Position numbers and translations under genes: made by a program. This document shows positions 1-64,000 of a stretch of 64,000 bases of DNA, piece by piece. The stretch's first letter is position 1. Every line of letters starts with the position of its first letter. The notes under the pieces were generated by a model. That model saw nothing but the letters and a program-made list of their open reading frames with translations. It made no database searches and was not told the DNA's origin. The DNA comes from Phycisphaeraceae bacterium. GTDB lineage: Bacteria; Planctomycetota; Phycisphaerae; Phycisphaerales; UBA1924. The stretch spans positions 248,001 to 312,000 of the forward strand of contig JAHBXB010000001.1 in assembly GCA_019636655.1 (NCBI GenBank), in the 5' to 3' direction.

Positions 1-577
1 TCCCGCCCATGCGGCCGATCGCCGCGAGCACCGCCGGATCGGAGTGGAATCGATCGTTCAGCACGCCCTCGCGGACATGCACGTGCACCACCCGTCCGAT
101 CACGATGTTGCCGCCCCCCGGCACGCCCGGGGCGAGCCGCACGACCTGCATCGTCCTGCACTCGAAGCTGACCCGGGACTCAGCGACCCGCGCCGGCCGC
201 ACCTCGCGGCTGGGAACGCCCGTCAGGCCTGAGAGGTCAAACTCGCTCTCGCCGTGCGCCAGCGGCTCGGCGCACGCCGCCATCTGCCGCTCGAAGTCCT
301 CAGAAACGATGTTCACGACGAACTCGCCTGTCCCCCCCTCGCTCTCGGGCAGGACGTTCCTGGTGGTGTCTTTCTCCGTGCCGTCGGCCTTGTTGGCCGG
401 GCAGAACAGCAGCGACATCGGCTCGCTCGCGATCGCATTGAAGAACGAGAACGGCGCCAGGTTCGGCTTTCCCCCCGGGGACAGCGAAGAAACAAGGGCG
501 ATCGGTCGCGGCACAACGCACCCGATCAGCAGCTTGTAACGGTCCGCCTGGGCGAGGCTGGCAGGGTCGAGTTCCAT
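1..577 (-). CDS. Flavin reductase family protein (partial, C-terminus off the window)
   Basis: The minus-strand frame is open from an ATG at 577 to the window edge, giving the first 192 residues with no stop. The protein starts MELDPASLAQADRYKLL and carries RPIALVSS near residue 24 and NLAPFSFFNAIASEP near residue 40, the pattern of the flavin reductase-like FMN-binding split barrel (DIM6/NTAB type). Members bind FMN and reduce flavin or act as small oxidoreductases in the cytosol; the substrate cannot be told from sequence. It is transcribed away from the DUF58 gene with only 53 bases between the starts, so the two share a short divergent promoter region. No clear Shine-Dalgarno is visible before the ATG. 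Confidence 0.85.
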   Translation of the reverse strand, partial: MELDPASLAQADRYKLLIGCVVPRPIALVSSLSPGGKPNLAPFSFFNAIASEPMSLLFCPANKADGTEKDTTRNVLPESEGGTGEFVVNIVSEDFERQMAACAEPLAHGESEFDLSGLTGVPSREVRPARVAESRVSFECRTMQVVRLAPGVPGGGNIVIGRVVHVHVREGVLNDRFHSDPAVLAAIGRMGG

Positions 578-630
578 GGCCGAGTGTACGGGGCGGGCCC
601 GGCCGATCCCGGCCTTGGATAGGCTTCCGC

Positions 631-1626
631 GTGCTCTCCTCGACCGTCCGGCGGCCAACCACGATCGACGAACTGATCTCGTCGGAGTTGTGCGCGCGCC
701 TCGACCGCCTCGACGTCTACTCGCGGAAACTCTTCGCCGGGAAGCTGCAGGGCGAGCGGCGGTCCAAGAAGCGAGGCCAGTCCATCGAGTTCGAGGACTA
801 CCGCAACTACGTCCCCGGCGATGACCTGCGCCGGATTGATTGGAACGTCTTCGCCCGCCTCGACCGGTTCTTCGTTCGCGTCTTCCAGGAGGAGGAAGAC
901 CTGGCGCTGCACATCGTGCTCGATGCGTCGCCGTCGATGGACGCCGGCTCGGGCTCGTCCGGCGTCGATGCCAGCAAGCTGCTCTTCGCCCAGCGTCTGG
1001 CCATGGCGCTGGGCTACATCGGCCTGGTCAACAACAACCGCGTCAGCGCCTGGGTCTTTGACAACCAATCGCTCCGCCGGATGCCCGCCGTACGCAGCCG
1101 CCGGAGCACCTCCCGTCTCGCCGCGTTCCTCCTGGCATCCCTCCAGCCGATCGGTGATGAGACCACCGACGCCGCTGCCCCGGCCGTCAGTAACGCGACC
1201 GGGGACTTCACCTCCGCCCTGCGGACAATCGCGATGTCCCGCACCGGTAAGGGGGTGCTCGTCCTGCTCTCGGACTTTCTGATCCCTGGCGGCTACCAGG
1301 ACGGCCTTCGCTACCTCGCGGGCGGAAAGGGGTTCGATACCTTCTGCCTGCAGGTCCTCTCGCCCGGAGAGGTCGACCCGACTCGCCTGAACAGCTCCGG
1401 ACTCGTCGGAGATCTTCGCCTCACCGACGCCGAAACCGGCCGCACCAGCGAGGTCACGGTCACGCCGGACCTTGTCCAGCGCTACAGGAACTCACTTGCC
1501 GCCTATGTCTCCGGCCTCAAGGCGTTCTGCACCGCCCGGGGAATGATGCACCTGCAGATCGAGTCCGACGCCGATCTTCCGACGCTTCTGCTCGACCACC
1601 TCCGCAAGCGGGGGCTTCTTCGCTAG
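631..1626 (+). CDS. DUF58 domain-containing protein
   Basis: This 331-residue protein starts at a GTG. Its N-terminal half has the DUF58 core: a basic stretch KLQGERRSKKRG, then EFEDYRNYVPGDDLRRIDW around residues 52-70. A VWA-like segment follows, LHIVLDASPSMDAG near residue 92, with the metal-site pattern DxSxS (here DASPS). DUF58 proteins usually sit beside a MoxR AAA ATPase and membrane VWA proteins and are thought to work with them in assembly or maturation of other proteins. No MoxR gene is adjacent here: upstream is a divergent flavin reductase and downstream a convergent TPR gene. There is no signal peptide or membrane segment, so it is cytosolic. Confidence 0.88.
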   Translation: MLSSTVRRPTTIDELISSELCARLDRLDVYSRKLFAGKLQGERRSKKRGQSIEFEDYRNYVPGDDLRRIDWNVFARLDRFFVRVFQEEEDLALHIVLDASPSMDAGSGSSGVDASKLLFAQRLAMALGYIGLVNNNRVSAWVFDNQSLRRMPAVRSRRSTSRLAAFLLASLQPIGDETTDAAAPAVSNATGDFTSALRTIAMSRTGKGVLVLLSDFLIPGGYQDGLRYLAGGKGFDTFCLQVLSPGEVDPTRLNSSGLVGDLRLTDAETGRTSEVTVTPDLVQRYRNSLAAYVSGLKAFCTARGMMHLQIESDADLPTLLLDHLRKRGLLR

Positions 1627-1639
1627 CGTCGTCCGCCGC

Positions 1640-2308
1640 CTACCGCGATGGGGCCTTCGACTGAATCTCTTCAAGCAGGGCCTCGTCGATCCCGAGGTAC
1701 TCCCGCATGTGCTGGTCGTAGGTCTCGGCGTCCTGCTCACGCGACAGGTCCAGCCGCAACTCGTTGATGACCTTCGTCCCCTGGCCGATCCACGTCTCCC
1801 ACGTCTCCTTGGCGATGTTCTCGCCGATCCACGCACCCACCGGCCCCTTGAACGGCGGGCGGCTCATCTTCGTTCCCGGCCGCCCGGTGCGCCGGCAGAC
1901 GAACGAGCCCGGCGGGATCGGGCCCGTCGGTCCACCCCCCAGCGGAAGACTCACCGGCTTGGCTGTCTTGCCGGCCACCTCGGGCACTTGCTTCCCCAGC
2001 GACTTGAGCACCTCTGCAAGGGCCGAGGCGGGCATCCGGTCACCCTTCTCCGTCGCGATCGTGTACCCCCGTATCGCCACCTCCGCCGCCCGGTCCTTAT
2101 TCCCGGCCTTCACCAGGCTCTCCGCGGCGAGTTGATACGCCTTCGACATCCCCGGCACGATGTCGGCGCACCGCAGGTACGACGCCGCCGCATCCGCAAA
2201 CCGGCCCGCCTGCGCGTACGCACCCGCGAGCGAGAAGTGAGCCATCTCATTCTCGGGGTCCGATTGGCACATATTCTCGAACTGAGCGATTCTCGCGTTG
2301 ATGTCCAT
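1640..2308 (-). CDS. TPR protein with C-terminal YggX-type Fe(2+)-trafficking domain
   Basis: The 222-residue product has two parts. Residues 1-105 look like tetratricopeptide helices (DPENEMAHFSLAGAYAQAGR, then a second repeat around ADIVPGMSKAYQLAAESLVK). Residues 134-207 match the small Fe-S protection protein YggX: FVCRRTGRPGTKM at the start, the W-rich GENIAKETWETWIGQGTKV, then INELRLDL and a YLGI end. YggX is normally a free protein of about 90 residues that protects iron-sulfur clusters from oxidants; the single conserved Cys is present (Cys138). The TPR part could bring it to a partner protein. The gene converges on DUF58 with 13 bases between the stops and diverges from pyrD. The fusion is seen directly; the role is inferred from family. 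Confidence 0.8.
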   Translation of the reverse strand: MDINARIAQFENMCQSDPENEMAHFSLAGAYAQAGRFADAAASYLRCADIVPGMSKAYQLAAESLVKAGNKDRAAEVAIRGYTIATEKGDRMPASALAEVLKSLGKQVPEVAGKTAKPVSLPLGGGPTGPIPPGSFVCRRTGRPGTKMSRPPFKGPVGAWIGENIAKETWETWIGQGTKVINELRLDLSREQDAETYDQHMREYLGIDEALLEEIQSKAPSR

Positions 2309-2399
2309 ACCGGATGATAGGGAGCAGCCGCCGGATGCTCATCGAAGCAGCACACGACGCCGCTTCCTCTCCCGCCCCCGGCCCCGTATTCTCTCCGGC

Positions 2400-3365
2400 G
2401 TGCCACGCGACGATCACACCCTGGCGATCACTCTTGCGGGGATCCCCCTGCGCAACCCGGTCCTTCTCGCGGCTGGCACCGCCGGCACGCTCGACGAGTA
2501 CGCCGGCGTCCTTCCGCTCGATCGCCTCGGCGGGATCGTCACCAAGTCCCTCACGCCCGAGCCCCGCGAGGGCAACAACACCTGGCGCATCATCGAGAGC
2601 CGCGCCGGGATGCTCAACGCCATAGGCCTGACCAACCCCGGCGTTGACCGCTTCGACGCCAACCTCGCCGCACGCGCGGCGACGTTGCCGACCACCATCT
2701 TCGCTTCCGCCGCCGGCTTCTCGATTCCGGACTATGAGCGGGTTGTTTCGACCCTTGACCCCTGGGCCGACCCCAGTAAGCCCGACGGCGGTGGGGGGGG
2801 AATCCCCGCCATCGAAGTCAACATCTCCTGCCCGAATGTCAAGACCGGCACCGAGTTCGGCCATTCGCCGGCGCTCACGCGAGATCTCCTGACCGCCGTT
2901 CGGCCTCTCGCCCAGCACGCCAGGCTGTTCGTCAAGCTCAGTCCCGTTACCCCTGACCTGGTAGCCGTCGCCCGCGCCGCGATCGACGCCGGCGCCGATG
3001 GCCTGACGATCAGCAACACCATTCCCGCGATGGCCATCGACGTCGAGACGCGCCGGCCCCGCCTCGCCAACGTCACCGGCGGACTCTCCGGCCCGGCGCT
3101 GCACCCCGTCTCCGTCCGCCTCGTGCACGAGGTCTACCGGAAACTGGCCCGCGACCGCGGCATACCGATCATCGGCGCCGGCGGGGTCATGACGTGGGCC
3201 GACGCCGCGGAGTTCATCCTCGCCGGGGCGACCGCCGTCCAGATGGGCACGGCCCTGTTCGCCGACCCGCGCTCGCCCCTCAAGGTGATAGACGGCCTCG
3301 CACGGTGGGCCCGCCGTCAACGCGTCTCCAGCATCTCGGAACTCGTCGGCGCCCTCGCCGAGTAA
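2400..3365 (+). CDS. pyrD: Dihydroorotate dehydrogenase, class 1B-like
   Basis: This enzyme oxidises dihydroorotate to orotate, the fourth step of pyrimidine synthesis, using FMN. I chose the GTG at 2400 (VPRDDHTLAITLAGIPLRNP), which gives the usual family length of 321 residues; an in-frame start at 2298 would add an Arg-rich tail antisense to the neighbour's start. Visible motifs are NPVLLAAGTAG, the FMN loop KSLT, the catalytic-cysteine segment NISCPNVKTG, the lysine in FVKLSP and the FMN-phosphate loop PIIGAGGV. A Cys in SCPN rather than Ser marks class 1. Class 1B enzymes pair with a PyrK electron-transfer subunit, which is not in this window. The serine hydrolase gene begins 10 bases downstream, so the two are probably co-transcribed. 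Confidence 0.93.
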   Translation: MPRDDHTLAITLAGIPLRNPVLLAAGTAGTLDEYAGVLPLDRLGGIVTKSLTPEPREGNNTWRIIESRAGMLNAIGLTNPGVDRFDANLAARAATLPTTIFASAAGFSIPDYERVVSTLDPWADPSKPDGGGGGIPAIEVNISCPNVKTGTEFGHSPALTRDLLTAVRPLAQHARLFVKLSPVTPDLVAVARAAIDAGADGLTISNTIPAMAIDVETRRPRLANVTGGLSGPALHPVSVRLVHEVYRKLARDRGIPIIGAGGVMTWADAAEFILAGATAVQMGTALFADPRSPLKVIDGLARWARRQRVSSISELVGALAE

Positions 3366-3375
3366 AGGAGTCCAC

Positions 3376-4638
3376 ATGAACCGCCCCATTCTCGCGGCAT
3401 TCGCGGCTGCGATCCTCGCGGTCGCCGGCGGGTTCGGTCAGCCCTCCGCGCAGCCTCCCGACGCATCCCGTCCGGCCGTGGGCATGGAACCCCTCGACCT
3501 TGCCACGACGCTCGAGGCCATCCGCGAGAAGCACAAACTCCCCGCTCTCGGCGCCGCCATCGTGCGCGCCAATGGGACAATCGACGCGATCGGCGTCACC
3601 GGGGTCCGCGAGGCGGGCGCTCAAACGGCGGTCACGCGTACCGACCAGTGGCACATTGGTTCGTGCACCAAGTCGATGACCGCCACGCTCGCGGCCATGT
3701 ACGTCCAGGAGGGCAAACTCGCCTGGACAACGACCATCGCCGACATCTTCCCAGACCTCGCCGCAGACATGGACCCCGCATGGCGCACGGTCACCCTGGA
3801 GCAACTGCTGACCAACCGCAGCGGCGCTCCAACGGGCCTTGATGCGGGCGGCCTCTGGGGGCAACTCTGGGCCTTCAACGGCACTCCGACGGACGCCCGC
3901 CGCGCACTGCTGATTGGCGTTACCTCCCGCCCGCCGGAGGCGACGCCGGGTTCGAAGTTCATCTACTCGAACGCCGGATTCTCCATTGCGGGCCTCATGA
4001 TCGAGACCGTCGCCGGCAAGCCGTATGAGGAGGTCATTGCCGAGCGGCTCTTCACGCCCCTCGGCATGACGTCCGCGGGCTTTGGTGCGCCGGGATCGAA
4101 GGACTCCATCGACCAGCCCAGGGGCCACACCCAGGATGGCACGCCCGTGGTCCCGTACGCCCGCCAGGGCGCCGGCGAGGGGGGCGCCGACAATCCCCCG
4201 GCCATCGCTCCGGCAGGCCGCGTCCACCTGAGCCTCGATGACTGGGCCCGCTACATCGCCCTGCACCTCCGGGAAACACCCGCAGCCGATCAGGCGACCC
4301 CGCACCCTCTCTCCGCCGAGTCCCTGGCGATGCTCCACGCGCCGGCACGCGGCGGCGACAGCGGCCCAAATGGCTACGCCATGGGTTGGGCCACGATGAC
4401 GCGCCCGTGGGCAAAGGGAAGCCAAGCGGGCGACACCGGCCGCGTGCTGACCCACAACGGCTCCAACTCCAGTTGGTTTGCGGTCTGCTGGCTGGCGCCC
4501 GAGAAGGGCATCGCCGCGGTTGCAGTCACCAACTCTGGTTCGCCCTCGGCCCGAGTGGCATGCGATGAAGCCGTCGCCGCGGCCTTCGCCCAGTCCCGCG
4601 AGCGCCCGCCGGCTACACCTCAGCCAGCCGCCGATTGA
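3376..4638 (+). CDS. Secreted serine hydrolase, class C beta-lactamase family
   Basis: The 420-residue protein has a signal peptide (a hydrophobic stretch within the first 22 residues, then GGFGQPSAQ) and a beta-lactamase/penicillin-binding-protein fold. The active-site SxxK is S96-C-T-K99 in [11 protein letters not shown], and the second motif is Y197-S-N199 in [15 protein letters not shown] late [11 protein letters not shown] fits the third motif with HNG replacing KTG, common in this esterase/DD-peptidase-like group. Substrates in this family range from peptidoglycan stems to esters, so I do not assign one. An AAAGGAG Shine-Dalgarno overlaps the pyrD stop region six bases before the ATG. 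The last 19 bases overlap the convergent smc gene. Confidence 0.88.
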
Positions 4639-7600
4639 TCCCCGCTCGGCGCGGGGTCCTCGGTGGCTCCGGCGTGGCCATCCTCGCGCATCGCCGCGAG
4701 CGCCTGCCGGAGCATCCCGCTGGGCCGCTTCCGCTTAGCCGGTGGAGCCTCCTCGGGCTCCGGCTCAGCCGCGATCGAACGGGCGTGCCCGTTCTCACTC
4801 AGGTGATCGATCGGGGCCTCGGTCGGCGCGGTCGCGCCGCGTGGCTTGACCTCGGTGATCGCGCCGTCCTTTCCAACCTGGTCCAGTTTCACCGACACCC
4901 GCTTCGAAACACCCCGCTCCTGCATCGTCACGCCGAACATCTGGTCTGCCGACTGCATCGTCCGCTTGTGGTGGGTGATCACGATGAAGTGGCTCTGATC
5001 CAGGAACAGCCGCAGCACGCCGCTGAACCGCTCCACGTTCGCGTCATCTAGCGCCGCATCCACCTCGTCCAGCACGCAGAAGCACGACGGCTTGCTCCGG
5101 AAAATGGACAGCAGCAGCGCCACGGCGGTCATCGTCTTCTCGCCGCCGGAGAGCTGATTGATGCTCCGCGGCTCCTTGCCCGGCGGCTTCGCGATGACCT
5201 CGACGCCCGACTCCAGCCAGTCGATCCGCCCGGTCTCCACCTTCTCGCCGTTGATCTCCTCGACCACCGGCATCAGTTTCACCTCGGCCTTGCCCCCGCC
5301 GAAGAGCTGCCGGAACATCCCGTCCGGCGAGGAGAAGTGCCCCTGGATCGCCTCGAAGGTGTCCTTGAACCGTTTCTCGCTCGCCACGTTCAGCGTCTGG
5401 ATCAGTTCCGTCAGTTTCTCGCACGCCGAGTCGATGTCCGCCACCTGGCGGATCAGGTCCTCGTTGCGAGATTCCAGTTGCGTCTCTTCTTCGATCGCGT
5501 CCAGGTTCACGTTCCCCAGCCGCCGGATCTCGTCCTTGAGCGCATCGATCGTCGCTTGCCCCTCGGCCTGATCGATGCGGGCCACGCCCCCGTCGTCCAT
5601 CATCCGCCGGTACTCGACGTATTCCCAGCCGAGGTCGAACGCCAGTTCCTCCGTCGCCCGTTGCTCGAGGTTCTCCCGCTTGATCTCGACCTCGCGCCGC
5701 GCCACCTCGAGGCTGTGCCAGTCCCGCTCGATCGCCGAAGCGTGCCCGCGTGCACTCAGCACGTGCTCGCCAAGCTCGCTCGCCCGCTGCGTCGCCTCCT
5801 CAAGCCGCTGCGACACCTCGGCCAGGGACCCGGTCGCCGCGGCCGCCGCGGCCCTCGCCTCCTCGATCGCCGTCCCGGCCCCGGCGATGTCCCGCTCCTG
5901 GTCCGTCAGCGTCGCCCGGCGCTGTTCGAGCGTCTGCACCACGTGCCGCCGCTCCCTCGCCGACTGGTCCGACGCCACCTCCAGCCTCGACCGCTCCCGG
6001 CGAGCCGACGACAACTGCTCGCCCATCCGCCCGGCCTCGACCCGCCGAGCCGTCAGCGCCTCCATCGCCGCATCGGCCTCGCCCTGGGCACCGCGCAGGT
6101 CCTCGTCCAGCGCCGCCGCCGCCTCGACCTGCTCCTGGTGCAGCCTGGCCAGCCGATCGGCCCGCTCCCGCAGATCGGTCTGCTCGCGGTCCACCGCCTC
6201 GCATCGCTGCGTGAGCTGCGCAACCTCTTCCGACAGCGACCCGCGTTCCCGCTCCAGCCGCGCCAGTTCCGAGGCCGTCCGCTCCAGCGCGGCTTCTTCG
6301 TTCACCAACTGCCGCTGCGCCGCCGCGAGCGACGCCCGGAGCGACCGCATGGCGTCCGCCGACTTCGCCGCCTCCTCGTCGATCGCCTTGAGCGAACCCC
6401 GCTCCACCTCCAGCGTGCCCGACAGGCCTGCCAGCGTGCCCCGCAACTCGCTGAGTTCGCTCCGACGCTGCAGCACGCCCGCACCCTCGCTCGCGGCCGA
6501 CAGCGGCCCGGCGATCACGCTCCCATCTCGTTCGACTACCACCCCGTCCCGCGTCACCAGCCGTCGTCCGGCCAGCGGCCCCGCGCTCAGGAGCATCGCC
6601 GCTTCAAGGTCGGTGACCAGGTAGGTCTCTCCCAGCAGCCGATCCAGCAGCACCGAGTGCTCGCCCCGCTCGCGAACCACGGTCCGCAGCGGCACGATCC
6701 GCGACGCCGCCGCGGCCAGCAGCTCGGCCTCGCCCTCAGCATGCCCCGACCCCGCGGCCTCACCGGTCCTGCGAATCAGCGTCACCCGTCCCGGCAGCGA
6801 CCGCAGTTCCTCCATGCTCGGCAGCGGCGCCCCCGCCGCGAGCACCAGCGCCTGCAGGTTCGTCCCGAGCGCCGCCTCGATCGCCGCCGCGTGCTCGGCG
6901 TCCGCGTCGATCAGGTCCGCGAGCACGCCCTCGACCCCCGCGAACTTCCCATCGGACTGCCGCGCCTCGAGCACAAACCGAACCGCCTCGCCGAGCCCGG
7001 CGTGGCTCTCGACCATCTCCTGGAGCGTGGCCCGCCGGCTGTCGAGCCGCACGAACTGCTGCTCCAGTTCGCTCAGCCGCTCCGCCAGGCCGCGTCGATC
7101 GGCGGAGAGACGCTGCGACTGTGATTCCGCTTCTTCCAGGTCCTGCTCGTTCTGCGTGATCGTTGCCCGCGTTGTCTCCACGTGACCCAGGGCCTCGGAC
7201 CGCCACGTCTCGATCGTCTCCCGCTCGGTCTTGTTGGATGCGGCCTTCCCCGCCACGCGAGAAAGCTGCTCGCGCAAGCCGGCCGCGCGCCGGCGATCGC
7301 TCTCCAGCGCCGCCAGCAGCCCGGCCCGCTCCCGGTCGATGTTGCTCGCCGCGGCCCGCTTTTCGTGCTGCACCGACCGCAGGTCATTCACCCGCTGCTG
7401 CGCCGCCGACCGCGCCTGCGTCAACTCCCCCAGCGACGCCTCGGCCCGCGAGACCAGCTCGGCCAACTCCGCCAGTTCCGCGTCCTGCCTGGCCAGCAGC
7501 CCGGTGAGTTCCTCGATGCGGGCGTCGGTCTCTGTCAGCCGCTTCTCATCCGCGGCCAGCTGCGCCGCCGACTCGGCGATCGCCCGCTGCGTCAGTTCCC

Positions 7601-8684
7601 GCCTCTGCTCCGCCGCGCGTTCCGCGTGCTGCGCCGCCTGCACCGCGTTCTCGATCTTCCGCTGCTCGGAGCCCAGTTCCGACCGGTCCAGTTCTGCTTC
7701 CTGCTTCGATTGCTCCAGCCCCGCGAGCAGTTCGGAGGCCTCCTTCCGCGTCCCCTCCAGCGAGGCGAGCTGGCTCGTCAGCCCCTCCAGCCGCTGCCGG
7801 AGGTCGTCGTACTGATCCAGGGCCAGCGCCATCCGCCACGCCTTCAGGTCGCCGTCCAGTTTCTGGAACTGCCGGGCCTTCGCAGCTTGGCCCTTCACCA
7901 TCTTCAGCCGCCGCTCGGTCGAGGCGAGCTGCTCGCGCAGCCCCACCAGGTTCGCCTCTGCCCGCTCCAGCTTGCGTTGCGCCTCGATCCGCCGCTGCTT
8001 GTACTTCGCGACCCCTGCGGCCTCCTCGAAGATGGTCCGCCGCTCGGTCGGCGATGCCAGCAGCATCGCATCCACCTTCCCCTGCTCGATGATCGAGTAC
8101 GCATCCGCCCCGATCCCCGTGTCCATGAACAACTCGCGGATGTCCTTCAGCCGGCACCGCTTCGAGTTGATCAGGTACTGGCTCGTCCCGTCCCGGTACA
8201 GCCGCCGCTCGACTTCCACAGTGTCCGTGTCGATGGGCAGCCCGCGGCGCCGCCCGGCCCGCGCCGCCGCCTCACGATCCACCACGATCTCCGTGTCGCC
8301 GCCCGCATCCGCCGGTCCCGGCCTCGCTTCGCCCGCCGATTCCTCCACCCCGATCACCGCCACCTCGGTCGACACGTCCGCACCCTCGGCGCCCTCGCCG
8401 GCCCCGTTCACCACCTCGACCACCGGGTTGTCGAACGTCAGCGTCACACTCGCGAGCCCGAGCGGCTGCCGCCCCGCGGACCCGGCGAAGATCACGTCGA
8501 TCATCTCCGTGCCGCGCAGGCTCTTGCTCGACCGCTCGCCGAGCACCCACTTGATGGCGTCAACGACATTGCTCTTGCCGCACCCGTTCGGCCCGACGAT
8601 CGCCGTGATCGGCTCGTCGAACGTGAACTCGGTCGTGTCGGCAAAGCTCTTGAACCCGCTTAGCGTCAACTTGGCCAGCCGCAT
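4620..8684 (-). CDS. smc: Chromosome segregation protein SMC
   Basis: SMC is the ATPase arm of bacterial condensin, which compacts and segregates the chromosome. The start at 8684 ([16 protein letters not shown]) has GGAGG 11 bases ahead and gives 1354 residues, longer than the usual 1150-1200. The Walker A motif GPNGCGKS is at residues 31-38. Long coiled coils flank a hinge ([20 protein letters not shown]). The signature [18 protein letters not shown] and Walker [13 protein letters not shown] are near the C-terminus. Two regions explain the extra length: an acidic, glycine-rich insert at about residues 88-147 inside the N-terminal head, and a low-complexity tail after the head. The kleisin partners ScpA and ScpB are not nearby. 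The gene lies alone, convergent with the hydrolase and overlapping it by 19 bases. Confidence 0.96.
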
Positions 8685-8924
8685 CCCTGGACAACCTCCG
8701 TGTCGCCCCCCACAGACTCCGCGGCCGTGCAGCGGGGCGTTCCCGCATCGCAGTCGCGCTTCGCTCAAGACGGGCGGATCCTCGCCCGCAGCAGGTCAAC
8801 TCCCGTCACACCCGGCAGAACCTGCGCGAAACAGCGCAGTATCGACCCGCCGGCGCGATGGGCCGCAGAATGTAGCAGATCCGCTCCACCATGTCTCCCG
8901 GGAGCCCCCGGAAGCGTGACCGTC

Positions 8925-10868
8925 CTACTCCTTGGCCTTGCTCTTAGACGGTGTCAGCGGGACCACCAGCGAGGGCTTCGGCCCGGCCGCCTCTTCCCGC
9001 TTGGCCGCCTCGGTTGTCGCCGGATCGAAGATCTGCACCGGTGATTCCTTGACCTCCGCCCCGGTCGTCTCGGGACGGTCTTCTACGGTCGTGACCTTCG
9101 CGGCCTTCAGCACCGTGGCCAGCAACTTGTCCCGTTCGGTCGCAAAGCCCCCCGACATTCCCCCCTGGCGATTGATTTCGTACACCGCACCCACGACCTC
9201 CGAGTACGGCAGGCCCAGCCCCGGAGCCGGTGATTCCGGCGTCGTCCGGTGGCCAAGGAAATCGATCACGTCCACCACGTAGTCCGAAACAGTCTGGTTC
9301 GTGACATTCCCTCCGCGATAGTCCATGTACCGCAGTCGCACGGGCGAGGTCGGCGTCTCCGCGGCCATCATCAGTCGGTCCTGCCATGCCATCACCAGCA
9401 GCGGCTTTTCCAGCTTTGGTCCCATCGGCGTCGGCTTTCCCGGTGAGGTTGCTGTCGCTCCGCTGACGCCACCGCCGAACAGGACGATCCGGGGTTCCCC
9501 CTGCTGTGTCACATACACAAGCCCCTCTTTCGAGGGGACGATGTCCACTACGAACCGGTCGTCCACCGGGATCTGAACAATCCCCGGGTCCCCGCGGTCC
9601 CTGAGCGCCTCGTACGCCGCAACGCGCACATCGAGTTCCGGTTCATCGATCATCGCCCACAGCGCCGAGTTGATCCGCGGGTTGATCGGCAAGCGGGCCA
9701 GCAGGCCGATCGCCTCGATCCGGTCCGTCGGCGGTCCGCTCTCGGCCATCTGGATCAGCGAGGCCGCCGTCCGCGGGTCGCCCAGAGCCGCCCCGGCTCG
9801 CAGGGCCGCCATGCGCGGCGCCGCCTCGGGGTAGTCGTAGAGCGGCGGTAGAAACGCCGTGGCGGCCTTCCCGGTCGCCTGCAGGCACCACGAGAGGTCG
9901 TCCGACAGGAACGGCATGGCCTTCAGGTCCTCGACATACCGCCGGGCAAACTCCTGCGGGAACGTCTGGTCCAGTTGGAGGCAGCGCACCATCTCCACAA
10001 ACTCCCCCGGCCGGTCCGCGTACGCACGGGGCACCCTCAGCGCGACGCTGTCGCCGTTGCGGCCGCGCGCGGTCGGCCCCTCGTCCAGCGGGCCCTCGGG
10101 GAACCGCGAGTTAATCGCCGATGCGATCGCACGGGCCGTCGCGTGCGATGGGTTGTCCAGCACGAGTTCCATCTGCAACGGCTCGGTCAGCGTGCCCCCG
10201 GCAAGCACCCGGCCCACGGTCCGGCTCACCGCATCAGCACCCGGCGTGCCCGGCTCCGCGAACGGGTTGATGAAGATCGGTCCCCGCGCTTCCGCGATCA
10301 CGCGGGTCCGCACCGCGCCAACCGTGCTCGCCGGCCCGATGCGAAGTTCTGTCGTCCACAGTGTCCCCCCTTCAAGGCTCGACACGCTCGATGTTCCCGG
10401 GAGCGTCCGCACCCGCACGTCGAACGTGTAGTCCTTCGGCCACCCCGGCGAGATCGCCGCCTCGACAACCACCACCGCCACGTTCGGATCGCGCAGCACG
10501 TCTCGCGGCGACCTCCCCTGCAATGGTCCGTTGTCGAGCAGCCCGCCCTTGCCCAGGCCCCCCTTCGCCAGTTCCCGCTCCATCGTCGCCTGCACTTGCG
10601 GCGAGAGTTCGCCCCCTCCGGTGCCGTTGAGGCCGACCACAAAGCCAAGCCCCGCCACGAGTTGCGGATCGACGCCGCGGATCGTTGCCAAGGACCCGAT
10701 GGTTCCACGCAGCGGCTCGGGTACCTCGCGGATCACCGTCGCCGCCTGCACCGGCTTCTGCTTCGGCTGGTTGTCGCACGATGCAGCCCCCGCCGCGCCG
10801 ATCAGCGCCGCCAGCGACGCACCCACGTTGACCCAAGCCCGCACGCGGGCCCCAATCGCCTGCATCAT
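8925..10868 (-). CDS. FlgI-like (flagellar P-ring family) lipoprotein with C-terminal repeat region
   Basis: The 647-residue protein begins with a signal peptide ending in a lipobox-like AGAAS-C31, so a lipoprotein is likely. Residues about 55-320 follow the flagellar P-ring protein FlgI: GVDPQLVAGLGFVVGLNGTG matches the FlgI N-terminal signature, followed by VVVEAAISP, LEGGTLWTTEL and a closing domain with ALRVPRAYADRPGEFVEMV. After this comes an alpha-helical stretch with HEAT-like repeats (RMAALRAGAALGDPRTAASLIQMAE and ARLPINPRINSALWAMIDEP), then a C-terminal region of unknown fold ending in a Lys/Ala tail. FlgI is normally about 365 residues and lacks such an extension. No other flagellar gene is in the window, so a flagellar role is not supported by context. 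Confidence 0.72.
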   Translation of the reverse strand: MMQAIGARVRAWVNVGASLAALIGAAGAASCDNQPKQKPVQAATVIREVPEPLRGTIGSLATIRGVDPQLVAGLGFVVGLNGTGGGELSPQVQATMERELAKGGLGKGGLLDNGPLQGRSPRDVLRDPNVAVVVVEAAISPGWPKDYTFDVRVRTLPGTSSVSSLEGGTLWTTELRIGPASTVGAVRTRVIAEARGPIFINPFAEPGTPGADAVSRTVGRVLAGGTLTEPLQMELVLDNPSHATARAIASAINSRFPEGPLDEGPTARGRNGDSVALRVPRAYADRPGEFVEMVRCLQLDQTFPQEFARRYVEDLKAMPFLSDDLSWCLQATGKAATAFLPPLYDYPEAAPRMAALRAGAALGDPRTAASLIQMAESGPPTDRIEAIGLLARLPINPRINSALWAMIDEPELDVRVAAYEALRDRGDPGIVQIPVDDRFVVDIVPSKEGLVYVTQQGEPRIVLFGGGVSGATATSPGKPTPMGPKLEKPLLVMAWQDRLMMAAETPTSPVRLRYMDYRGGNVTNQTVSDYVVDVIDFLGHRTTPESPAPGLGLPYSEVVGAVYEINRQGGMSGGFATERDKLLATVLKAAKVTTVEDRPETTGAEVKESPVQIFDPATTEAAKREEAAGPKPSLVVPLTPSKSKAKE

Positions 10869-11347
10869 CGTCGCGCTCCGTCCCCCGCCGCCCTTGCTCC
10901 CGCCCGCCTGCGCACTTCACCCCAATTCCACTGCATCCACGCTACCCGCCCGGCCCATCCGCATCAACACGCGGGGCCGGATCCGCACCGCATCAGCGCC
11001 ATATCGCAGCAGAATTCGAGCCGTGAGCGGGTGGATTCGTGACCGGCCCTCTGAGGGTCGCCAGAGAAGCGGTTTTTCATGGTCGCTTAGCCGACAGGTT
11101 GTCCGCAGCGGCTCGCGGCGTCTGTGCCCGATCGGGTAACCTGCGGTGCTGCTGAGGCTTGGAAGCAATCCACAGCCTCCCTGGACCCCTCCTACGACTG
11201 TTTGTGCTCGCTGCTGTTGCACCCACAACCGATAGTGGGTATCCTCCACTGTCGACCCGGCTCCCCCGGACGGGTCGGTAGTCGGTGGGAACCGGGGTTG
11301 CACGACACCAATTACTTCGCCGCCACGGCAGCGGTGGAGGGTCCGCC
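10869..11347. other. 479-base intergenic region upstream of dcd with potential RNA structure
   Basis: No convincing gene lies here. It separates the FlgI-like gene (minus) from dcd (plus) and so holds both promoters. In the dcd-proximal half I see two likely hairpins: CCCAC with GTGGG across 11222-11240, and GACCCG with CGGGTC across about 11255-11278, the second enclosed by CCACTG and CGGTGG. They could form a structured dcd leader or a small RNA. No known riboswitch consensus could be matched by eye. Confidence 0.4.
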
Positions 11348-12001
11348 ATGCCCGTCCTCTGCGATTCGCAGATCCGTGAACTCATCAAGATCGAGCCCTT
11401 CGCTGAGAGCCAGAAGCGTCCCGGCAAGGTTTCGTACGGTGTTTCGTCGTACGGCTACGACATTCGTGTCGGTACCCGGTTCAAGATTTTCACCCCGACG
11501 CCCCGCTCTGGAGGCATCACGGTCGTCGATCCCAAGGCCTTCCACGACGACCTGTTTGTCGAGGTCGACTGCGCTCGACCCTTCAATGGAGGGAACAGCA
11601 GGGCCGACCCCGGTGAGAGAGAGGGAGCCGTGGGGGGGCATGCTCATCGTGATGCGGGCGATGCCCGTGATCACGTGATCATCCCCCCCAACTCCTTTGC
11701 CCTCTGCGAGACCGTCGAGACCGTCTCCGTGCCGCGCAACATCCTCGTCATCTGCGTCGGCAAGTCCACGTACGCCCGCTGCGGGCTGATCGTGAACGTC
11801 ACGCCCCTCGAGCCCGAGTGGCGCGGCAAGATCACGCTCGAGATCTCCAACACCACGCCGCTGCCCGCCAAGGTCTACGCCGGCGAGGGGATCGCACAGT
11901 TGATTTTCCTGAAGGCCGACCAGGTGTGCGAGACGTCCTACGCGGACAAGGCTGGGAAGTACCAGGATCAGGTGGGTCTCACGCTGCCGATGGTCGACTG
12001 A
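11348..12001 (+). CDS. dcd: dCTP deaminase
   Basis: The enzyme deaminates dCTP to dUTP, feeding dTTP synthesis. The start [14 protein letters not shown] follows the family and gives 217 residues. Conserved stretches are [30 protein letters not shown], the nucleotide and active-site block [21 protein letters not shown], and [19 protein letters not shown]. Between DLFVEVDC and [10 protein letters not shown] there is an extra run of about 30 residues, rich in Gly, Ala, Arg and Asp (around residues 77-107), not seen in usual dCTP deaminases. It is encoded by a GA- and G-run-rich patch and ends at a 14-base perfect palindrome. The gene heads a block with a DUF4282 gene and nrdJ, which fits shared control of deoxynucleotide supply. 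Confidence 0.92.
11668..11681. repeat. Perfect 14-base palindrome inside dcd
   Basis: TGATCACGTGATCA is its own reverse complement and lies at the 3' border of the unusual dcd insert. It contains an E-box-like CACGTG core flanked by TGAT and ATCA. It may be a protein-binding site, a scar of an insertion, or chance. Nothing else in the sequence decides between these. Confidence 0.6.
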
Positions 12002-12052
12002 TCGATTCAAGCCGGGCAGTCGCGCCGATTGCCCCGTTGCAGGAGATCACGC

Positions 12053-12388
12053 ATGGACACGCCCTCCAACCGGCCCAGTGGCTTCTCCGCTCTCCTGGAC
12101 TTCTCCTTCACCCACTTCATCACCATCAGTTTCATCAAGGTCATCTACCTGATCGCGATCGTCGCCATCCTCATCGGCTGGCTCGCGATGATCGTGGCGG
12201 GGTTCGCCTCCGGCGGGTTCCTCGGCGGGATCGGCGCCATTATCGTCGGCGCGATCGTCGCGCTGTTCAACCTGATCATGGCCCGCGTGTGGCTGGAGTT
12301 GATCGTCGTCATCTTCCGCATCGGCGACAACACCAGCACGCTCGTGGAGATGTCCAGGGGCCGCCCGCCCGCCGCGCCGATGCCGTAG
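12053..12388 (+). CDS. DUF4282 domain-containing membrane protein
   Basis: A 111-residue protein with the DUF4282 layout: a short cytosolic start, FLFDF-like LLDFSFTHFITISFIKVIY, one membrane segment (LIAIVAILIGWLAMIVAGFA), a glycine-rich turn, a second membrane segment (GAIIVGAIVALFNLIMAR) and the ending VWLELIVVIFRIGDNT. AGGAG lies seven bases before the ATG at 12053, which decides the start over an upstream in-frame ATG. The function of the family is unknown. It sits 51 bases after dcd and 78 before nrdJ, probably in one transcript, but no mechanistic link to nucleotide metabolism is known. Confidence 0.85.
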   Translation: MDTPSNRPSGFSALLDFSFTHFITISFIKVIYLIAIVAILIGWLAMIVAGFASGGFLGGIGAIIVGAIVALFNLIMARVWLELIVVIFRIGDNTSTLVEMSRGRPPAAPMP

Positions 12389-12466
12389 TCGATTTTGCCC
12401 GCACCGTCCTCTCACGCCGACCACCGTCCGACCCACTGCCGCAACTCTCTTGAAGCGACTGCACCG

Positions 12467-15400
12467 ATGAAGATCACACGCAAGTTCACCACCGCCGGTT
12501 CCGATCCCTACGACTCCGTCAAGTGGGTCAACCGCTCCAGCAAGATCACCAACCCCGACGGGTCCACCGTCTTCCAGATGGACGATGCGCAGGTCCCCGA
12601 GACCTGGTCGCAGCTCGCCACCGACATCATGGTGAGCAAGTACTTCCGCAAGGCCGGCGTCCCGCAGGTCGACGACCAGGGCAACGCTGTTCTGGGCGAC
12701 GACGGCAAGACCGTCACCGGCCCCGAGAAGTCCGCCCGCCAGGTCATCCACCGCCTCGCCGGCTGCTGGAAGCACTGGGGCGAGAAGCACGGCTACTTCG
12801 ATACCCCGGCCGACGCCCAGGCGTTCTACGACGAGCTGGCGTACATGATGGTCCACCAGATGGCCGCGCCCAACAGCCCCCAGTGGTTCAACACCGGGCT
12901 GCACTGGGCCTACGGCCTCACCGGCCCCGCCCAGGGCCACTTTGTCCCTGATCCCAAGACCGGCAAGGTCGGCCTCGCCAAAGACGCCTACACCCACCCG
13001 CAGCCCCACGCCTGCTTCATCCAGAGTGTCACCGATGACCTGGTCAACGAGGGCGGCATCATGGATCTCTGGGTCCGCGAGGCCCGCCTCTTCAAGTACG
13101 GCTCGGGCACCGGCACCAACTTCTCCCAGCTCCGCGCCGAGAACGAGTCGCTCTCCGGCGGCGGCAAGTCCAGCGGCCTGATGTCCTGGCTCAAGATCGG
13201 CGACCGCGCCGCGGGCGCCATCAAGTCCGGCGGCACCACCCGGCGGGCCGCCAAGATGGTCTGCCTCGACATGGACCACCCGGACATCGAGCGGTTCATC
13301 AACTGGAAGGTCCGCGAGGAGATCAAGGTCGCCGCGCTGGTCGAGGGGATGAAGCACCTCCCCGAGGACCTCCGCGAGGACGCGGCCAAGCTCGGCCTCA
13401 AGCTCGACTACGACTTCAACGGCGAGGCCTACGCCACCGTCTCGGGCCAGAACTCCAACAACTCCGTCCGCATCCCCGACGAGTTCTTCGAGGCCGTCGA
13501 TGCCGATGCCGACTGGAAGACCCGCTTCCGCACCAGCGGCAAGGAGGCCCGCACGTTCAAGGCCCAGAAACTCTGGGACGAGATCTGCTACGCCGCCTGG
13601 CGGTGCGCCGACCCCGGCGTCCAGTTCGATTCCACCATCAACGCCTGGCACACCTGCCCCAACGGCGGCCGCATCAACGCCAGCAACCCGTGCAGCGAGT
13701 ACATGTTCCTCGACAACACGGCGTGCAACCTCGCGTCCATCAACGTGCTGAAGTTCTACGACTCCAAACAGCGCACCTTCGACGTCGCCGCTTACGAGCA
13801 CGCGATCGATCTCTGGACGATCGTCCTCGAGATCAGCGTTCTCATGGCCTCCTACCCGTCTTCCGAGGTCGCCCGCCTTTCCTACCGCTACCGCACGCTC
13901 GGCCTGGGCTACGCCAACCTCGGCGCCATGCTCATGCAGGCCGGCATCGCCTACGACTCCGAGGAGGCCCGCGCCGTCTGCGCCTGCATGAGCGCGATCC
14001 TCACCGGGCGCTCCTACCGGCAGTCCGCCGAGATGGCCCGTCAGCTCGGTCCCTTCGCCGGCTTCCAGGAGGACCGCGAGCAGATGCTCCGCGTCATCCG
14101 CAACCACCGCCGCGCCGCCCACGGCAGCGCCCGCGACAGCGGCCAGTACGAGCGACTCACGATCACCCCCGTCGCCATCGACCACGAGGTCGTCCGCTCG
14201 GGCCGCATCAGCATCGCCAACAGCGCCGAACTGCTCAAGCGGGCCACCACCGCCTGGGACGAGGCCCAGGCCCTCGGCGAGCGCCACGGCTTCCGCAACG
14301 CCCAGGTCACCGTCATCGCCCCCACCGGCACCATCGGTCTGCTGATGGACTGCGACACCACCGGCATCGAGCCGGACTTCGCCCTCGTCAAGTTCAAGAA
14401 GCTCGCCGGCGGCGGCTACTTCAAGATCGCCAACGCCTCCGTCAAGCCCGCCCTCGAAGCCCTGGGGTACACCCCCCTCCAGATCCGCGACATCCTCATC
14501 TCGCTCTTGGGCACCCTCAGCGTCGATGTCCCCCTCCCTGAGACCGACGGCTCGGTCGCCAAGACCGGCGCCAAGGTCACCTTCGGCGACTTCCTCCGGG
14601 AGAAGGGCCTCATCGATGAGGACCTTGAGAAGATCTCCGACGCCCTCCCCTCGGTCTTCGATGTCACCTTCGCGTTCAACGCCTGGACCCTCGGCGATGA
14701 TGCCATGGCCCGCCTGGGCATCGACCCCGCCGCGGCGAAGGCCAATCCCAAGTTCAACCTCCTGCGAGCCCTGGGTCTCACCCGCAAGCAGATCGCCACG
14801 CTCAACGACGTCATCTGCGGCACCCAGACCGTCGAGGGCGCCCCGCACCTGCGTCACGAGCACCTCCCCGTCTTCGATTGCGCCAACACCTGCGGCCGAT
14901 ACGGCGTCCGCTACATCCATCCCCACGGCCACATCCGCATGATGGCGGCCGCCCAGCCCTTCATCTCGGGCGCCATCTCCAAGACCATCAACCTCCCCAA
15001 CGATGCGGACGTCGACGATATCGCAGCGGCCTACCGCCTCTCCTGGGAACTGGGCCTCAAGGCCAACGCCCTGTACCGCGACGGCTGCAAACTCAGCCAG
15101 CCCCTCTCCTCCAAGTCCGATGCGGACACCGAGGACTCCGACGACGCCCCTGCTGCGGGTGACATCGAAAAAAAGCCTGCGGCTACCGCCCGTCCGACCA
15201 CGGCACCGGCTGCGGGTGCTCCTGGCTCGACTGAGCCCCCTCTGGCCCCCTCAGTCCCGGCCCTTGCCCACGCATCCGCCCCCGTGCACACCTCGATCCC
15301 CACGACGGAGGTCAAGGTGGTCAATCGGCCGATGCGCCGCCGGCTCCCCGACACCCGTGCCTCGATCACCCACAAGTTCAACATCGCCAGCCACGAGGGG

Positions 15401-16162
15401 TACCTCACCGTCGGCCTCTACGAGGACGGCATGCCCGGCGAACTGTTCATCACCATGGCCAAGGAAGGCTCGACCATCGGCGGCCTGATGGACTCGCTCG
15501 GGACCGCCGTCTCTGTGGCTCTGCAGTACGGAGTGCCGATCCAGAGTCTGGTGAACAAGTTCACGCACCAGCGGTTCGAGCCCGCGGGGATGACGGCGAA
15601 CAGGGACATCCCCTTCGCCAAGAGCCTCGTTGACTACATCTTCCGCTGGATGGGCATGGAGTTCATTCCCGGCTACCGGGAGGCCAACGCCCCGAAGCGT
15701 CCATCCCCCACGCTCCCGTCGGAACCCGCGGAGGACCAGGCCGGTCCTCACGCGCCCGCCGACCATTCGATCACGGCCTCGACCGTCGTTGCCCCTGTTG
15801 AGGGCGCCAATGTCATGGAGGACAGCGAAACGTGGAACACCCGACTCCCATCCGAGGGCCCCGCCGACCGGGTCGCTCCCCATCCGCACGCCCACTCACC
15901 TTCGGAAGGCGGCCGCTCGACCGCCCCGACCTCGCGAAGCGCCCCGGCGATGACGCACGCGGTCCACGCCGAGATCGATCTCGGTCCGGACGACTCCCTG
16001 CACGTCTCGGCGACCAGCGTGTCGGGCGTCAACGCCCTGTCGATGGCCATGTCGAACAACATGGGCGACGCCCCCGCGTGTGACGGCTGCGGCGCCATCA
16101 CCGTCCGCAACGGCACCTGCTACAAGTGCCTCAACTGCGGCAACTCGATGGGCTGCTCCTGA
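12467..16162 (+). CDS. nrdJ: Vitamin B12-dependent ribonucleotide reductase
   Basis: This class II reductase converts ribonucleotides to deoxyribonucleotides using adenosylcobalamin, so it needs no oxygen-dependent second subunit. The start MKITRKFTTAGSDPYDSVKW gives 1231 residues. Visible features: the N-terminal MVHQMAAPNSPQWFNTG, GTTRRAAKMVCLDMDHPD, the active-site loop NPCSEYMFLDNTACNLASIN with Asn, Cys and Glu, and a later APTGTIGLLMDCDTTGIEPD. After the barrel comes a Pro/Ala/Thr-rich linker, a TSCPD-type domain (GYLTVGLYEDGMPGELFITM), a second linker and a C-terminal cysteine-rich ribbon (CDGCGAI, then CYKCLNCG and a final CS). No cobalamin riboswitch is recognisable upstream; the gene follows dcd and the DUF4282 gene closely. 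Confidence 0.96.
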   Translation: MKITRKFTTAGSDPYDSVKWVNRSSKITNPDGSTVFQMDDAQVPETWSQLATDIMVSKYFRKAGVPQVDDQGNAVLGDDGKTVTGPEKSARQVIHRLAGCWKHWGEKHGYFDTPADAQAFYDELAYMMVHQMAAPNSPQWFNTGLHWAYGLTGPAQGHFVPDPKTGKVGLAKDAYTHPQPHACFIQSVTDDLVNEGGIMDLWVREARLFKYGSGTGTNFSQLRAENESLSGGGKSSGLMSWLKIGDRAAGAIKSGGTTRRAAKMVCLDMDHPDIERFINWKVREEIKVAALVEGMKHLPEDLREDAAKLGLKLDYDFNGEAYATVSGQNSNNSVRIPDEFFEAVDADADWKTRFRTSGKEARTFKAQKLWDEICYAAWRCADPGVQFDSTINAWHTCPNGGRINASNPCSEYMFLDNTACNLASINVLKFYDSKQRTFDVAAYEHAIDLWTIVLEISVLMASYPSSEVARLSYRYRTLGLGYANLGAMLMQAGIAYDSEEARAVCACMSAILTGRSYRQSAEMARQLGPFAGFQEDREQMLRVIRNHRRAAHGSARDSGQYERLTITPVAIDHEVVRSGRISIANSAELLKRATTAWDEAQALGERHGFRNAQVTVIAPTGTIGLLMDCDTTGIEPDFALVKFKKLAGGGYFKIANASVKPALEALGYTPLQIRDILISLLGTLSVDVPLPETDGSVAKTGAKVTFGDFLREKGLIDEDLEKISDALPSVFDVTFAFNAWTLGDDAMARLGIDPAAAKANPKFNLLRALGLTRKQIATLNDVICGTQTVEGAPHLRHEHLPVFDCANTCGRYGVRYIHPHGHIRMMAAAQPFISGAISKTINLPNDADVDDIAAAYRLSWELGLKANALYRDGCKLSQPLSSKSDADTEDSDDAPAAGDIEKKPAATARPTTAPAAGAPGSTEPPLAPSVPALAHASAPVHTSIPTTEVKVVNRPMRRRLPDTRASITHKFNIASHEGYLTVGLYEDGMPGELFITMAKEGSTIGGLMDSLGTAVSVALQYGVPIQSLVNKFTHQRFEPAGMTANRDIPFAKSLVDYIFRWMGMEFIPGYREANAPKRPSPTLPSEPAEDQAGPHAPADHSITASTVVAPVEGANVMEDSETWNTRLPSEGPADRVAPHPHAHSPSEGGRSTAPTSRSAPAMTHAVHAEIDLGPDDSLHVSATSVSGVNALSMAMSNNMGDAPACDGCGAITVRNGTCYKCLNCGNSMGCS

Positions 16163-16612
16163 TTCCTCCAAAGGCCCGAGCCGAGCCCGCCCTGACGCGG
16201 GCCCGGCCGCGGGAGTCGTCGACCCGAACGTCGATCAGCTAGCTCGAACTGCACCCGTTACAAGGAGACACAGCACAAGCGGTCGTGAGGGCCGGCGGCA
16301 AAGCACGGCGCGTGGATGGATTCCCGCCCCCGGGTGCGACGATGGATCGTCGCTCCGGTTACAGGCACGCAGACCGGGAGCCTCCAGGGCCACGGAAGAG
16401 TCTGCACAAGCCGAAGCCCCCGGCCCCCGACCGCCCTTTCTTTTCCCCGCCGCCCACCAGCAGGCGGGCCTCAACCTGTTCCTCCCTCCCTTCGCCCCCG
16501 GGTGCCCTCCCACCGTGCCCGGGGGTCTTTCTTTGGATTTGCATCGCACATCCGCGCGTTGCCGCGGGGGGGGGCGCCCGCGCCGGTCGCGCGTCGGCAC
16601 GACTTCCGTAGC
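16163..16612. other. 450-base gap between convergent nrdJ and subtilase genes
   Basis: I see no convincing gene here. Short frames are open on both strands but are Pro/Arg-rich with no good ribosome site. The region holds a GC hairpin at 16185-16202 (GCCCGC/GCGGGC), a stronger hairpin with a T-rich tail at 16495-16534, and a run of nine G's near 16567. It probably serves as the 3' ends of both flanking genes. Confidence 0.5.
16495..16534 (+). terminator. Likely rho-independent terminator downstream of nrdJ
   Basis: CCCCCGGG (16495-16502) pairs perfectly with CCCGGGGG (16518-16525) around a 15-base loop and is followed by TCTTTCTTT. The stem is strong and the tail is T-rich though interrupted. 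It lies about 330 bases after the nrdJ stop, so the transcript would carry a long 3' leader. Confidence 0.6.
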
Positions 16613-18199
16613 TCAGCACCCGTTGTTCAGCGAATCAAACCACATCGCGATCAGCCGCGAGATGTCCGTCACATCCACCACCCCGCTGTGGTCCACATCA
16701 GTCCGCAGCCCGCCCGTTGCAATGTCGTTCAGCCAGTCCGTCGTGAACACCGCGATGTCCGATGCGTCCACCCGGCCGTCGTTGGTCCAGTCCGCCGGGC
16801 ACCGCGAGAGGTTGAGCGCGGCCCGGACCGCCCGCATCGCGTTGATCCGCCCGAACCCGAACGATGGATCCCACCCCGGGGTGCCCCGGTCGTCCGCTGT
16901 CGTCTCGATGATCTGCCGGATCCTCGCCCCGGACAGCGTCGGGTTCGCCGACTTGACCAGCGCCGCCAATCCCGCCACGTGCGGCACGGCGAAGCTCGTC
17001 CCCGAGGCGTAGCCGAACGTGTTGTACCCGCCGGCGACGCACTCAGGCGAAGCCGTCGAGTCCCAGGTTGACCAGATCCGGAACCCAGGCGCGGAAACGT
17101 CTACCTGCGACCCGGTCGTGGAGAACGTTGCCAGTTGGTCCGTGTTGTCCGTCGCGCCGACGCAGATCACCGACGGCCATCTCGCCGGGTACTGGACGGA
17201 CGTCCCCGCCAGGTTGCCCGACGAAGCACACAGGACGACCCCGCGGTTGTACGCGTATTTCACGGCTTGCGAGAAGAAGGTAGTGCCCGTCGGCGTGCTG
17301 AAACTCATCGACGCGACGTGCACCCCCTGGTCCGCCGCCCAGATCAGCCCGGATGCCGCCCAGCTCTCATCCAGAAACGCGGCATTTCCGACCACCACCG
17401 GCATGAGCCGGCAGCCGAACGCCACCCCGAGGAAACTGTTGGTCTTCACCCTCGCCCCGGCCGCGATCCCCGCGCACACCGTTCCGTGAGGAAAACCCGT
17501 CGCGGTGTCGTCCGTCAAGTCCGGCTGTGATCCCGGCACAAAGTTCCGCCCCGGCACCAGCGACGGCGCCAGATTCGGGTGGCTCTGGCTGATACCCGTA
17601 TCAAGGATCGCGACCGTCACGCCCGGCGACCCGGTCGCGAGCGCCCACGCGTCGACCACCTGGATATCGGCCCCGGTAACGCCCGGCGCCGAACAGATGA
17701 CCTGCCCGATGTTCAGCATGCTCCACTGCTGGTTCGCGGGCAGCACGGCATCCCAGGACCCGATCCCATCTACCTCAGCAGTCTCAATGAACTCGGTATG
17801 GCCGGACAACTCCGCCGCCAAAGCGATCGTGTTCGTGCCGACCGGGACATGCAGCGTGTAGTACCGATCGAGTCCGAGTCCCTTTGCCAGAGCCTTGTCC
17901 GCCGGTGGGGGGCTCATGCTCAGATCGACACGTGACACCGCAAACTTCGTCAGCGTCGCCGCGACCGGTTCCGGCATCGCCCGGCCGGATGCCTCGGCGG
18001 ACAACGTGGTCGATCCAAGCGGGAGTACAATCCCCGGTTTGACCTGCACAATGACGTGATCGCTGGCATACCCGCCCGCCCGATCCGGCCCGGTCAAGGG
18101 CAACGTCGGCCCCGTGGCGCCAGCCGCGGCGGACAGCGGCGCACAGACTGACAGCGCGACAAAGAACCTGCCCATGGGTCGTGGGCGCAGAACGTTCAT
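16613..18199 (-). CDS. Secreted subtilisin-like (S8) protease with dockerin-like C-terminus
   Basis: The 528-residue protein starts MNVLRPRPMG with a signal peptide (FFVALSVCAPLSAAAGA). The S8 catalytic triad is clear: Asp200 in VAILDTGISQSHPNL, His238 in GFPHGTVCAGIAAG and Ser402 in YASGTSFAVPHVAGLAAL, with the oxyanion Asn329 in CASSGN. A pro-region occupies residues 30-150. The last 60 residues form a dockerin-like tail: CPADWTNDGRVDASDIAVF, then DVDHSGVVDVTDISRLI and a final Cys. Such tails are frequent on secreted proteins of Phycisphaerae. Purine-rich GAGAGAGAGG stands seven bases before the ATG and likely acts as the ribosome site. It diverges from the sorted-protein pair. Confidence 0.93.
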   Translation of the reverse strand: MNVLRPRPMGRFFVALSVCAPLSAAAGATGPTLPLTGPDRAGGYASDHVIVQVKPGIVLPLGSTTLSAEASGRAMPEPVAATLTKFAVSRVDLSMSPPPADKALAKGLGLDRYYTLHVPVGTNTIALAAELSGHTEFIETAEVDGIGSWDAVLPANQQWSMLNIGQVICSAPGVTGADIQVVDAWALATGSPGVTVAILDTGISQSHPNLAPSLVPGRNFVPGSQPDLTDDTATGFPHGTVCAGIAAGARVKTNSFLGVAFGCRLMPVVVGNAAFLDESWAASGLIWAADQGVHVASMSFSTPTGTTFFSQAVKYAYNRGVVLCASSGNLAGTSVQYPARWPSVICVGATDNTDQLATFSTTGSQVDVSAPGFRIWSTWDSTASPECVAGGYNTFGYASGTSFAVPHVAGLAALVKSANPTLSGARIRQIIETTADDRGTPGWDPSFGFGRINAMRAVRAALNLSRCPADWTNDGRVDASDIAVFTTDWLNDIATGGLRTDVDHSGVVDVTDISRLIAMWFDSLNNGC

Positions 18200-18601
18200 T
18201 TGAGGGCCTCTCTCTCTCAATCCTGCGAGGCACACAACACGGCTTCGCGTGGGCGCCCGCCGTGCACCAGCACTATACGAGATGCCGCGGGCCCTCCACA
18301 AGACCCCAGATGCGGGTGCACTCAGATCGGCATGCGATACGGCATTTGATCGGATTGGCAGCGAGAAGTGTGATAATCACATGATCTCGGCGTCTTGCGA
18401 CTTGACAGATCGACCGAGAACTGTCACACTCCTTGCGAGTGCAGGCTCCGGAAGGGGCCAGCGGAGTTGAGAGAGAGAGAGAACTTCCCGAGAACAAACG
18501 CGACTCTTCGTTCTGTTTGGAGCGAATGACGCGATCGTCAGTGGACCTTTTCCGGGCCCACGAAGCGAGTGTGAATCGGGATCACGCGTGGAGAGAGAAC
18601 C
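18200..18601. promoter_or_regulatory. Divergent control region between subtilase and sorted-protein genes
   Basis: There is no gene in these 402 bases. The region contains a perfect inverted repeat at 18369-18381, a possible plus-strand promoter (TTGACA at 18402-18407, 17-base spacer, CACACT at 18425-18430), and a GA run of about 14 bases at 18469-18482. GA-rich tracts also precede the starts at both ends. The promoter -10 matches the consensus only in part. Confidence 0.5.
18369..18381. promoter_or_regulatory. Perfect inverted repeat, possible operator
   Basis: TGTGATAATCACA is a perfect 6-base inverted repeat with a single central base. The half-site TGTGA/TCACA resembles CRP/FNR sites, but the spacing is three bases instead of the usual six, so a CRP site is not claimed. 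It lies 20 bases before the TTGACA element and could regulate either divergent gene. Confidence 0.45.
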
Positions 18602-19375
18602 ATGTTCCAGCGTCCGTTCCGAGCGTTTGGTCTGATCGTTGCCGCCGGTCTGCTTGCGTCCGCCTCCACGGCTGTCGCGGACTTGAACGGCGATCTCTTC
18701 CGCATCACCGCACGCTCCGCCGCCAATCCGAGCGACTGGGCCTCGCTGATCATCAACTCGTCCGAGGGCTCGTGGAACGGCGACGTCTTCACCGTCAGCG
18801 TCACGAACCGCATGTTCCGCGATGCGGGCGGCGCGGTAGATACCCGGTTCGGCCGGTTGAACTCGCTCGACGCCGAGATCCACGAGGATCCGTCGGTCGC
18901 CGCGAACTTCAACGTGCAGGGCGGTGTCTTCAACACGATCTACTCCGTTGAGTCCGTCCTCCTGTCCTTCCCCGCCATCGCGTCCGCCCAGGGCTTCGCA
19001 TCCGCCCAGATCGGTGTGACCGACCAGGACGGCGACGGTGCGACGATTGCCCCGACCAACGGCGGGCACCTCTACCGCGCGTACTACAACAGCCTCCCGG
19101 GCACCCACCCCTATGACGGCACGCTCTTCAGCGGCTCCCCGCTGCTCCCGGGGAGCGTCGTTGCCGGCCCCAACGGCTCCAACATTCTCTTCGGCGACTC
19201 CGGCTCGTTTATCGCAATCGGTGTTCCCGTGAGCGACATCTCCGCCTTGTTCGAGTTCAGCGTCAGCGCGTTCGACCTCGCCGCCGGCACCAGCACGTTC
19301 ACCGTCGTTCCCGCCCCGGGTGCCGTTGGTCTGCTCGGCCTCGCCGGCCTCGCGATGGCCCGTCGCCGCCGCTGA
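18602..19375 (+). CDS. Secreted protein with PEP-CTERM-like sorting tail (first of a tandem pair)
   Basis: The 257-residue protein has a signal peptide (FGLIVAAGLLASASTAVA), a beta-rich body and a C-terminal tail VPAPGAVGLLGLAGLAMA followed by RRRR. This PAP - membrane helix - basic cluster is the PEP-CTERM-like sorting signal by which such proteins are anchored or released at the cell surface. The body is not recognised. It shares with the next gene the pattern QGFASAQIGVTDQDGDG / EGVASATMGVTDSNGDG, an NGSN motif and the tail, so the pair arose by duplication. GGAGAGAGAACC stands directly before the ATG. The function is unknown. Confidence 0.85.
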   Translation: MFQRPFRAFGLIVAAGLLASASTAVADLNGDLFRITARSAANPSDWASLIINSSEGSWNGDVFTVSVTNRMFRDAGGAVDTRFGRLNSLDAEIHEDPSVAANFNVQGGVFNTIYSVESVLLSFPAIASAQGFASAQIGVTDQDGDGATIAPTNGGHLYRAYYNSLPGTHPYDGTLFSGSPLLPGSVVAGPNGSNILFGDSGSFIAIGVPVSDISALFEFSVSAFDLAAGTSTFTVVPAPGAVGLLGLAGLAMARRRR

Positions 19376-19471
19376 TTTGCCCGCATGTGTTGTGTCTGTG
19401 AGTTGGATCGTTGATCGCGAAGTACAAGCACGACTCGGCGCCAAGGCGCCGGAATGAGAGAGAGACCACTA

Positions 19472-20272
19472 ATGGCCCATCAGACCCGCGGTGACGGATC
19501 ACCCGGCCGAGCGCTGGCGCTCGGCACGGTGGCAATCGTGATGTGCACGGGCACGGCTCTCGCCCAGTTCAACCCTTCGGACCCGATCCTCACGATCACC
19601 GGCTCAACCGGTTCGCTGACCGGGTCCGCCACGATCAACATCGCCAACATGATGCCGATCGCCAACGGGTGGGTCTACACCCCAGCGGTGCCCGGCTACA
19701 ACGATGTCCTCCTCAGCGACAACGGCAACCCCATCGGTCAGGTCTCCGAGTTGTCGATCTTCGTCATCGGCCAGTCCTCCAACCAGCCCCGCCTCGGCCT
19801 CAGCTTCGCCATCACCAACGGCCCGGCCGACGCCAGCTTCACGTTCAGCTCCACCCTACTCGGCTTCCCGGTGATCCCGTTCGCCGAAGGCGTCGCCAGC
19901 GCCACCATGGGCGTTACGGACAGCAACGGCGACGGCGTCGTCAACACCGGCAAGTTCGGCGGCGGCTTCCGCTTCGTGGCCCAGTACAACGGCACCTCGA
20001 CGTTCGCGTCACTCCTCGCCGGACCGCTGGTCGCCGGGGCCAACGGCTCCAACGCCATCAGCGATGCCAGCGCCCTGCCCGTCATCGCCCCGCCGTACAC
20101 ACCGATTGCCGGCGCGGTGTCCTCCATCCACTCGGAGTTCAGCTTCGCGCTGACCGCCGGCGACCAGGCCAGCGCGACCAGCACGTGGACCGTCCGTGCC
20201 ATCCCCGCTCCCGGCGCCTTCGCCCTGATCGGCGCTGGAGCCGTCGTCGGCCTCCGTCGCCGCCGCCGCTGA
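19472..20272 (+). CDS. Secreted protein with PEP-CTERM-like sorting tail (second of a tandem pair)
   Basis: This 266-residue protein has a signal peptide (ALALGTVAIVMCTGTALAQ) and the same closing plan as its neighbour: AIPAPGAFALIGAGAVVGL then RRRRR. I chose the ATG at 19472 because GAGAGAGAGA (19456-19465) then sits six bases ahead as ribosome site; an ATG at 19454 would place that tract inside the gene. The middle holds VTDSNGDG and GANGSNAISD, aligned with the upstream paralogue. No enzyme motif is visible. A strong terminator follows 31 bases after the stop, so the pair probably ends one transcript. Confidence 0.85.
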   Translation: MAHQTRGDGSPGRALALGTVAIVMCTGTALAQFNPSDPILTITGSTGSLTGSATINIANMMPIANGWVYTPAVPGYNDVLLSDNGNPIGQVSELSIFVIGQSSNQPRLGLSFAITNGPADASFTFSSTLLGFPVIPFAEGVASATMGVTDSNGDGVVNTGKFGGGFRFVAQYNGTSTFASLLAGPLVAGANGSNAISDASALPVIAPPYTPIAGAVSSIHSEFSFALTAGDQASATSTWTVRAIPAPGAFALIGAGAVVGLRRRRR

Positions 20273-20303
20273 TCCGGTGCACAGCACCCCTTGTGACTAC
20301 CCG

Positions 20304-20330
20304 CCCCGGCCACCTCGGCCGGGGTTTTTT
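20304..20330 (+). terminator. Rho-independent terminator after the sorted-protein pair
   Basis: CCCCGGCC (20304-20311) pairs perfectly with GGCCGGGG (20317-20324) across a five-base loop and is followed by six T's. This is one of the two clearest intrinsic terminators in the window. Confidence 0.9.
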
Positions 20331-20401
20331 GTTACACCATCCGCTTGACCATCTGGCCGACTCCTCGCGACAGTTCCGCACTTCATCCATCGGAGCCCCG
20401 C

Positions 20402-20710
20402 ATGCGATCCACCACCCGCCCGTTCATCCTCGCCTCCCTCGGCGCCCTGATCCTGCTCGCCCCCGTCTCCTGCGCCTCCAAAGCCTCGACCGAGAAGGTC
20501 GCCGCGGCACCGGCCGCGACAGCTTCGAAGACCGTGAACACAGTTTGCGTGATCGAGAACGAAGATGAGGTTCACCCGAGCGTTCCCGCCGTGACGTGGA
20601 GGGGTCAGCAGGTCGGCTTCTGCTGCCCTGGCTGCGTCAAGCAATGGAATGCCATGACCGACGCCCAGAAGGACGAGGCCGTCAAGACCGCCGTCGCTCT
20701 CTCGAAGTAA
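20402..20710 (+). CDS. Small lipoprotein with YHS/heavy-metal-type cysteine motif
   Basis: The 102-residue protein has a lipoprotein signal (ILASLGALILLAPVS-C24), an Ala/Lys-rich spacer and a compact domain with VCVIENEDEVHP, VTWRGQQVGFCCPGCVKQW and a helical end. The GFCCPGC pattern after a short beta hairpin is typical of YHS/TRASH-type metal-binding domains, which bind ions such as copper or zinc. It would sit on the periplasmic side of a membrane. It follows a terminator and converges on a membrane-protein gene, so it appears to be transcribed alone. Confidence 0.78.
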   Translation: MRSTTRPFILASLGALILLAPVSCASKASTEKVAAAPAATASKTVNTVCVIENEDEVHPSVPAVTWRGQQVGFCCPGCVKQWNAMTDAQKDEAVKTAVALSK

Positions 20711-20727
20711 CCCACGCGGCTCGTGCG

Positions 20728-21324
20728 CTACGCCGCGGCCCGCGCCATGACCTCCACCGCCCACCCCGGTGTCCGTGATCGATACTCGGCCACCGTGCGC
20801 CGGCGGGAGAGGTAGTACATTGCCAGCAGCCCCTGCGAGAGCGCGGTCAGCACGGCCACAGCCCCGTACACGATCAGCGATATCGCCGACGCGATCCCCG
20901 CGTACGGTCGCAGGAGTTCATCGGCCTGCGCATCGCCGGTCGCAAACATCGCCTCCGGCGCCCGCAGAATCGGCGCTGCGCTCGCCACGCAATAGAACGC
21001 GATCGCCCCGATGATCAGCGCCTGGTTCCATGCCAGGTGCGACGGTGCCCTGACATCGGCCCGCCGCATCATCGCCGCGCCCCGCAACTCCCGCCACGCA
21101 GCGACGCACAGGCCCAGCCCCAGCACCATCGCCGGCCACGAGAACACCCCGCCGATCACCGCCGTGACACCGAAGACCCCTGCCGTCCACCCATTCACCT
21201 TGGCGACCGCGCCCGCCCGGAACAGCTTCTTCGCCCTCGCCCGGGCCTCGTCCAGAACCATCGCCTGCTCCGCCGAGATCGATGGCGGCGTCGCGCGCCC
21301 TGGGGCAGATGATTCTGTTGCCAT
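20728..21324 (-). CDS. Four-helix membrane protein of unknown function
   Basis: A 198-residue product starting MATESSAPGRATPP, with GGAGG 11 bases upstream; ATGs at 21333 and 21342 are also in frame. Hydrophobic segments are seen at TAGVFGVTAVIGGVFSWPAMVLGLGLC (two short or one long), NQALIIGAIAFYCVASAAPIL and IASAISLIVYGAVAVLTALSQGLLAMYYL, followed by a cytosolic basic end. I do not recognise a family. It converges on the YHS lipoprotein gene. Confidence 0.7.
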   Translation of the reverse strand: MATESSAPGRATPPSISAEQAMVLDEARARAKKLFRAGAVAKVNGWTAGVFGVTAVIGGVFSWPAMVLGLGLCVAAWRELRGAAMMRRADVRAPSHLAWNQALIIGAIAFYCVASAAPILRAPEAMFATGDAQADELLRPYAGIASAISLIVYGAVAVLTALSQGLLAMYYLSRRRTVAEYRSRTPGWAVEVMARAAA

Positions 21325-21474
21325 GTGGGGCATGACCTCCATATCGACCGATCGCCATCTGCCCCGGGGGCTTATTTCGAAGCCCCGGTGAAGCCGTCGT
21401 TGCACAAGGGTCGTCCCGGGGTCTTGGGGTCCGAAAACCATAGTGCCCCCGTCTTGGCGAAGTAGACTCCCCTG

Positions 21475-23121
21475 ATGCCTCGCTCCGCAGCCCCGAACCG
21501 CCGTCCCCGGATCGTCGTCGCCGCACTGATCATCGCGGCCATTTCGGCAGCCGCGATCGCGGTCCTGCTGTCGACGGTGCTCCGGCACGCCCCCGTCCGC
21601 ACCCGCCCCGCGCCGCCCGCCGAGCGAGCCGCCGGCATGAACCTAGAAGACTTCCAGTACGCCCCCCGGCAATGGCCCTTCACGGACGCCATGCGCCACG
21701 CCCAGCCGTGGGCGACGATCGATGTCGATGGCGGTCCCCCTCGCCGTTCCGGCCCCGATCGCGCGGCGATCACGAAGATCCCCTGCGACGCCGACGGCTA
21801 TCCCCTCGCACTGCCCGCGACGGTCGAGGGCCTCGCCCCGCAGGTTGTCCGCACGACGATGTTTTATGACACCGCCGGCCACTATCCCGCCGGGCGCTAC
21901 ACCGTCCTCTACGAGGGGTCGGGCGATCTGGAGTTCTACGGCGATGCAAGCGTTGCCGCCGCCGAGCCCGGCCGCGTGCTGCTCGATGTCGCGCCCGCTG
22001 CCGAGGGGATCACCCTCGTGATCGCCCGGTCCCAGGCAGGCAACTACATCCGGAACATCCGCGTCCTCCTCCCCGGTTCCGAACCAGCCGCCGCGGGCCA
22101 GCAGTTCCATCCGCTGTTCCTCGAACGCCTGAAGCCCTTCAAGGTGCTCCGGTTCATGGAGTGGCAGCGCACCAATGGGTCGACAGTCAAGTCGTGGGGC
22201 GACCTGCTCCCCGACACCTATTACACCTGCAACCGTCCGTGCGGCGCCCCGCCCTCGATGATGATCGACCTGTGCAACGCCCTCGGCGCCTCGCCGTGGC
22301 TCTGCGTTCCACACCTTGCCGATGACGACTACGCGGCCCATCTCGCGGCTCTCGTTCGCGACCGCCTGGAGCCCGGCCGCGCCGTCTACCTCGAGTACTC
22401 CAACGAGACATGGAACACCGCGCTCTCTCAGGCGCAGCACCTCCAGCGGCAGGGCCGCGCCAGGGCGCTCGCCGGCGACGACCGCACCGCGGGGGCTCGC
22501 GCCATGGTCGATCGCGCTACCGCAGTCTTCGCCATCTTCAGACGGGTCCTCGGCGACACCCACCCCCTCGTCTGCGTCCTCGCCGGCCAGGCCGCCGACC
22601 CCTCGCTGACCCGCGAGATCCTCGCCTACGCCACCGACCGGTACGGTCCAGACGCCTTCGATGCCTTCGCGATCGGCCCCTACGTCGGCCTCGACCTCGA
22701 GCAGGCAAGTCAGCGTTCCGCCGTCGCCGTGATGTCGCCCGCCCAGATCTTCGCCGCGCTGGAGGAGGAATCCTCGCGGGTCATCGAGCGCACCCAGCAG
22801 CACCTCGACATCGCGAAGCGCTACGGCGTCCCGCTCCTTGCCTACGAGGGCGGCCAGCACCTCGCCGGTCAGTACGGCGCCGAGAACGACGATCGCATCA
22901 CCTCGCTCTTCACCGCCGCCAACCGCGACGAACGCATGGGCGTGCTGCTCGGCGCGTACCACCGGTCGTGGTGGGCCGTCGGCGGCGGGCTTTTCTGCGC
23001 GTTCAACTTCACCTCTCCCTACAACAAGTGGGGCTCCTTCGGCTACCTGGAGTACCAGGACCAGCGCCCCGACGAAGCGCCCAAGTATCGAGCCCTCCTC
23101 GACGCGATCTCGCCGCGGTAA
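21475..23121 (+). CDS. Membrane-anchored glycoside hydrolase-like protein (clan GH-A-like)
   Basis: The 548-residue protein has an N-terminal membrane anchor (IVVAALIIAAISAAAIAVLL), a beta-rich region to about residue 200, then a probable TIM barrel. The barrel carries VYLEYSNETWN near residue 305, where Asn-Glu matches the acid/base pair of clan GH-A glycosidases, and a later LLAYEGGQHLAG whose Glu could be the nucleophile. WVG-type loops and a WWAVGGGLFCAFNF strand follow. Similar proteins in planctomycetes are often labelled cellulose-binding, without biochemical proof. The substrate is not assignable. The gene stands alone, diverging from the membrane-protein gene. Confidence 0.65.
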   Translation: MPRSAAPNRRPRIVVAALIIAAISAAAIAVLLSTVLRHAPVRTRPAPPAERAAGMNLEDFQYAPRQWPFTDAMRHAQPWATIDVDGGPPRRSGPDRAAITKIPCDADGYPLALPATVEGLAPQVVRTTMFYDTAGHYPAGRYTVLYEGSGDLEFYGDASVAAAEPGRVLLDVAPAAEGITLVIARSQAGNYIRNIRVLLPGSEPAAAGQQFHPLFLERLKPFKVLRFMEWQRTNGSTVKSWGDLLPDTYYTCNRPCGAPPSMMIDLCNALGASPWLCVPHLADDDYAAHLAALVRDRLEPGRAVYLEYSNETWNTALSQAQHLQRQGRARALAGDDRTAGARAMVDRATAVFAIFRRVLGDTHPLVCVLAGQAADPSLTREILAYATDRYGPDAFDAFAIGPYVGLDLEQASQRSAVAVMSPAQIFAALEEESSRVIERTQQHLDIAKRYGVPLLAYEGGQHLAGQYGAENDDRITSLFTAANRDERMGVLLGAYHRSWWAVGGGLFCAFNFTSPYNKWGSFGYLEYQDQRPDEAPKYRALLDAISPR

Positions 23122-23340
23122 CCACCGGGTAACTCGAGGAATCTCCGTGCGCCAAGCGGAATCTCAACGGTGCGCAAGTCGTTTGTCGCAAGGCAGATGA
23201 ACCCGACGGAGACACCTGCAACCGCTTTCGCCGTCTGCCGCTCCGGCAAGAAACCGTGAAACCACGAACATGTGGTGTGCGAAGACGGTAGTGACATCTG
23301 CCGCGACCCACCGCGGCCACGAACCAGAAAGGGGTGTCCG

Positions 23341-23586
23341 ATGGCACGTCCTCGCAAGAACCTCGATCCGAAGCGTCTGTGCGACGCAGCCGAGGCCGCC
23401 CTGCTCGCGGCCGTCCAAACCGCCGATCAGACCGGCTCCGGCTGGAAATACCCGCCCGATCTCATTGGCACCAACGCCGAGCCTCGCTGCCTTGCCGGCT
23501 TTACACGCGGCGAGATCGAACAGGCCAGCCGCTTCCTCATCCGTCTCGGCATGCTGGAGTACCCCCGCTCGCGCGGCGCGGCCTGA
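23341..23586 (+). CDS. Small basic conserved-looking protein, unknown function
   Basis: An 81-residue protein, MARPRKNLDPKRLCDAAEAA, with AAAGGGG before the ATG. It is predicted mostly helical, with a basic start, a central WKYPPDLIG loop and an end FLIRLGMLEY. No known domain is recognised. A perfect 11-base-pair terminator follows, which supports an independently expressed short gene. Confidence 0.7.
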   Translation: MARPRKNLDPKRLCDAAEAALLAAVQTADQTGSGWKYPPDLIGTNAEPRCLAGFTRGEIEQASRFLIRLGMLEYPRSRGAA

Positions 23587-23619
23587 TTCAACACCAAGTG
23601 AATCCGTTCGACCAACCAG

Positions 23620-23669
23620 CCTCGCCCCTCTTGCCGTACACCACCGGCCAGCGAGGGGCGAGGTTTTTT
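23620..23669 (+). terminator. Rho-independent terminator after the 81-residue gene
   Basis: CCTCGCCCCTC (23620-23630) pairs without mismatch with GAGGGGCGAGG (23653-23663), with a 22-base loop and six T's immediately after. The T run just reaches the stop codon of the convergent terC gene. Confidence 0.88.
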
Positions 23670-24459
23670 ACGGTTCTCCCGCTGTGGACAACGATCGTCG
23701 TACCACCCGCCGGCGCACCGCCATGTTCAGCATCTCGACCCCGAGCGAGAACGCCATACCGAAGTACACATACCCCTTGGCGATGTGCTGCCCGATCCCG
23801 TCGGCGACCAGCACCACGCCGATCAGCACCAGGAACGACAGCGCCAGCATCTTGAACGTCGGGTGCCGCTCGATGAACGAGGCGATCACGCCCGAGAACG
23901 CCAACATCAGACCCACGGAGATGACTACCGCGGTCACCATCACCCACAGCGCCTGCGCCATCCCTACCGCGGTCACGATCGAGTCCACCGAGAACACCAG
24001 GTCGATCAGCAGGATCTGAACAACCGTGGCGCGGAACGTCGCCCCCACCCTCCCCGCGTTGCCCAGGTCCGCGTGGTTCTCCATCATCCCGTGGATCTCG
24101 TGCGTCGCCTTCCCGATCAGGAACATTCCGCCCGCGATCAGGATCAGGTCTCGCCCCGTTACCGCGTGCTCCAGCAGCGGGAGCGTGAACAACGGATGCA
24201 CTGCGAGCCGCATCATCCATGTCAGCACCCCCAGCAGCGCGATCCGCATCACCAGCGCCAGCAGCAGCCCGATCCGGCGAGCGCTCGCTCGCTGGTGCTC
24301 CGGCAGCCTCCCCGAGAGCACGGCGATGAACACGATGTTGTCGATCCCCAGCACGACCTCCATCGCGGTGAGCGTCAGCAGAGCGATCAGGTTCTCCACC
24401 GAAACCAGCGGCGACCCGCTCACCGCGGCGGCGGCATCAACGGCAAGACTCAGCAGCAC
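23668..24459 (-). CDS. TerC family integral membrane protein
   Basis: The 263-residue protein has about seven membrane segments and the TerC family signatures: EVVLGIDNIVFIAVLSGRLP in the second segment and LIDLVFSVDSIVTAVGMA near residue 150, each with a membrane-embedded Asp. Family members include manganese exporters and proteins linked with tellurite resistance, so metal transport is the best guess. The GTG start at 24459 has GGAGG eight bases upstream. It is transcribed away from the PDZ lipoprotein gene across 230 bases. Confidence 0.92.
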   Translation of the reverse strand: MLLSLAVDAAAAVSGSPLVSVENLIALLTLTAMEVVLGIDNIVFIAVLSGRLPEHQRASARRIGLLLALVMRIALLGVLTWMMRLAVHPLFTLPLLEHAVTGRDLILIAGGMFLIGKATHEIHGMMENHADLGNAGRVGATFRATVVQILLIDLVFSVDSIVTAVGMAQALWVMVTAVVISVGLMLAFSGVIASFIERHPTFKMLALSFLVLIGVVLVADGIGQHIAKGYVYFGMAFSLGVEMLNMAVRRRVVRRSLSTAGEP

Positions 24460-24689
24460 GGTTCTTCCTCCGGCGCCGCCCCGGGAACCCCCGTGGCATT
24501 GGGCCAGAGCCTACCCGGAGAGTCCTTCCTGTGTGCACGCACATAAACCATTGCAGCCGCACAACATGCATCATGGCCAGTGCCAGAGGCGACCGCGCTG
24601 CAGGCGTGGCGATGAAACCCGGCCGACGAAATCCCGTACAACATGGTTGTGGCGGGGCTCGGGGGACCTTGCACACGGAGGCCTCGATC

Positions 24690-25148
24690 ATGGTGCCCAC
24701 TCTCGGCAGGACGGCCACCGCGGCCGGGCTCGTGCTGGCCCTCAGCACGCTCGCCGGCTGCGTCGTCGTCGTCGGCAACACCACGCGCAGCTACCGCGAT
24801 GCCGACGGCAACTCGGTCATGGTGATCGAGGACGGCAAGCCGCTCATCGGTGTCAACACGGAACGAGTCAGCCCGGCCCTCGCCTCACAACTCGGCGTCA
24901 ACGCGGACCGGTCCACGCTCGTCGCCTACGTCTTCGAGGGCTGGCCCGCGGCCCGCGCCGGCGTCAAGCAGTACGACGTCATCGTCAAGGTCGACGGCGA
25001 CGACTACGTGCCGCCCGACGCCATCCGCAAAGCCATCCGCGCCAAGAAGCCCGGCGACACCATCACCCTGACCGTCATCCGCGGCGGTCAGCCCGTCGAT
25101 CTCCAGGTCGACATCGCCAGCAAGCCGACGTCAAACAGCTCCGACTGA
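24690..25148 (+). CDS. PDZ-domain lipoprotein
   Basis: The 152-residue protein carries a lipoprotein signal ending STLAG-C24 and then a PDZ domain: LIGVNTERVSPALASQLGV, a variable loop, VFEGWPAARAGVKQYDVIVKVDGDDY and a closing RAKKPGDTITLTVIRGGQ. PDZ domains bind peptide C-termini. There is no protease domain attached, unlike DegP or S41 enzymes, so it would be an adaptor or sensor at a membrane. GGAGG eight bases before the ATG at 24690 decides the start over several upstream in-frame codons. Confidence 0.88.
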   Translation: MVPTLGRTATAAGLVLALSTLAGCVVVVGNTTRSYRDADGNSVMVIEDGKPLIGVNTERVSPALASQLGVNADRSTLVAYVFEGWPAARAGVKQYDVIVKVDGDDYVPPDAIRKAIRAKKPGDTITLTVIRGGQPVDLQVDIASKPTSNSSD

Positions 25149-25185
25149 GCCGCGAAACTCCGGCGCAACAAGACCATCAGCCGAT

Positions 25186-25222
25186 CCGCCGCGTGGCGCC
25201 CCGGGCGCTGCCGCGGCGGTTT
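25186..25222 (+). terminator. Possible weak terminator after the PDZ gene
   Basis: CCGCCGCG (25186-25193) pairs with CGCGGCGG (25212-25219) and is followed by only three T's. The stem is good but the tail is poor, so this may instead be an incidental GC hairpin between two convergent genes. Confidence 0.35.
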
Positions 25223-25277
25223 GCGCGCACCGCAACCGCTGGCCCGCGAGAGTTTGCATCACATGCCACACTCAACC

Positions 25278-27431
<2,154 letters not shown>

Positions 27432-27580
27432 CCCCTAAGGAGGCGGGGTTATCGGTCATCGAACCCTAGGCGGTGTACCGGTTCGCCGGAGTTCGCCCGG
27501 CGCCGGTGCTCCGCTCCCCGCGAGATACCAACGGGTACGAAATGGTCCCGGATCGGGTTCGAACACCCCCTTGGCGGCGG

Positions 27581-28117
27581 CTACCAGTTCTCCCGCAGCT
27601 CCGCCACGATCGACTTGGCCAGGGCCTGCGCCGCCCCGTACCGCCCCGTATCGATCTTCTCACGAACATTCTGCGCCGGCACGAACGTGCCCGAGCCGCT
27701 GAAGTTCCGGCGGGCCACCAGCACCTTCCCGGTCCGGTTGTCCTTGAACTCGAACTGCACGGTCGCCTGCACCGCCTCTTCCTGCACCAGGCCCGTGATG
27801 TCCGCCGTGGAGAGCTTCACCAGCCTTGCCGAAGTGATCACGCCCGACAGCGTCGCGCTCGCGTTCTCCCCCGCCGCCACGCGCCACGGCGTCGTCGTCT
27901 GGATCTCGTGGATCAGGGCCGCGGCGAGGTCCCGCTCGATCGACTGGTACTGCGTGTTGTTCTTGAACACCGGCACCGAAACGGTCTTGATCGTGTCGTC
28001 ATACGTGCTCCCCCAGGTGTACCCCTTGCTCGGGTCGCTCGAGCACCCGCCCGACAGGACAGCGCCCACGACCGCTACCGCCAATAACACGCCCCGAAGT
28101 AGAGTCCCGACCATCAT
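27581..28117 (-). CDS. LptE-like LPS-assembly lipoprotein
   Basis: The 178-residue protein has a lipoprotein signal (LLAVAVVGAVLSGG-C25) and a mixed alpha/beta body resembling LptE: KTVSVPVFKNNTQYQSIERDLAAALIHEI, a beta sheet with ATLSGVITSARL, and a C-terminal amphipathic helix. LptE plugs LptD and delivers lipopolysaccharide to the outer surface. The ATG at 28117 overlaps the stop of the BamD-like gene as ATGA, so the two are translationally coupled. With that gene, this supports an outer-membrane assembly role. LptD is not in the window. Confidence 0.75.
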   Translation of the reverse strand: MMVGTLLRGVLLAVAVVGAVLSGGCSSDPSKGYTWGSTYDDTIKTVSVPVFKNNTQYQSIERDLAAALIHEIQTTTPWRVAAGENASATLSGVITSARLVKLSTADITGLVQEEAVQATVQFEFKDNRTGKVLVARRNFSGSGTFVPAQNVREKIDTGRYGAAQALAKSIVAELRENW

Positions 28118-29367
28118 GGCGCTACTCCCGGCGTAGCCCCGGCCGCGGCGGTGCCCGTCCCGCGGGAGTTCCCACCCAGGGGCCGCCCCGGCAGGAACGG
28201 CTTGGCCGCGGGCGATCCCGTGGCGGAGGCCGGCGAGGCGGCAGGCGTGGGGGAGGAAGGGGGGGGTGGGGGGGCGTCCGGCCCGGGTGCCGTGGGCTCG
28301 ATCGGCTCCACCGCGGGGCCGACGGACGGCGGGGTCTTGAGTTCCATCCATCCCTTCTCTGTCATGATCCGCATCGCATCGCTCGCCGCGCTCGTGCGCG
28401 GGTAGGCGAACAGCAACCGCTTGAGGATGTACCGCGCCGAGACCGGGTCGTCGGTCGACAGGTACCACTTCGCCGTGACGAGCACCGCCTGGGCCTGCGA
28501 CTCCTCCAGCCGGGCGAGCAGCGCATCATCCAGCCCCGCCTGCTGCGCCGCGGCCGGGTAGCGCACCATGAACGTCCGGATCAGCACGCCCGCGTTGAGC
28601 AGCGGCGTGCTGTCGTACTTCGGCCCGTGGTACTGCGAGATCGTCGCGTACACCTGACGCTGCATCGCCTTCTCGGCGTACTCGCTCTTGGGGTAGTTCT
28701 GCAGGAACAGCCGGTACGCCGTCGCCGCGTTCGACATGTCTCGGACGCGGAAGTAGTAATCGGCAAGCTCAATGCCCGCCCGCTCGGCCAGGCGGCTCCC
28801 CGGCAGCCGCTCCTGCACGCGCAGCAGCAGCTCCTGTCCGATGTCGTCCGCATCGAGGATCCGCATGCCGAGGAACTTGCGCTTGAAGCCGTTGACGTAC
28901 CGAACCCCGATGTCCAGCTCCCGCTCCACCGCCTTGACGTACTCGATGGAATCGGGGAACTGCTTGCAGATCGCCTCGTAGTCGTACAGCGCCTCGAACT
29001 CGTTGCCGTCGCCGGTCTTGGCGTCGCCGAGCAGGAGATACGCCTGGGGCAGCAGCGGGCTCTTCCCCCTCTTGTTCTCCTCGACCCACTCTTCGAGGAT
29101 CTTCTTCGCCTCGCCGAACTTCTCATCGGCGATCAGGCGCCGCGCCTGGTTGACGGTGTCCAGCGCCGCGCTCGGCGGCTCCTTCATCGCCACTTCGACC
29201 CACTGGCCGGATTCGTCCTGCACGTACTCGGTGGCCTGCGCCATCGCTTGGGCCGCGAACCCGACCACACCCAGCAGGAGCGCCACCGCCACGCGCACCC
29301 GACCCCGGGTTCGGGCGACCTTCGGTGCCGTGGGTACTGCAGCGGGGGCGGCGACGGATGGGTTCAC
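28114..29367 (-). CDS. BamD/YfiO-like outer-membrane assembly TPR protein
   Basis: The 417-residue protein begins at a GTG with a 22-residue basic stretch before a signal sequence (VAVALLLGVVGFAAQAMAQ). TPR-like repeats follow, with the BamD/YbgF style of repeat: GDAKTGDGNEFEALYDYEAI, GIELADYYFRVRDMSNAATA, FLQNYPKSEYAEKAM. BamD helps fold beta-barrel proteins into the outer membrane. Here the signal lacks a clear lipobox Cys, and the last 90 residues are a Pro/Ala-rich tail, both unlike E. coli BamD. It lies 31 bases after the epimerase gene and overlaps the LptE-like gene, so the three form an operon. Confidence 0.72.
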   Translation of the reverse strand: MNPSVAAPAAVPTAPKVARTRGRVRVAVALLLGVVGFAAQAMAQATEYVQDESGQWVEVAMKEPPSAALDTVNQARRLIADEKFGEAKKILEEWVEENKRGKSPLLPQAYLLLGDAKTGDGNEFEALYDYEAICKQFPDSIEYVKAVERELDIGVRYVNGFKRKFLGMRILDADDIGQELLLRVQERLPGSRLAERAGIELADYYFRVRDMSNAATAYRLFLQNYPKSEYAEKAMQRQVYATISQYHGPKYDSTPLLNAGVLIRTFMVRYPAAAQQAGLDDALLARLEESQAQAVLVTAKWYLSTDDPVSARYILKRLLFAYPRTSAASDAMRIMTEKGWMELKTPPSVGPAVEPIEPTAPGPDAPPPPPSSPTPAASPASATGSPAAKPFLPGRPLGGNSRGTGTAAAGATPGVAP

Positions 29368-29398
29368 GGTCGCAGGATACCCGTTCCGGGCGCCGACG

Positions 29399-30622
29399 TC
29401 ACGACTTGGGGCTCTCCATCACGGTCTTGAGCACCTCCGCCTCGCGCTCCCGCGAGATTCCCGCCCGCAGGTTCGACGGGTTGGCCATCCGGGGCGGCTC
29501 CTTCCCCTCGGACTTGGCCTGCTCGATCATCTCATTCGTGATCCGCGTCCGCCGGGCCACCTCGCCGGGCCACCACGCGAGGATGTCGCGGCAGGTCTCC
29601 TCGGCCGGCCGGAAGGTCAGCCCCGCGCCGACCGCCCGCGCGTTCTGTCGCATGTGGAAGCCGGCGTTCTCGCCCTGCGCCCGCAGCAGGATCGGCAGCA
29701 CGCCCTCCTCGACCCCGGCCCTCTCGAGATCCTCAAAGCCGACCCACGTCAGCGTGCTCTCCTTGCCCGCCGCCTTCTGGCAGGCCTTGAGGAGCTGGCC
29801 CGAGGTGTACGGCGCCGCCGGGCCCATGGCGTTGAACACGCCGGTCGTCCGGTTCTCGATGCACAGCACGATCCACGCGGCCAGGTCGCGGACGTCGATG
29901 AACATGACCGGGTCGTTGGGCGTCCCCGGGCAGAGCACAACGCCCCCCTCGCTCACGCGCACCGGCCAGTAGGTGAAGCGGTCCGTCGGATCGCCCGGGC
30001 CGACGATGTACCCGGCGCGGATGCTGGTCGTGCGCCCCGGCATCGCCTGCTCCGCGGCCTGCTCGCACAGGGCCTTGAGGGCGCCGTAGTTCTGGTATGC
30101 CTGGCCCATCTCCTCGACCGCCGGATCGGCGATGGTCGCGACCTCCGCCGACTCATCATCGCCCGGCGTCGAGTTGTCCTTGTACGCCGAGAGCGAGGAG
30201 ATGAACACGTACTGCCCGACCCGCGGCGCCAGCAGCGTGGCCGACGCCTTGACGATGCGCGGGTAATACCCGGATGTGTCGATCACCGCGTCCCACGTCC
30301 CCTCCTCCAGCGCCTTGAGGCCGTCGCCCTTCTCCGGATCGCGATCCCCCAGCAGTTTCTCGACGCCGTCGACCGGGATCTGCTTGCGCTTCTCGGTGAT
30401 GCCGCGGTTGAACAGCGTCACGGTGTGCCCGCGGGCCCTCGCCGCGTCCACGATGTGAGGGCCGAGGAAGCCCGTGCCCCCGAGGATCAGGATCGTCCGG
30501 GGCTTGGGCGGCTCCGTCGTCGGTCGAGCGGTCGCCGTGATCGACCGGGCGACGCCCGCGAGGGGGAAGGCCATCCCGGCCACGAAGGCACACTGGAGAA
30601 ATCGGCGTCGGTCGGCGCGCAT
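29399..30622 (-). CDS. Tat-exported NAD-dependent epimerase/dehydratase family protein
   Basis: The 407-residue protein starts MRADRRRFLQCAF, a twin-arginine signal followed by a hydrophobic stretch, so export in folded form is likely. The nucleotide-binding motif GGTGFLG is at residues 48-54, and the catalytic-type tyrosine and lysine are in NYGALK near residue 185. It belongs to the extended short-chain dehydrogenase group that acts on nucleotide sugars, although an exported member must work on another substrate or carry its cofactor along. GGAGGA lies seven bases before the ATG at 30622. It leads the operon with the BamD-like and LptE-like genes. Confidence 0.85.
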   Translation of the reverse strand: MRADRRRFLQCAFVAGMAFPLAGVARSITATARPTTEPPKPRTILILGGTGFLGPHIVDAARARGHTVTLFNRGITEKRKQIPVDGVEKLLGDRDPEKGDGLKALEEGTWDAVIDTSGYYPRIVKASATLLAPRVGQYVFISSLSAYKDNSTPGDDESAEVATIADPAVEEMGQAYQNYGALKALCEQAAEQAMPGRTTSIRAGYIVGPGDPTDRFTYWPVRVSEGGVVLCPGTPNDPVMFIDVRDLAAWIVLCIENRTTGVFNAMGPAAPYTSGQLLKACQKAAGKESTLTWVGFEDLERAGVEEGVLPILLRAQGENAGFHMRQNARAVGAGLTFRPAEETCRDILAWWPGEVARRTRITNEMIEQAKSEGKEPPRMANPSNLRAGISREREAEVLKTVMESPKS

Positions 30623-30775
30623 GACATGGTCCTCCCGCGCAGCGGCCCGTCCCCTGACTCGGCTCGCCGGATCACCCGGCGGGCCCGCCGCGATGGTTGC
30701 GAGGTTCTTACAACCGCGCTCGAATCCCGGTTGCAGGCGGAAACGCGTCGCGCCGAAGGCAGTACGATCCGCCGC

Positions 30776-31834
30776 GTGAGAGTGCTCCTGCTCAATGACA
30801 ACGGAAACATCCCCCACGTCGGGTGCCTGGGCGTTGCGGATGCGCACGCGCGGATGCTGGCCCGCGCCGGCCACACCGTGGCGGCCCGCCGGTTCTGCGG
30901 CTGGAGCGCGCCGGTCGATCCCTCCGACGAGGAGGGCTCGATCCGCCGTCTCGCGGAGGACGCGCCGCTGCGAGAGGCCATCGAAGCCGCGGACGCCGTC
31001 GTGCTCAACGCCGAGGGGACCATCCACCACGGCGCGGGCCTGCACTGGCTCGCGGCGGTCGGCGCCGCGCAGCGCCTGGGCAAGACCACGCTCGTCGTCA
31101 ACGCGGTCTTCGAGGAGTCCGCCGGCTTCCTCGGCGTGCTGCACGCCGCGGCGGACGTGGGCGTGCGCGACGCCCGCTCGCTCCGATACCTCGCCTCGCT
31201 GGGCGTGAAGGCCCGTCTCGTTCCCGACTCGATCGTCGAGGCCCGCTTTGATCAGCGGCCCGCCATCGATCTCTCCGGCCGGATCGTCGTCACCGACTGG
31301 CACCACCAGCGAAAGGGCGACGTCGGGGCCGCGGCCGCCTCGCTGCTCCGAGATCGCCCGGCGGAGACCTTCTACTTCCCGCTCCTCCACGGGAGCCACC
31401 GGTGGCTCTGGCGCAGCGCGGTCCCGACGCTGCGGACGGCGCGGGCCGTCGTCACCGGCCGGCACCACGGGGTCTACCTCGCCGCGCTGGCGGGCGTCCC
31501 GTTTGTCGCGATGCCGTCGAACACGCACAAGGTGGAAGGGATCTTCGAGGGTGTCGGTGTCGACGTGCCGATCTGCACCACCCGTGGTCAGGTGGACCGC
31601 GCACTCGAAGCCGTCCTCGCCGATGCCGGGGCGTGCCGGCGCGTCTCCGACCACCTGACGGACAGCCGCCCGCTCGACACCTTCCGGGCCCTCGGGGTCG
31701 TGCCCGTCGCCGATCCCGACGCGGCGGAACGCCGGGAACTGGAGAGGCTTGAAGTCGAGGCGACGGAGGCCGCCGCGTGGACCAGGGTCCCCATGTTCTG
31801 GCCCTTCGCAATGCTCGATAACATCAAGCCGTAG
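30776..31834 (+). CDS. Polysaccharide pyruvyl transferase family protein
   Basis: The 352-residue protein begins at a GTG (VRVLLLNDNGNIPHVGCLG). Two Rossmann-like halves are visible, with DAVVLNAEGTIHHGAGLH in the first and the family signature VVTGRHHGVYLAALAGVPFVAMPSN in the second. Members such as CsaB and GumL attach pyruvyl ketals to surface polysaccharides. The substrate here is unknown. It is transcribed away from the Tat-epimerase operon with 153 bases between, and could contribute to the same surface layer, which is inference only. Confidence 0.82.
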   Translation: MRVLLLNDNGNIPHVGCLGVADAHARMLARAGHTVAARRFCGWSAPVDPSDEEGSIRRLAEDAPLREAIEAADAVVLNAEGTIHHGAGLHWLAAVGAAQRLGKTTLVVNAVFEESAGFLGVLHAAADVGVRDARSLRYLASLGVKARLVPDSIVEARFDQRPAIDLSGRIVVTDWHHQRKGDVGAAAASLLRDRPAETFYFPLLHGSHRWLWRSAVPTLRTARAVVTGRHHGVYLAALAGVPFVAMPSNTHKVEGIFEGVGVDVPICTTRGQVDRALEAVLADAGACRRVSDHLTDSRPLDTFRALGVVPVADPDAAERRELERLEVEATEAAAWTRVPMFWPFAMLDNIKP

Positions 31835-31921
31835 CAGCACTTGCGGGCGGTGTGGTGCCGTGCTCACGCGTCCCTGTGCCGCTGCGTATGGTTGCAGTAC
31901 GCACCGTTTTGAGGAGTTCCC

Positions 31922-34762
<2,841 letters not shown>

Positions 34763-34826
34763 TCGGATTCGGCTCGGATTCAATCTGTCCCCCCTTTCGT
34801 GTGTTCCCGTGCGTGCTGGTTGTACG

Positions 34827-36917
34827 CTACCCGACGTCGCCAAGGCCGAGCCACTTGCCGTGGGCCTTGAGGAGTCTGCGGCGCAGCAGGGCCTCGGCCT
34901 CGTGGGCAAGGGCGGGTGAACGGGCGATCCATGCGGTGGCGTCGCGCCGGGCCATGGCGAGCAGGTCGAGGTCGCGGGCGAGGTCGGCGACCCTGAAGGG
35001 CGGGGCGCCGGCCTGGCGGATGCCGAAGACCTCGCCCGGACCGCGGATCTCCATGTCCTTCTCGGCGAGGACGAAGCCATCGGAGGACTCGGCGATGGCG
35101 CGGAGGCGGGCCGCCGCGTCCTCGGTGACGGGCTCGCCGATGAGAACGGCGACGGAGCGCTTGGCTCCGCGACCCACGCGGCCGCGGAGCTGGTGGAGCT
35201 GGGCGAGGCCGAACCGCTCGGCGTGCTCGACGACCATGACGGTGGCGTTGGCGACGTCGACGCCGACCTCGATGACAGTGGTGGCGACGAGGGCGTCGAT
35301 GAGGCCCTCCCGGAAGCGGCCCATGATGTGCTCGCGGGTGTCGCGCTTGAGGCGGCCGTGGACGGCGGCGAGGCGTTTGCCGGCGAGTTCGTGGGCCTCG
35401 AGGCGGGCGTGGACGGTGCGGAGGTCGTTGACGTCGCCGTCGCCGGTGTCGATGGCGGGGACGACGATGTAGGCCTGGTCACCCTGGTCGAGGCGTTCGT
35501 GGACGAAAGAGTAGACCTCGGCGGAGCGGTCGGGGGTGACAACGCGGGTGGTGATCGACTGGCGGCCGGGGGGCATCTCGCGGATGGTGGAGACGTCGAG
35601 ATCGCCGAAGAGGGTGAGGGCGAGGGTGCGGGGGATCGGGGTAGCGGTCATCACCAGGACATGGGGGGTGATGTTGCTCTCGGTGTCGCCGGTTCCCTTG
35701 GAGCGCATGGTGGCGCGCTGGTGGACGCCGAAGCGGTGCTGCTCGTCGATGATGGCGACGGCGAGGGAGGCGAAGCGGACGGTTTCGGTGAGGATCGCGT
35801 GGGTGCCGACGACCAGGTCGGCGGCGCCCGACTCGATGCGGGCGAGGGCGGCGGATCGCTCGGAGCCGGTCATCGCGCCGGTCAGCAGTTCGATGCGGAC
35901 GCTGGAGCCGGCGAGGATGCGGGAGATCGAAGCGTAGTGCTGCTCGGCGAGGAGTTCGGTGGGGGCGAGCAGGGCGGCCTGGTGGTCCGAGGCGGCGGCG
36001 AGGAGCATGGCGTAGAGCGCGACGATGGTCTTGCCGGAGCCGACGTCGCCCTGGACGAGCCGGTTGGTAGGGGTCTCGCGGGTGAGGTCGGAGACGATGT
36101 CCTCGACGACCTGATCCTGGGAGGGGGTGAGGGGGAAGGGGAAGCGTTCGCGGATGTGGCGGTCGATGGCCTCGGACCAGCGGAGGACCGGGGAGCGGAG
36201 GGTCTCGCGCAGGTGGGCCCGCTTCATCTGGACGCCGAGTTGGAGGAGGAGCAGTTCGTCGTAGGCGAGGCGGCGGCGGGCGGCGGCGACGTCGTCTTGC
36301 GACTCGGGCTGGTGCATGAGGCGGTAGGCGTCGCTCAGGGAGGGCATGGCCCGCTCGCGCCGGTAGGCCTCGGGGAGGTGGTCCTCGATGAGCGGGAGGG
36401 TCTGGGCCAGGGCGTCGCGGACGATCGCATCGATCTGGGCGGAGGTGATGTCCTCGCTGGCGGGGTAGACGGGGCGGAGGCGGGAGTCGGTGGCGGCGGG
36501 TTCGGCCTCGTCCTTGAGGTGCTCGATCTTGGGGTTGGCGATCTGGAGGCCGGGGCCGAAGGCGCGGGCCGGGCCGGTGACGCGGAGTCGCAGGCCGGGG
36601 TGGATGCGCTGGCGCATGAAGGGCTGGTTGAACCAGACGAGGTCGAGGCGGCCGGTGTCGTCCATGAGGACGGCCTCGAAGCGCGGGCGGCGGCCCTTCA
36701 TGACGGTGCGGGTGGCGGTGATCTCGCCGCGGGCAGTGACGATGCGTCCGGGTTCGAGGCGGTCGATGGTGGCCTCGGCCTCGACGAGTTCGTGGCGCAT
36801 GGGGAGGTGGGCGATGAGTTGGGCGGCATTGGCGACGCCCAGGGCGCGCAGGGCGGGGGCGTGCCGGCGCGCGGCGGGGGAGACCTCCTCGATGGGTGTG
36901 GTGAGCAGGATGGGCAC
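34827..36917 (-). CDS. recG: ATP-dependent DNA helicase RecG
   Basis: RecG remodels stalled replication forks and Holliday junctions. The 696-residue protein has the N-terminal wedge/OB domain (VTARGEITATRTVMKGRRPRF), then a helicase core: GDVGSGKTIVALYAM (Walker A), DEQHRFG (motif II), VMTATPIPRTLALTLFGDLD, and TTVIEVGVDVANATVMVVEHAERFGLAQLHQLRGRVGRG. The start is a GTG at 36917 with no evident Shine-Dalgarno. It diverges from the DUF695-RraB gene by 57 bases. Confidence 0.96.
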   Translation of the reverse strand: MPILLTTPIEEVSPAARRHAPALRALGVANAAQLIAHLPMRHELVEAEATIDRLEPGRIVTARGEITATRTVMKGRRPRFEAVLMDDTGRLDLVWFNQPFMRQRIHPGLRLRVTGPARAFGPGLQIANPKIEHLKDEAEPAATDSRLRPVYPASEDITSAQIDAIVRDALAQTLPLIEDHLPEAYRRERAMPSLSDAYRLMHQPESQDDVAAARRRLAYDELLLLQLGVQMKRAHLRETLRSPVLRWSEAIDRHIRERFPFPLTPSQDQVVEDIVSDLTRETPTNRLVQGDVGSGKTIVALYAMLLAAASDHQAALLAPTELLAEQHYASISRILAGSSVRIELLTGAMTGSERSAALARIESGAADLVVGTHAILTETVRFASLAVAIIDEQHRFGVHQRATMRSKGTGDTESNITPHVLVMTATPIPRTLALTLFGDLDVSTIREMPPGRQSITTRVVTPDRSAEVYSFVHERLDQGDQAYIVVPAIDTGDGDVNDLRTVHARLEAHELAGKRLAAVHGRLKRDTREHIMGRFREGLIDALVATTVIEVGVDVANATVMVVEHAERFGLAQLHQLRGRVGRGAKRSVAVLIGEPVTEDAAARLRAIAESSDGFVLAEKDMEIRGPGEVFGIRQAGAPPFRVADLARDLDLLAMARRDATAWIARSPALAHEAEALLRRRLLKAHGKWLGLGDVG

Positions 36918-36974
36918 GGGTACACGCTACACCGGATTCGCCAGTCGCGGCGGGCGCGGGTATGCTGGCGCGCC

Positions 36975-37793
36975 ATGGCCATGCACAGCGAACAGTGGGA
37001 GAGTTACCCGGTCGAGTTTGAAGACGGGCCGGCCGCGGTGATCGTGGACATGGGGTGGTATGAGGAGATGCCTCAGCCGGGGCGGACCGAGTCGGTGTGC
37101 CTGGTGCTGCCGCTGAAAGAGCCTGGGGAGGACGGGTTGGGGACGGATGACGAGGTGGGGCGGGTCAATGACATGGATGACGCGCTGGTCGCCGAGGTGG
37201 TGCGGCTGGCGGATGCGGTGATGGTGGGGCGGGTGCGCGGCGGGGGGAGGATCGAGTGGTTCTTCTACGCCCCGAAGGGGGCCGATTTGGATGGGGCGGT
37301 GCGGGCGGTGCGGGCCAAGGCGGCGGGGTATGCGCCGGAGATCTACAGCCAGGCGGACCCGGATTGGGAGGTGTATCGCGAGGCGCTGTACCCGGATGAG
37401 AGCACGCAGCGGTGGATCGGGGACCGGAGCGTGGTGATGAAACTGGAGGAGGAGGGGGACCCGCTGACCGAGGCGCGGGAGGTGGACCACTACGCGTACT
37501 TCGGCGAGCCGCACCAGGCGGAGGCGTTCGCGCAGTGGGCGACGGAACAGGGGTTTGGCGCGGAGAGCCACGAGCCCACGGATGAGACGCAGGGGCAGAC
37601 GGTGGTCCACCTGACGCACGAATCGGGCGTTGACCTGCCGACGATCAACGAGGTGACGGAGATGCTGCGGCGGCAGGCGGAGTTGGCGGGTGGGGTGTAT
37701 GACGGGTGGGAGACGGTGGTGGTGAGAACGGAGGCGGATGGGGATGACGCGGCGGAGGAGGATGATGAGGGTGAGGAGGAGGATCGAGACTGA
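36975..37793 (+). CDS. DUF695 and RraB-like domain protein
   Basis: The 272-residue protein combines two families. Residues 5-145 follow DUF695: EQWESYPVEFEDGPAAVIVDM, GRVNDMDDALV, IEWFFYAPKG and DPDWEVYREALYP. Residues about 165-250 follow the RraB (regulator of RNase E activity B) family: REVDHYAYFGEPHQAEAFA, LPTINEVTEMLRRQAELAGG and VYDGWETVVV. This arrangement is known in other bacteria. In E. coli RraB binds and inhibits RNase E, but no such activity can be claimed here. The C-terminus is an acidic Asp/Glu tail, and the last 149 bases are overlapped by an open minus-strand frame. Confidence 0.85.
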   Translation: MAMHSEQWESYPVEFEDGPAAVIVDMGWYEEMPQPGRTESVCLVLPLKEPGEDGLGTDDEVGRVNDMDDALVAEVVRLADAVMVGRVRGGGRIEWFFYAPKGADLDGAVRAVRAKAAGYAPEIYSQADPDWEVYREALYPDESTQRWIGDRSVVMKLEEEGDPLTEAREVDHYAYFGEPHQAEAFAQWATEQGFGAESHEPTDETQGQTVVHLTHESGVDLPTINEVTEMLRRQAELAGGVYDGWETVVVRTEADGDDAAEEDDEGEEEDRD

Positions 37794-38250
37794 GGCCAAC
37801 GGCTGAAGGGAGGGCGGGCGCGGGGAGTGGCGGAAGGGCGCCGGCGCGGGCGAGGAGCCTGGAGGCGGGGGTGGCGGGAGGGGGACCGGAAGGGGCCGGG
37901 GCGCGGTCAACAGGCGGGCTTGGGGTGAGTGGGGTCAACGCAGGCGCCGGATGAGCGGGTGACGCGGCGAGGGCCCGGCGCGGCGGGTTTGCGTGCGGGG
38001 CGCGGTCGAGGCGGTGGGATAGGGAAGGATTTGGAAGGGGCGGATCGGCGTCGTCGTTCGGTATCGCGATCCTGAGATCATGCGGATCGTGGGCGAGGCG
38101 GAGGAGGGCGATGGAGGCCATGCGGGCCTCGGCGACGTCGGCGCGGGGGACGGGGCAGCCGCGGTCATCGAGGATCGGGGCGTCGAGGGAGCGGGCGATG
38201 CGATGGAGCGTGAGGATGGCGTTGGTGCGGATGTCGGCGAGCGCGGTCAT
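37645..38250 (-). CDS. Hypothetical protein with Pro-rich C-terminus (uncertain)
   Basis: An ATG at 38250 with GGGGGG seven bases ahead opens a 201-residue frame. The first 75 residues (MTALADIRTNAILTLHRIAR onward) look like an ordinary helical protein. The remainder is Pro/Ala/His-rich and runs antisense into the end of the DUF695-RraB gene. The N-terminal part may be a real gene with a stop or frameshift missed by sequencing, or the whole may be chance in GC-rich DNA. No family is recognised. Confidence 0.4.
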   Translation of the reverse strand: MTALADIRTNAILTLHRIARSLDAPILDDRGCPVPRADVAEARMASIALLRLAHDPHDLRIAIPNDDADPPLPNPSLSHRLDRAPHANPPRRALAASPAHPAPALTPLTPSPPVDRAPAPSGPPPATPASRLLARAGALPPLPAPALPSAVGLSLDPPPHPHHPPPPRHPHPPPFSPPPSPTRHTPHPPTPPAAAASPSPR

Positions 38251-38473
38251 GTGGTTCCCCCCGGGTGCGTGTGAGTCGACTGCGGGAGAATGGCATGGGA
38301 GCGGGCGGGATGCAAGAGGGAAGTGTGGAGTGACGCGATTTGGCGCACAAGAGTGATCGTGCGCCCCAGTTTGGGTGGGATGCGCGCGTGCGGCTGGGTT
38401 TCTGGCTCGTTGCGAATCGTCAAACTGCCAGATAGGCTGGCAAGCGGGGTCTTCTGACAACGGAGGTTTCTCG

Positions 38474-40900
38474 ATGAACGCACTGGGCCGGATCAGCACG
38501 TTGATCCTTGCGGTTGGCTGTGTGGGGACGTCGGCGCTTGCGCAGGGGGACGCGGCGGGCAAGCCGGGCGCGACGACCACGGTCGACGGTCGCTACCTGC
38601 CCAATCCGCCGGCGCCGTTCGGTGGTGAGATCAGCCCGAATGCCGTGGACTCGACGCCGTACTGGCCGGCGCTCATCGCGCCGCCCAAGGGGGCGCCCAA
38701 CGTGCTGCTCATCATGACTGATGATGTCGGCTTCTCCGCGCCGTCGACTTTTGGCGGCGTGATCCCGACGCCGGCGCTGGACCGTGTTGCCAACATGGGC
38801 CTGCGATACACGCGGTTCCACACCACCGCGCTCTGCTCGCCGACGCGGGCCGCGCTGCTCACCGGGCACAACCACCATTCGGTTGCGACGGGCGTCGTCG
38901 TCGACCAGGCGACGGGCTACCCGGGCTACAACAGCATCATCCCGCGCGACGCTGTCTGCATCGGCGAGATCCTTCGCCAGAACGGCTACGACACCTCATG
39001 GTTCGGCAAGGACCACAACGTGCCCAAGTGGGCGGGAAGCCAGGCCGGGCCGTTCACCGACTGGCCGACGGGGCCGGTCAAGGGATTCGATTACTACTAC
39101 GGGTTCATCGGCGACGACACGAACCAATGGCAGCCCAACAACCTCTTCCGCAACACCACGCCGATCGAGCCGTACCTGGGCCATCCCGGCTGGAATCTGA
39201 TCACCGCCATGGCCGATGAGGCGATCGATCGTGTCCGCATGGTCAGCGAGGTCCAGCCGGATCGGCCGTTCATGATCTACTACGCGCCGGGGGGCACGCA
39301 TGCGCCGCACCACCCCACGAAGGAATGGGTCGACAAGATCGCCGCGATGCACCTGTTCGACGGGGGCTGGAACAAGCTGCGAGAGACGATCTTCGCGAAT
39401 CAAAAGAAGCTCGGCGTGATCCCGCAGAACGCGACGCTCACCGCGTGGTCGAAGGATCTGCCCGAATGGGACACGCTGCCGGCCGAGGCCAAGAAGCTCT
39501 ATATCCACCAGGCGGAGGTGTACGCGGCGTACCTCGCGTACACCGATCACGAGATCGGGCGTGTCATCCAGGCCGTCGAGGACGCGGGGAAACTCGACAA
39601 CACCCTCATCATCTATATCAGCGGTGACAACGGCGCCAGCCCCGAGGGCACGCTCAACGGCCTGTACAGTGAGTTCGCCGTCGCCAATGGCCTCCACCCG
39701 ACGGTCGAAGAGAACATGAAGTTCTACGACCAGTGGGGGACCGACCAGACCTACCCGCACTTCGCGGTGGGCTGGGCGTGGTGTTGGGCGACGCCGTACC
39801 AGTGGACGAAGGAAGTGGCGTCGCACTTCGGCGGGACGCGCAACGGCATGGCGATGTGCTGGCCGGCGCGGATCAAGGACAAGGGCGGGATCCGGCACCA
39901 GTTCCATCACTGCATCGACATCGTGCCGACGATCCTCGATGCGGCGGGCCTGCCGCAGCCGGTGATGGTCAACGGCATCACCCAACGACCGATCGAGGGT
40001 GTGAGCATGGCGTACACCTGGGATAAAGCCGACGCTCCTGGTCATCGGAAGACCCAGTACTTCGAGATGTTCGGTTCCCGCGCGATCTACCACGACGGCT
40101 GGATCGCGTCGGCGCCACCTGTCCACTCGCCGTGGGATCTCTCGCTGGCCAAGCCGCTCTCGGATGTCATGAACGGCTTCACGTGGGAGCTGTACAACAT
40201 CGATGAGGATTGGACGCAGTCCGATGATCTTGCCGCGAAAATGCCGGACAAGCTGCGCGACATGAAGCAGCGGTTCACGATGGAGGCGGAGAAGTACCGC
40301 GTCTTCCCGCTCGACGACAGCGTTCTTGTCCGGTTTGTCTCGCAGGAGAAGCCCAACTACGCCTTCGGCCGCACCGACTTTACGTACACCGGCGAGATCG
40401 CCAATGTGCCGTACCCGGGCATCGGCGGCGCGCCCAGCCTGCTCGATCGCGACTACACCATCACGGCCGAGATCGAGGTTCCGGAGGGCGGCGGGGAGGG
40501 GATGCTGATCACCGACGGCGGTCGATTCGGCGGGTACGGCTTCTACCTGCTCAAGGGTAAGCCGGTGTTTACGTGGAACCTTCTGCAACTGGCGATCGTC
40601 AAGTGGCAGGGGAAGGAGGCGCTCTCGCCCGGCAAGCACACGCTGGAGTTCGACTGGAAGTACGACGGCCCGGGCTTTGGCAAAGGGGGCACCGGTTCGC
40701 TCAAGGTCGACGGCACGGTGGTGGACCGCCATGCCATGCCGCACAGCGTGCCGGTCATCCTGCCCTGGTGCGAGACCTTCTGCGTCGGGGTTGACACCGG
40801 CACGCCGGTTGATGAGAGCGACTACCAGGTTCCGTTCCGCTTCACGGGCAAGAGCATCAAGGTGAAGGTGAAGCTTGGGCCGGCGGCGCAGTTGCCGTGA
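38474..40900 (+). CDS. Secreted sulfatase (formylglycine type)
   Basis: The 808-residue protein has a signal peptide (ISTLILAVGCVGTSALAQ) and the alkaline-phosphatase-like sulfatase fold. PNVLLIMTDDVGFSAPSTFG supplies metal-binding Asp residues, and C121-S-P-T-R is the sulfatase motif whose Cys is converted to formylglycine. GKDHNVP and IYISGDNGASPEG match further active-site segments. The last 200 residues form a beta-rich domain (VPEGGGEGMLITDGGRFGGYGFYLL). Such large arylsulfatases are abundant in planctomycetes, where they remove sulfate from algal polysaccharides. No maturase gene is nearby. GGAGG stands seven bases before the ATG at 38474. Confidence 0.94.
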   Translation: MNALGRISTLILAVGCVGTSALAQGDAAGKPGATTTVDGRYLPNPPAPFGGEISPNAVDSTPYWPALIAPPKGAPNVLLIMTDDVGFSAPSTFGGVIPTPALDRVANMGLRYTRFHTTALCSPTRAALLTGHNHHSVATGVVVDQATGYPGYNSIIPRDAVCIGEILRQNGYDTSWFGKDHNVPKWAGSQAGPFTDWPTGPVKGFDYYYGFIGDDTNQWQPNNLFRNTTPIEPYLGHPGWNLITAMADEAIDRVRMVSEVQPDRPFMIYYAPGGTHAPHHPTKEWVDKIAAMHLFDGGWNKLRETIFANQKKLGVIPQNATLTAWSKDLPEWDTLPAEAKKLYIHQAEVYAAYLAYTDHEIGRVIQAVEDAGKLDNTLIIYISGDNGASPEGTLNGLYSEFAVANGLHPTVEENMKFYDQWGTDQTYPHFAVGWAWCWATPYQWTKEVASHFGGTRNGMAMCWPARIKDKGGIRHQFHHCIDIVPTILDAAGLPQPVMVNGITQRPIEGVSMAYTWDKADAPGHRKTQYFEMFGSRAIYHDGWIASAPPVHSPWDLSLAKPLSDVMNGFTWELYNIDEDWTQSDDLAAKMPDKLRDMKQRFTMEAEKYRVFPLDDSVLVRFVSQEKPNYAFGRTDFTYTGEIANVPYPGIGGAPSLLDRDYTITAEIEVPEGGGEGMLITDGGRFGGYGFYLLKGKPVFTWNLLQLAIVKWQGKEALSPGKHTLEFDWKYDGPGFGKGGTGSLKVDGTVVDRHAMPHSVPVILPWCETFCVGVDTGTPVDESDYQVPFRFTGKSIKVKVKLGPAAQLP

Positions 40901-40933
40901 TGCGGCCGGCGATGCGGAGTTGTGAAGGGGCTA

Positions 40934-41773
40934 TCACCTGCGCGGATCGGCGAGGTGCGGCCTGAGGCGGCGGCGCATGGTGCGGATGGCGGTGGCGCTG
41001 GAATCGATGAGGACGAAGTGGCGGGCGTGCTTGGCGGCGGCCTCGCCGGTGGTACCCGAGCCGGCGAAGAAGTCGAGGACGGTGTCGCCGGGGTTGGTGT
41101 GGACGTTGATGATGCGTTCGAGGATGGGGAGGGGCTTCTGGGTGGGGTAGCCGGTTTTCTCGCGGCTGTTGGTGGGGACGATGGTGTTCCACCAGACGTC
41201 GGTGGGGGTCTTGCCGCGGGCGGCTTTCTCGGGTGTGACGAGGCGAGGGGCCATGTAGGGGACGCGGTCGATGGCATTGAAGTTGAAGACGTAGCGGCGG
41301 GGGCGCGGGTCCATGGCGTACCAGAGGATGGTGTCGTGCTTGCGGGGCCAGCGGGTCTTGGGGCGGCCGCCGTAGTCGTAGGCCCAGATGATCTCGTTCA
41401 TGAAGCGGTCGCGACCGAGGAGGCGGTCGAGGGCGACCTTGGCGTAGTGGACCTCGCGGTCGTCGAGGTGGAGGAAGAGGGAGCCGTCGGGGGTGAGGCA
41501 GTGGAGGGAGGCGGCGATGCGGGGCATGAGGAAGTCGAGGTAGGCATCGCCGAAGTCGTCGGCGTAGCCGCGGGTGGTGGAGACGGTCTGGGAGTAGCGG
41601 CGGCCGTGGAAGCCCGTGCGAGTGCCGTTGTCGGGGTCGGAGGTGGCGCGGACGCGGCGGCGGGACTGGGCGCGGCCGGTGTTGAAGGGGGGATCGATGT
41701 AGATGAGGCGTGCGAAGGCGTCGGGGAGGGACGGGAGGGCGGCGAGGCAGTCGGCGTGGAGGATGGAGTTCAT
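40934..41773 (-). CDS. Site-specific DNA methyltransferase, beta-class (N6-adenine or N4-cytosine)
   Basis: The 279-residue protein starts MNSILHADCLAALPSLPD. The catalytic motif IV is IDPPFNTG near residue 30, and the S-adenosylmethionine motif FFAGSGTTGEAAAKHARHF lies near the C-terminus. Motif IV before motif I with a central target-recognition region is the beta-class order. DPPF favours N6-adenine methylation, but this class also includes N4-cytosine enzymes. No restriction enzyme is adjacent, so it looks like an orphan methylase. Its ATG overlaps the stop of the upstream secreted-protein gene as ATGA, placing it last in the recQ-polX operon. Confidence 0.88.
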   Translation of the reverse strand: MNSILHADCLAALPSLPDAFARLIYIDPPFNTGRAQSRRRVRATSDPDNGTRTGFHGRRYSQTVSTTRGYADDFGDAYLDFLMPRIAASLHCLTPDGSLFLHLDDREVHYAKVALDRLLGRDRFMNEIIWAYDYGGRPKTRWPRKHDTILWYAMDPRPRRYVFNFNAIDRVPYMAPRLVTPEKAARGKTPTDVWWNTIVPTNSREKTGYPTQKPLPILERIINVHTNPGDTVLDFFAGSGTTGEAAAKHARHFVLIDSSATAIRTMRRRLRPHLADPRR

Positions 41774-43101
41774 GGGGCGGGCGGTGCGTCGGGGGCTGGC
41801 AGGGGTTGCAGCATCTGCTGCAACCTCTGATGCTGTTGGACCGACTCCTTCCATTTCCTGTGCAGGGACCGAGGTGCACCAAGGAGCAGTGTCAGCATTC
41901 CTGTTCGGTCGGCTTCGATGCGGATGTCCGCCGTGCGAAAGAGATCGTCGGAGTTGTCGGCATCCCAGTTCGATTCGAGTTCGGCTCCGAGGACCGATGC
42001 GGCGTCCACACGGTCGAGGAGTTCGATGACGGACATTCCGGAGAGTTTGCGAGCGGCATCGGAGAGTTGCTGTCGGGTCTTGGGTGAGCGAAGACTGATC
42101 GCCTCCTGGACAGGTTCGATTGGAGGCTTTCCCTCGTTCATCGCTTCGTGCAGGGGCTCAAATACGCGTGCGATGACGATGCGCTGGGCGGTGACCTGCG
42201 CCAAGGCAATGGCCAGGTCAGTCCCGGGGTTTTCGTCGCTGAGTTGGGCTTCAGCAAACTCCAAGATGCCGCGGCGGTACTCAAACCAGGAGTCCCTGAT
42301 GCCGCCTGGATCATCGGCGTTGACGCGGCCGATGGCCTCTCGCGCCGGATCGAAGATGGCCAGGTCCAGTGATTGTGCCGCCGCTGCGGCGTGCATTTCC
42401 TGGAGGAGTCTTGTGCCGTGTGCAATCGTCGCCTCGGCAACCAGTGCATCTGTGATGTCTGCGTGACGAGGCCTGAGCTGGATACCGAGGCGGACGATTG
42501 CGGACGCACGCTCGATGGCGCCGGCATAGTCGCCCGAGCACCAGAGCCGGATCGCATCATCGCCGAGCACTCTCTGGCACCGCCGTGCCTTGGTGAGGAA
42601 TCCCCGGCGCGGGTCGCCTTCTCGGGGAGGGGCGGCGTTCAGCAGGGCGCTCTTGTGCAGGTTGAACGATTCGATCCGGGTTGCTTCAATCGCGGTGAGG
42701 ATCCACGCCTGGTTGTCTTCGAGCAACTTCTGCATCTCGTCGGTCGTCACCGCGGACAGGTATTCGCTCACACGGAGCCCGCTGAGGTTCAGTTCAAACG
42801 ACCCGGCGGCGCTCGAGAGCCTCGGGTCAAGTCGCTCGAAAAGCCACAGGTATCGCCCCGCCGCATTCGGGGAATCCGCAGCGATTGCATCATCAAACCG
42901 TGGTTGCTGAGGCAGGTGTGCCTGTCGCAGTTCGAGGAGCTTCTTTCCCGCCCATACGGCCGCCTGATCCCATTGTGCGGTGGCCGGCGCGGCAGCGAGG
43001 AACGTGCATGCTAAAGCGGCGATGAGGCTAGCAGTCGACGCAGGTGAGCGATAGGCGATGCGTGCTCGGCGCGCCTTGCCGGAAGTCGTCGGCTGTGTCA
43101 T
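41770..43101 (-). CDS. Secreted helical protein of unknown function
   Basis: The 443-residue product has a long N-region and signal sequence (STASLIAALACTFLAAAPATAQ) and a mostly helical body without recognised domain. Examples are LWLFERLDPRLSSAAGSFELN, DDAIRLWCSGDYAGAIERA and REAIGRVNADDPGGIRDSWFE. The end is Gln-rich then Pro-rich (QQHQRLQQMLQPLPAPDAP). Both ends overlap neighbours by ATGA, polX before and the methyltransferase after, so it is translated as part of that operon. A secreted protein in this setting is unexpected. Its role cannot be inferred. Confidence 0.8.
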   Translation of the reverse strand: MTQPTTSGKARRARIAYRSPASTASLIAALACTFLAAAPATAQWDQAAVWAGKKLLELRQAHLPQQPRFDDAIAADSPNAAGRYLWLFERLDPRLSSAAGSFELNLSGLRVSEYLSAVTTDEMQKLLEDNQAWILTAIEATRIESFNLHKSALLNAAPPREGDPRRGFLTKARRCQRVLGDDAIRLWCSGDYAGAIERASAIVRLGIQLRPRHADITDALVAEATIAHGTRLLQEMHAAAAAQSLDLAIFDPAREAIGRVNADDPGGIRDSWFEYRRGILEFAEAQLSDENPGTDLAIALAQVTAQRIVIARVFEPLHEAMNEGKPPIEPVQEAISLRSPKTRQQLSDAARKLSGMSVIELLDRVDAASVLGAELESNWDADNSDDLFRTADIRIEADRTGMLTLLLGAPRSLHRKWKESVQQHQRLQQMLQPLPAPDAPPAP

Positions 43102-44966
43102 CGCTTGAGCCATGCGTGCAGTTTCCTGGCGGGCCAGGTGTTGATGCAGAGGTCGGGGGTGAGCCAGCCGCGGCGGGCGGTGGAGATGCCGAAGCGGAGG
43201 TTGTCGTAGTCGTCGGCCTCGTGGACGTCGCAGTCGACGGCGATGAGGCATCCGGCGTCGACGGCGGCCCTGACGTGGATGTCGCGGAGGTCGAGGCGCA
43301 TCCAGTGGGCGTTGATCTCCAGGGCGACATCGTGCTCCTTCGCGGCGGCGATGAGGGCGGCGATGTCGGGGCTGAGGCCGGGGCGGCGGTTGATGAGGCG
43401 GCCGGTGGGGTGGCCGAGGATGTGGACGAAGGGGTTCTTGATCGCGGAGAGGAGCCGCTTGGTGGCTGTGGCGGGGTCCTGGCTGAGTGATGAGTGGGGG
43501 GAGGCGACGACGACGTCGAGTTGTTTGAGGACGCGGTCGGGGTAGTCGAGGGAGCCGTCGGCGAGGATGTCGACCTCGGAGCCGGCGAGGATGGTGATGC
43601 CCTTGGCTTTGGCGGCGGCGGCGTGGACGGCGTCGATGTGCTCGAGGAGGCGCTCGACGCTGAGGCCGTTGGCGATGGCGGAGGAGCGGGAGTGGTCTGT
43701 GACGGCGATAGTGTGGAAGCCGCGCTTCTTCGCGTGTTCGGCGAGTTCCTCGATGGACATGCGGCCGTCGGAGGCGGTGGTGTGGGCGTGGAGTTCGGCC
43801 TTGATGTCCTCGATGGTGACGAGGGTGGGCTCGGCAGGGGCTCGCTTGGAGGGCTTGCGGGCGAAGGCGTCGAGTTCGCCGCGGTCTTCGCGGAGTTCGG
43901 GGGGGATGAAGTCGAAGCCGAGCGCGGCGTAGATGTCCTCCTCGGTCCTGGAGGCGACGGGTTTGACGCCGCGGGACTGTGGCGGGGAGTCCTGGTCGTC
44001 CTCGGGGAAGAGGCCGTACTCGTTGAGGGTGAGGTTCTGCTTGAGGGCGAGTTCGCGGAGGCGGACGTTGTGCTCCTTGGAGCCGGTGAAGTACATGAGG
44101 GCGGCGCCCCACGCGGCGGTGGGGACGACGCGGAGATCGACCTGCACGGAGGGGCCGGAGCGCTCTGGCTTGGTGGACGAGGGGGCGGGGACTTCGTCGC
44201 CTTCCTTGCCTTCAAGGGTCCAGCGGCCGAGGTCGGGGTTGATCAGGGCGCGGACGGAGGACTTGCTCTCGCCCGCGGCGAGGACCTGGACGACCTCGGG
44301 CATGGAGCGGAAGGCCTCGCTCGCGGCGGCGGGGCTGGTGGTGGCGATAAGGATGTCGATGTCGCCGATGGTGTCCTTGCCACGGCGGAGGGAGCCGGCG
44401 AAGGCGATCTGCTTGATGCCCTTGATGTCCTTGAGGCGTGCGACGAAGCGTTCGGCGACGGGCGCGGCGAGGCCGAGGGGGAGGCGGGCGGAGCCCTGCT
44501 CGGCGAGGGCGATGGACTCCTTGAGTTTGTCGACGGACTTGGCGCCCATGCGGGGGAGCTTGAGGATCGAGCCGTCGTCGATGATCTTCTTGAGGCTGGC
44601 AAGGTCGGTGACGCCGCCTTCCTTCCAGAGGACCGATACGGTCTTGGGGCCCAGGCCGGGGATGTTCATGAGGCCGAGGATGCCCGGGGGGACGCTCGCG
44701 GCGAGTTCGTCGAGTTCGGTGATGCTGCCGGTGCGGCAGTACTCGATGATCTTGTCGGCGATCTTCTCGCCGATGCCGTCGATCTCCATGAGCCGTTTGC
44801 GGGCGTTGTCGCCGTCGGCGGCGATGGGGGCGAGGTCGTAGGAGAGGCCCTCGATGGCGCGGGCGGCGCGATCGTGGGCGATGGCCTTGAAGCGGTTCTC
44901 GCCGAGGAGGTCCATCATCTTGGCGATCATGGAGAATCGCTCGGCGAGGGCGGCGTTGACGCTCAT
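43098..44966 (-). CDS. polX: DNA polymerase/3'-5' exonuclease PolX
   Basis: Bacterial PolX fills short gaps in DNA repair and carries a PHP exonuclease. The 622-residue protein has helix-hairpin-helix segments (MEIDGIGEKIADKIIEYC and MNIPGLGPKTVSVLW), the nucleotidyltransferase motif GSLRRGKDTIGDIDILIA with the catalytic Asp pair, a thumb (LMYFTGSKEHNVRLRELAL), and a C-terminal PHP domain with metal ligands in AELHAHTTASDG, VTDHS, GSEVDIL, SPHSSL and VDCDVHEADD. The start at 44966 has no good Shine-Dalgarno. The gene is 35 bases after recQ and its stop overlaps the next start. Confidence 0.93.
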   Translation of the reverse strand: MSVNAALAERFSMIAKMMDLLGENRFKAIAHDRAARAIEGLSYDLAPIAADGDNARKRLMEIDGIGEKIADKIIEYCRTGSITELDELAASVPPGILGLMNIPGLGPKTVSVLWKEGGVTDLASLKKIIDDGSILKLPRMGAKSVDKLKESIALAEQGSARLPLGLAAPVAERFVARLKDIKGIKQIAFAGSLRRGKDTIGDIDILIATTSPAAASEAFRSMPEVVQVLAAGESKSSVRALINPDLGRWTLEGKEGDEVPAPSSTKPERSGPSVQVDLRVVPTAAWGAALMYFTGSKEHNVRLRELALKQNLTLNEYGLFPEDDQDSPPQSRGVKPVASRTEEDIYAALGFDFIPPELREDRGELDAFARKPSKRAPAEPTLVTIEDIKAELHAHTTASDGRMSIEELAEHAKKRGFHTIAVTDHSRSSAIANGLSVERLLEHIDAVHAAAAKAKGITILAGSEVDILADGSLDYPDRVLKQLDVVVASPHSSLSQDPATATKRLLSAIKNPFVHILGHPTGRLINRRPGLSPDIAALIAAAKEHDVALEINAHWMRLDLRDIHVRAAVDAGCLIAVDCDVHEADDYDNLRFGISTARRGWLTPDLCINTWPARKLHAWLKR

Positions 44967-45001
44967 GAGGGAGATGGTACGGCCGGGCGGGCGGGGGCCC
45001 G

Positions 45002-46972
45002 CTAGCGGGGCGCGGCGGCGCGCCGGGGTGGTGGCGTGGCGGGGGTGTCGTCGAGGTCGAGGCCGAGGCGGCGGCTCTGCTCGGCGATGCGTTCCAGGAA
45101 GCGTTCGCCGAACTGGGCGAGTTTGGCCTGACCGATGCCCTTGATGGCGAGGAGGCCGTCGGGGGTGGACGGGCGGGACCTGGCGAGGGCCTCCAGCGTG
45201 GCGTCGGAGAAGACGACGTAGGGCGGGACAGCGAGGGAATCGGCGAGGTGGCGGCGGAGTTCGCGGAGGCTCTCGAAGAGCGCCTGCTCGGTCTCGGCGA
45301 GGGGACGGGACTGGCCGTCGGACTTGCCGGCGCGGCGGCGGCCGGGGGCGAGCTTGGGTTCGAGCAGCACGACGTGGCGCTGACCCTTGAGGACGGAGGC
45401 GGAGTCGGCGGTGAGGGTGATGACGGGGTACTCGACGCCGTCTCGCCCCAGGACGCCCTGGTCGGTGAGCTGGTTGACGTAGGAGGCGAGGGCCTCCTTG
45501 CTCATCTCGCGGAGGAGGCCGAAGGTGGTCATGTCGTCGTGCCGGCGTTCGAGGACCTTGGGGGTGGCGCGGCCTCGGAGGACGTCGATGAGGTGGGCGG
45601 CGCCGTAGGCCTGCCCGGTCATGGCGAAGCGGGCGACGCACGAGATGATCTTGCGGGCGATGTCGGCGGCGTCGGGGCGGGCGCTGAGTTCGCCGAGGCA
45701 GATATCGCAGGCGCCGCAGCCGCCGGCGGGGTCGGCGGGGGAGTAGGACTGGCCGAAGTACTCGGAGAGGGAGGCGTGGCGGCAGCGGGCGCCGGAGCAG
45801 AGGCGCTGCATGTGGGACAGGAGTTCGAACTGGACGGCGAGGGCCTCCGCGGAGGAGGCGGTGATGGACTCGTCGGCGTCGAGATCCTCCATGGCGCTGC
45901 GCTGCATGAGCTGCTTCCAGCGGACGGCGTCGGCCGCGGAGTAGAACATGACGCACTCGGCGGGGAGGCCGTCGCGACCGGCGCGGCCGGTCTCCTGCTG
46001 GAAGTGCTCGACGGTCTTGGGCATGGCGCCGTGGATGACGCATCGGACATCGGAGCGATCGATGCCCATACCGAAGGCGACGGTGGCGACGACGACGTTG
46101 AGGCGTTCGGTGCGGAAGTCGTGCTGGACGCGGGTGCGCTTCGCGGCGTCCATGCCGGCGTGGTAGGCGCGGGCGTTGATGCCGTGGGACTTGAGGCCGT
46201 CGGCGACGGACTCGGTGTCCTTGCGGCTGATGCAGTAGACAATGGCGGCGCCGCGTCCCTCGCCGGCGCACCGGCCGATGACCTCGGCGGCCTGATCGAC
46301 CAGGCGGACGCGGGGCATGATTCGGTAGGTGAGGTTGGGGCGGTCGAACCGGCCGACAAGGACGGCGGGGCTCTTGAGATCGAGCTGGGTGACGATGTCC
46401 TCGCGGACGCGCGGGGTGGCGGTGGCGGTGTAGGCGTGGAGCGGGAGGCCGGGGAGATGGCGGCGGAGTTCGGCAAGTCGGCGGTATTCGGGGCGGAAGT
46501 CGTGGCCCCACTGGCTGATGCAGTGGGCTTCGTCGATGGCGAAGGACTCGAGCTGGCCGCGGGAGGCGAGGCGCTTGAGCCAGGAGATGAATGAGTCGGT
46601 GAGAAGGCGTTCGGGAGAGACGAGCAGGAGGCGGGTGGCGCCGGATTCGGCGTCGCGCCGGGCTGCGGCCGCGTCGTCGGTGGACATGGCGCTGTTGATG
46701 GCCGCGGCCGGATAGCCGGCGAGGGCGAGGCCGGCGACCTGGTCCTGCATGAGTGCGATGAGGGGCGAGACAACGAGGCTCATCTTTCCCGAGAGCAGCG
46801 GCGGGACCTGGTAGCAGAGGGACTTGCCACCGCCCGTGGGCATGACGACGAGAGAATCATGCTTGGCGAGGCCGGCATCGATGGCTTCGGCCTGGAGGGG
46901 GCGGAGAGAATCGAAGCCCCAGTACTGCTTGACGACGTCGTGGACCGCTGAACTGGCCGAGGAGCCGGGCAT
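45002..46972 (-). CDS. recQ: ATP-dependent DNA helicase RecQ
   Basis: RecQ unwinds DNA 3' to 5' in recombination and fork repair. The 656-residue protein has VVMPTGGGKSLCYQVP (Walker A), AIDEAHCISQWGHDFRPEY (DEAH box and RecQ-specific aromatic loop), TATATPRVREDI, and VAFGMGIDRSDVRCVIHGAMP with QETGRAGRDG. A zinc-binding set follows (CSGARCRH and CGACDICLG), then a winged helix and a C-terminal HRDC domain (PDGLLAIKGIGQAKLAQFGE). It is the first gene of the operon with polX, the secreted protein and the methyltransferase. Confidence 0.96.
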   Translation of the reverse strand: MPGSSASSAVHDVVKQYWGFDSLRPLQAEAIDAGLAKHDSLVVMPTGGGKSLCYQVPPLLSGKMSLVVSPLIALMQDQVAGLALAGYPAAAINSAMSTDDAAAARRDAESGATRLLLVSPERLLTDSFISWLKRLASRGQLESFAIDEAHCISQWGHDFRPEYRRLAELRRHLPGLPLHAYTATATPRVREDIVTQLDLKSPAVLVGRFDRPNLTYRIMPRVRLVDQAAEVIGRCAGEGRGAAIVYCISRKDTESVADGLKSHGINARAYHAGMDAAKRTRVQHDFRTERLNVVVATVAFGMGIDRSDVRCVIHGAMPKTVEHFQQETGRAGRDGLPAECVMFYSAADAVRWKQLMQRSAMEDLDADESITASSAEALAVQFELLSHMQRLCSGARCRHASLSEYFGQSYSPADPAGGCGACDICLGELSARPDAADIARKIISCVARFAMTGQAYGAAHLIDVLRGRATPKVLERRHDDMTTFGLLREMSKEALASYVNQLTDQGVLGRDGVEYPVITLTADSASVLKGQRHVVLLEPKLAPGRRRAGKSDGQSRPLAETEQALFESLRELRRHLADSLAVPPYVVFSDATLEALARSRPSTPDGLLAIKGIGQAKLAQFGERFLERIAEQSRRLGLDLDDTPATPPPRRAAAPR

Positions 46973-47009
46973 GGGCCGTTACTGTACCGCGGCGGCGTCG
47001 GGCCGTCGG

Positions 47010-47426
47010 CTACCGCAGGATGGCAACAGTCGCGGCGGCCGGTGCGGGGGCCGAGTGGGAGGCCTGTCGCACGGACTCGAGAGCGGCGCCGAGGAGCACC
47101 AGCGTCATCAGCGCGAGGACGGCGGTGCGACGCGCGGCGATGAGGGTGAGGAGGAGCGCTACGAGGCCGGCGCTGATGGAGGCGGCCCAGACGTGGTTGG
47201 CCGTGAGGAGCGCAAAGCCGGGGTTTGGGGTGGCCCCGAGCCCGGCGAGCGGGGCGCCGGTTGTCGGCTGGATCGGGCCGAGGAAGCCGAGCACTGCGGG
47301 GATCGCGGCGGCGCCGACGACGGCGATGGCGGCGAGGGTCGCGCGGCTCAGGGAGTGAATCAGGCCGGGGTTGGAGTTGGGGGAGCGGGTGGTGGACGGC
47401 AGCTTGTGGGCGGGCATGATGTCCAT
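47010..47426 (-). CDS. Small membrane protein, unknown function
   Basis: A 138-residue protein with about four hydrophobic stretches: ATLAAIAVVGAAAIPAVLGF, WAASISAGLVALLLTLIA, AVLALMTLVLLGAALES and a short C-terminal one. No family is recognised. Possible starts are a GTG at 47447 and ATGs at 47426 and 47417, none with a clear ribosome site; I give 47426. It lies 37 bases upstream of recQ on the same strand, so the two may be co-transcribed. Confidence 0.6.
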   Translation of the reverse strand: MDIMPAHKLPSTTRSPNSNPGLIHSLSRATLAAIAVVGAAAIPAVLGFLGPIQPTTGAPLAGLGATPNPGFALLTANHVWAASISAGLVALLLTLIAARRTAVLALMTLVLLGAALESVRQASHSAPAPAAATVAILR

Positions 47427-47524
47427 GCACGGTGATTGGGAGACCACGCCGCGGGTTTTGAAGCCGCCCGATCAGGTGGGCCAAAAAGTGAAACGGCACC
47501 GTGCGGGACGGTGCCGGATCAAAG

Positions 47525-47599
47525 TGACCCCGACGAGATTCGAACTCGTGTTTTCAGGATGAGAACCTGACGTCCTAGACCGGGCTAGACGACGGGGCC
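47525..47599 (-). tRNA. tRNA-Glu (anticodon CTC)
   Basis: The minus strand folds as a cloverleaf. GGCCCCG pairs with CGGGGTC (one G-T pair). The D-arm region GTCTAG...AGGAC is typical of tRNA-Glu. The anticodon arm is TCAGG - TTCTCAT - CCTGA with CTC in the centre, and the T-arm is ACGAG - TTCGAAT - CTCGT. It is 75 bases long and the 3' CCA is not encoded. It reads GAG codons. Confidence 0.95.
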
Positions 47600-47664
47600 A
47601 GCGGATGGCAGTTTAGACAGGGGCGGGACGGGCCTCAAGCGTCGGCGGGCGGTCCCGGAGGGGA

Positions 47665-47967
47665 TCAGACCGTGGCGGAGAGCGTCTGGCGGCGCATCTG
47701 GGCCAGGGCGTACACGGCGGCATCGGCCTCGCTGTGGCCGACGACCCCGCCGCTGACGCGGCCTGATGAGTCCGACCACTCGGCCCGCCAGCAGTTGAAC
47801 TTGTCGATGCGGCGGAGCGTGAGGGAGAGGCCCGCGCCGGCGAACTCGGCCTTGACGCGGTCGAGGCTGGGGAAGGTACGGCCGTCGGTGTTGTAGTTGC
47901 AGTCCGCGGTGTCGAGGGAGGACCAGCCGGTGGCGTACAGCTCGTCGAGGGCGAAATCGATTCCCAT
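47665..47967 (-). CDS. Small protein, unknown function
   Basis: A 100-residue protein, MGIDFALDELYATGWSSLDT, with AGGAGA seven bases before the ATG at 47967. The sequence is predicted alpha/beta: FPSLDRVKAEFAGAGLSLTL, then IDKFNCWRAEWSD and a closing helix AVYALAQMRR. The order beta-beta-alpha loosely recalls small RNA- or ligand-binding folds, but I do not recognise a family. It lies upstream of the tRNA-Glu on the same strand. Confidence 0.72.
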   Translation of the reverse strand: MGIDFALDELYATGWSSLDTADCNYNTDGRTFPSLDRVKAEFAGAGLSLTLRRIDKFNCWRAEWSDSSGRVSGGVVGHSEADAAVYALAQMRRQTLSATV

Positions 47968-48289
47968 CGCGGATCTCCTGGCGCGGGCGGCCGGGAGGTC
48001 CGGCGGCACCAAAATCGAGCACGTTCGGAGCCGAGGCGGGCGAATCGAGGGCCGCGGCGGCGGACCAGTCTAGTCGGTCCGTCGAGGCTGAATCCAGTAT
48101 GTAGTGGAGGCTGAGACCGCCGGGCAGCGTCTCGGGACGGGTTATCTGACGTGCAGGTCAAACGTCGGCTCGGGGCCATGCGAACAATACCTGATTCCTC
48201 CCGGCCATTGGCAGCCGCTCGCGCTGCGCATGAATCGCGCGATCCGGGCGAACCTGGCACGGGAACTGCACGAATGTCCCGGCGAGGCC
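47968..48289. other. 322-base gap between divergent small genes
   Basis: No gene is supported here. It separates the 100-residue gene (minus) from the TM-tailed protein (plus) and must hold both promoters. In-frame plus-strand codons at 48104 and 48230 could extend the downstream gene into it. No strong -35/-10 pair or terminator is seen. Confidence 0.4.
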
Positions 48290-48811
48290 ATGACACACGT
48301 GCAGAGCCGCCCCATGTTGCGTTTGGTCACCGATGCCGCCGCGCCCGCGGCACGTCTGTTGCATTCGGGCATCCCTGCGGCTCCGCCGAGCCCACAGGCG
48401 TCGTCAGCCGCTGCGAGCTCGGCCGCCCGGATCCGCTCTGAGAACCGGGCTGCGGCATGGCTGTCCCCGCTGGACGCCCGCTGGATCGTCGCGCTCCGCG
48501 CCTCGCAGTACCTGGAGGGGGGCCGGGCGGCCATCCTGACGCCTGAGCACCGGCAGCGGGTCGTCCGTCTCGCCACCTCGCTGGGTCTGCGGCCCTTTGA
48601 CGCCCACCTGGTCATCGCCATCATCCAGGATTCGGCCCGTACGGGCGACGGACCGCTTGCCCCAGCGGCGGTCGATCGGCTGACACTGGTCCGCGGCGCA
48701 ACCGACAACGTTGTTCGAGCGCCGATGCGGGCCTGGGTGCCTGCGATGATCGCGGCCGTCGGCGCGATCGGGCTTTTTTCACTGCTTGTCAACTGGGTTG
48801 CCGGCCGCTGA
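48290..48811 (+). CDS. Hypothetical protein with C-terminal membrane anchor
   Basis: A 173-residue product starting MTHVQSRPMLRLVTDAAAP; an ATG at 48230 is an alternative. The first 60 residues are Ala/Ser/Pro-rich. A compact helical domain follows (LDARWIVALRASQYLEGGRA, then LTPEHRQRVVRLATSLGLRPFDAHLVIAIIQDSART). The C-terminus is one membrane helix (VPAMIAAVGAIGLFSLLVNWVAG), giving a tail-anchored layout. The opposite strand is also open over nearly the same span, but its product looks like antisense shadow. It precedes murC by 81 bases. Confidence 0.65.
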   Translation: MTHVQSRPMLRLVTDAAAPAARLLHSGIPAAPPSPQASSAAASSAARIRSENRAAAWLSPLDARWIVALRASQYLEGGRAAILTPEHRQRVVRLATSLGLRPFDAHLVIAIIQDSARTGDGPLAPAAVDRLTLVRGATDNVVRAPMRAWVPAMIAAVGAIGLFSLLVNWVAGR

Positions 48812-48892
48812 TTGGCGACGTGGGAGGTCATTTCTCCCATCGGCCGCCTCTCTCACGCCGCCGCGGTCCCCCGGCCGATAGCCTTGGGCGAT

Positions 48893-50446
48893 ATGGCCCT
48901 ACCCCGAACTGAGTTGCCACCCGGCGCCCCGGGCGCCTCCGCGTCGCCCTCGCGGGATCCGGCGCCCTTCTCCGCCGCCGCGCCCGGCGGTGCGCTCACG
49001 ACTCCGCCCGTCGATTTTCGGGGCAAGCACGCGTACCTCATCGGTATCGGCGGCTGCGGCATGTGCGGCCTGGCGAGGATGCTCCGCTCCCGCGGCGCCA
49101 ACATCTCCGGGTCGGACATGTACCCTTCCGAGTTCACGCAGGCGCTGATCGCGGACGGGGTCGACGTCGGATTCGACCAGTCCAGGCAGTGGCTCCCCGA
49201 TGACGCCGACCTCGTCATCGCTTCCGCGGCGATCAAGCCGGACCATCCCCAACTGCTGGAGGCCGAACGGCGCGGCATCCCGCACCTGTCGTACGCCGAG
49301 GCCCTCGGGCGCTGCATGACCGGCATGTCCGGTATTGCGGTTGCCGGGACCCACGGCAAGTCGACGACGACGGCCATGCTCGGCTGCGCCCTTCGCGACG
49401 CGGGGCTGGACCCGACCGTCATCGTTGGGGCAACGTGCCCGCAACTGGACAAGGCCGGCGGCTTCCGCCTGGGAGCGGGGGAGATCCCGACCGGTCCTCT
49501 CGCGGGCCGGCCGGGCCTGCTCGTGGTCGAGGCGTGCGAGTTCAACCGCTCGTTTCACAACTATCACCCGGTCATCGCGGCGATTACCGCTATCGAGGCG
49601 GACCACCTCGATATTTACGGCTCGCTGGATGCCGTGGTGGAGGCGTTCCGCCAGTTCGCCCGCCACCTCCCGCACGCGCGGCACGGGGGCGTGCTGCTCA
49701 TTGCCGACAAGGGGGCGCACCGGCGCGAGATCGCCGCGGGGTTGGAGTGCGATGTTCAGACGATCGGCTACTCCCCATCCGCCGACTGGTCGGTGCGGTG
49801 GGATCCGATCTCGCGGCAGACCGCTCTTATTCGACGCGACTATGGGCTCGTGGCCGCGTGGATCACGGCCCTTCCGGGCGAGCACAACGCGATGAACGCC
49901 GCGACGGCGTGCGCGCTGGCCATCCTCGCCGGGGGAGACCCCGACGCCGTGGCCCGCTCGCTCGGCTCGTTCCGGGGCCTGCGGCGTCGCTGCGAGTTCC
50001 TCGGCGAGCGGGTGGGCGTCCGCGTGTATGACGACTACGGCCACCATCCCACCGAGGTGGACGCGACCCTGAGGGCTCTTCGCGAGTTCGAGCGCCCCGA
50101 GCAGCGATCGGGCCGCCTGATCTGCGTCTTCCAGCCCCATCAGCACTCACGCACCCGGCACCTCCTCGACGAGTTCGCCACGGCCTTCGACGCGGCCGAC
50201 ATCGTGATCGTTCCACACATCTACTTCGTCCGTGATTCGATCGCGGAGAAGCAGAAGGTGTCGGCGACGGACCTCGTGGACCGCCTCCGCACTCGAGGCA
50301 AGCACGCCATGCACCTGTACCCGTTCGAGGCGATCATCGAGCAGCTGGAGGTCATCTGCCGTCCCGGCGACCTCCTGGTGGTCATGGGGGCCGGGCCGGT
50401 CGACAATGTCGCACGCGGCTACCTCACCGCCGGATCCAACGCCTAG
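48893..50446 (+). CDS. murC: UDP-N-acetylmuramate--L-alanine ligase
   Basis: MurC adds L-alanine to UDP-MurNAc, the first peptide step of peptidoglycan synthesis, in the cytosol. The start MALPRTELPPGAPG gives 517 residues, with a disordered Pro/Ala-rich N-terminal extension of about 40 residues before YLIGIGGCGMCGLARML. The ATP loop AGTHGKSTTTAMLG, ITAIEADHLDIYG, the GEHNAMNAATA segment and YDDYGHHPTEVDATLRAL are all present. It opens a cluster with murB, ddl and an FtsQ-like gene, each within 51 bases. Confidence 0.96.
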   Translation: MALPRTELPPGAPGASASPSRDPAPFSAAAPGGALTTPPVDFRGKHAYLIGIGGCGMCGLARMLRSRGANISGSDMYPSEFTQALIADGVDVGFDQSRQWLPDDADLVIASAAIKPDHPQLLEAERRGIPHLSYAEALGRCMTGMSGIAVAGTHGKSTTTAMLGCALRDAGLDPTVIVGATCPQLDKAGGFRLGAGEIPTGPLAGRPGLLVVEACEFNRSFHNYHPVIAAITAIEADHLDIYGSLDAVVEAFRQFARHLPHARHGGVLLIADKGAHRREIAAGLECDVQTIGYSPSADWSVRWDPISRQTALIRRDYGLVAAWITALPGEHNAMNAATACALAILAGGDPDAVARSLGSFRGLRRRCEFLGERVGVRVYDDYGHHPTEVDATLRALREFERPEQRSGRLICVFQPHQHSRTRHLLDEFATAFDAADIVIVPHIYFVRDSIAEKQKVSATDLVDRLRTRGKHAMHLYPFEAIIEQLEVICRPGDLLVVMGAGPVDNVARGYLTAGSNA

Positions 50447-50497
50447 CCGCGCGGCGCTCGGAGGCGCCGCCCGCACCCGACTGGCCGCAACGGAGTC

Positions 50498-51415
50498 ATG
50501 GTCTCGATGCCCCTCATCGCCGAGCTCCAGGCTCAACCCAACGCCCCGATCCCGACGTGGTTCGGAGTCGGAGGCGGCGCCGATCACCTTGCCCGACCGG
50601 TGAACACCGGTGAGCTCCGCCGCTGCCTCGAGGCCGACCGCTCCCTTCGCATCCTGGGCGACGGCGCCAACCTCCTGGTCGCCGACGAGGGCGTCGGCAA
50701 CCTGGTCGTGTCGCTGGCGCAGGGCGAGTTTGCGGCCTCGTCGATCGATCCCGCGGCGGGCCGGATTACCGCGGGGGCGGGCGTGAACCTCCCCAGGCTC
50801 ATTCTTGAGGCCGCCAAGGCGGGGCTGGCCGGGCTTGAGGGCCTTGGCGGGATCCCTGCCACCATCGGCGGCGCGATCGTCATGAACGCGGGCGGCACGT
50901 TCGCGCAGATCTGCGATGTCGTCGCGCGAGTGCACGGCCTGGACCGCTCCGGCTCGCCCGTGACGCTCGAGCGCGGCGACATCGATTTCTCCTACCGCCA
51001 CTCCGGGTTGAATGACCTGGTCGTCACGTCGGTCGACCTCAGGCTCAAGCGAGACGATCCCTCGCGTGTCCGTGCCCGCCTCAAGGAGGTCATGGCCTAC
51101 AAGAAGAAGTCGCAGCCGCTGGGCGATCGCTCCGCGGGCTGCGTCTTCAAGAACCCCACGCTCAGGATCGAGATTCCGAACATCGGTGTCCCGGGCGCCC
51201 GAGTGTCCGCCGGCATGCTGCTGGACAAGGCCGGTTGCAAGGGGATGACGGTCGGCGGCGCGGCGGTCTCGTCCCACCACGCCAACTTTTTCACAGCCCG
51301 CAAGGGCTGCACGGCCGGCGACATGATCCTGCTCATTGAGCAGGCGAGGGCCAGGGTCGCCGATCGCTTCGGGGTCACGCTCGATACCGAGGTAGTCATC
51401 TGGAAGCGAGCCTGA
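50498..51415 (+). CDS. murB: UDP-N-acetylmuramate dehydrogenase
   Basis: MurB reduces the enolpyruvyl group to make UDP-MurNAc, using FAD and NADPH. At 305 residues it has TWFGVGGGADHLARP, the FAD loop LRILGDGANLLVADEG, GLEGLGGIPATIGGAIVMNAGG and FSYRHSGL. The shorter C-terminal region with SAGMLLDKAGCKG is that of type II MurB. In SAGCVFKNP a Cys stands where most MurB proteins have the proton-donating Ser. A Cys could still protonate the intermediate, but this is not proven here. It sits between murC and ddl. Confidence 0.94.
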   Translation: MVSMPLIAELQAQPNAPIPTWFGVGGGADHLARPVNTGELRRCLEADRSLRILGDGANLLVADEGVGNLVVSLAQGEFAASSIDPAAGRITAGAGVNLPRLILEAAKAGLAGLEGLGGIPATIGGAIVMNAGGTFAQICDVVARVHGLDRSGSPVTLERGDIDFSYRHSGLNDLVVTSVDLRLKRDDPSRVRARLKEVMAYKKKSQPLGDRSAGCVFKNPTLRIEIPNIGVPGARVSAGMLLDKAGCKGMTVGGAAVSSHHANFFTARKGCTAGDMILLIEQARARVADRFGVTLDTEVVIWKRA

Positions 51416-51425
51416 GGCTGAACGC

Positions 51426-52436
51426 ATGACCACACCACCCTCGAATGATCCCGTCTCGGTCCTGGTTCTGGGCGGCGGCCCTGATGCCGAGCGGGAGGTG
51501 TCGATCAAGTCCGCGACCGCCATCGCCGAGGCGTTGCGTGCCTCAGGCGCCTACACCGTCCGGCTCGAGATCATCTCCACGCTCTCCCTGGACCAGCTCC
51601 GCGCCCTGCCGGCGGACGTCGTCTTCCCGTACCTCCACGGTCCGTGGGGCGAGGGGGGGCCGCTGCAGGACATACTCGAACTCGACGGACGCCCGTACGT
51701 GGGCTCGGGCCCGCGCTCGGCGCGGGAGGCGATGGACAAGATCGCGACGAAGGCCGCCGCGCTCGCCCTGGGAATCGATACGCCCCCGGTGTGGATCCTC
51801 AATCCGAATGATCCTGTGTGTCCCACGGCGCTCCCGGTCGTCATCAAGCCCGTCCATGAGGGATCGACGATCGGCCTGCACGTGTGCACCAGCCGCGCGC
51901 ACTACGCGGCGGCCCTCGCGGCGGTGAGGGCGGAGCGGGACTCCGGAGTCATTCGGACGTACATGATCGAACCGAAGGTTGGCGGCCAGGCCCGGGCGCG
52001 TGAACTCACGGTCGGACTGCTTGACCGTCAGGCCCTTCCGGTCATCGAGATCTGCCCCCAGGACGGCCTCTACGACTACGCCGCCAAGTACACCCGCGAC
52101 GACACGCGGTACATCCTCGATCCGGATGTTCCCGAATCGGTGCTGAAGAAGATCTCGAAGGCCACTTCGCGGCTGGCCAGGGCCATGGGATTGCGCCACA
52201 TCGCCCGCGCCGACTTCATGCTCGACTCGTCCAACACGCCGTGGTTCCTCGAGATCAACACCACGCCGGGGTTTACGGATCACTCGCTGGTTCCCAAGGC
52301 CGCGCGTCACGCGGGCATCGCCATGCCCGAGTTGTGTGCGCGCATGGTCGAACTCGCGCTGCGAGATCACGCCGATTCCGCACATTCCCCGACCCCGGCC
52401 CACGCCGTTCCCGGGGCTTCCGTTCCAGCCCCGTAG
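51426..52436 (+). CDS. ddl: D-alanine--D-alanine ligase
   Basis: Ddl joins two D-alanines with ATP for the peptidoglycan stem. The 336-residue protein has the ATP-grasp layout: VLGGGPDAEREVSIKSA, FPYLHGPWGEGGPLQDILEL, PVVIKPVHEGSTIGLHVC, YDYAAKYTRDDTRY and FLEINTTPGFTDHSLVPKAA, where Glu and Asn bind magnesium. It begins 10 bases after the murB stop, which suggests coupled expression. The C-terminus is a short Pro/Ala-rich tail. Confidence 0.96.
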   Translation: MTTPPSNDPVSVLVLGGGPDAEREVSIKSATAIAEALRASGAYTVRLEIISTLSLDQLRALPADVVFPYLHGPWGEGGPLQDILELDGRPYVGSGPRSAREAMDKIATKAAALALGIDTPPVWILNPNDPVCPTALPVVIKPVHEGSTIGLHVCTSRAHYAAALAAVRAERDSGVIRTYMIEPKVGGQARARELTVGLLDRQALPVIEICPQDGLYDYAAKYTRDDTRYILDPDVPESVLKKISKATSRLARAMGLRHIARADFMLDSSNTPWFLEINTTPGFTDHSLVPKAARHAGIAMPELCARMVELALRDHADSAHSPTPAHAVPGASVPAP

Positions 52437-52471
52437 ACCATCTGGCCGATCGCACGGACAGCGAGACCACC

Positions 52472-53431
52472 ATGGCCCGAAAGAAGAAGTCGCGTACCCA
52501 AGCATCCACGTCGCCGGGACCCCTATCCAGGTGGTTCTCTTCTCTATTCTCCGACTGGTCGCGGACTACCCGCTCGTTTACGACGATTGCCACGGCGGTC
52601 ATCGTCGTTGGCCTGATTGCGGGGCTGGCCGTGGGCCGGTCGCCGCTCAAGGCCAAGGCCGAGGAGATCCGCAGCGATCGCCTGACAGTCGTCTTCAACT
52701 GGCCGCCAGCGATTAGCGCCGATCCGCGAGCGGCATCGTCGAGCACGACGCCCAACACATGGGTCGATTCGGAGACCCGCACGCGGCTGGAGCAACTGGC
52801 GTTGAGTTGCCTCACGGCCAATACATTCGATGGAGAATCGCTCCAGCGGGCGCAGTCCGCTCTGCAGGCGACCGGCTGGTTCGCCAACGAGGTCCGCGTC
52901 CGGCGCGACAAGGCCGGCGTCGTTCGGGTGGATGGTCAGTGGCGGGTGCCCTTCGCGTGCGTCCGCACAAACCGCGGCGACCAGTGGGTCACCTTCCGCG
53001 GCGAGGCCCTCGACAAGATCTTCGCCCCTGATACGTCTGGTCTGTGCGTCGTCCACGGGGTGCGGACCCCTCCGCCGAGCCTCGGATCAGTATGGGAGGG
53101 GGGCGAGGTTCAGCCGTCGCTCGCGCTCCTGCAGTACATCCGTCCCTGCCCCGGGTTCGAACAGGTGGTCGGCATCGATGCCTCGGACTACCTCTCCAAG
53201 AACAGGCGGCTTCTCTCGATCCTGACGCGTCACAACACCCGCATTCTCTGGGGCGGGCCGGTCGACCAGCCTCTGCCGGGGGAGATGCCGTCGGGAGTCA
53301 AGTTGAAGAATCTCTCGGACATCGTCATGCGAACCGGCCGCGTCGATGCGGGCCGTCCGTTTATTGACATCCGAGGCCGGGATATCCTGGTGGAAACCGG
53401 CGTGGAGCCGGCGCACACTCAAGGGCGGTGA
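52472..53431 (+). CDS. FtsQ-like cell-division protein (by position and layout)
   Basis: The 319-residue protein has a basic cytosolic start (MARKKKSRTQ), one membrane helix (FTTIATAVIVVGLIAGLAVG) and an exported domain. This domain contains a POTRA-like stretch (LQRAQSALQATGWFANEVRVR, RVDGQWRVPFACVRTNRGD) and ends FIDIRGRDILVETGV. FtsQ/DivIB bridges division proteins at the septum and usually follows ddl, as it does here, 35 bases on. Sequence similarity alone would be weak, so the call rests partly on gene order. Its stop overlaps the next start as GTGA. Confidence 0.65.
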   Translation: MARKKKSRTQASTSPGPLSRWFSSLFSDWSRTTRSFTTIATAVIVVGLIAGLAVGRSPLKAKAEEIRSDRLTVVFNWPPAISADPRAASSSTTPNTWVDSETRTRLEQLALSCLTANTFDGESLQRAQSALQATGWFANEVRVRRDKAGVVRVDGQWRVPFACVRTNRGDQWVTFRGEALDKIFAPDTSGLCVVHGVRTPPPSLGSVWEGGEVQPSLALLQYIRPCPGFEQVVGIDASDYLSKNRRLLSILTRHNTRILWGGPVDQPLPGEMPSGVKLKNLSDIVMRTGRVDAGRPFIDIRGRDILVETGVEPAHTQGR

Positions 53432-54282
53432 ACCTGCAGCCCGGCGATCCCGACGGTATTCCAGGATCGGACCACTCCTCGTTCTCGCCGGGTCCCGAGG
53501 GTGATTCCCCCTTCCTCGGTGGTCCGGGGGACTCCCGCGATCACGACCGAGAAGCCCCCAGCGAGGTCCCCGCTGCCGATCCGTGGGCCCACCGGCGCGG
53601 CGAGCCACGTGTCTTCGCGCTCCTGTGGTCGACCTACGTCCTGCTTGCGGTTGCCGGGGGCATCCTCTGGCTGATGCAACTTCCGCCCGAAACGCCGGGG
53701 GCGTACAGCCCGGCGGCCCGCACGCTGCTCGTGGTGCTCGCGGCTGGGCTGTCGATTCTCTGGCCGATGACCCGGCTCAGCCAGCTTCCGCCCGATGAGC
53801 CGAGTGTGCACGCCGCGCTCGCCGACACCCTTTTGATGCTGATCCCGATCCAGATGGTCATCTGGCCGCTCTGGAGTCTGGCTGGCTGGCCGATTGCCGT
53901 GGTGGCGGCGGTCGCGAGCCTCTTTCTTGCGTGGGGACTCTTGATCGGAGCTGTGCAGGCCATTGCATTTGCCCGCGGGGAGGCGGGCGCCGCCTCCCGC
54001 GCCGTGTGGATGGGAACCTGCATCGTGCTCGTGGTCGCGGCTCCGTGCTGCGCCACGCTCCTTACATGGGCGGTGGGGGCGTCGCCCAAGTGGCTGGAGA
54101 TGGGGTCTCCGTTCACCTCCATCTTCGCCCTCAGCGGGTCGGGGTACTCGGGCCCGACCACTGCGGTGACGGGGATCCAGTGGTCGATCATCGCCGGAAC
54201 GGGCGTGGCCGCGGTGCTCGCGTGGACGCTCGCGGCGGCCCGCGCGCAGGCTGGTTCCCGGAGGGTTTCTGGCCTACATTGA
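53428..54282 (+). CDS. Polytopic membrane protein, unknown function
   Basis: The 284-residue protein starts at a GTG overlapping the upstream stop. A 60-residue polar, Gly/Pro/Asp-rich N-terminus is followed by about six membrane segments: YVLLAVAGGILWLM, TLLVVLAAGLSILWPM, LLMLIPIQMVIWPLW, IAVVAAVASLFLAWGLLIG, WMGTCIVLVVAAPCCATLL and WSIIAGTGVAAVLAWTLA. No family is recognised. It takes the place where ftsA and ftsZ would follow ftsQ in many bacteria. The tight overlap suggests it functions with the FtsQ-like protein, but that is inference. Confidence 0.75.
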   Translation: MNLQPGDPDGIPGSDHSSFSPGPEGDSPFLGGPGDSRDHDREAPSEVPAADPWAHRRGEPRVFALLWSTYVLLAVAGGILWLMQLPPETPGAYSPAARTLLVVLAAGLSILWPMTRLSQLPPDEPSVHAALADTLLMLIPIQMVIWPLWSLAGWPIAVVAAVASLFLAWGLLIGAVQAIAFARGEAGAASRAVWMGTCIVLVVAAPCCATLLTWAVGASPKWLEMGSPFTSIFALSGSGYSGPTTAVTGIQWSIIAGTGVAAVLAWTLAAARAQAGSRRVSGLH

Positions 54283-54385
54283 GCCATTGGGGGATACCTC
54301 GGGACCCGTCCTTTCTGCGAGAGGCCCTATGACCGGCCACCCGGCCGGGGCACAGCGTTTTGATCTTTGATCCAAGGAGACGCCC

Positions 54386-54853
54386 ATGGAGATGATTACC
54401 CGCGACGAGAAGCAGCAGATCGAGGCCCGCCTCGAATCCCTGCTTGCCAACCGCCCGGTCATCTCTGAGCGCATCGCCGAGGCGAGAGCCATGGGGGACC
54501 TGAAGGAGAACGCCGACTACCACGCCGCCCGCGAGGAGCAGGGGATGCAGGAGGCGGAGATCCGCCGCATTCAGGAGCGGCTCGCCCGTGCCAGTGTCGT
54601 CGACGAGGCCGCCCACAAGAACACCGGGGTGGTCTTCCTGGGCGCCACGGTGAAGATGCGGGAGGTGGGGTCGGACGAGGTCGAGGTGTTCCGGCTCGTC
54701 GGCGAGGCGTCCGGCTCGGTCTCGGCGGAGATCGTCGAGGTGACGGCCAGCAGCCCCATGGGCGAGGCCCTCATGAAGGCCCGCGTCGGCGAGGTCATCT
54801 CCGTCCGCGGCCCACGCGGGACCACGAAGTTCGAGATCCTCGAACTGGTCTGA
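54386..54853 (+). CDS. greA: Transcription elongation factor GreA
   Basis: GreA rescues backtracked RNA polymerase by stimulating transcript cleavage. The 155-residue length and layout are standard: an N-terminal coiled coil with the tip motif GDLKENADYHAAREEQG, where the acidic residues act in the polymerase channel, then a globular C-terminal domain (VVFLGATVKMREVGS, ASSPMGEALMKARVGEVISV). AAGGAGA precedes the ATG. A short GC palindrome lies in its 103-base leader. Confidence 0.96.
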   Translation: MEMITRDEKQQIEARLESLLANRPVISERIAEARAMGDLKENADYHAAREEQGMQEAEIRRIQERLARASVVDEAAHKNTGVVFLGATVKMREVGSDEVEVFRLVGEASGSVSAEIVEVTASSPMGEALMKARVGEVISVRGPRGTTKFEILELV

Positions 54854-54973
54854 CGCCGGGCCACGGCTCGATTTGCCAACCCGTCCGGTCGATAAACACC
54901 CTACGGAGCAGCCCGGGCTCTCGGTAGACTCCGCCGACGGTCGGTACGCAACGCGGTTGAGAGGTGGACCGGG

Positions 54974-55560
54974 ATGCACAGTGGCGGCCAGCAGATCACA
55001 GAACCCCAAGCGGCGCCCGCGGCTTCGGCGGCCGCGCCTGTGACCCCGGCGCCCGCGAAAGGGCCGGAGGGGTGGCGGATTCGTACGCGGGCGGATGCGT
55101 CGGGCGCGGTTGCCCTGCTCGATGCGATGGCCCGCAGGGGGAAGCTGGCCGGGTTCGAGGCGGGCGGGGGCGATGGCGTGTTTCGGGTGCGGGACTTTGG
55201 TCACCCGTTCGAGTCCGAACTGGTAGCGCGGGCCGAGAGGGTCGACGGGTGGACCGAGTTCACGCTCCGCCGCAGGCTGAGGCCCGCCATGCCGTGGGTG
55301 TTTGGTCTGATGCTGGTGGCGACCATCTGGCCGGGGGTGTGGCTGACGGACTCGATGCTGGCGACCTATTTCGGCTGGTACCGCGGCATCGAGACGTGGT
55401 GGTGGTACCTGCCGCTGACGGTCCCGGCGGCGCCGTGGGCGATGTGGTCGGCGATCCGGAAGTCGTGTGCTGCGGGGGACAACGAGGCGGCGATCGTGGT
55501 GGGGAAGATCGAAGCGGCGCTGGGGAGTAGCGGCGAGAGGACCAGGGAACCCGAGCCGGG

Positions 55561-55579
<19 letters not shown>
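54974..55579 (+). CDS. Hypothetical protein with two membrane segments
   Basis: A 201-residue protein. The first 35 residues are Ala/Pro-rich; a small domain follows (WRIRTRADASGAVALLDAMA, VFRVRDFGHPFESELVARAE). Then come two membrane stretches (MPWVFGLMLVATIWPGVWL and WWWYLPLTVPAAPWAMWSAI) and a polar end. No family is recognised. Its last 19 bases overlap the end of livF on the other strand. Confidence 0.65.
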
Positions 55580-56274
<695 letters not shown>

Positions 56275-56276
56275 GA

Positions 56277-57098
56277 TCAGGTTCCTCCGGCGGGCGCGGC
56301 GTGGGTGTCGGCGCCGAGGTAGGCCTCGATCACCTTCGGGTTCTTCTGGATCTCCGACGGGCGTCCTTCGGCGATCGTGACGCCGTGGTCGAGGACGGTG
56401 ATGCGCTCGCAGATGTCCATCACGAGTCCCATGTCGTGCTCGATGACCAGGAGGGTGACATCGAACTTGGAGATGAGGGAGCGGATGAGAGCGCGAAGGG
56501 CGACTTTCTCCTGGGGGTTCATACCCGCCGCGGGCTCGTCCAGGAGCAGGACCTTGGGCTCGGTCGCGAGGGCGCGGGCGATCTCGAGGCGTCGCTGGTC
56601 GCCGTAGGGGAGGTTGCGTGCGAGACTGTTGGCGCGGTGGGCGAGGCCGAGGGTGCCGAGAAGGTTCATCGACTGGCGGGTGATCGCCCGCTCCTGGCCG
56701 ATGTGCCGGCCGGTGCGCAGCATCGTGGCGAAGATGGAGTGGTTGCCGCGGACGTGGCAGCCCAGGCGGACGTTGTCGAGGACCGTGAGGTCGCCGAAGA
56801 GGCGGATGTTCTGGAAGGTGCGGGAGAGGCCGGCGCTGGCGATCTGATGCGGCTTGAGGCCCAGCAGGCTCTTGCCGTCGAGGCTGATGGCGCCCGAGTC
56901 GGGCTGGTAGACGCCGGTGAGCAGGTTGAAGCAGGTGGTCTTTCCGGCGCCGTTGGGGCCGATGAGGCCGTAGAGGGCGTGGCGTGGGATCTTGAGGCGG
57001 AAGTCCTGCACGGCCTTGAGGCCGCCGAAGGCGATTCCGATGTCGTCGATATCAAGGGCGATATCGGGCGCGGATGCGGCGGCGGCGGAGATGGTCAT
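56277..57098 (-). CDS. livG: Branched-chain amino-acid ABC transporter, ATPase LivG
   Basis: The second ATPase of the transporter, 273 residues. Walker A is GPNGAGKTT, the Q-loop region is GLSRTFQNIRLFGDLTVLDN as in LivG, the signature is LPYGDQRRLEIARALA and Walker B is VLLLDEPAAGMNP. The LivG hallmark IEHDMGLVMDICERITVLDHG follows. The signature has LPYGDQ in place of the common LSGGQ, as in many LivG proteins. The ATG at 57098 overlaps the livM stop as ATGA. Confidence 0.94.
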   Translation of the reverse strand: MTISAAAASAPDIALDIDDIGIAFGGLKAVQDFRLKIPRHALYGLIGPNGAGKTTCFNLLTGVYQPDSGAISLDGKSLLGLKPHQIASAGLSRTFQNIRLFGDLTVLDNVRLGCHVRGNHSIFATMLRTGRHIGQERAITRQSMNLLGTLGLAHRANSLARNLPYGDQRRLEIARALATEPKVLLLDEPAAGMNPQEKVALRALIRSLISKFDVTLLVIEHDMGLVMDICERITVLDHGVTIAEGRPSEIQKNPKVIEAYLGADTHAAPAGGT

Positions 57099-58414
57099 TC
57101 GTCGGCCCCCGCGGTTTGGGGGCGACGCCGGGGGATCATCTCCCAGATCTCGTGGATGCCGAAGAGCCCTTGTGGACGGGCGAGCATCATGGTGATGAGC
57201 AGGGAGGCGTAGAGCACGAGGCGGTAGTCCGCGAGGTTGATGCCGTTGGCGATCGCCACGCGGCGGCCGATCTCGAGGGCGGCAGTCACGACGGCGATGA
57301 CGATGAGTGACCGGGGCCGCCACCGGCCGCGGGCGCTCTGCACCGCCGCGACGATGATCAGGAGAGCCAAGCCGGCGGGCCAGACCATCGGGGGAGAACG
57401 CAGGAGTTCGGGGAGGATCGTGAGGATGATCGCCGCGAGCGCGGCTCCGGAGATCGAGCCCATGCCGCCGAGGACGACCATGATGATGATGTCGAAGGAC
57501 TTCTGGAACCCCAGGTCGCCGGCGTTGAGGGCGCCGATGTCCATCGCATAGAGGCCGCCGGCGACGCCGGCGAAGAACGCGGAGAGCACGAATGCGCGGA
57601 CCTTGTACCGGGTGATATCGACGCCCATGGCCTGGGCGGCGATCTCGTCCTCGCGGATGGCCAGCAGAGCGCGGCCGGAGGAACTGACCTTGAGGCGGTA
57701 GCAGAAGATGAGTGTCAAGGTGGCGAAGAGGTAGACCCAGAAGAGGGTCGTGTAGGTGGGGAGGAGGTTCATGCCCTTGGGGCCGCCGAGGCGGAGCATC
57801 AGGTCGTACCACGGGATGTCCCGCACGGTCTCGGCTTGCCACGGCGGGATCTGGTCCTTAGTACCCTGGAAGAGCACGCGGACGATCTCGCCGAAGCCGA
57901 GGGTGACGATCGCGAGGTAGTCGCCCTTGAGGCGGAGGCTGGGGAGACCGACGATGTACCCCGCGCCGGCCGCGGCAAGGCCGCCCACCAGGCACGAGCC
58001 GACAAAGAGGGCGTCGCCCCAGGTGAGAACGGGGCCTTCGAACTGGCCGATCCCGGTCCATGAGAGCAGGCCGCCGATGAAGAGGCCGTTGGAGAGTTGA
58101 GCGGGGTCGACCAGGCGCATCGTGCCGTAATAGGTGATGCCCGCGGCGACATAACCGCCCACGGCCATGAATCCGGCGTGGCCCATGGAGAACTGGCCGG
58201 CAAAGCCGTTCACAACTGTGAGGCTCACGGCGAGGATGACGTTGATGCCGGCAACGCGGGCGATCTGGGCGTGGTAGCCGCCCAGTTCCGGGCCCGCGTA
58301 GAAGTAGGCAAACAGGCCGACGGCGATGCCGAGCAGGAAGGGCCAGAGAGCGCGGAGCACGACGGTCCAGGTCGTCGGTGCGAGGGCGCGGGATTGGGCG
58401 AGGAGGTTGGACAT
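57095..58414 (-). CDS. livM: Branched-chain amino-acid ABC transporter, permease LivM
   Basis: The 439-residue permease starts MSNLLAQSRALAP. It has about eleven membrane segments and the family motifs GQFSMGHAGFMAVGGYVAAG near the N-terminus, LRLKGDYLAIVTLGFGEIVR and the EAA-like loop LAIREDEIAAQAMGVDITRYK that contacts the ATPases. VVLGGMGSISGAALAAIIL lies near the end. Two residues may extend the leader compared with shorter homologues. It follows livH after 10 bases and overlaps livG. Confidence 0.94.
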   Translation of the reverse strand: MSNLLAQSRALAPTTWTVVLRALWPFLLGIAVGLFAYFYAGPELGGYHAQIARVAGINVILAVSLTVVNGFAGQFSMGHAGFMAVGGYVAAGITYYGTMRLVDPAQLSNGLFIGGLLSWTGIGQFEGPVLTWGDALFVGSCLVGGLAAAGAGYIVGLPSLRLKGDYLAIVTLGFGEIVRVLFQGTKDQIPPWQAETVRDIPWYDLMLRLGGPKGMNLLPTYTTLFWVYLFATLTLIFCYRLKVSSSGRALLAIREDEIAAQAMGVDITRYKVRAFVLSAFFAGVAGGLYAMDIGALNAGDLGFQKSFDIIIMVVLGGMGSISGAALAAIILTILPELLRSPPMVWPAGLALLIIVAAVQSARGRWRPRSLIVIAVVTAALEIGRRVAIANGINLADYRLVLYASLLITMMLARPQGLFGIHEIWEMIPRRRPQTAGADE

Positions 58415-58424
58415 CGGGCGATGG

Positions 58425-59357
58425 TCAGACCTTTTCCACGGTTGCTCGCCCCAGCACGCCCTCGGGCTTGAGCAGGAGAACGAGGATGAGGATCGCGAAG
58501 ACGTAGGCGTCGCGGTACTGGCTGGAGAGGTAGGCGACACCGAAGAACTCGATGAGGCCGATGAGGAGCCCGCCGAGCACCGCGCCGCGGACGTTGCCGA
58601 TGCCGCCGACCACGGCGGCGACGAAGGCCTTGAGGCCGAGCATCACCCACATGGCGTCGGCGGTCTGCTTGGCCTGGCCCTCGTACTTGACGCCGTAGAG
58701 GAAGCCCGCTGCCGCGGCGAGCATCGCCCCGACGACGAACGTAAAACTGATCACCAGGTCGACGTTGACGCCCATCAGGCTGGCGTTGCGGGGGCTGAAG
58801 CTTACGGCGCGCATGGCCGTGCCGAACTTGGTGCGGTAAATGAGGAACTGGAGGGCGGCCATCAGCGCGAGGGCGGTCCCGATGACGGCGAGGTCGGGGA
58901 GGCGGACGGCGACACCGGCGACCGCGAACAGGGCGGTGTTGTCGATGAGGCGGGGAAATGGCCGCGGGTAGGCTCCGAAGGCGAACCGGAGTTGGCCGAA
59001 GTTCTGCATGAAGAGGGAGACGCCGATGGCGGTGATGAGGACGTTGATGCGCGGCGCGTTGCGGAGCGGGCGGTAGGCAACCCGCTCGATCACAAACCCG
59101 ACGACACCGCACACGCCCATCGCCCCGAGCAGGACGAGCACGCCCATGTACCACGGGGGCGTGGGCTGCCCGGTCAGTCCCAAGCCGATCCAGCCGGCGA
59201 TGGTGATCGACATCCAGGCGCCCAGGGCGAAGACGTCGGAGTGGGCGAAGTTGATGAACTTCAGGATGCCGTACACCATCGTGTAGCCCAGCGCTATGAG
59301 CGCGTAGAGGCACCCGACAGTGATCCCGTCAAAAAGCGTTTGCAGGAACTGGGTCAT
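58425..59357 (-). CDS. livH: Branched-chain amino-acid ABC transporter, permease LivH
   Basis: The 310-residue permease has about eight membrane segments with the LivH opening GITVGCLYALIALGYTMVYG and FINFAHSDVFALGAW, the cytosolic AMRAVSFSPRNASLMGVNVD loop and the GLKAFVAAVVGGIGNVRGAVLGG signature. It forms the channel together with LivM. It is 51 bases downstream of livK. Confidence 0.94.
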   Translation of the reverse strand: MTQFLQTLFDGITVGCLYALIALGYTMVYGILKFINFAHSDVFALGAWMSITIAGWIGLGLTGQPTPPWYMGVLVLLGAMGVCGVVGFVIERVAYRPLRNAPRINVLITAIGVSLFMQNFGQLRFAFGAYPRPFPRLIDNTALFAVAGVAVRLPDLAVIGTALALMAALQFLIYRTKFGTAMRAVSFSPRNASLMGVNVDLVISFTFVVGAMLAAAAGFLYGVKYEGQAKQTADAMWVMLGLKAFVAAVVGGIGNVRGAVLGGLLIGLIEFFGVAYLSSQYRDAYVFAILILVLLLKPEGVLGRATVEKV

Positions 59358-59408
59358 GCGGCCATCGAGGCTCCCGTCCTCGCGTACCTCTGCTGCGGCG
59401 GCGGGGGC

Positions 59409-60596
59409 CTAGTCCGGCTTGATGGTCGCCTTGTACTTCGGGACGCCGTCGACGACCTCGAGGACGACGGCGTCCTTGGTCGCGTTGCGCTTGGCATCGA
59501 TCGTGATGGTCCCGGTGACGCCCTTGAATCCCTTCGTCGAGTTGATCGCGCGTGCGAGGTCCGCGCCCGAGAGCGACTGGGCGCGGGCGGCGGCATCGAA
59601 GAGCAGCCGCACCGAGTCGTACCCGAGGGCGGCGAGGCCGTCGGGGACCTTGCCGTACTCGGCCTGGTATCGCTTGACAAACTCCTGGACCTCCGGGCGG
59701 GTGTCCTCCTGCGAGTAGTGATTGGAGAAGTAGCAGCCGTTGAGCGAGGAGCCGGCGTTGCGGAGTTCCTCGGAGTCCCAGCCGTCGCCGCCGATAAGGG
59801 GGACATCGAGGCCGAGCTTGCGTGCCTGCTTGGCGATGTTCACGACCTCGGTGTAGTAGCCGGGGACGTAGATGAACTCGGCGCCCATCTGGCGGATGGC
59901 GGTGAGCTGGGCCGAGAAGTCGTTGTCGCCGTCGGAGTAGGCCTGCTCCGAAACGACCTCGCCGCCGAGTTTCTTGAACGAATCGATGAAGTTGGAGTTG
60001 AGGCCTGAGGAATAGGCCTGGGCGCGGTTGTAGAGCGTGGCGGCCTTGGAGAGTTTGAGGTTCTCGCGGGCGAACTTGGCGCCCACGTAGCCCTGGAACG
60101 GATCGATGAAACACACCCGGGAGATCATGTTGCCGACGGCGGTGACATCGGGGTTGGTGCTCGACGGGGTGATCATCGGCACGCCCTTGCGCTGGCAGAC
60201 AGGGGCGCCGGCGAGGCTGCGGGAGCTCGCGACCTCGCCGAGCACCGCGACGACATGGTCCTGATCGATCAAACGGGTGACTGCGGTGACCGATTCCTGA
60301 GGCTTGCCCTGGTTGTCATAGGTGATCAGGGTGATCTGGCGGCCGTTCACGCCGCCGGCGGCGTTCTGCTCGCTGACGGCAAGGCGGATGCCGTTGTCGG
60401 TCGAGACGCCGAAGGTGGCCTCAGACCCGGTCATGGAGGCGTAGTGACCGACGAGGAACGTGTCGGCGCTGGCACCCGCGGCCGTCGAGCCAGCGGCGGG
60501 GGAGTTAGTGGCCGGGGACTTCTCGCAGCCTCCAAGGGCGGCCGAAAGGGCCGCCAGCAGCGTGGCAGCGAGGGTTGGACGGGTCAATCGAGACAT
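59409..60596 (-). CDS. livK: Branched-chain amino-acid ABC transporter, binding lipoprotein LivK-like
   Basis: The ligand-binding component of the transporter, 395 residues. The signal peptide ends LSAALGG-C24, so the protein is lipid-anchored instead of free in the periplasm. The type I binding fold shows GHYASMTGSEATFGVSTDNG, AAGGVNGRQITLITYDNQGK, AVLGEVASSRSLAGAPVC, ITPSSTNPDVT and a second lobe with GADFIYVPGYY-like AEFIYVPGYYTEV and LGYDSVRLLFDAA. AAAGGA precedes the ATG. It is the first gene of the liv operon. The exact ligand, an amino acid, amide or urea, is not decided by sequence. Confidence 0.92.
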   Translation of the reverse strand: MSRLTRPTLAATLLAALSAALGGCEKSPATNSPAAGSTAAGASADTFLVGHYASMTGSEATFGVSTDNGIRLAVSEQNAAGGVNGRQITLITYDNQGKPQESVTAVTRLIDQDHVVAVLGEVASSRSLAGAPVCQRKGVPMITPSSTNPDVTAVGNMISRVCFIDPFQGYVGAKFARENLKLSKAATLYNRAQAYSSGLNSNFIDSFKKLGGEVVSEQAYSDGDNDFSAQLTAIRQMGAEFIYVPGYYTEVVNIAKQARKLGLDVPLIGGDGWDSEELRNAGSSLNGCYFSNHYSQEDTRPEVQEFVKRYQAEYGKVPDGLAALGYDSVRLLFDAAARAQSLSGADLARAINSTKGFKGVTGTITIDAKRNATKDAVVLEVVDGVPKYKATIKPD

Positions 60597-60733
60597 GCCA
60601 AGGGTCCTTTCCGACAGGGCGGGCCGCATGAGGGAGACCTGGGAGGCCGCTCCCCGGGATGGCGGGGGTCGGCGTTGTGGAATGCTACGGCGTTATACCT
60701 TCCACGTCCCGGCCTTGCAAAGATCACGAGACG

Positions 60734-61498
60734 ATGTGGCTGATCGACGAACTGGTCCGCGCCGCGGCTGAAGCGCTACAGGCGTGCGAGGAAGGGGTGC
60801 GGAGTGAGCAGGCCGTGCGGGGTCTGGACGCACTCGACGAGGTGGCGCTGCATCCGATTCTGGCCGCGGCGTTCGGTGGGGCGGGGTACGGGGTGCTGCG
60901 GGAGCAGCCGTTTCCGTCGGACCTGCGTCCCCGGCGGGGTCGGCGCGGGGCTGAGGCGCTTGCCCATGACAGCGAGAGACGCCGCTGCGACCTGGTCCTG
61001 ACCGAGCGACCGGGGATGGTGCTGGCAGACCCGCTCGTCCCCGAGCGCCGGGCGAGAGCGCGGCGGGAACAGGCAAGGGGCACCCTCTTCGAGCCGCTTG
61101 CGGGTGACGCGGTGGAGGAGGCGCCCGCGGGGGATGTCAGTAGCGTGGTCCCGGCGACGGATGCGTTCTGGCTGGAGGTCAAGGCCGTCGGGCAATGGAG
61201 CTACGAGTGCGGAGTCCCCGGCCCGAACAGGACGTACACCTCGCAGCTCTTGCGTGGGCCCGTGGCCGACCTTGCCAAGCTGCGCGACGACCCGCTGATC
61301 GAATCCGGCGGGGTCCTGCTCGTGCACTTCACCGCTGACCTGGAGACGGCGCAGCACGACCAGATTGTCCTGGCGCATCGGTGCCTGGACCGGGGCGCGA
61401 CGGACTCGCCGCCTGTGGCCCAACACTTCCCGATCGTCGATCGGATCGGCAACGCGGTGTGCTCGGTCTGCCTGCTGCGGGCGGGGCGAGGGGATTGA
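60734..61498 (+). CDS. Unknown protein with possible PD-(D/E)XK nuclease-like core
   Basis: A 254-residue protein starting MWLIDELVRAAAEALQACEE, divergent from livK. It begins with helices, then RRCDLVLTE with Asp86, a charged loop, and DAFWLEVKAVGQWSYECG with Glu148-Val-Lys150. The order Asp - spacer - Glu-x-Lys at beta strands fits the PD-(D/E)XK nuclease core. The spacer between them, about 60 residues, is long for the fold. The C-terminal half (GGVLLVHFTADLETAQHDQIV) is compatible with an alpha/beta core. No methylase or helicase partner is adjacent. Nuclease activity is inference. Confidence 0.6.
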   Translation: MWLIDELVRAAAEALQACEEGVRSEQAVRGLDALDEVALHPILAAAFGGAGYGVLREQPFPSDLRPRRGRRGAEALAHDSERRRCDLVLTERPGMVLADPLVPERRARARREQARGTLFEPLAGDAVEEAPAGDVSSVVPATDAFWLEVKAVGQWSYECGVPGPNRTYTSQLLRGPVADLAKLRDDPLIESGGVLLVHFTADLETAQHDQIVLAHRCLDRGATDSPPVAQHFPIVDRIGNAVCSVCLLRAGRGD

Positions 61499-61512
61499 CC
61501 GGGGTCGGGCGC

Positions 61513-62727
61513 CTATCGGCGCGTCGGACGGGAGGGGAGGAGGCCGGCAACCTCCTCGATCGCGTCCGCCGCCGCCTCGGAGGCGCTGCGGCCGTCGAAG
61601 TGTCGGGCGACCTTGGCCAGTTCGGCGCGCTGGTCGTCGGCGTAGCCGGTCTGGCGCATCAGCCGGATGATCCCGAGGGCAAGGTCTTCGCCATCGCCCC
61701 AGTGGGGAATGAGTTCGGGGACGATCCGTTTCCCGGCGATGAGGTTCGGGAGCGTGTAGTAGGGGGTTGAGACCAGCAGGCGGACAAGGGTGCTGAAGAC
61801 AATCCGGTTGGGGCGGTAGAACGTCACCATGGGCTTGTGCTGCTTCGCGACCTGCAGGGTGACGGTGCCGGAGGTGACCAGGGCGTAGTCGCACCAGCGG
61901 ACCACCGCGTCGGTCTCGCCGGCGGTGATATGGAGCCCATCGGGCCAGCCGCCGAGCTGGGATGCTCGGGCACGAAGCTGGTCCGCGACGTCTTCGCGGA
62001 CGGCCGCGACACAACCGGCGAGGCTGGGGAAATCGGCCCGGAGTCGGCGGAAGGCATCGAGCAGGACCGGGAACGCGGCGAGTTCGGCGGGGCGGGAGCC
62101 GGGCATGAAGGCGATCTTGGGAGATCCGCCGCCGAAGGTGAGGGCGCGGCGATCGAGGGCGGCGAAGTCGGTTTGGGCGTCGAAGAGCGGGTGGCCGATG
62201 AACCGAGCCTTGACGCCGCGGGCGAGGAACCACGGCTCTTCGAACGGCAGGACGCAGAGCACCAGATCGGTGAGGCGTCGCAGTTTGCGGACGCGCCACT
62301 CGCCCCACGCCCACATCTGAGGGGCGACGAGGTGGACGATGTGGATCTTGCGCTGGCGCGTGATCTTGCAGATGGGGAAGTTGGCGCCGGGCGAATCGAC
62401 GGGAATATGAACCGCGATGTCATGCGATTGGAGCCAGGCGCGGACCCGGGAGTTGATGCGGTGGTGCTCGACGATCTTGCCGATGCCCGGGACGCCCATG
62501 ATCGCGGCGTCGCCGGTGCGTTCGACAATGGTCGCGCCGGCGCGTTCCATGCGTGGGCCGCCCCAGGCGTAGATCGGGAGCGTGGGGTGGCGTCTGCGCA
62601 GGGCGGCGATCACGGTGGAGGCGTGGTCATCGCCGCTGGGTTCGAACGCCGTGAACAAGAGCGCAGGCTGGCGACCCTGGGCGGCGGGGGCGGGTGGGGG
62701 CGCGGTCGTGGAGGCGGCGACGCTCAT
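61513..62727 (-). CDS. lpxB: Lipid-A-disaccharide synthase LpxB
   Basis: LpxB joins UDP-2,3-diacylglucosamine with lipid X to build the lipid A disaccharide at the inner membrane. The 404-residue protein shows GPRMERAG, GVPGIGKIVEHH, the family block VAPQMWAWGEWRVRKLRRLTD, VLPFEEPWF with FIGHPLFD, FMPGSRPAELAAFPVLL and a late LVTSGTVTLQVAKQHKPMV. The N-terminal motif is FTAFEPSGDDHAS where most LpxB proteins have AGExSGD. It lies 36 bases after the response-regulator gene and is probably co-transcribed with the two-component pair. This gene supports lipid A synthesis in the organism. Confidence 0.9.
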   Translation of the reverse strand: MSVAASTTAPPPAPAAQGRQPALLFTAFEPSGDDHASTVIAALRRRHPTLPIYAWGGPRMERAGATIVERTGDAAIMGVPGIGKIVEHHRINSRVRAWLQSHDIAVHIPVDSPGANFPICKITRQRKIHIVHLVAPQMWAWGEWRVRKLRRLTDLVLCVLPFEEPWFLARGVKARFIGHPLFDAQTDFAALDRRALTFGGGSPKIAFMPGSRPAELAAFPVLLDAFRRLRADFPSLAGCVAAVREDVADQLRARASQLGGWPDGLHITAGETDAVVRWCDYALVTSGTVTLQVAKQHKPMVTFYRPNRIVFSTLVRLLVSTPYYTLPNLIAGKRIVPELIPHWGDGEDLALGIIRLMRQTGYADDQRAELAKVARHFDGRSASEAAADAIEEVAGLLPSRPTRR

Positions 62728-62763
62728 CGGCGCGAACGATAGGCGGTGAGGGTTTTGGCGGGC

Positions 62764-63420
62764 TTAGAAGCCCGCGGCGGCGAGCCAGGCGGAAGGGAGG
62801 CGGTCGAGGGCCGAGGCGACGGCGAGCAGGCTCTCCAGGCTGGGGAGGTGGGAACCGCGCTCGATCGAGGAGAGCTGGCTGACGGAGATCCCGCAGGCTT
62901 CGGAGAGGTCCTTGAGCGTCCATCCCTTCTCGGTGCGGGCGAGGCGGATCTGGCGACCGAGTTCCTGCCTGAGCCGATCTTGGGGGCGACGGCCGAGGCC
63001 GAGACTGGCGACCGCCTGGCCAAGGGTCTTGTTCAGTTCCTGGAGGGAGAAGGGCTTGGCGAGGTAGTCGAAGGCATCCTGCTTGAAGGTCTGGCGCATC
63101 GAGTCGAGGGAGGGGTACCCCGTGACGACGACCACGCACTGGCGGGGCCACCGGCGACGGATCTCCTGGAGCACCGCTTCGCCGTTGTGGCGGCCCATCT
63201 TGATGTCGAGCAGAACGACGTCGGGCAGGTGAGCCTCGCAGGCCGAGAAGAACTCGTCGGGCGTCGCGGCGGTCCGGACGTCGTGCCCCGAGGGCTCAAG
63301 GACGGCGCGGATGTACTGGCGGAAGTCGGCATCGTCATCCAGCGCGACAATCGACAGGGGTGGAAGGTCCTGGTCGGGCGAGGACGGTGATTCGCCGGCG
63401 TGCGGGGCGCCTGGTGTCAC
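62764..63420 (-). CDS. Response regulator with XRE-type HTH output
   Basis: The 218-residue protein has a receiver domain with the acidic pair in ALDDDADFRQYI, phosphoacceptor Asp72 in VVLLDIKMG, VVVVTGYPS and the conserved Lys in YLAKPF. A helix-turn-helix of the XRE/Cro type follows at residues about 153-205 (LARTEKGWTLKDLSEACGIS, then SSIERGSHLPSL). XRE output is much rarer on response regulators than OmpR, NarL or Fis types. The GTG start overlaps the kinase stop as GTGA, so kinase and regulator are one unit. The regulated genes are unknown; lpxB just downstream is a candidate. Confidence 0.9.
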   Translation of the reverse strand: MTPGAPHAGESPSSPDQDLPPLSIVALDDDADFRQYIRAVLEPSGHDVRTAATPDEFFSACEAHLPDVVLLDIKMGRHNGEAVLQEIRRRWPRQCVVVVTGYPSLDSMRQTFKQDAFDYLAKPFSLQELNKTLGQAVASLGLGRRPQDRLRQELGRQIRLARTEKGWTLKDLSEACGISVSQLSSIERGSHLPSLESLLAVASALDRLPSAWLAAAGF

Positions 63421-64000
63421 GGGGTGCTCCGGGTGGGGGCGAGTGTACCTGGATCGGCGGCGGCCGCGCTGGTGTCGGGCGTGTAGACCCGGGCGGCGGA
63501 CTTGGGGAGCAGCACCTCGAAGACGGCGCCGCGGCCGTTCTGTCGGTTGCGGACGACGATCAGGCCGCCGTGTTCCTTAACGATGCCCTCAGCCACGGCC
63601 AGGCCCAGCCCGGTGCCGTGCGCGTCGAGCCGGGTCGACGCAAAGGGCTCGAAGAGTCGGCCGAGGACCTCGGGGTCGATCCCGGGGCCGTCATCGGCGA
63701 CCGAGAGGGAGATCCACTCCCGGCCATCGCGCTCGGCGTCTTCGGCGGCGACGACGATCGTGCCGGCGCCGTCCATGGCGTCGACCGCGTTGCGCAGGAG
63801 ATTGACCAGGACCTGGACAATGCGGTCTGCATCGCACTCCACAATGGTGCCCTCGGCGACGGAGTCGGCGAACTCGACGGCCCGGGCGTCGCGGTCGAGG
63901 CGGACCAGGGTCCATGCTTCCTCGACGAGGCCCCGGATGTCAGCGGGCGCCGACTTTGGCGGGCGGACGCGGGCAAAGTCGAGCAGGCTCTCGCTGAGAC
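63417..64000 (-). CDS. Sensor histidine kinase (partial, N-terminus off the window)
   Basis: Only the C-terminal 194 residues are present, reading in from the window edge with no start. The segment begins with the second dimerisation helix (LSESLLDFARVRPP). It then has the ATPase domain: N-box LVNLLRNAVDAMDGAG, G1 box VADDGPGIDP, F-box LFEPFASTRLDAHGTGLGLA containing G2, and an end FEVLLPKSAARV. The phosphorylated His and the sensor region lie outside the window. It overlaps the response regulator by four bases and would phosphorylate it. Confidence 0.93.
   Translation of the reverse strand, partial: LSESLLDFARVRPPKSAPADIRGLVEEAWTLVRLDRDARAVEFADSVAEGTIVECDADRIVQVLVNLLRNAVDAMDGAGTIVVAAEDAERDGREWISLSVADDGPGIDPEVLGRLFEPFASTRLDAHGTGLGLAVAEGIVKEHGGLIVVRNRQNGRGAVFEVLLPKSAARVYTPDTSAAAADPGTLAPTRSTP

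Follow-up and report, generated by a model that had tools for sequence, protein, structure and literature searches.

A membrane protein gene that recurs downstream of ftsQ in a split, FtsZ-less dcw cluster of Phycisphaerales

Why does the cell-wall cluster of a Phycisphaerales bacterium run from murC through an FtsQ-like gene, only to continue into a membrane protein of no named family, and what might that protein do where no FtsZ is detectable? We addressed this question for one such locus, which lies in a 64,000-nucleotide stretch of contig JAHBXB010000001.1 (here, the window), by combining domain and profile searches, structure prediction, and comparison of gene order among related genomes.

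Gene order at the locus

All genes discussed lie on the plus strand. murC (48893..50446) matches Pfam Mur_ligase, Mur_ligase_M, and Mur_ligase_C (E = 6e-19, 4e-16, and 8e-22); murB (50498..51415) matches MurB_C (E = 2e-28) and FAD_binding_4; and ddl (51426..52436) matches Dala_Dala_lig_C (E = 1e-38). ftsQ (52472..53431), which starts at an ATG at 52472, encodes 319 amino acids. The next gene, which we call memb (53428..54282), encodes 284 amino acids and begins within a GTGA (53428..53431) that overlaps the ftsQ stop codon. It is followed by greA (54386..54853; GreA_GreB_N, E = 1e-20; GreA_GreB, E = 4e-16), with a Shine-Dalgarno-like AAGGAG at 54374..54379. The Pfam domains of murC, murB, ddl, and greA all exceed the cutoff. 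Coordinates, domains, and sequence thus bear out the order and the GTGA overlap described in the first-pass annotation, and an AlphaFold2 model of Memb (mean pLDDT, 84; pTM, 0.79) has the six helices read there from the sequence.

A start-like trinucleotide spans the ftsQ stop codon in 20 of 32 ftsQ-memb pairs; this is a weak indication, because the count ignored the reading frame and the majority of bases preceding TGA would fit. Promoter and terminator signals were no more common than in shuffled sequences.

The FtsQ-like protein

The window's ftsQ product has no Pfam match of its own. Among 42 aligned members of its family, 8 match FtsQ_DivIB_C (best E = 1.8e-4) and one matches POTRA_1 (E = 0.05). 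Its predicted structure (pLDDT, 89) is more informative: all nine Foldseek matches in the PDB at E ≤ 1e-3 are FtsQ, and VIA aligned 180 residues of the model with 6h9o_C (Z = 11.5; rmsd, 3.9). The model contains the POTRA and C-terminal beta domain fold and a single long N-terminal helix (residues 17 to 66) that spans the hydrophobic stretch of the sequence. By its predicted fold, then, this protein is a real FtsQ. It shares with FtsQ/DivIB of the FtsQLB divisome the N-terminal helix, the POTRA and beta domains, and the dcw position behind murC-murB-ddl; it differs in that the window's copy is too diverged for Pfam and occurs without FtsZ and without detectable FtsB. FtsQ was present in all 77 Phycisphaerales genomes and in 305 of 393 genomes drawn from the phylum.

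FtsZ and the other dcw genes

PF00091 (FtsZ/tubulin) has no match in the window's own genome (3.66 Mb; 98% complete), with a control that was positive in 13 of 14 genomes. None of the 77 Phycisphaerales genomes within the 393-genome draw has a match either; the five phylum genomes that do lie outside the order. The ftsZ search proposed at first pass therefore found the gene neither here nor in the order. Pfam identifies the two PF14450 matches in this genome, considered as FtsA, as MreB and PilM. For FtsB/DivIC (PF04977), this genome gave no match and 21 genomes gave none above cutoff, in a search whose control was positive in only 9 of 14.

The gene content agrees with the first-pass statement that the cluster itself lacks ftsA, ftsZ, and ftsW. 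As for ftsW, this holds for the cluster but not for the genome, where the gene is relocated as ftsW-murG (on C2), ruling out its loss. Since ftsW, murG, ftsI, and rsmH all persist elsewhere in the genome, the dcw cluster has been split up and not stripped of these genes: what the locus of this FtsZ-less Phycisphaerales member holds is one piece of it, and the end of that piece marks a break in a longer cluster, not the loss of ftsW and its neighbors.

This pattern is like the one published for the class Phycisphaerae, whose dcw set is described as near-complete without ftsZ, ftsB, and ftsA, with FtsB reported lost (PMC12283558). FtsQ without FtsZ in Phycisphaerae had thus already been published there, while the membrane protein adjoining ftsQ goes unmentioned in the portions of that report available to us; judged against those portions, what is new here is memb and its linkage to ftsQ.

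Linkage of memb to ftsQ and greA

We detected memb by profile in 69 of the 77 Phycisphaerales genomes. It evolves fast (20 to 43% identity to the window's copy) and matches no Pfam or NCBIfam family. Searches of PDB sequences with two alignment profiles, A1 and A2, had best matches at E = 0.69 and 0.053, neither of use. A1 excludes 3 of 36 memb rows whose frames were too long or too short (L019, L055, and L056), and rows longer than 340 amino acids were excluded from a local profile. Conserved motifs are WAHRRGEPR ahead of TM1 and WPMxRLSQ where TM2 ends, and conserved residues cluster on the predicted cytoplasmic side.

Of the 69 memb-bearing genomes, 60 have memb directly 3' of ftsQ on the same strand, which is more than expected by chance. 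In the other nine, memb is apart from ftsQ: seven copies lie elsewhere and two at a distance of 0.8 to 1.8 kb. The eight genomes in which the profile did not detect memb all keep ftsQ; in two of these, an open reading frame (ORF) of 199 to 204 amino acids with five or six transmembrane (TM) helices, also missed by the profile, fills its place. Among 41 metagenome-assembled loci, whose titles mostly name Phycisphaerales or Phycisphaerae, ftsQ is directly upstream of memb in 34. Whether memb always follows ftsQ in relatives, as the first pass had asked, can thus be answered: the arrangement is recurrent but not universal. The link to ftsQ can be broken: nine copies are apart from it, and five of these adjoin greA instead.

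This raises the possibility that memb is a passenger: an order-specific gene of unrelated function, held between ftsQ and greA by shared transcription. The pairing of memb with greA is kept in 35 of the 41 metagenome-assembled loci, about as often as that with ftsQ; memb stays with greA in genomes where ftsQ and memb are apart (G029, G012, G016, G002, G018, G058, G344, and G332); and its nondetection in eight genomes of the order fits as well. However, detached copies in G039, G041, G043, G045, G051, and G055 directly adjoin neither ftsQ nor greA, and a homologue in another order, described below, keeps the place after ftsQ with no greA found nearby. We regard passenger status as possible but somewhat unlikely.

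A homologue in a second order

In another order of the class (family f13), sampled by 26 genomes, 15 of 20 loci have an ORF with at least four predicted TM helices after ftsQ. An alignment built from only those 15 loci gave profile-profile probabilities of 91.8% and 89.8% against memb (P = 7e-7 and 2e-6; 185 to 186 columns); for one of these comparisons L173_7, a duplicate of L254, was dropped, leaving 15 rows. An earlier comparison with three sequences had been weak (8%), rising to about 90% with 15 or 16. Controls were far lower: 0.3% for the reversed profile, 0.2% for another FtsQ-downstream family, 1.7% for SEDS (against memb), and 5.8% for the best of 60 local shuffles. Restriction of memb to its order therefore understates its range, because the f13 homologues escape the order-level profile.

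mraZ comes next after the memb-like gene in 12 of the 20 loci, so that the homologue sits within a more complete dcw cluster; in two longer regions the order is ftsW-murG-murC-murB-ddl-ftsQ-memb-like-mraZ. greA had no tblastn match in the 20 loci with 1.5-kb flanks. With the homologue after ftsQ and before mraZ, adjacency to ftsQ is broader, and probably an older link, than that to greA.

Other families of Phycisphaerae (f10, f11, f14, and f15) likewise have a protein with six to eight TM helices directly after ftsQ. These resemble TM7S3/TM198-like proteins (PF13886), by a match below threshold (E = 0.0055), and differ from Memb in having no profile similarity to it (probabilities of only 0.1 to 0.2%); we rejected them as homologues.

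Predicted fold of Memb

Could Memb be half of an ABC-2-type permease, an orphan whose ATPase gene lies elsewhere and which transports a lipid-linked envelope precursor? All 50 VIA-align matches listed for the model are ABC exporters, including PmtC (Z = 13.5; rmsd, 4.2; 205 residues aligned), NosY (13.3), ABCG2 (13.3), and CcmB (11.0); helical bundles, however, can reach Z near 13, and the best Foldseek match, CcmB, had E = 0.12, with none at E ≤ 1e-3. The model has a pair of short helices between TM5 and TM6, a feature of ABC-2 domains, but the coupling helix expected in the TM2-TM3 loop has no counterpart there: that loop (residues 118 to 125) is short and lacks a helix. Nor did 33 family members match any ABC-2 Pfam model at E ≤ 1, with weak matches to other families only, and when a profile built from 12 ABC-2 permeases (PF12679) of relatives was compared with memb, the probability was 0.7%, no better than for the reversed control (0.8%), so that we rejected the assignment by sequence. 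No partner ABC ATPase is among the eight genes scanned in 48104-55579; one may be encoded elsewhere in the genome. The predicted six-TM fold, then, resembles that of ABC-2-type permeases without sequence support, and a shared fold does not show function; we consider the permease reading rather unlikely. Taken with the conserved residues on the predicted cytoplasmic side, the ABC-2-like prediction favors a scaffold or a permease-like orphan bundle over an enzyme.

A possible role beside FtsQ

It is very unlikely that the cluster is a decayed remnant with a vestigial or repurposed FtsQ: an ftsQ deletion is reported as viable in the budding planctomycete Planctopirus limnophila (PMC10632474), which also counts against our preferred explanation, and FtsB is undetected here and reported lost in the class (PMC12283558), but FtsQ occurs throughout the order and widely in the phylum with a recognizable fold, and Phycisphaerae, unlike P. 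limnophila, are described as having a division mode that resembles binary fission (PMC6952346).

The explanation we prefer, at a probability of about 0.5, is that a split, FtsZ-less dcw fragment encodes a true FtsQ and, in memb, a lineage-specific member that is most likely an accessory or partner of FtsQ-containing machinery. Memb would be a polytopic inner-membrane protein, probably translationally coupled to FtsQ, and its likeliest place would be on the FtsW/FtsI side of peptidoglycan synthesis. We infer coupled expression of ftsQ and memb, a physical partnership of their products, and an envelope or septal function. Memb is thus a candidate part of the cell-wall or division machinery. A division role is plausible; the copies apart from ftsQ and the genomes with no detected memb count against a core one, and the fast evolution of memb weighs against the preferred explanation as well. 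More specifically, Memb might be a lineage-specific integral membrane protein of the divisome that stands in for lost partners of FtsQ (FtsB, and the connection to FtsA/FtsZ): by binding FtsQ it would help to place or activate FtsW/FtsI in the FtsZ-less binary fission of Phycisphaerae, a proposal we hold to be a long shot.

The binary-fission-like division described for Phycisphaerae (PMC6952346 and PMC5147048) would accordingly go with a divisome-like gene set that is kept without its organizer. Tied to ftsQ across two orders, memb offers a specific, testable way into FtsZ-less planctomycete division.

Gene order and identity of FtsQ

Pfam domains identify murC (48893-50446), murB (50498-51415), ddl (51426-52436) and greA (54386-54853) in the window. 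The pair between ddl and greA consists of an FtsQ-like gene (52472-53431; 319 aa) and a gene for a six-helix membrane protein (53428-54282; 284 aa), which have GTGA at 53428-53431 in common; the order and coordinates read in the first-pass annotation were thus confirmed. Pfam found no match in the window's own FtsQ copy, but eight of the 42 family proteins in the alignment match FtsQ_DivIB_C (best E = 1.8e-4). For its AlphaFold2 model (pLDDT 89), all nine Foldseek matches at E ≤ 1e-3 are FtsQ structures, and VIA-align aligns it with 6h9o_C (Z = 11.5; rmsd 3.9; 180 residues). Because of these family and model-based matches, we treat the protein as FtsQ. Among open-licence PMC papers, we found none pairing Phycisphaerales with ftsQ, and the ftsQ-linked membrane protein is named in no title or abstract opening found.

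Conservation within Phycisphaerales

FtsQ is present in 305 of 393 genomes drawn from the Planctomycetota, including all 77 Phycisphaerales; a single-sequence search found FtsQ in 57 of 61 genomes and the membrane protein in 51. By profile, the membrane protein occurs in 71 of the 393: 69 of 77 Phycisphaerales plus two weak matches outside the order. It had been asked whether its gene always follows ftsQ in relatives; it does so directly, on the same strand, in 60 of 69 genomes, but lies 0.8 to 1.8 kb downstream in two and elsewhere in seven. Five of these nine detached copies adjoin greA and four do not; in another genome draw, the position beside greA is kept in three genomes and not in two. 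In 41 loci taken from titled records, mostly ones naming Phycisphaerales or Phycisphaerae, the gene has ftsQ immediately before it in 34 and greA immediately after it in 35; 29 loci have both neighbours. The strongest rival to a role in the envelope machinery is that the gene is an operon passenger of unrelated function, held in place by co-transcription.

The profile did not detect the membrane protein in 8 of 77 Phycisphaerales genomes, all with ftsQ; two of these have an ORF of 199 to 204 aa with five or six TM helices at its place, one of which (in genome G050) scores weakly against the profile (E = 0.003). In four small genomes of one family (f2) without a detected copy, a phospholipase-D/cardiolipin-synthase-like gene lies directly 3' of ftsQ (PLDc_2 E = 3e-41 at locus L162).

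A homolog in a second order

In a second order of the Phycisphaerae, FtsQ was found in 22 of 26 genomes; of 20 loci inspected, 15 have an ORF of 182 to 276 aa with at least four predicted TM helices next after ftsQ. Its profile aligns in register with that of the membrane protein over 185 to 186 columns (probability 91.8%, P = 7e-7; 89.8% and 2e-6 with one duplicate removed), against 0.3% for reversed profiles, 0.2% for another FtsQ-downstream family, 1.7% for SEDS proteins compared with the membrane protein, and at most 5.8% in 60 local column shuffles. Within the 1.5-kb flanks, mraZ lies downstream in 12 of 20 loci, and no greA was found. Two longer regions read ftsW-murG-murC-murB-ddl-ftsQ-homolog-mraZ, one running on to rsmH and a LysM gene. 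The tie to ftsQ thus spans two orders, whereas that to greA was seen only in Phycisphaerales.

At eight loci of four other families of the class, an unrelated polytopic protein is encoded directly 3' of ftsQ (weak TM7S3/TM198 match in one scanned member), followed in four by a second polytopic gene.

Predicted structure of the membrane protein

The model (33 sequences; pLDDT 84, pTM 0.79) has TM helices at 60-83, 94-117, 126-145, 156-182, 188-216 and 249-281, and two short helices at 221-236. Because K+R is high in the N-terminal tail (mean 7.0 over 33 rows) and low in the predicted periplasmic loops 12 (0.24) and 34 (0.45), with 2.2 in loop 56, the sequences are consistent with an N-in topology. 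Conservation is highest at W53-R61 (just ahead of TM1), W112-Q119 (where TM2 ends), D133 and R191, whose predicted positions are on or close to the cytoplasmic side, and at W146-P147, W154 and S227-P228 on the outer side.

Foldseek gave no match at E ≤ 1e-3 (best, CcmB, 0.12). All 50 VIA-align matches listed were ABC exporters (PmtC, Z = 13.5, rmsd 4.2, 205 aligned), although, as the tool itself cautions, helical bundles can reach Z near 13. Membership of the ABC-2 permeases by sequence was rejected, as none of the 33 members matches an ABC-2 Pfam model at E ≤ 1 and profile-profile comparison gave 0.7% versus 0.8% for the reversed control; we therefore write of a predicted ABC-2-like fold and withhold the label ABC-2 permease.

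FtsZ and the remaining dcw genes

FtsZ had been expected to be missing, and PF00091 indeed has no match in the source genome (3.66 Mb, 98% complete; control positive in 13 of 14) or in any Phycisphaerales genome of the phylum draw. It matches 5 of the 393 genomes: four of one genus in another family of the class, and one elsewhere. The protein in these four genomes is a divergent member of the tubulin/FtsZ family, ∼440 aa long and containing GGGTGGGS (loci L180:5741-7060, L181:5954-7300 and L183:5841-7184, all minus strand; PF00091 E = 1.4e-9; NCBIfam ftsZ 49.9 bits versus a cutoff of 295); the phylum is described as FtsZ-less. One phylum genome (G422) encodes a 1,152-aa fusion of a protein kinase and a Tubulin_2 domain (L182:2907-6365, minus strand; PF13809 E = 1.8e-44).

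The source genome retains two SEDS proteins and two transpeptidases. One SEDS protein adjoins murG on contig C2, its best-scoring model being ftsW (302.8 bits, under the cutoff of 337.5); ftsI is on contig C3 with rsmH and a LysM protein; and a second SEDS-transpeptidase pair lies at C1:236943-239261, ∼9 to 11 kb upstream of the window start. The dcw cluster is therefore split, and ftsW is missing from it by relocation: its reported absence holds for the cluster but not for the genome. The LysM protein, with a single TM helix, is encoded between rsmH and ftsI (L158:10018-10923, minus strand), where ftsL would be expected; a LysM gene follows rsmH at two other loci (L186 and L173) also.

PF14450 (FtsA) matches in the source genome were rejected as FtsA, the proteins being MreB and PilM, and FtsB/DivIC was not detected there (control positive in only 9 of 14). 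The boldest interpretation, and an unlikely one, would have the membrane protein stand in for FtsB or for the FtsA/FtsZ link. Retention of most dcw genes in Phycisphaerae, with ftsZ, ftsB and ftsA missing, is already reported in PMC12283558.

Proposed role

Claims of essentiality are weakened because the budding planctomycete P. limnophila can do without ftsQ, according to PMC10632474, although PMC6952346 describes Phycisphaerae division as unlike that of P. limnophila. Alongside the demonstrated gene order, its conservation, the FtsQ fold and homology across two orders, the best-supported reading is that the membrane protein is a lineage-specific dcw accessory. Its translation would be coupled to that of FtsQ, whose partner it may be, and it would work in the envelope or septal peptidoglycan machinery, perhaps in division.
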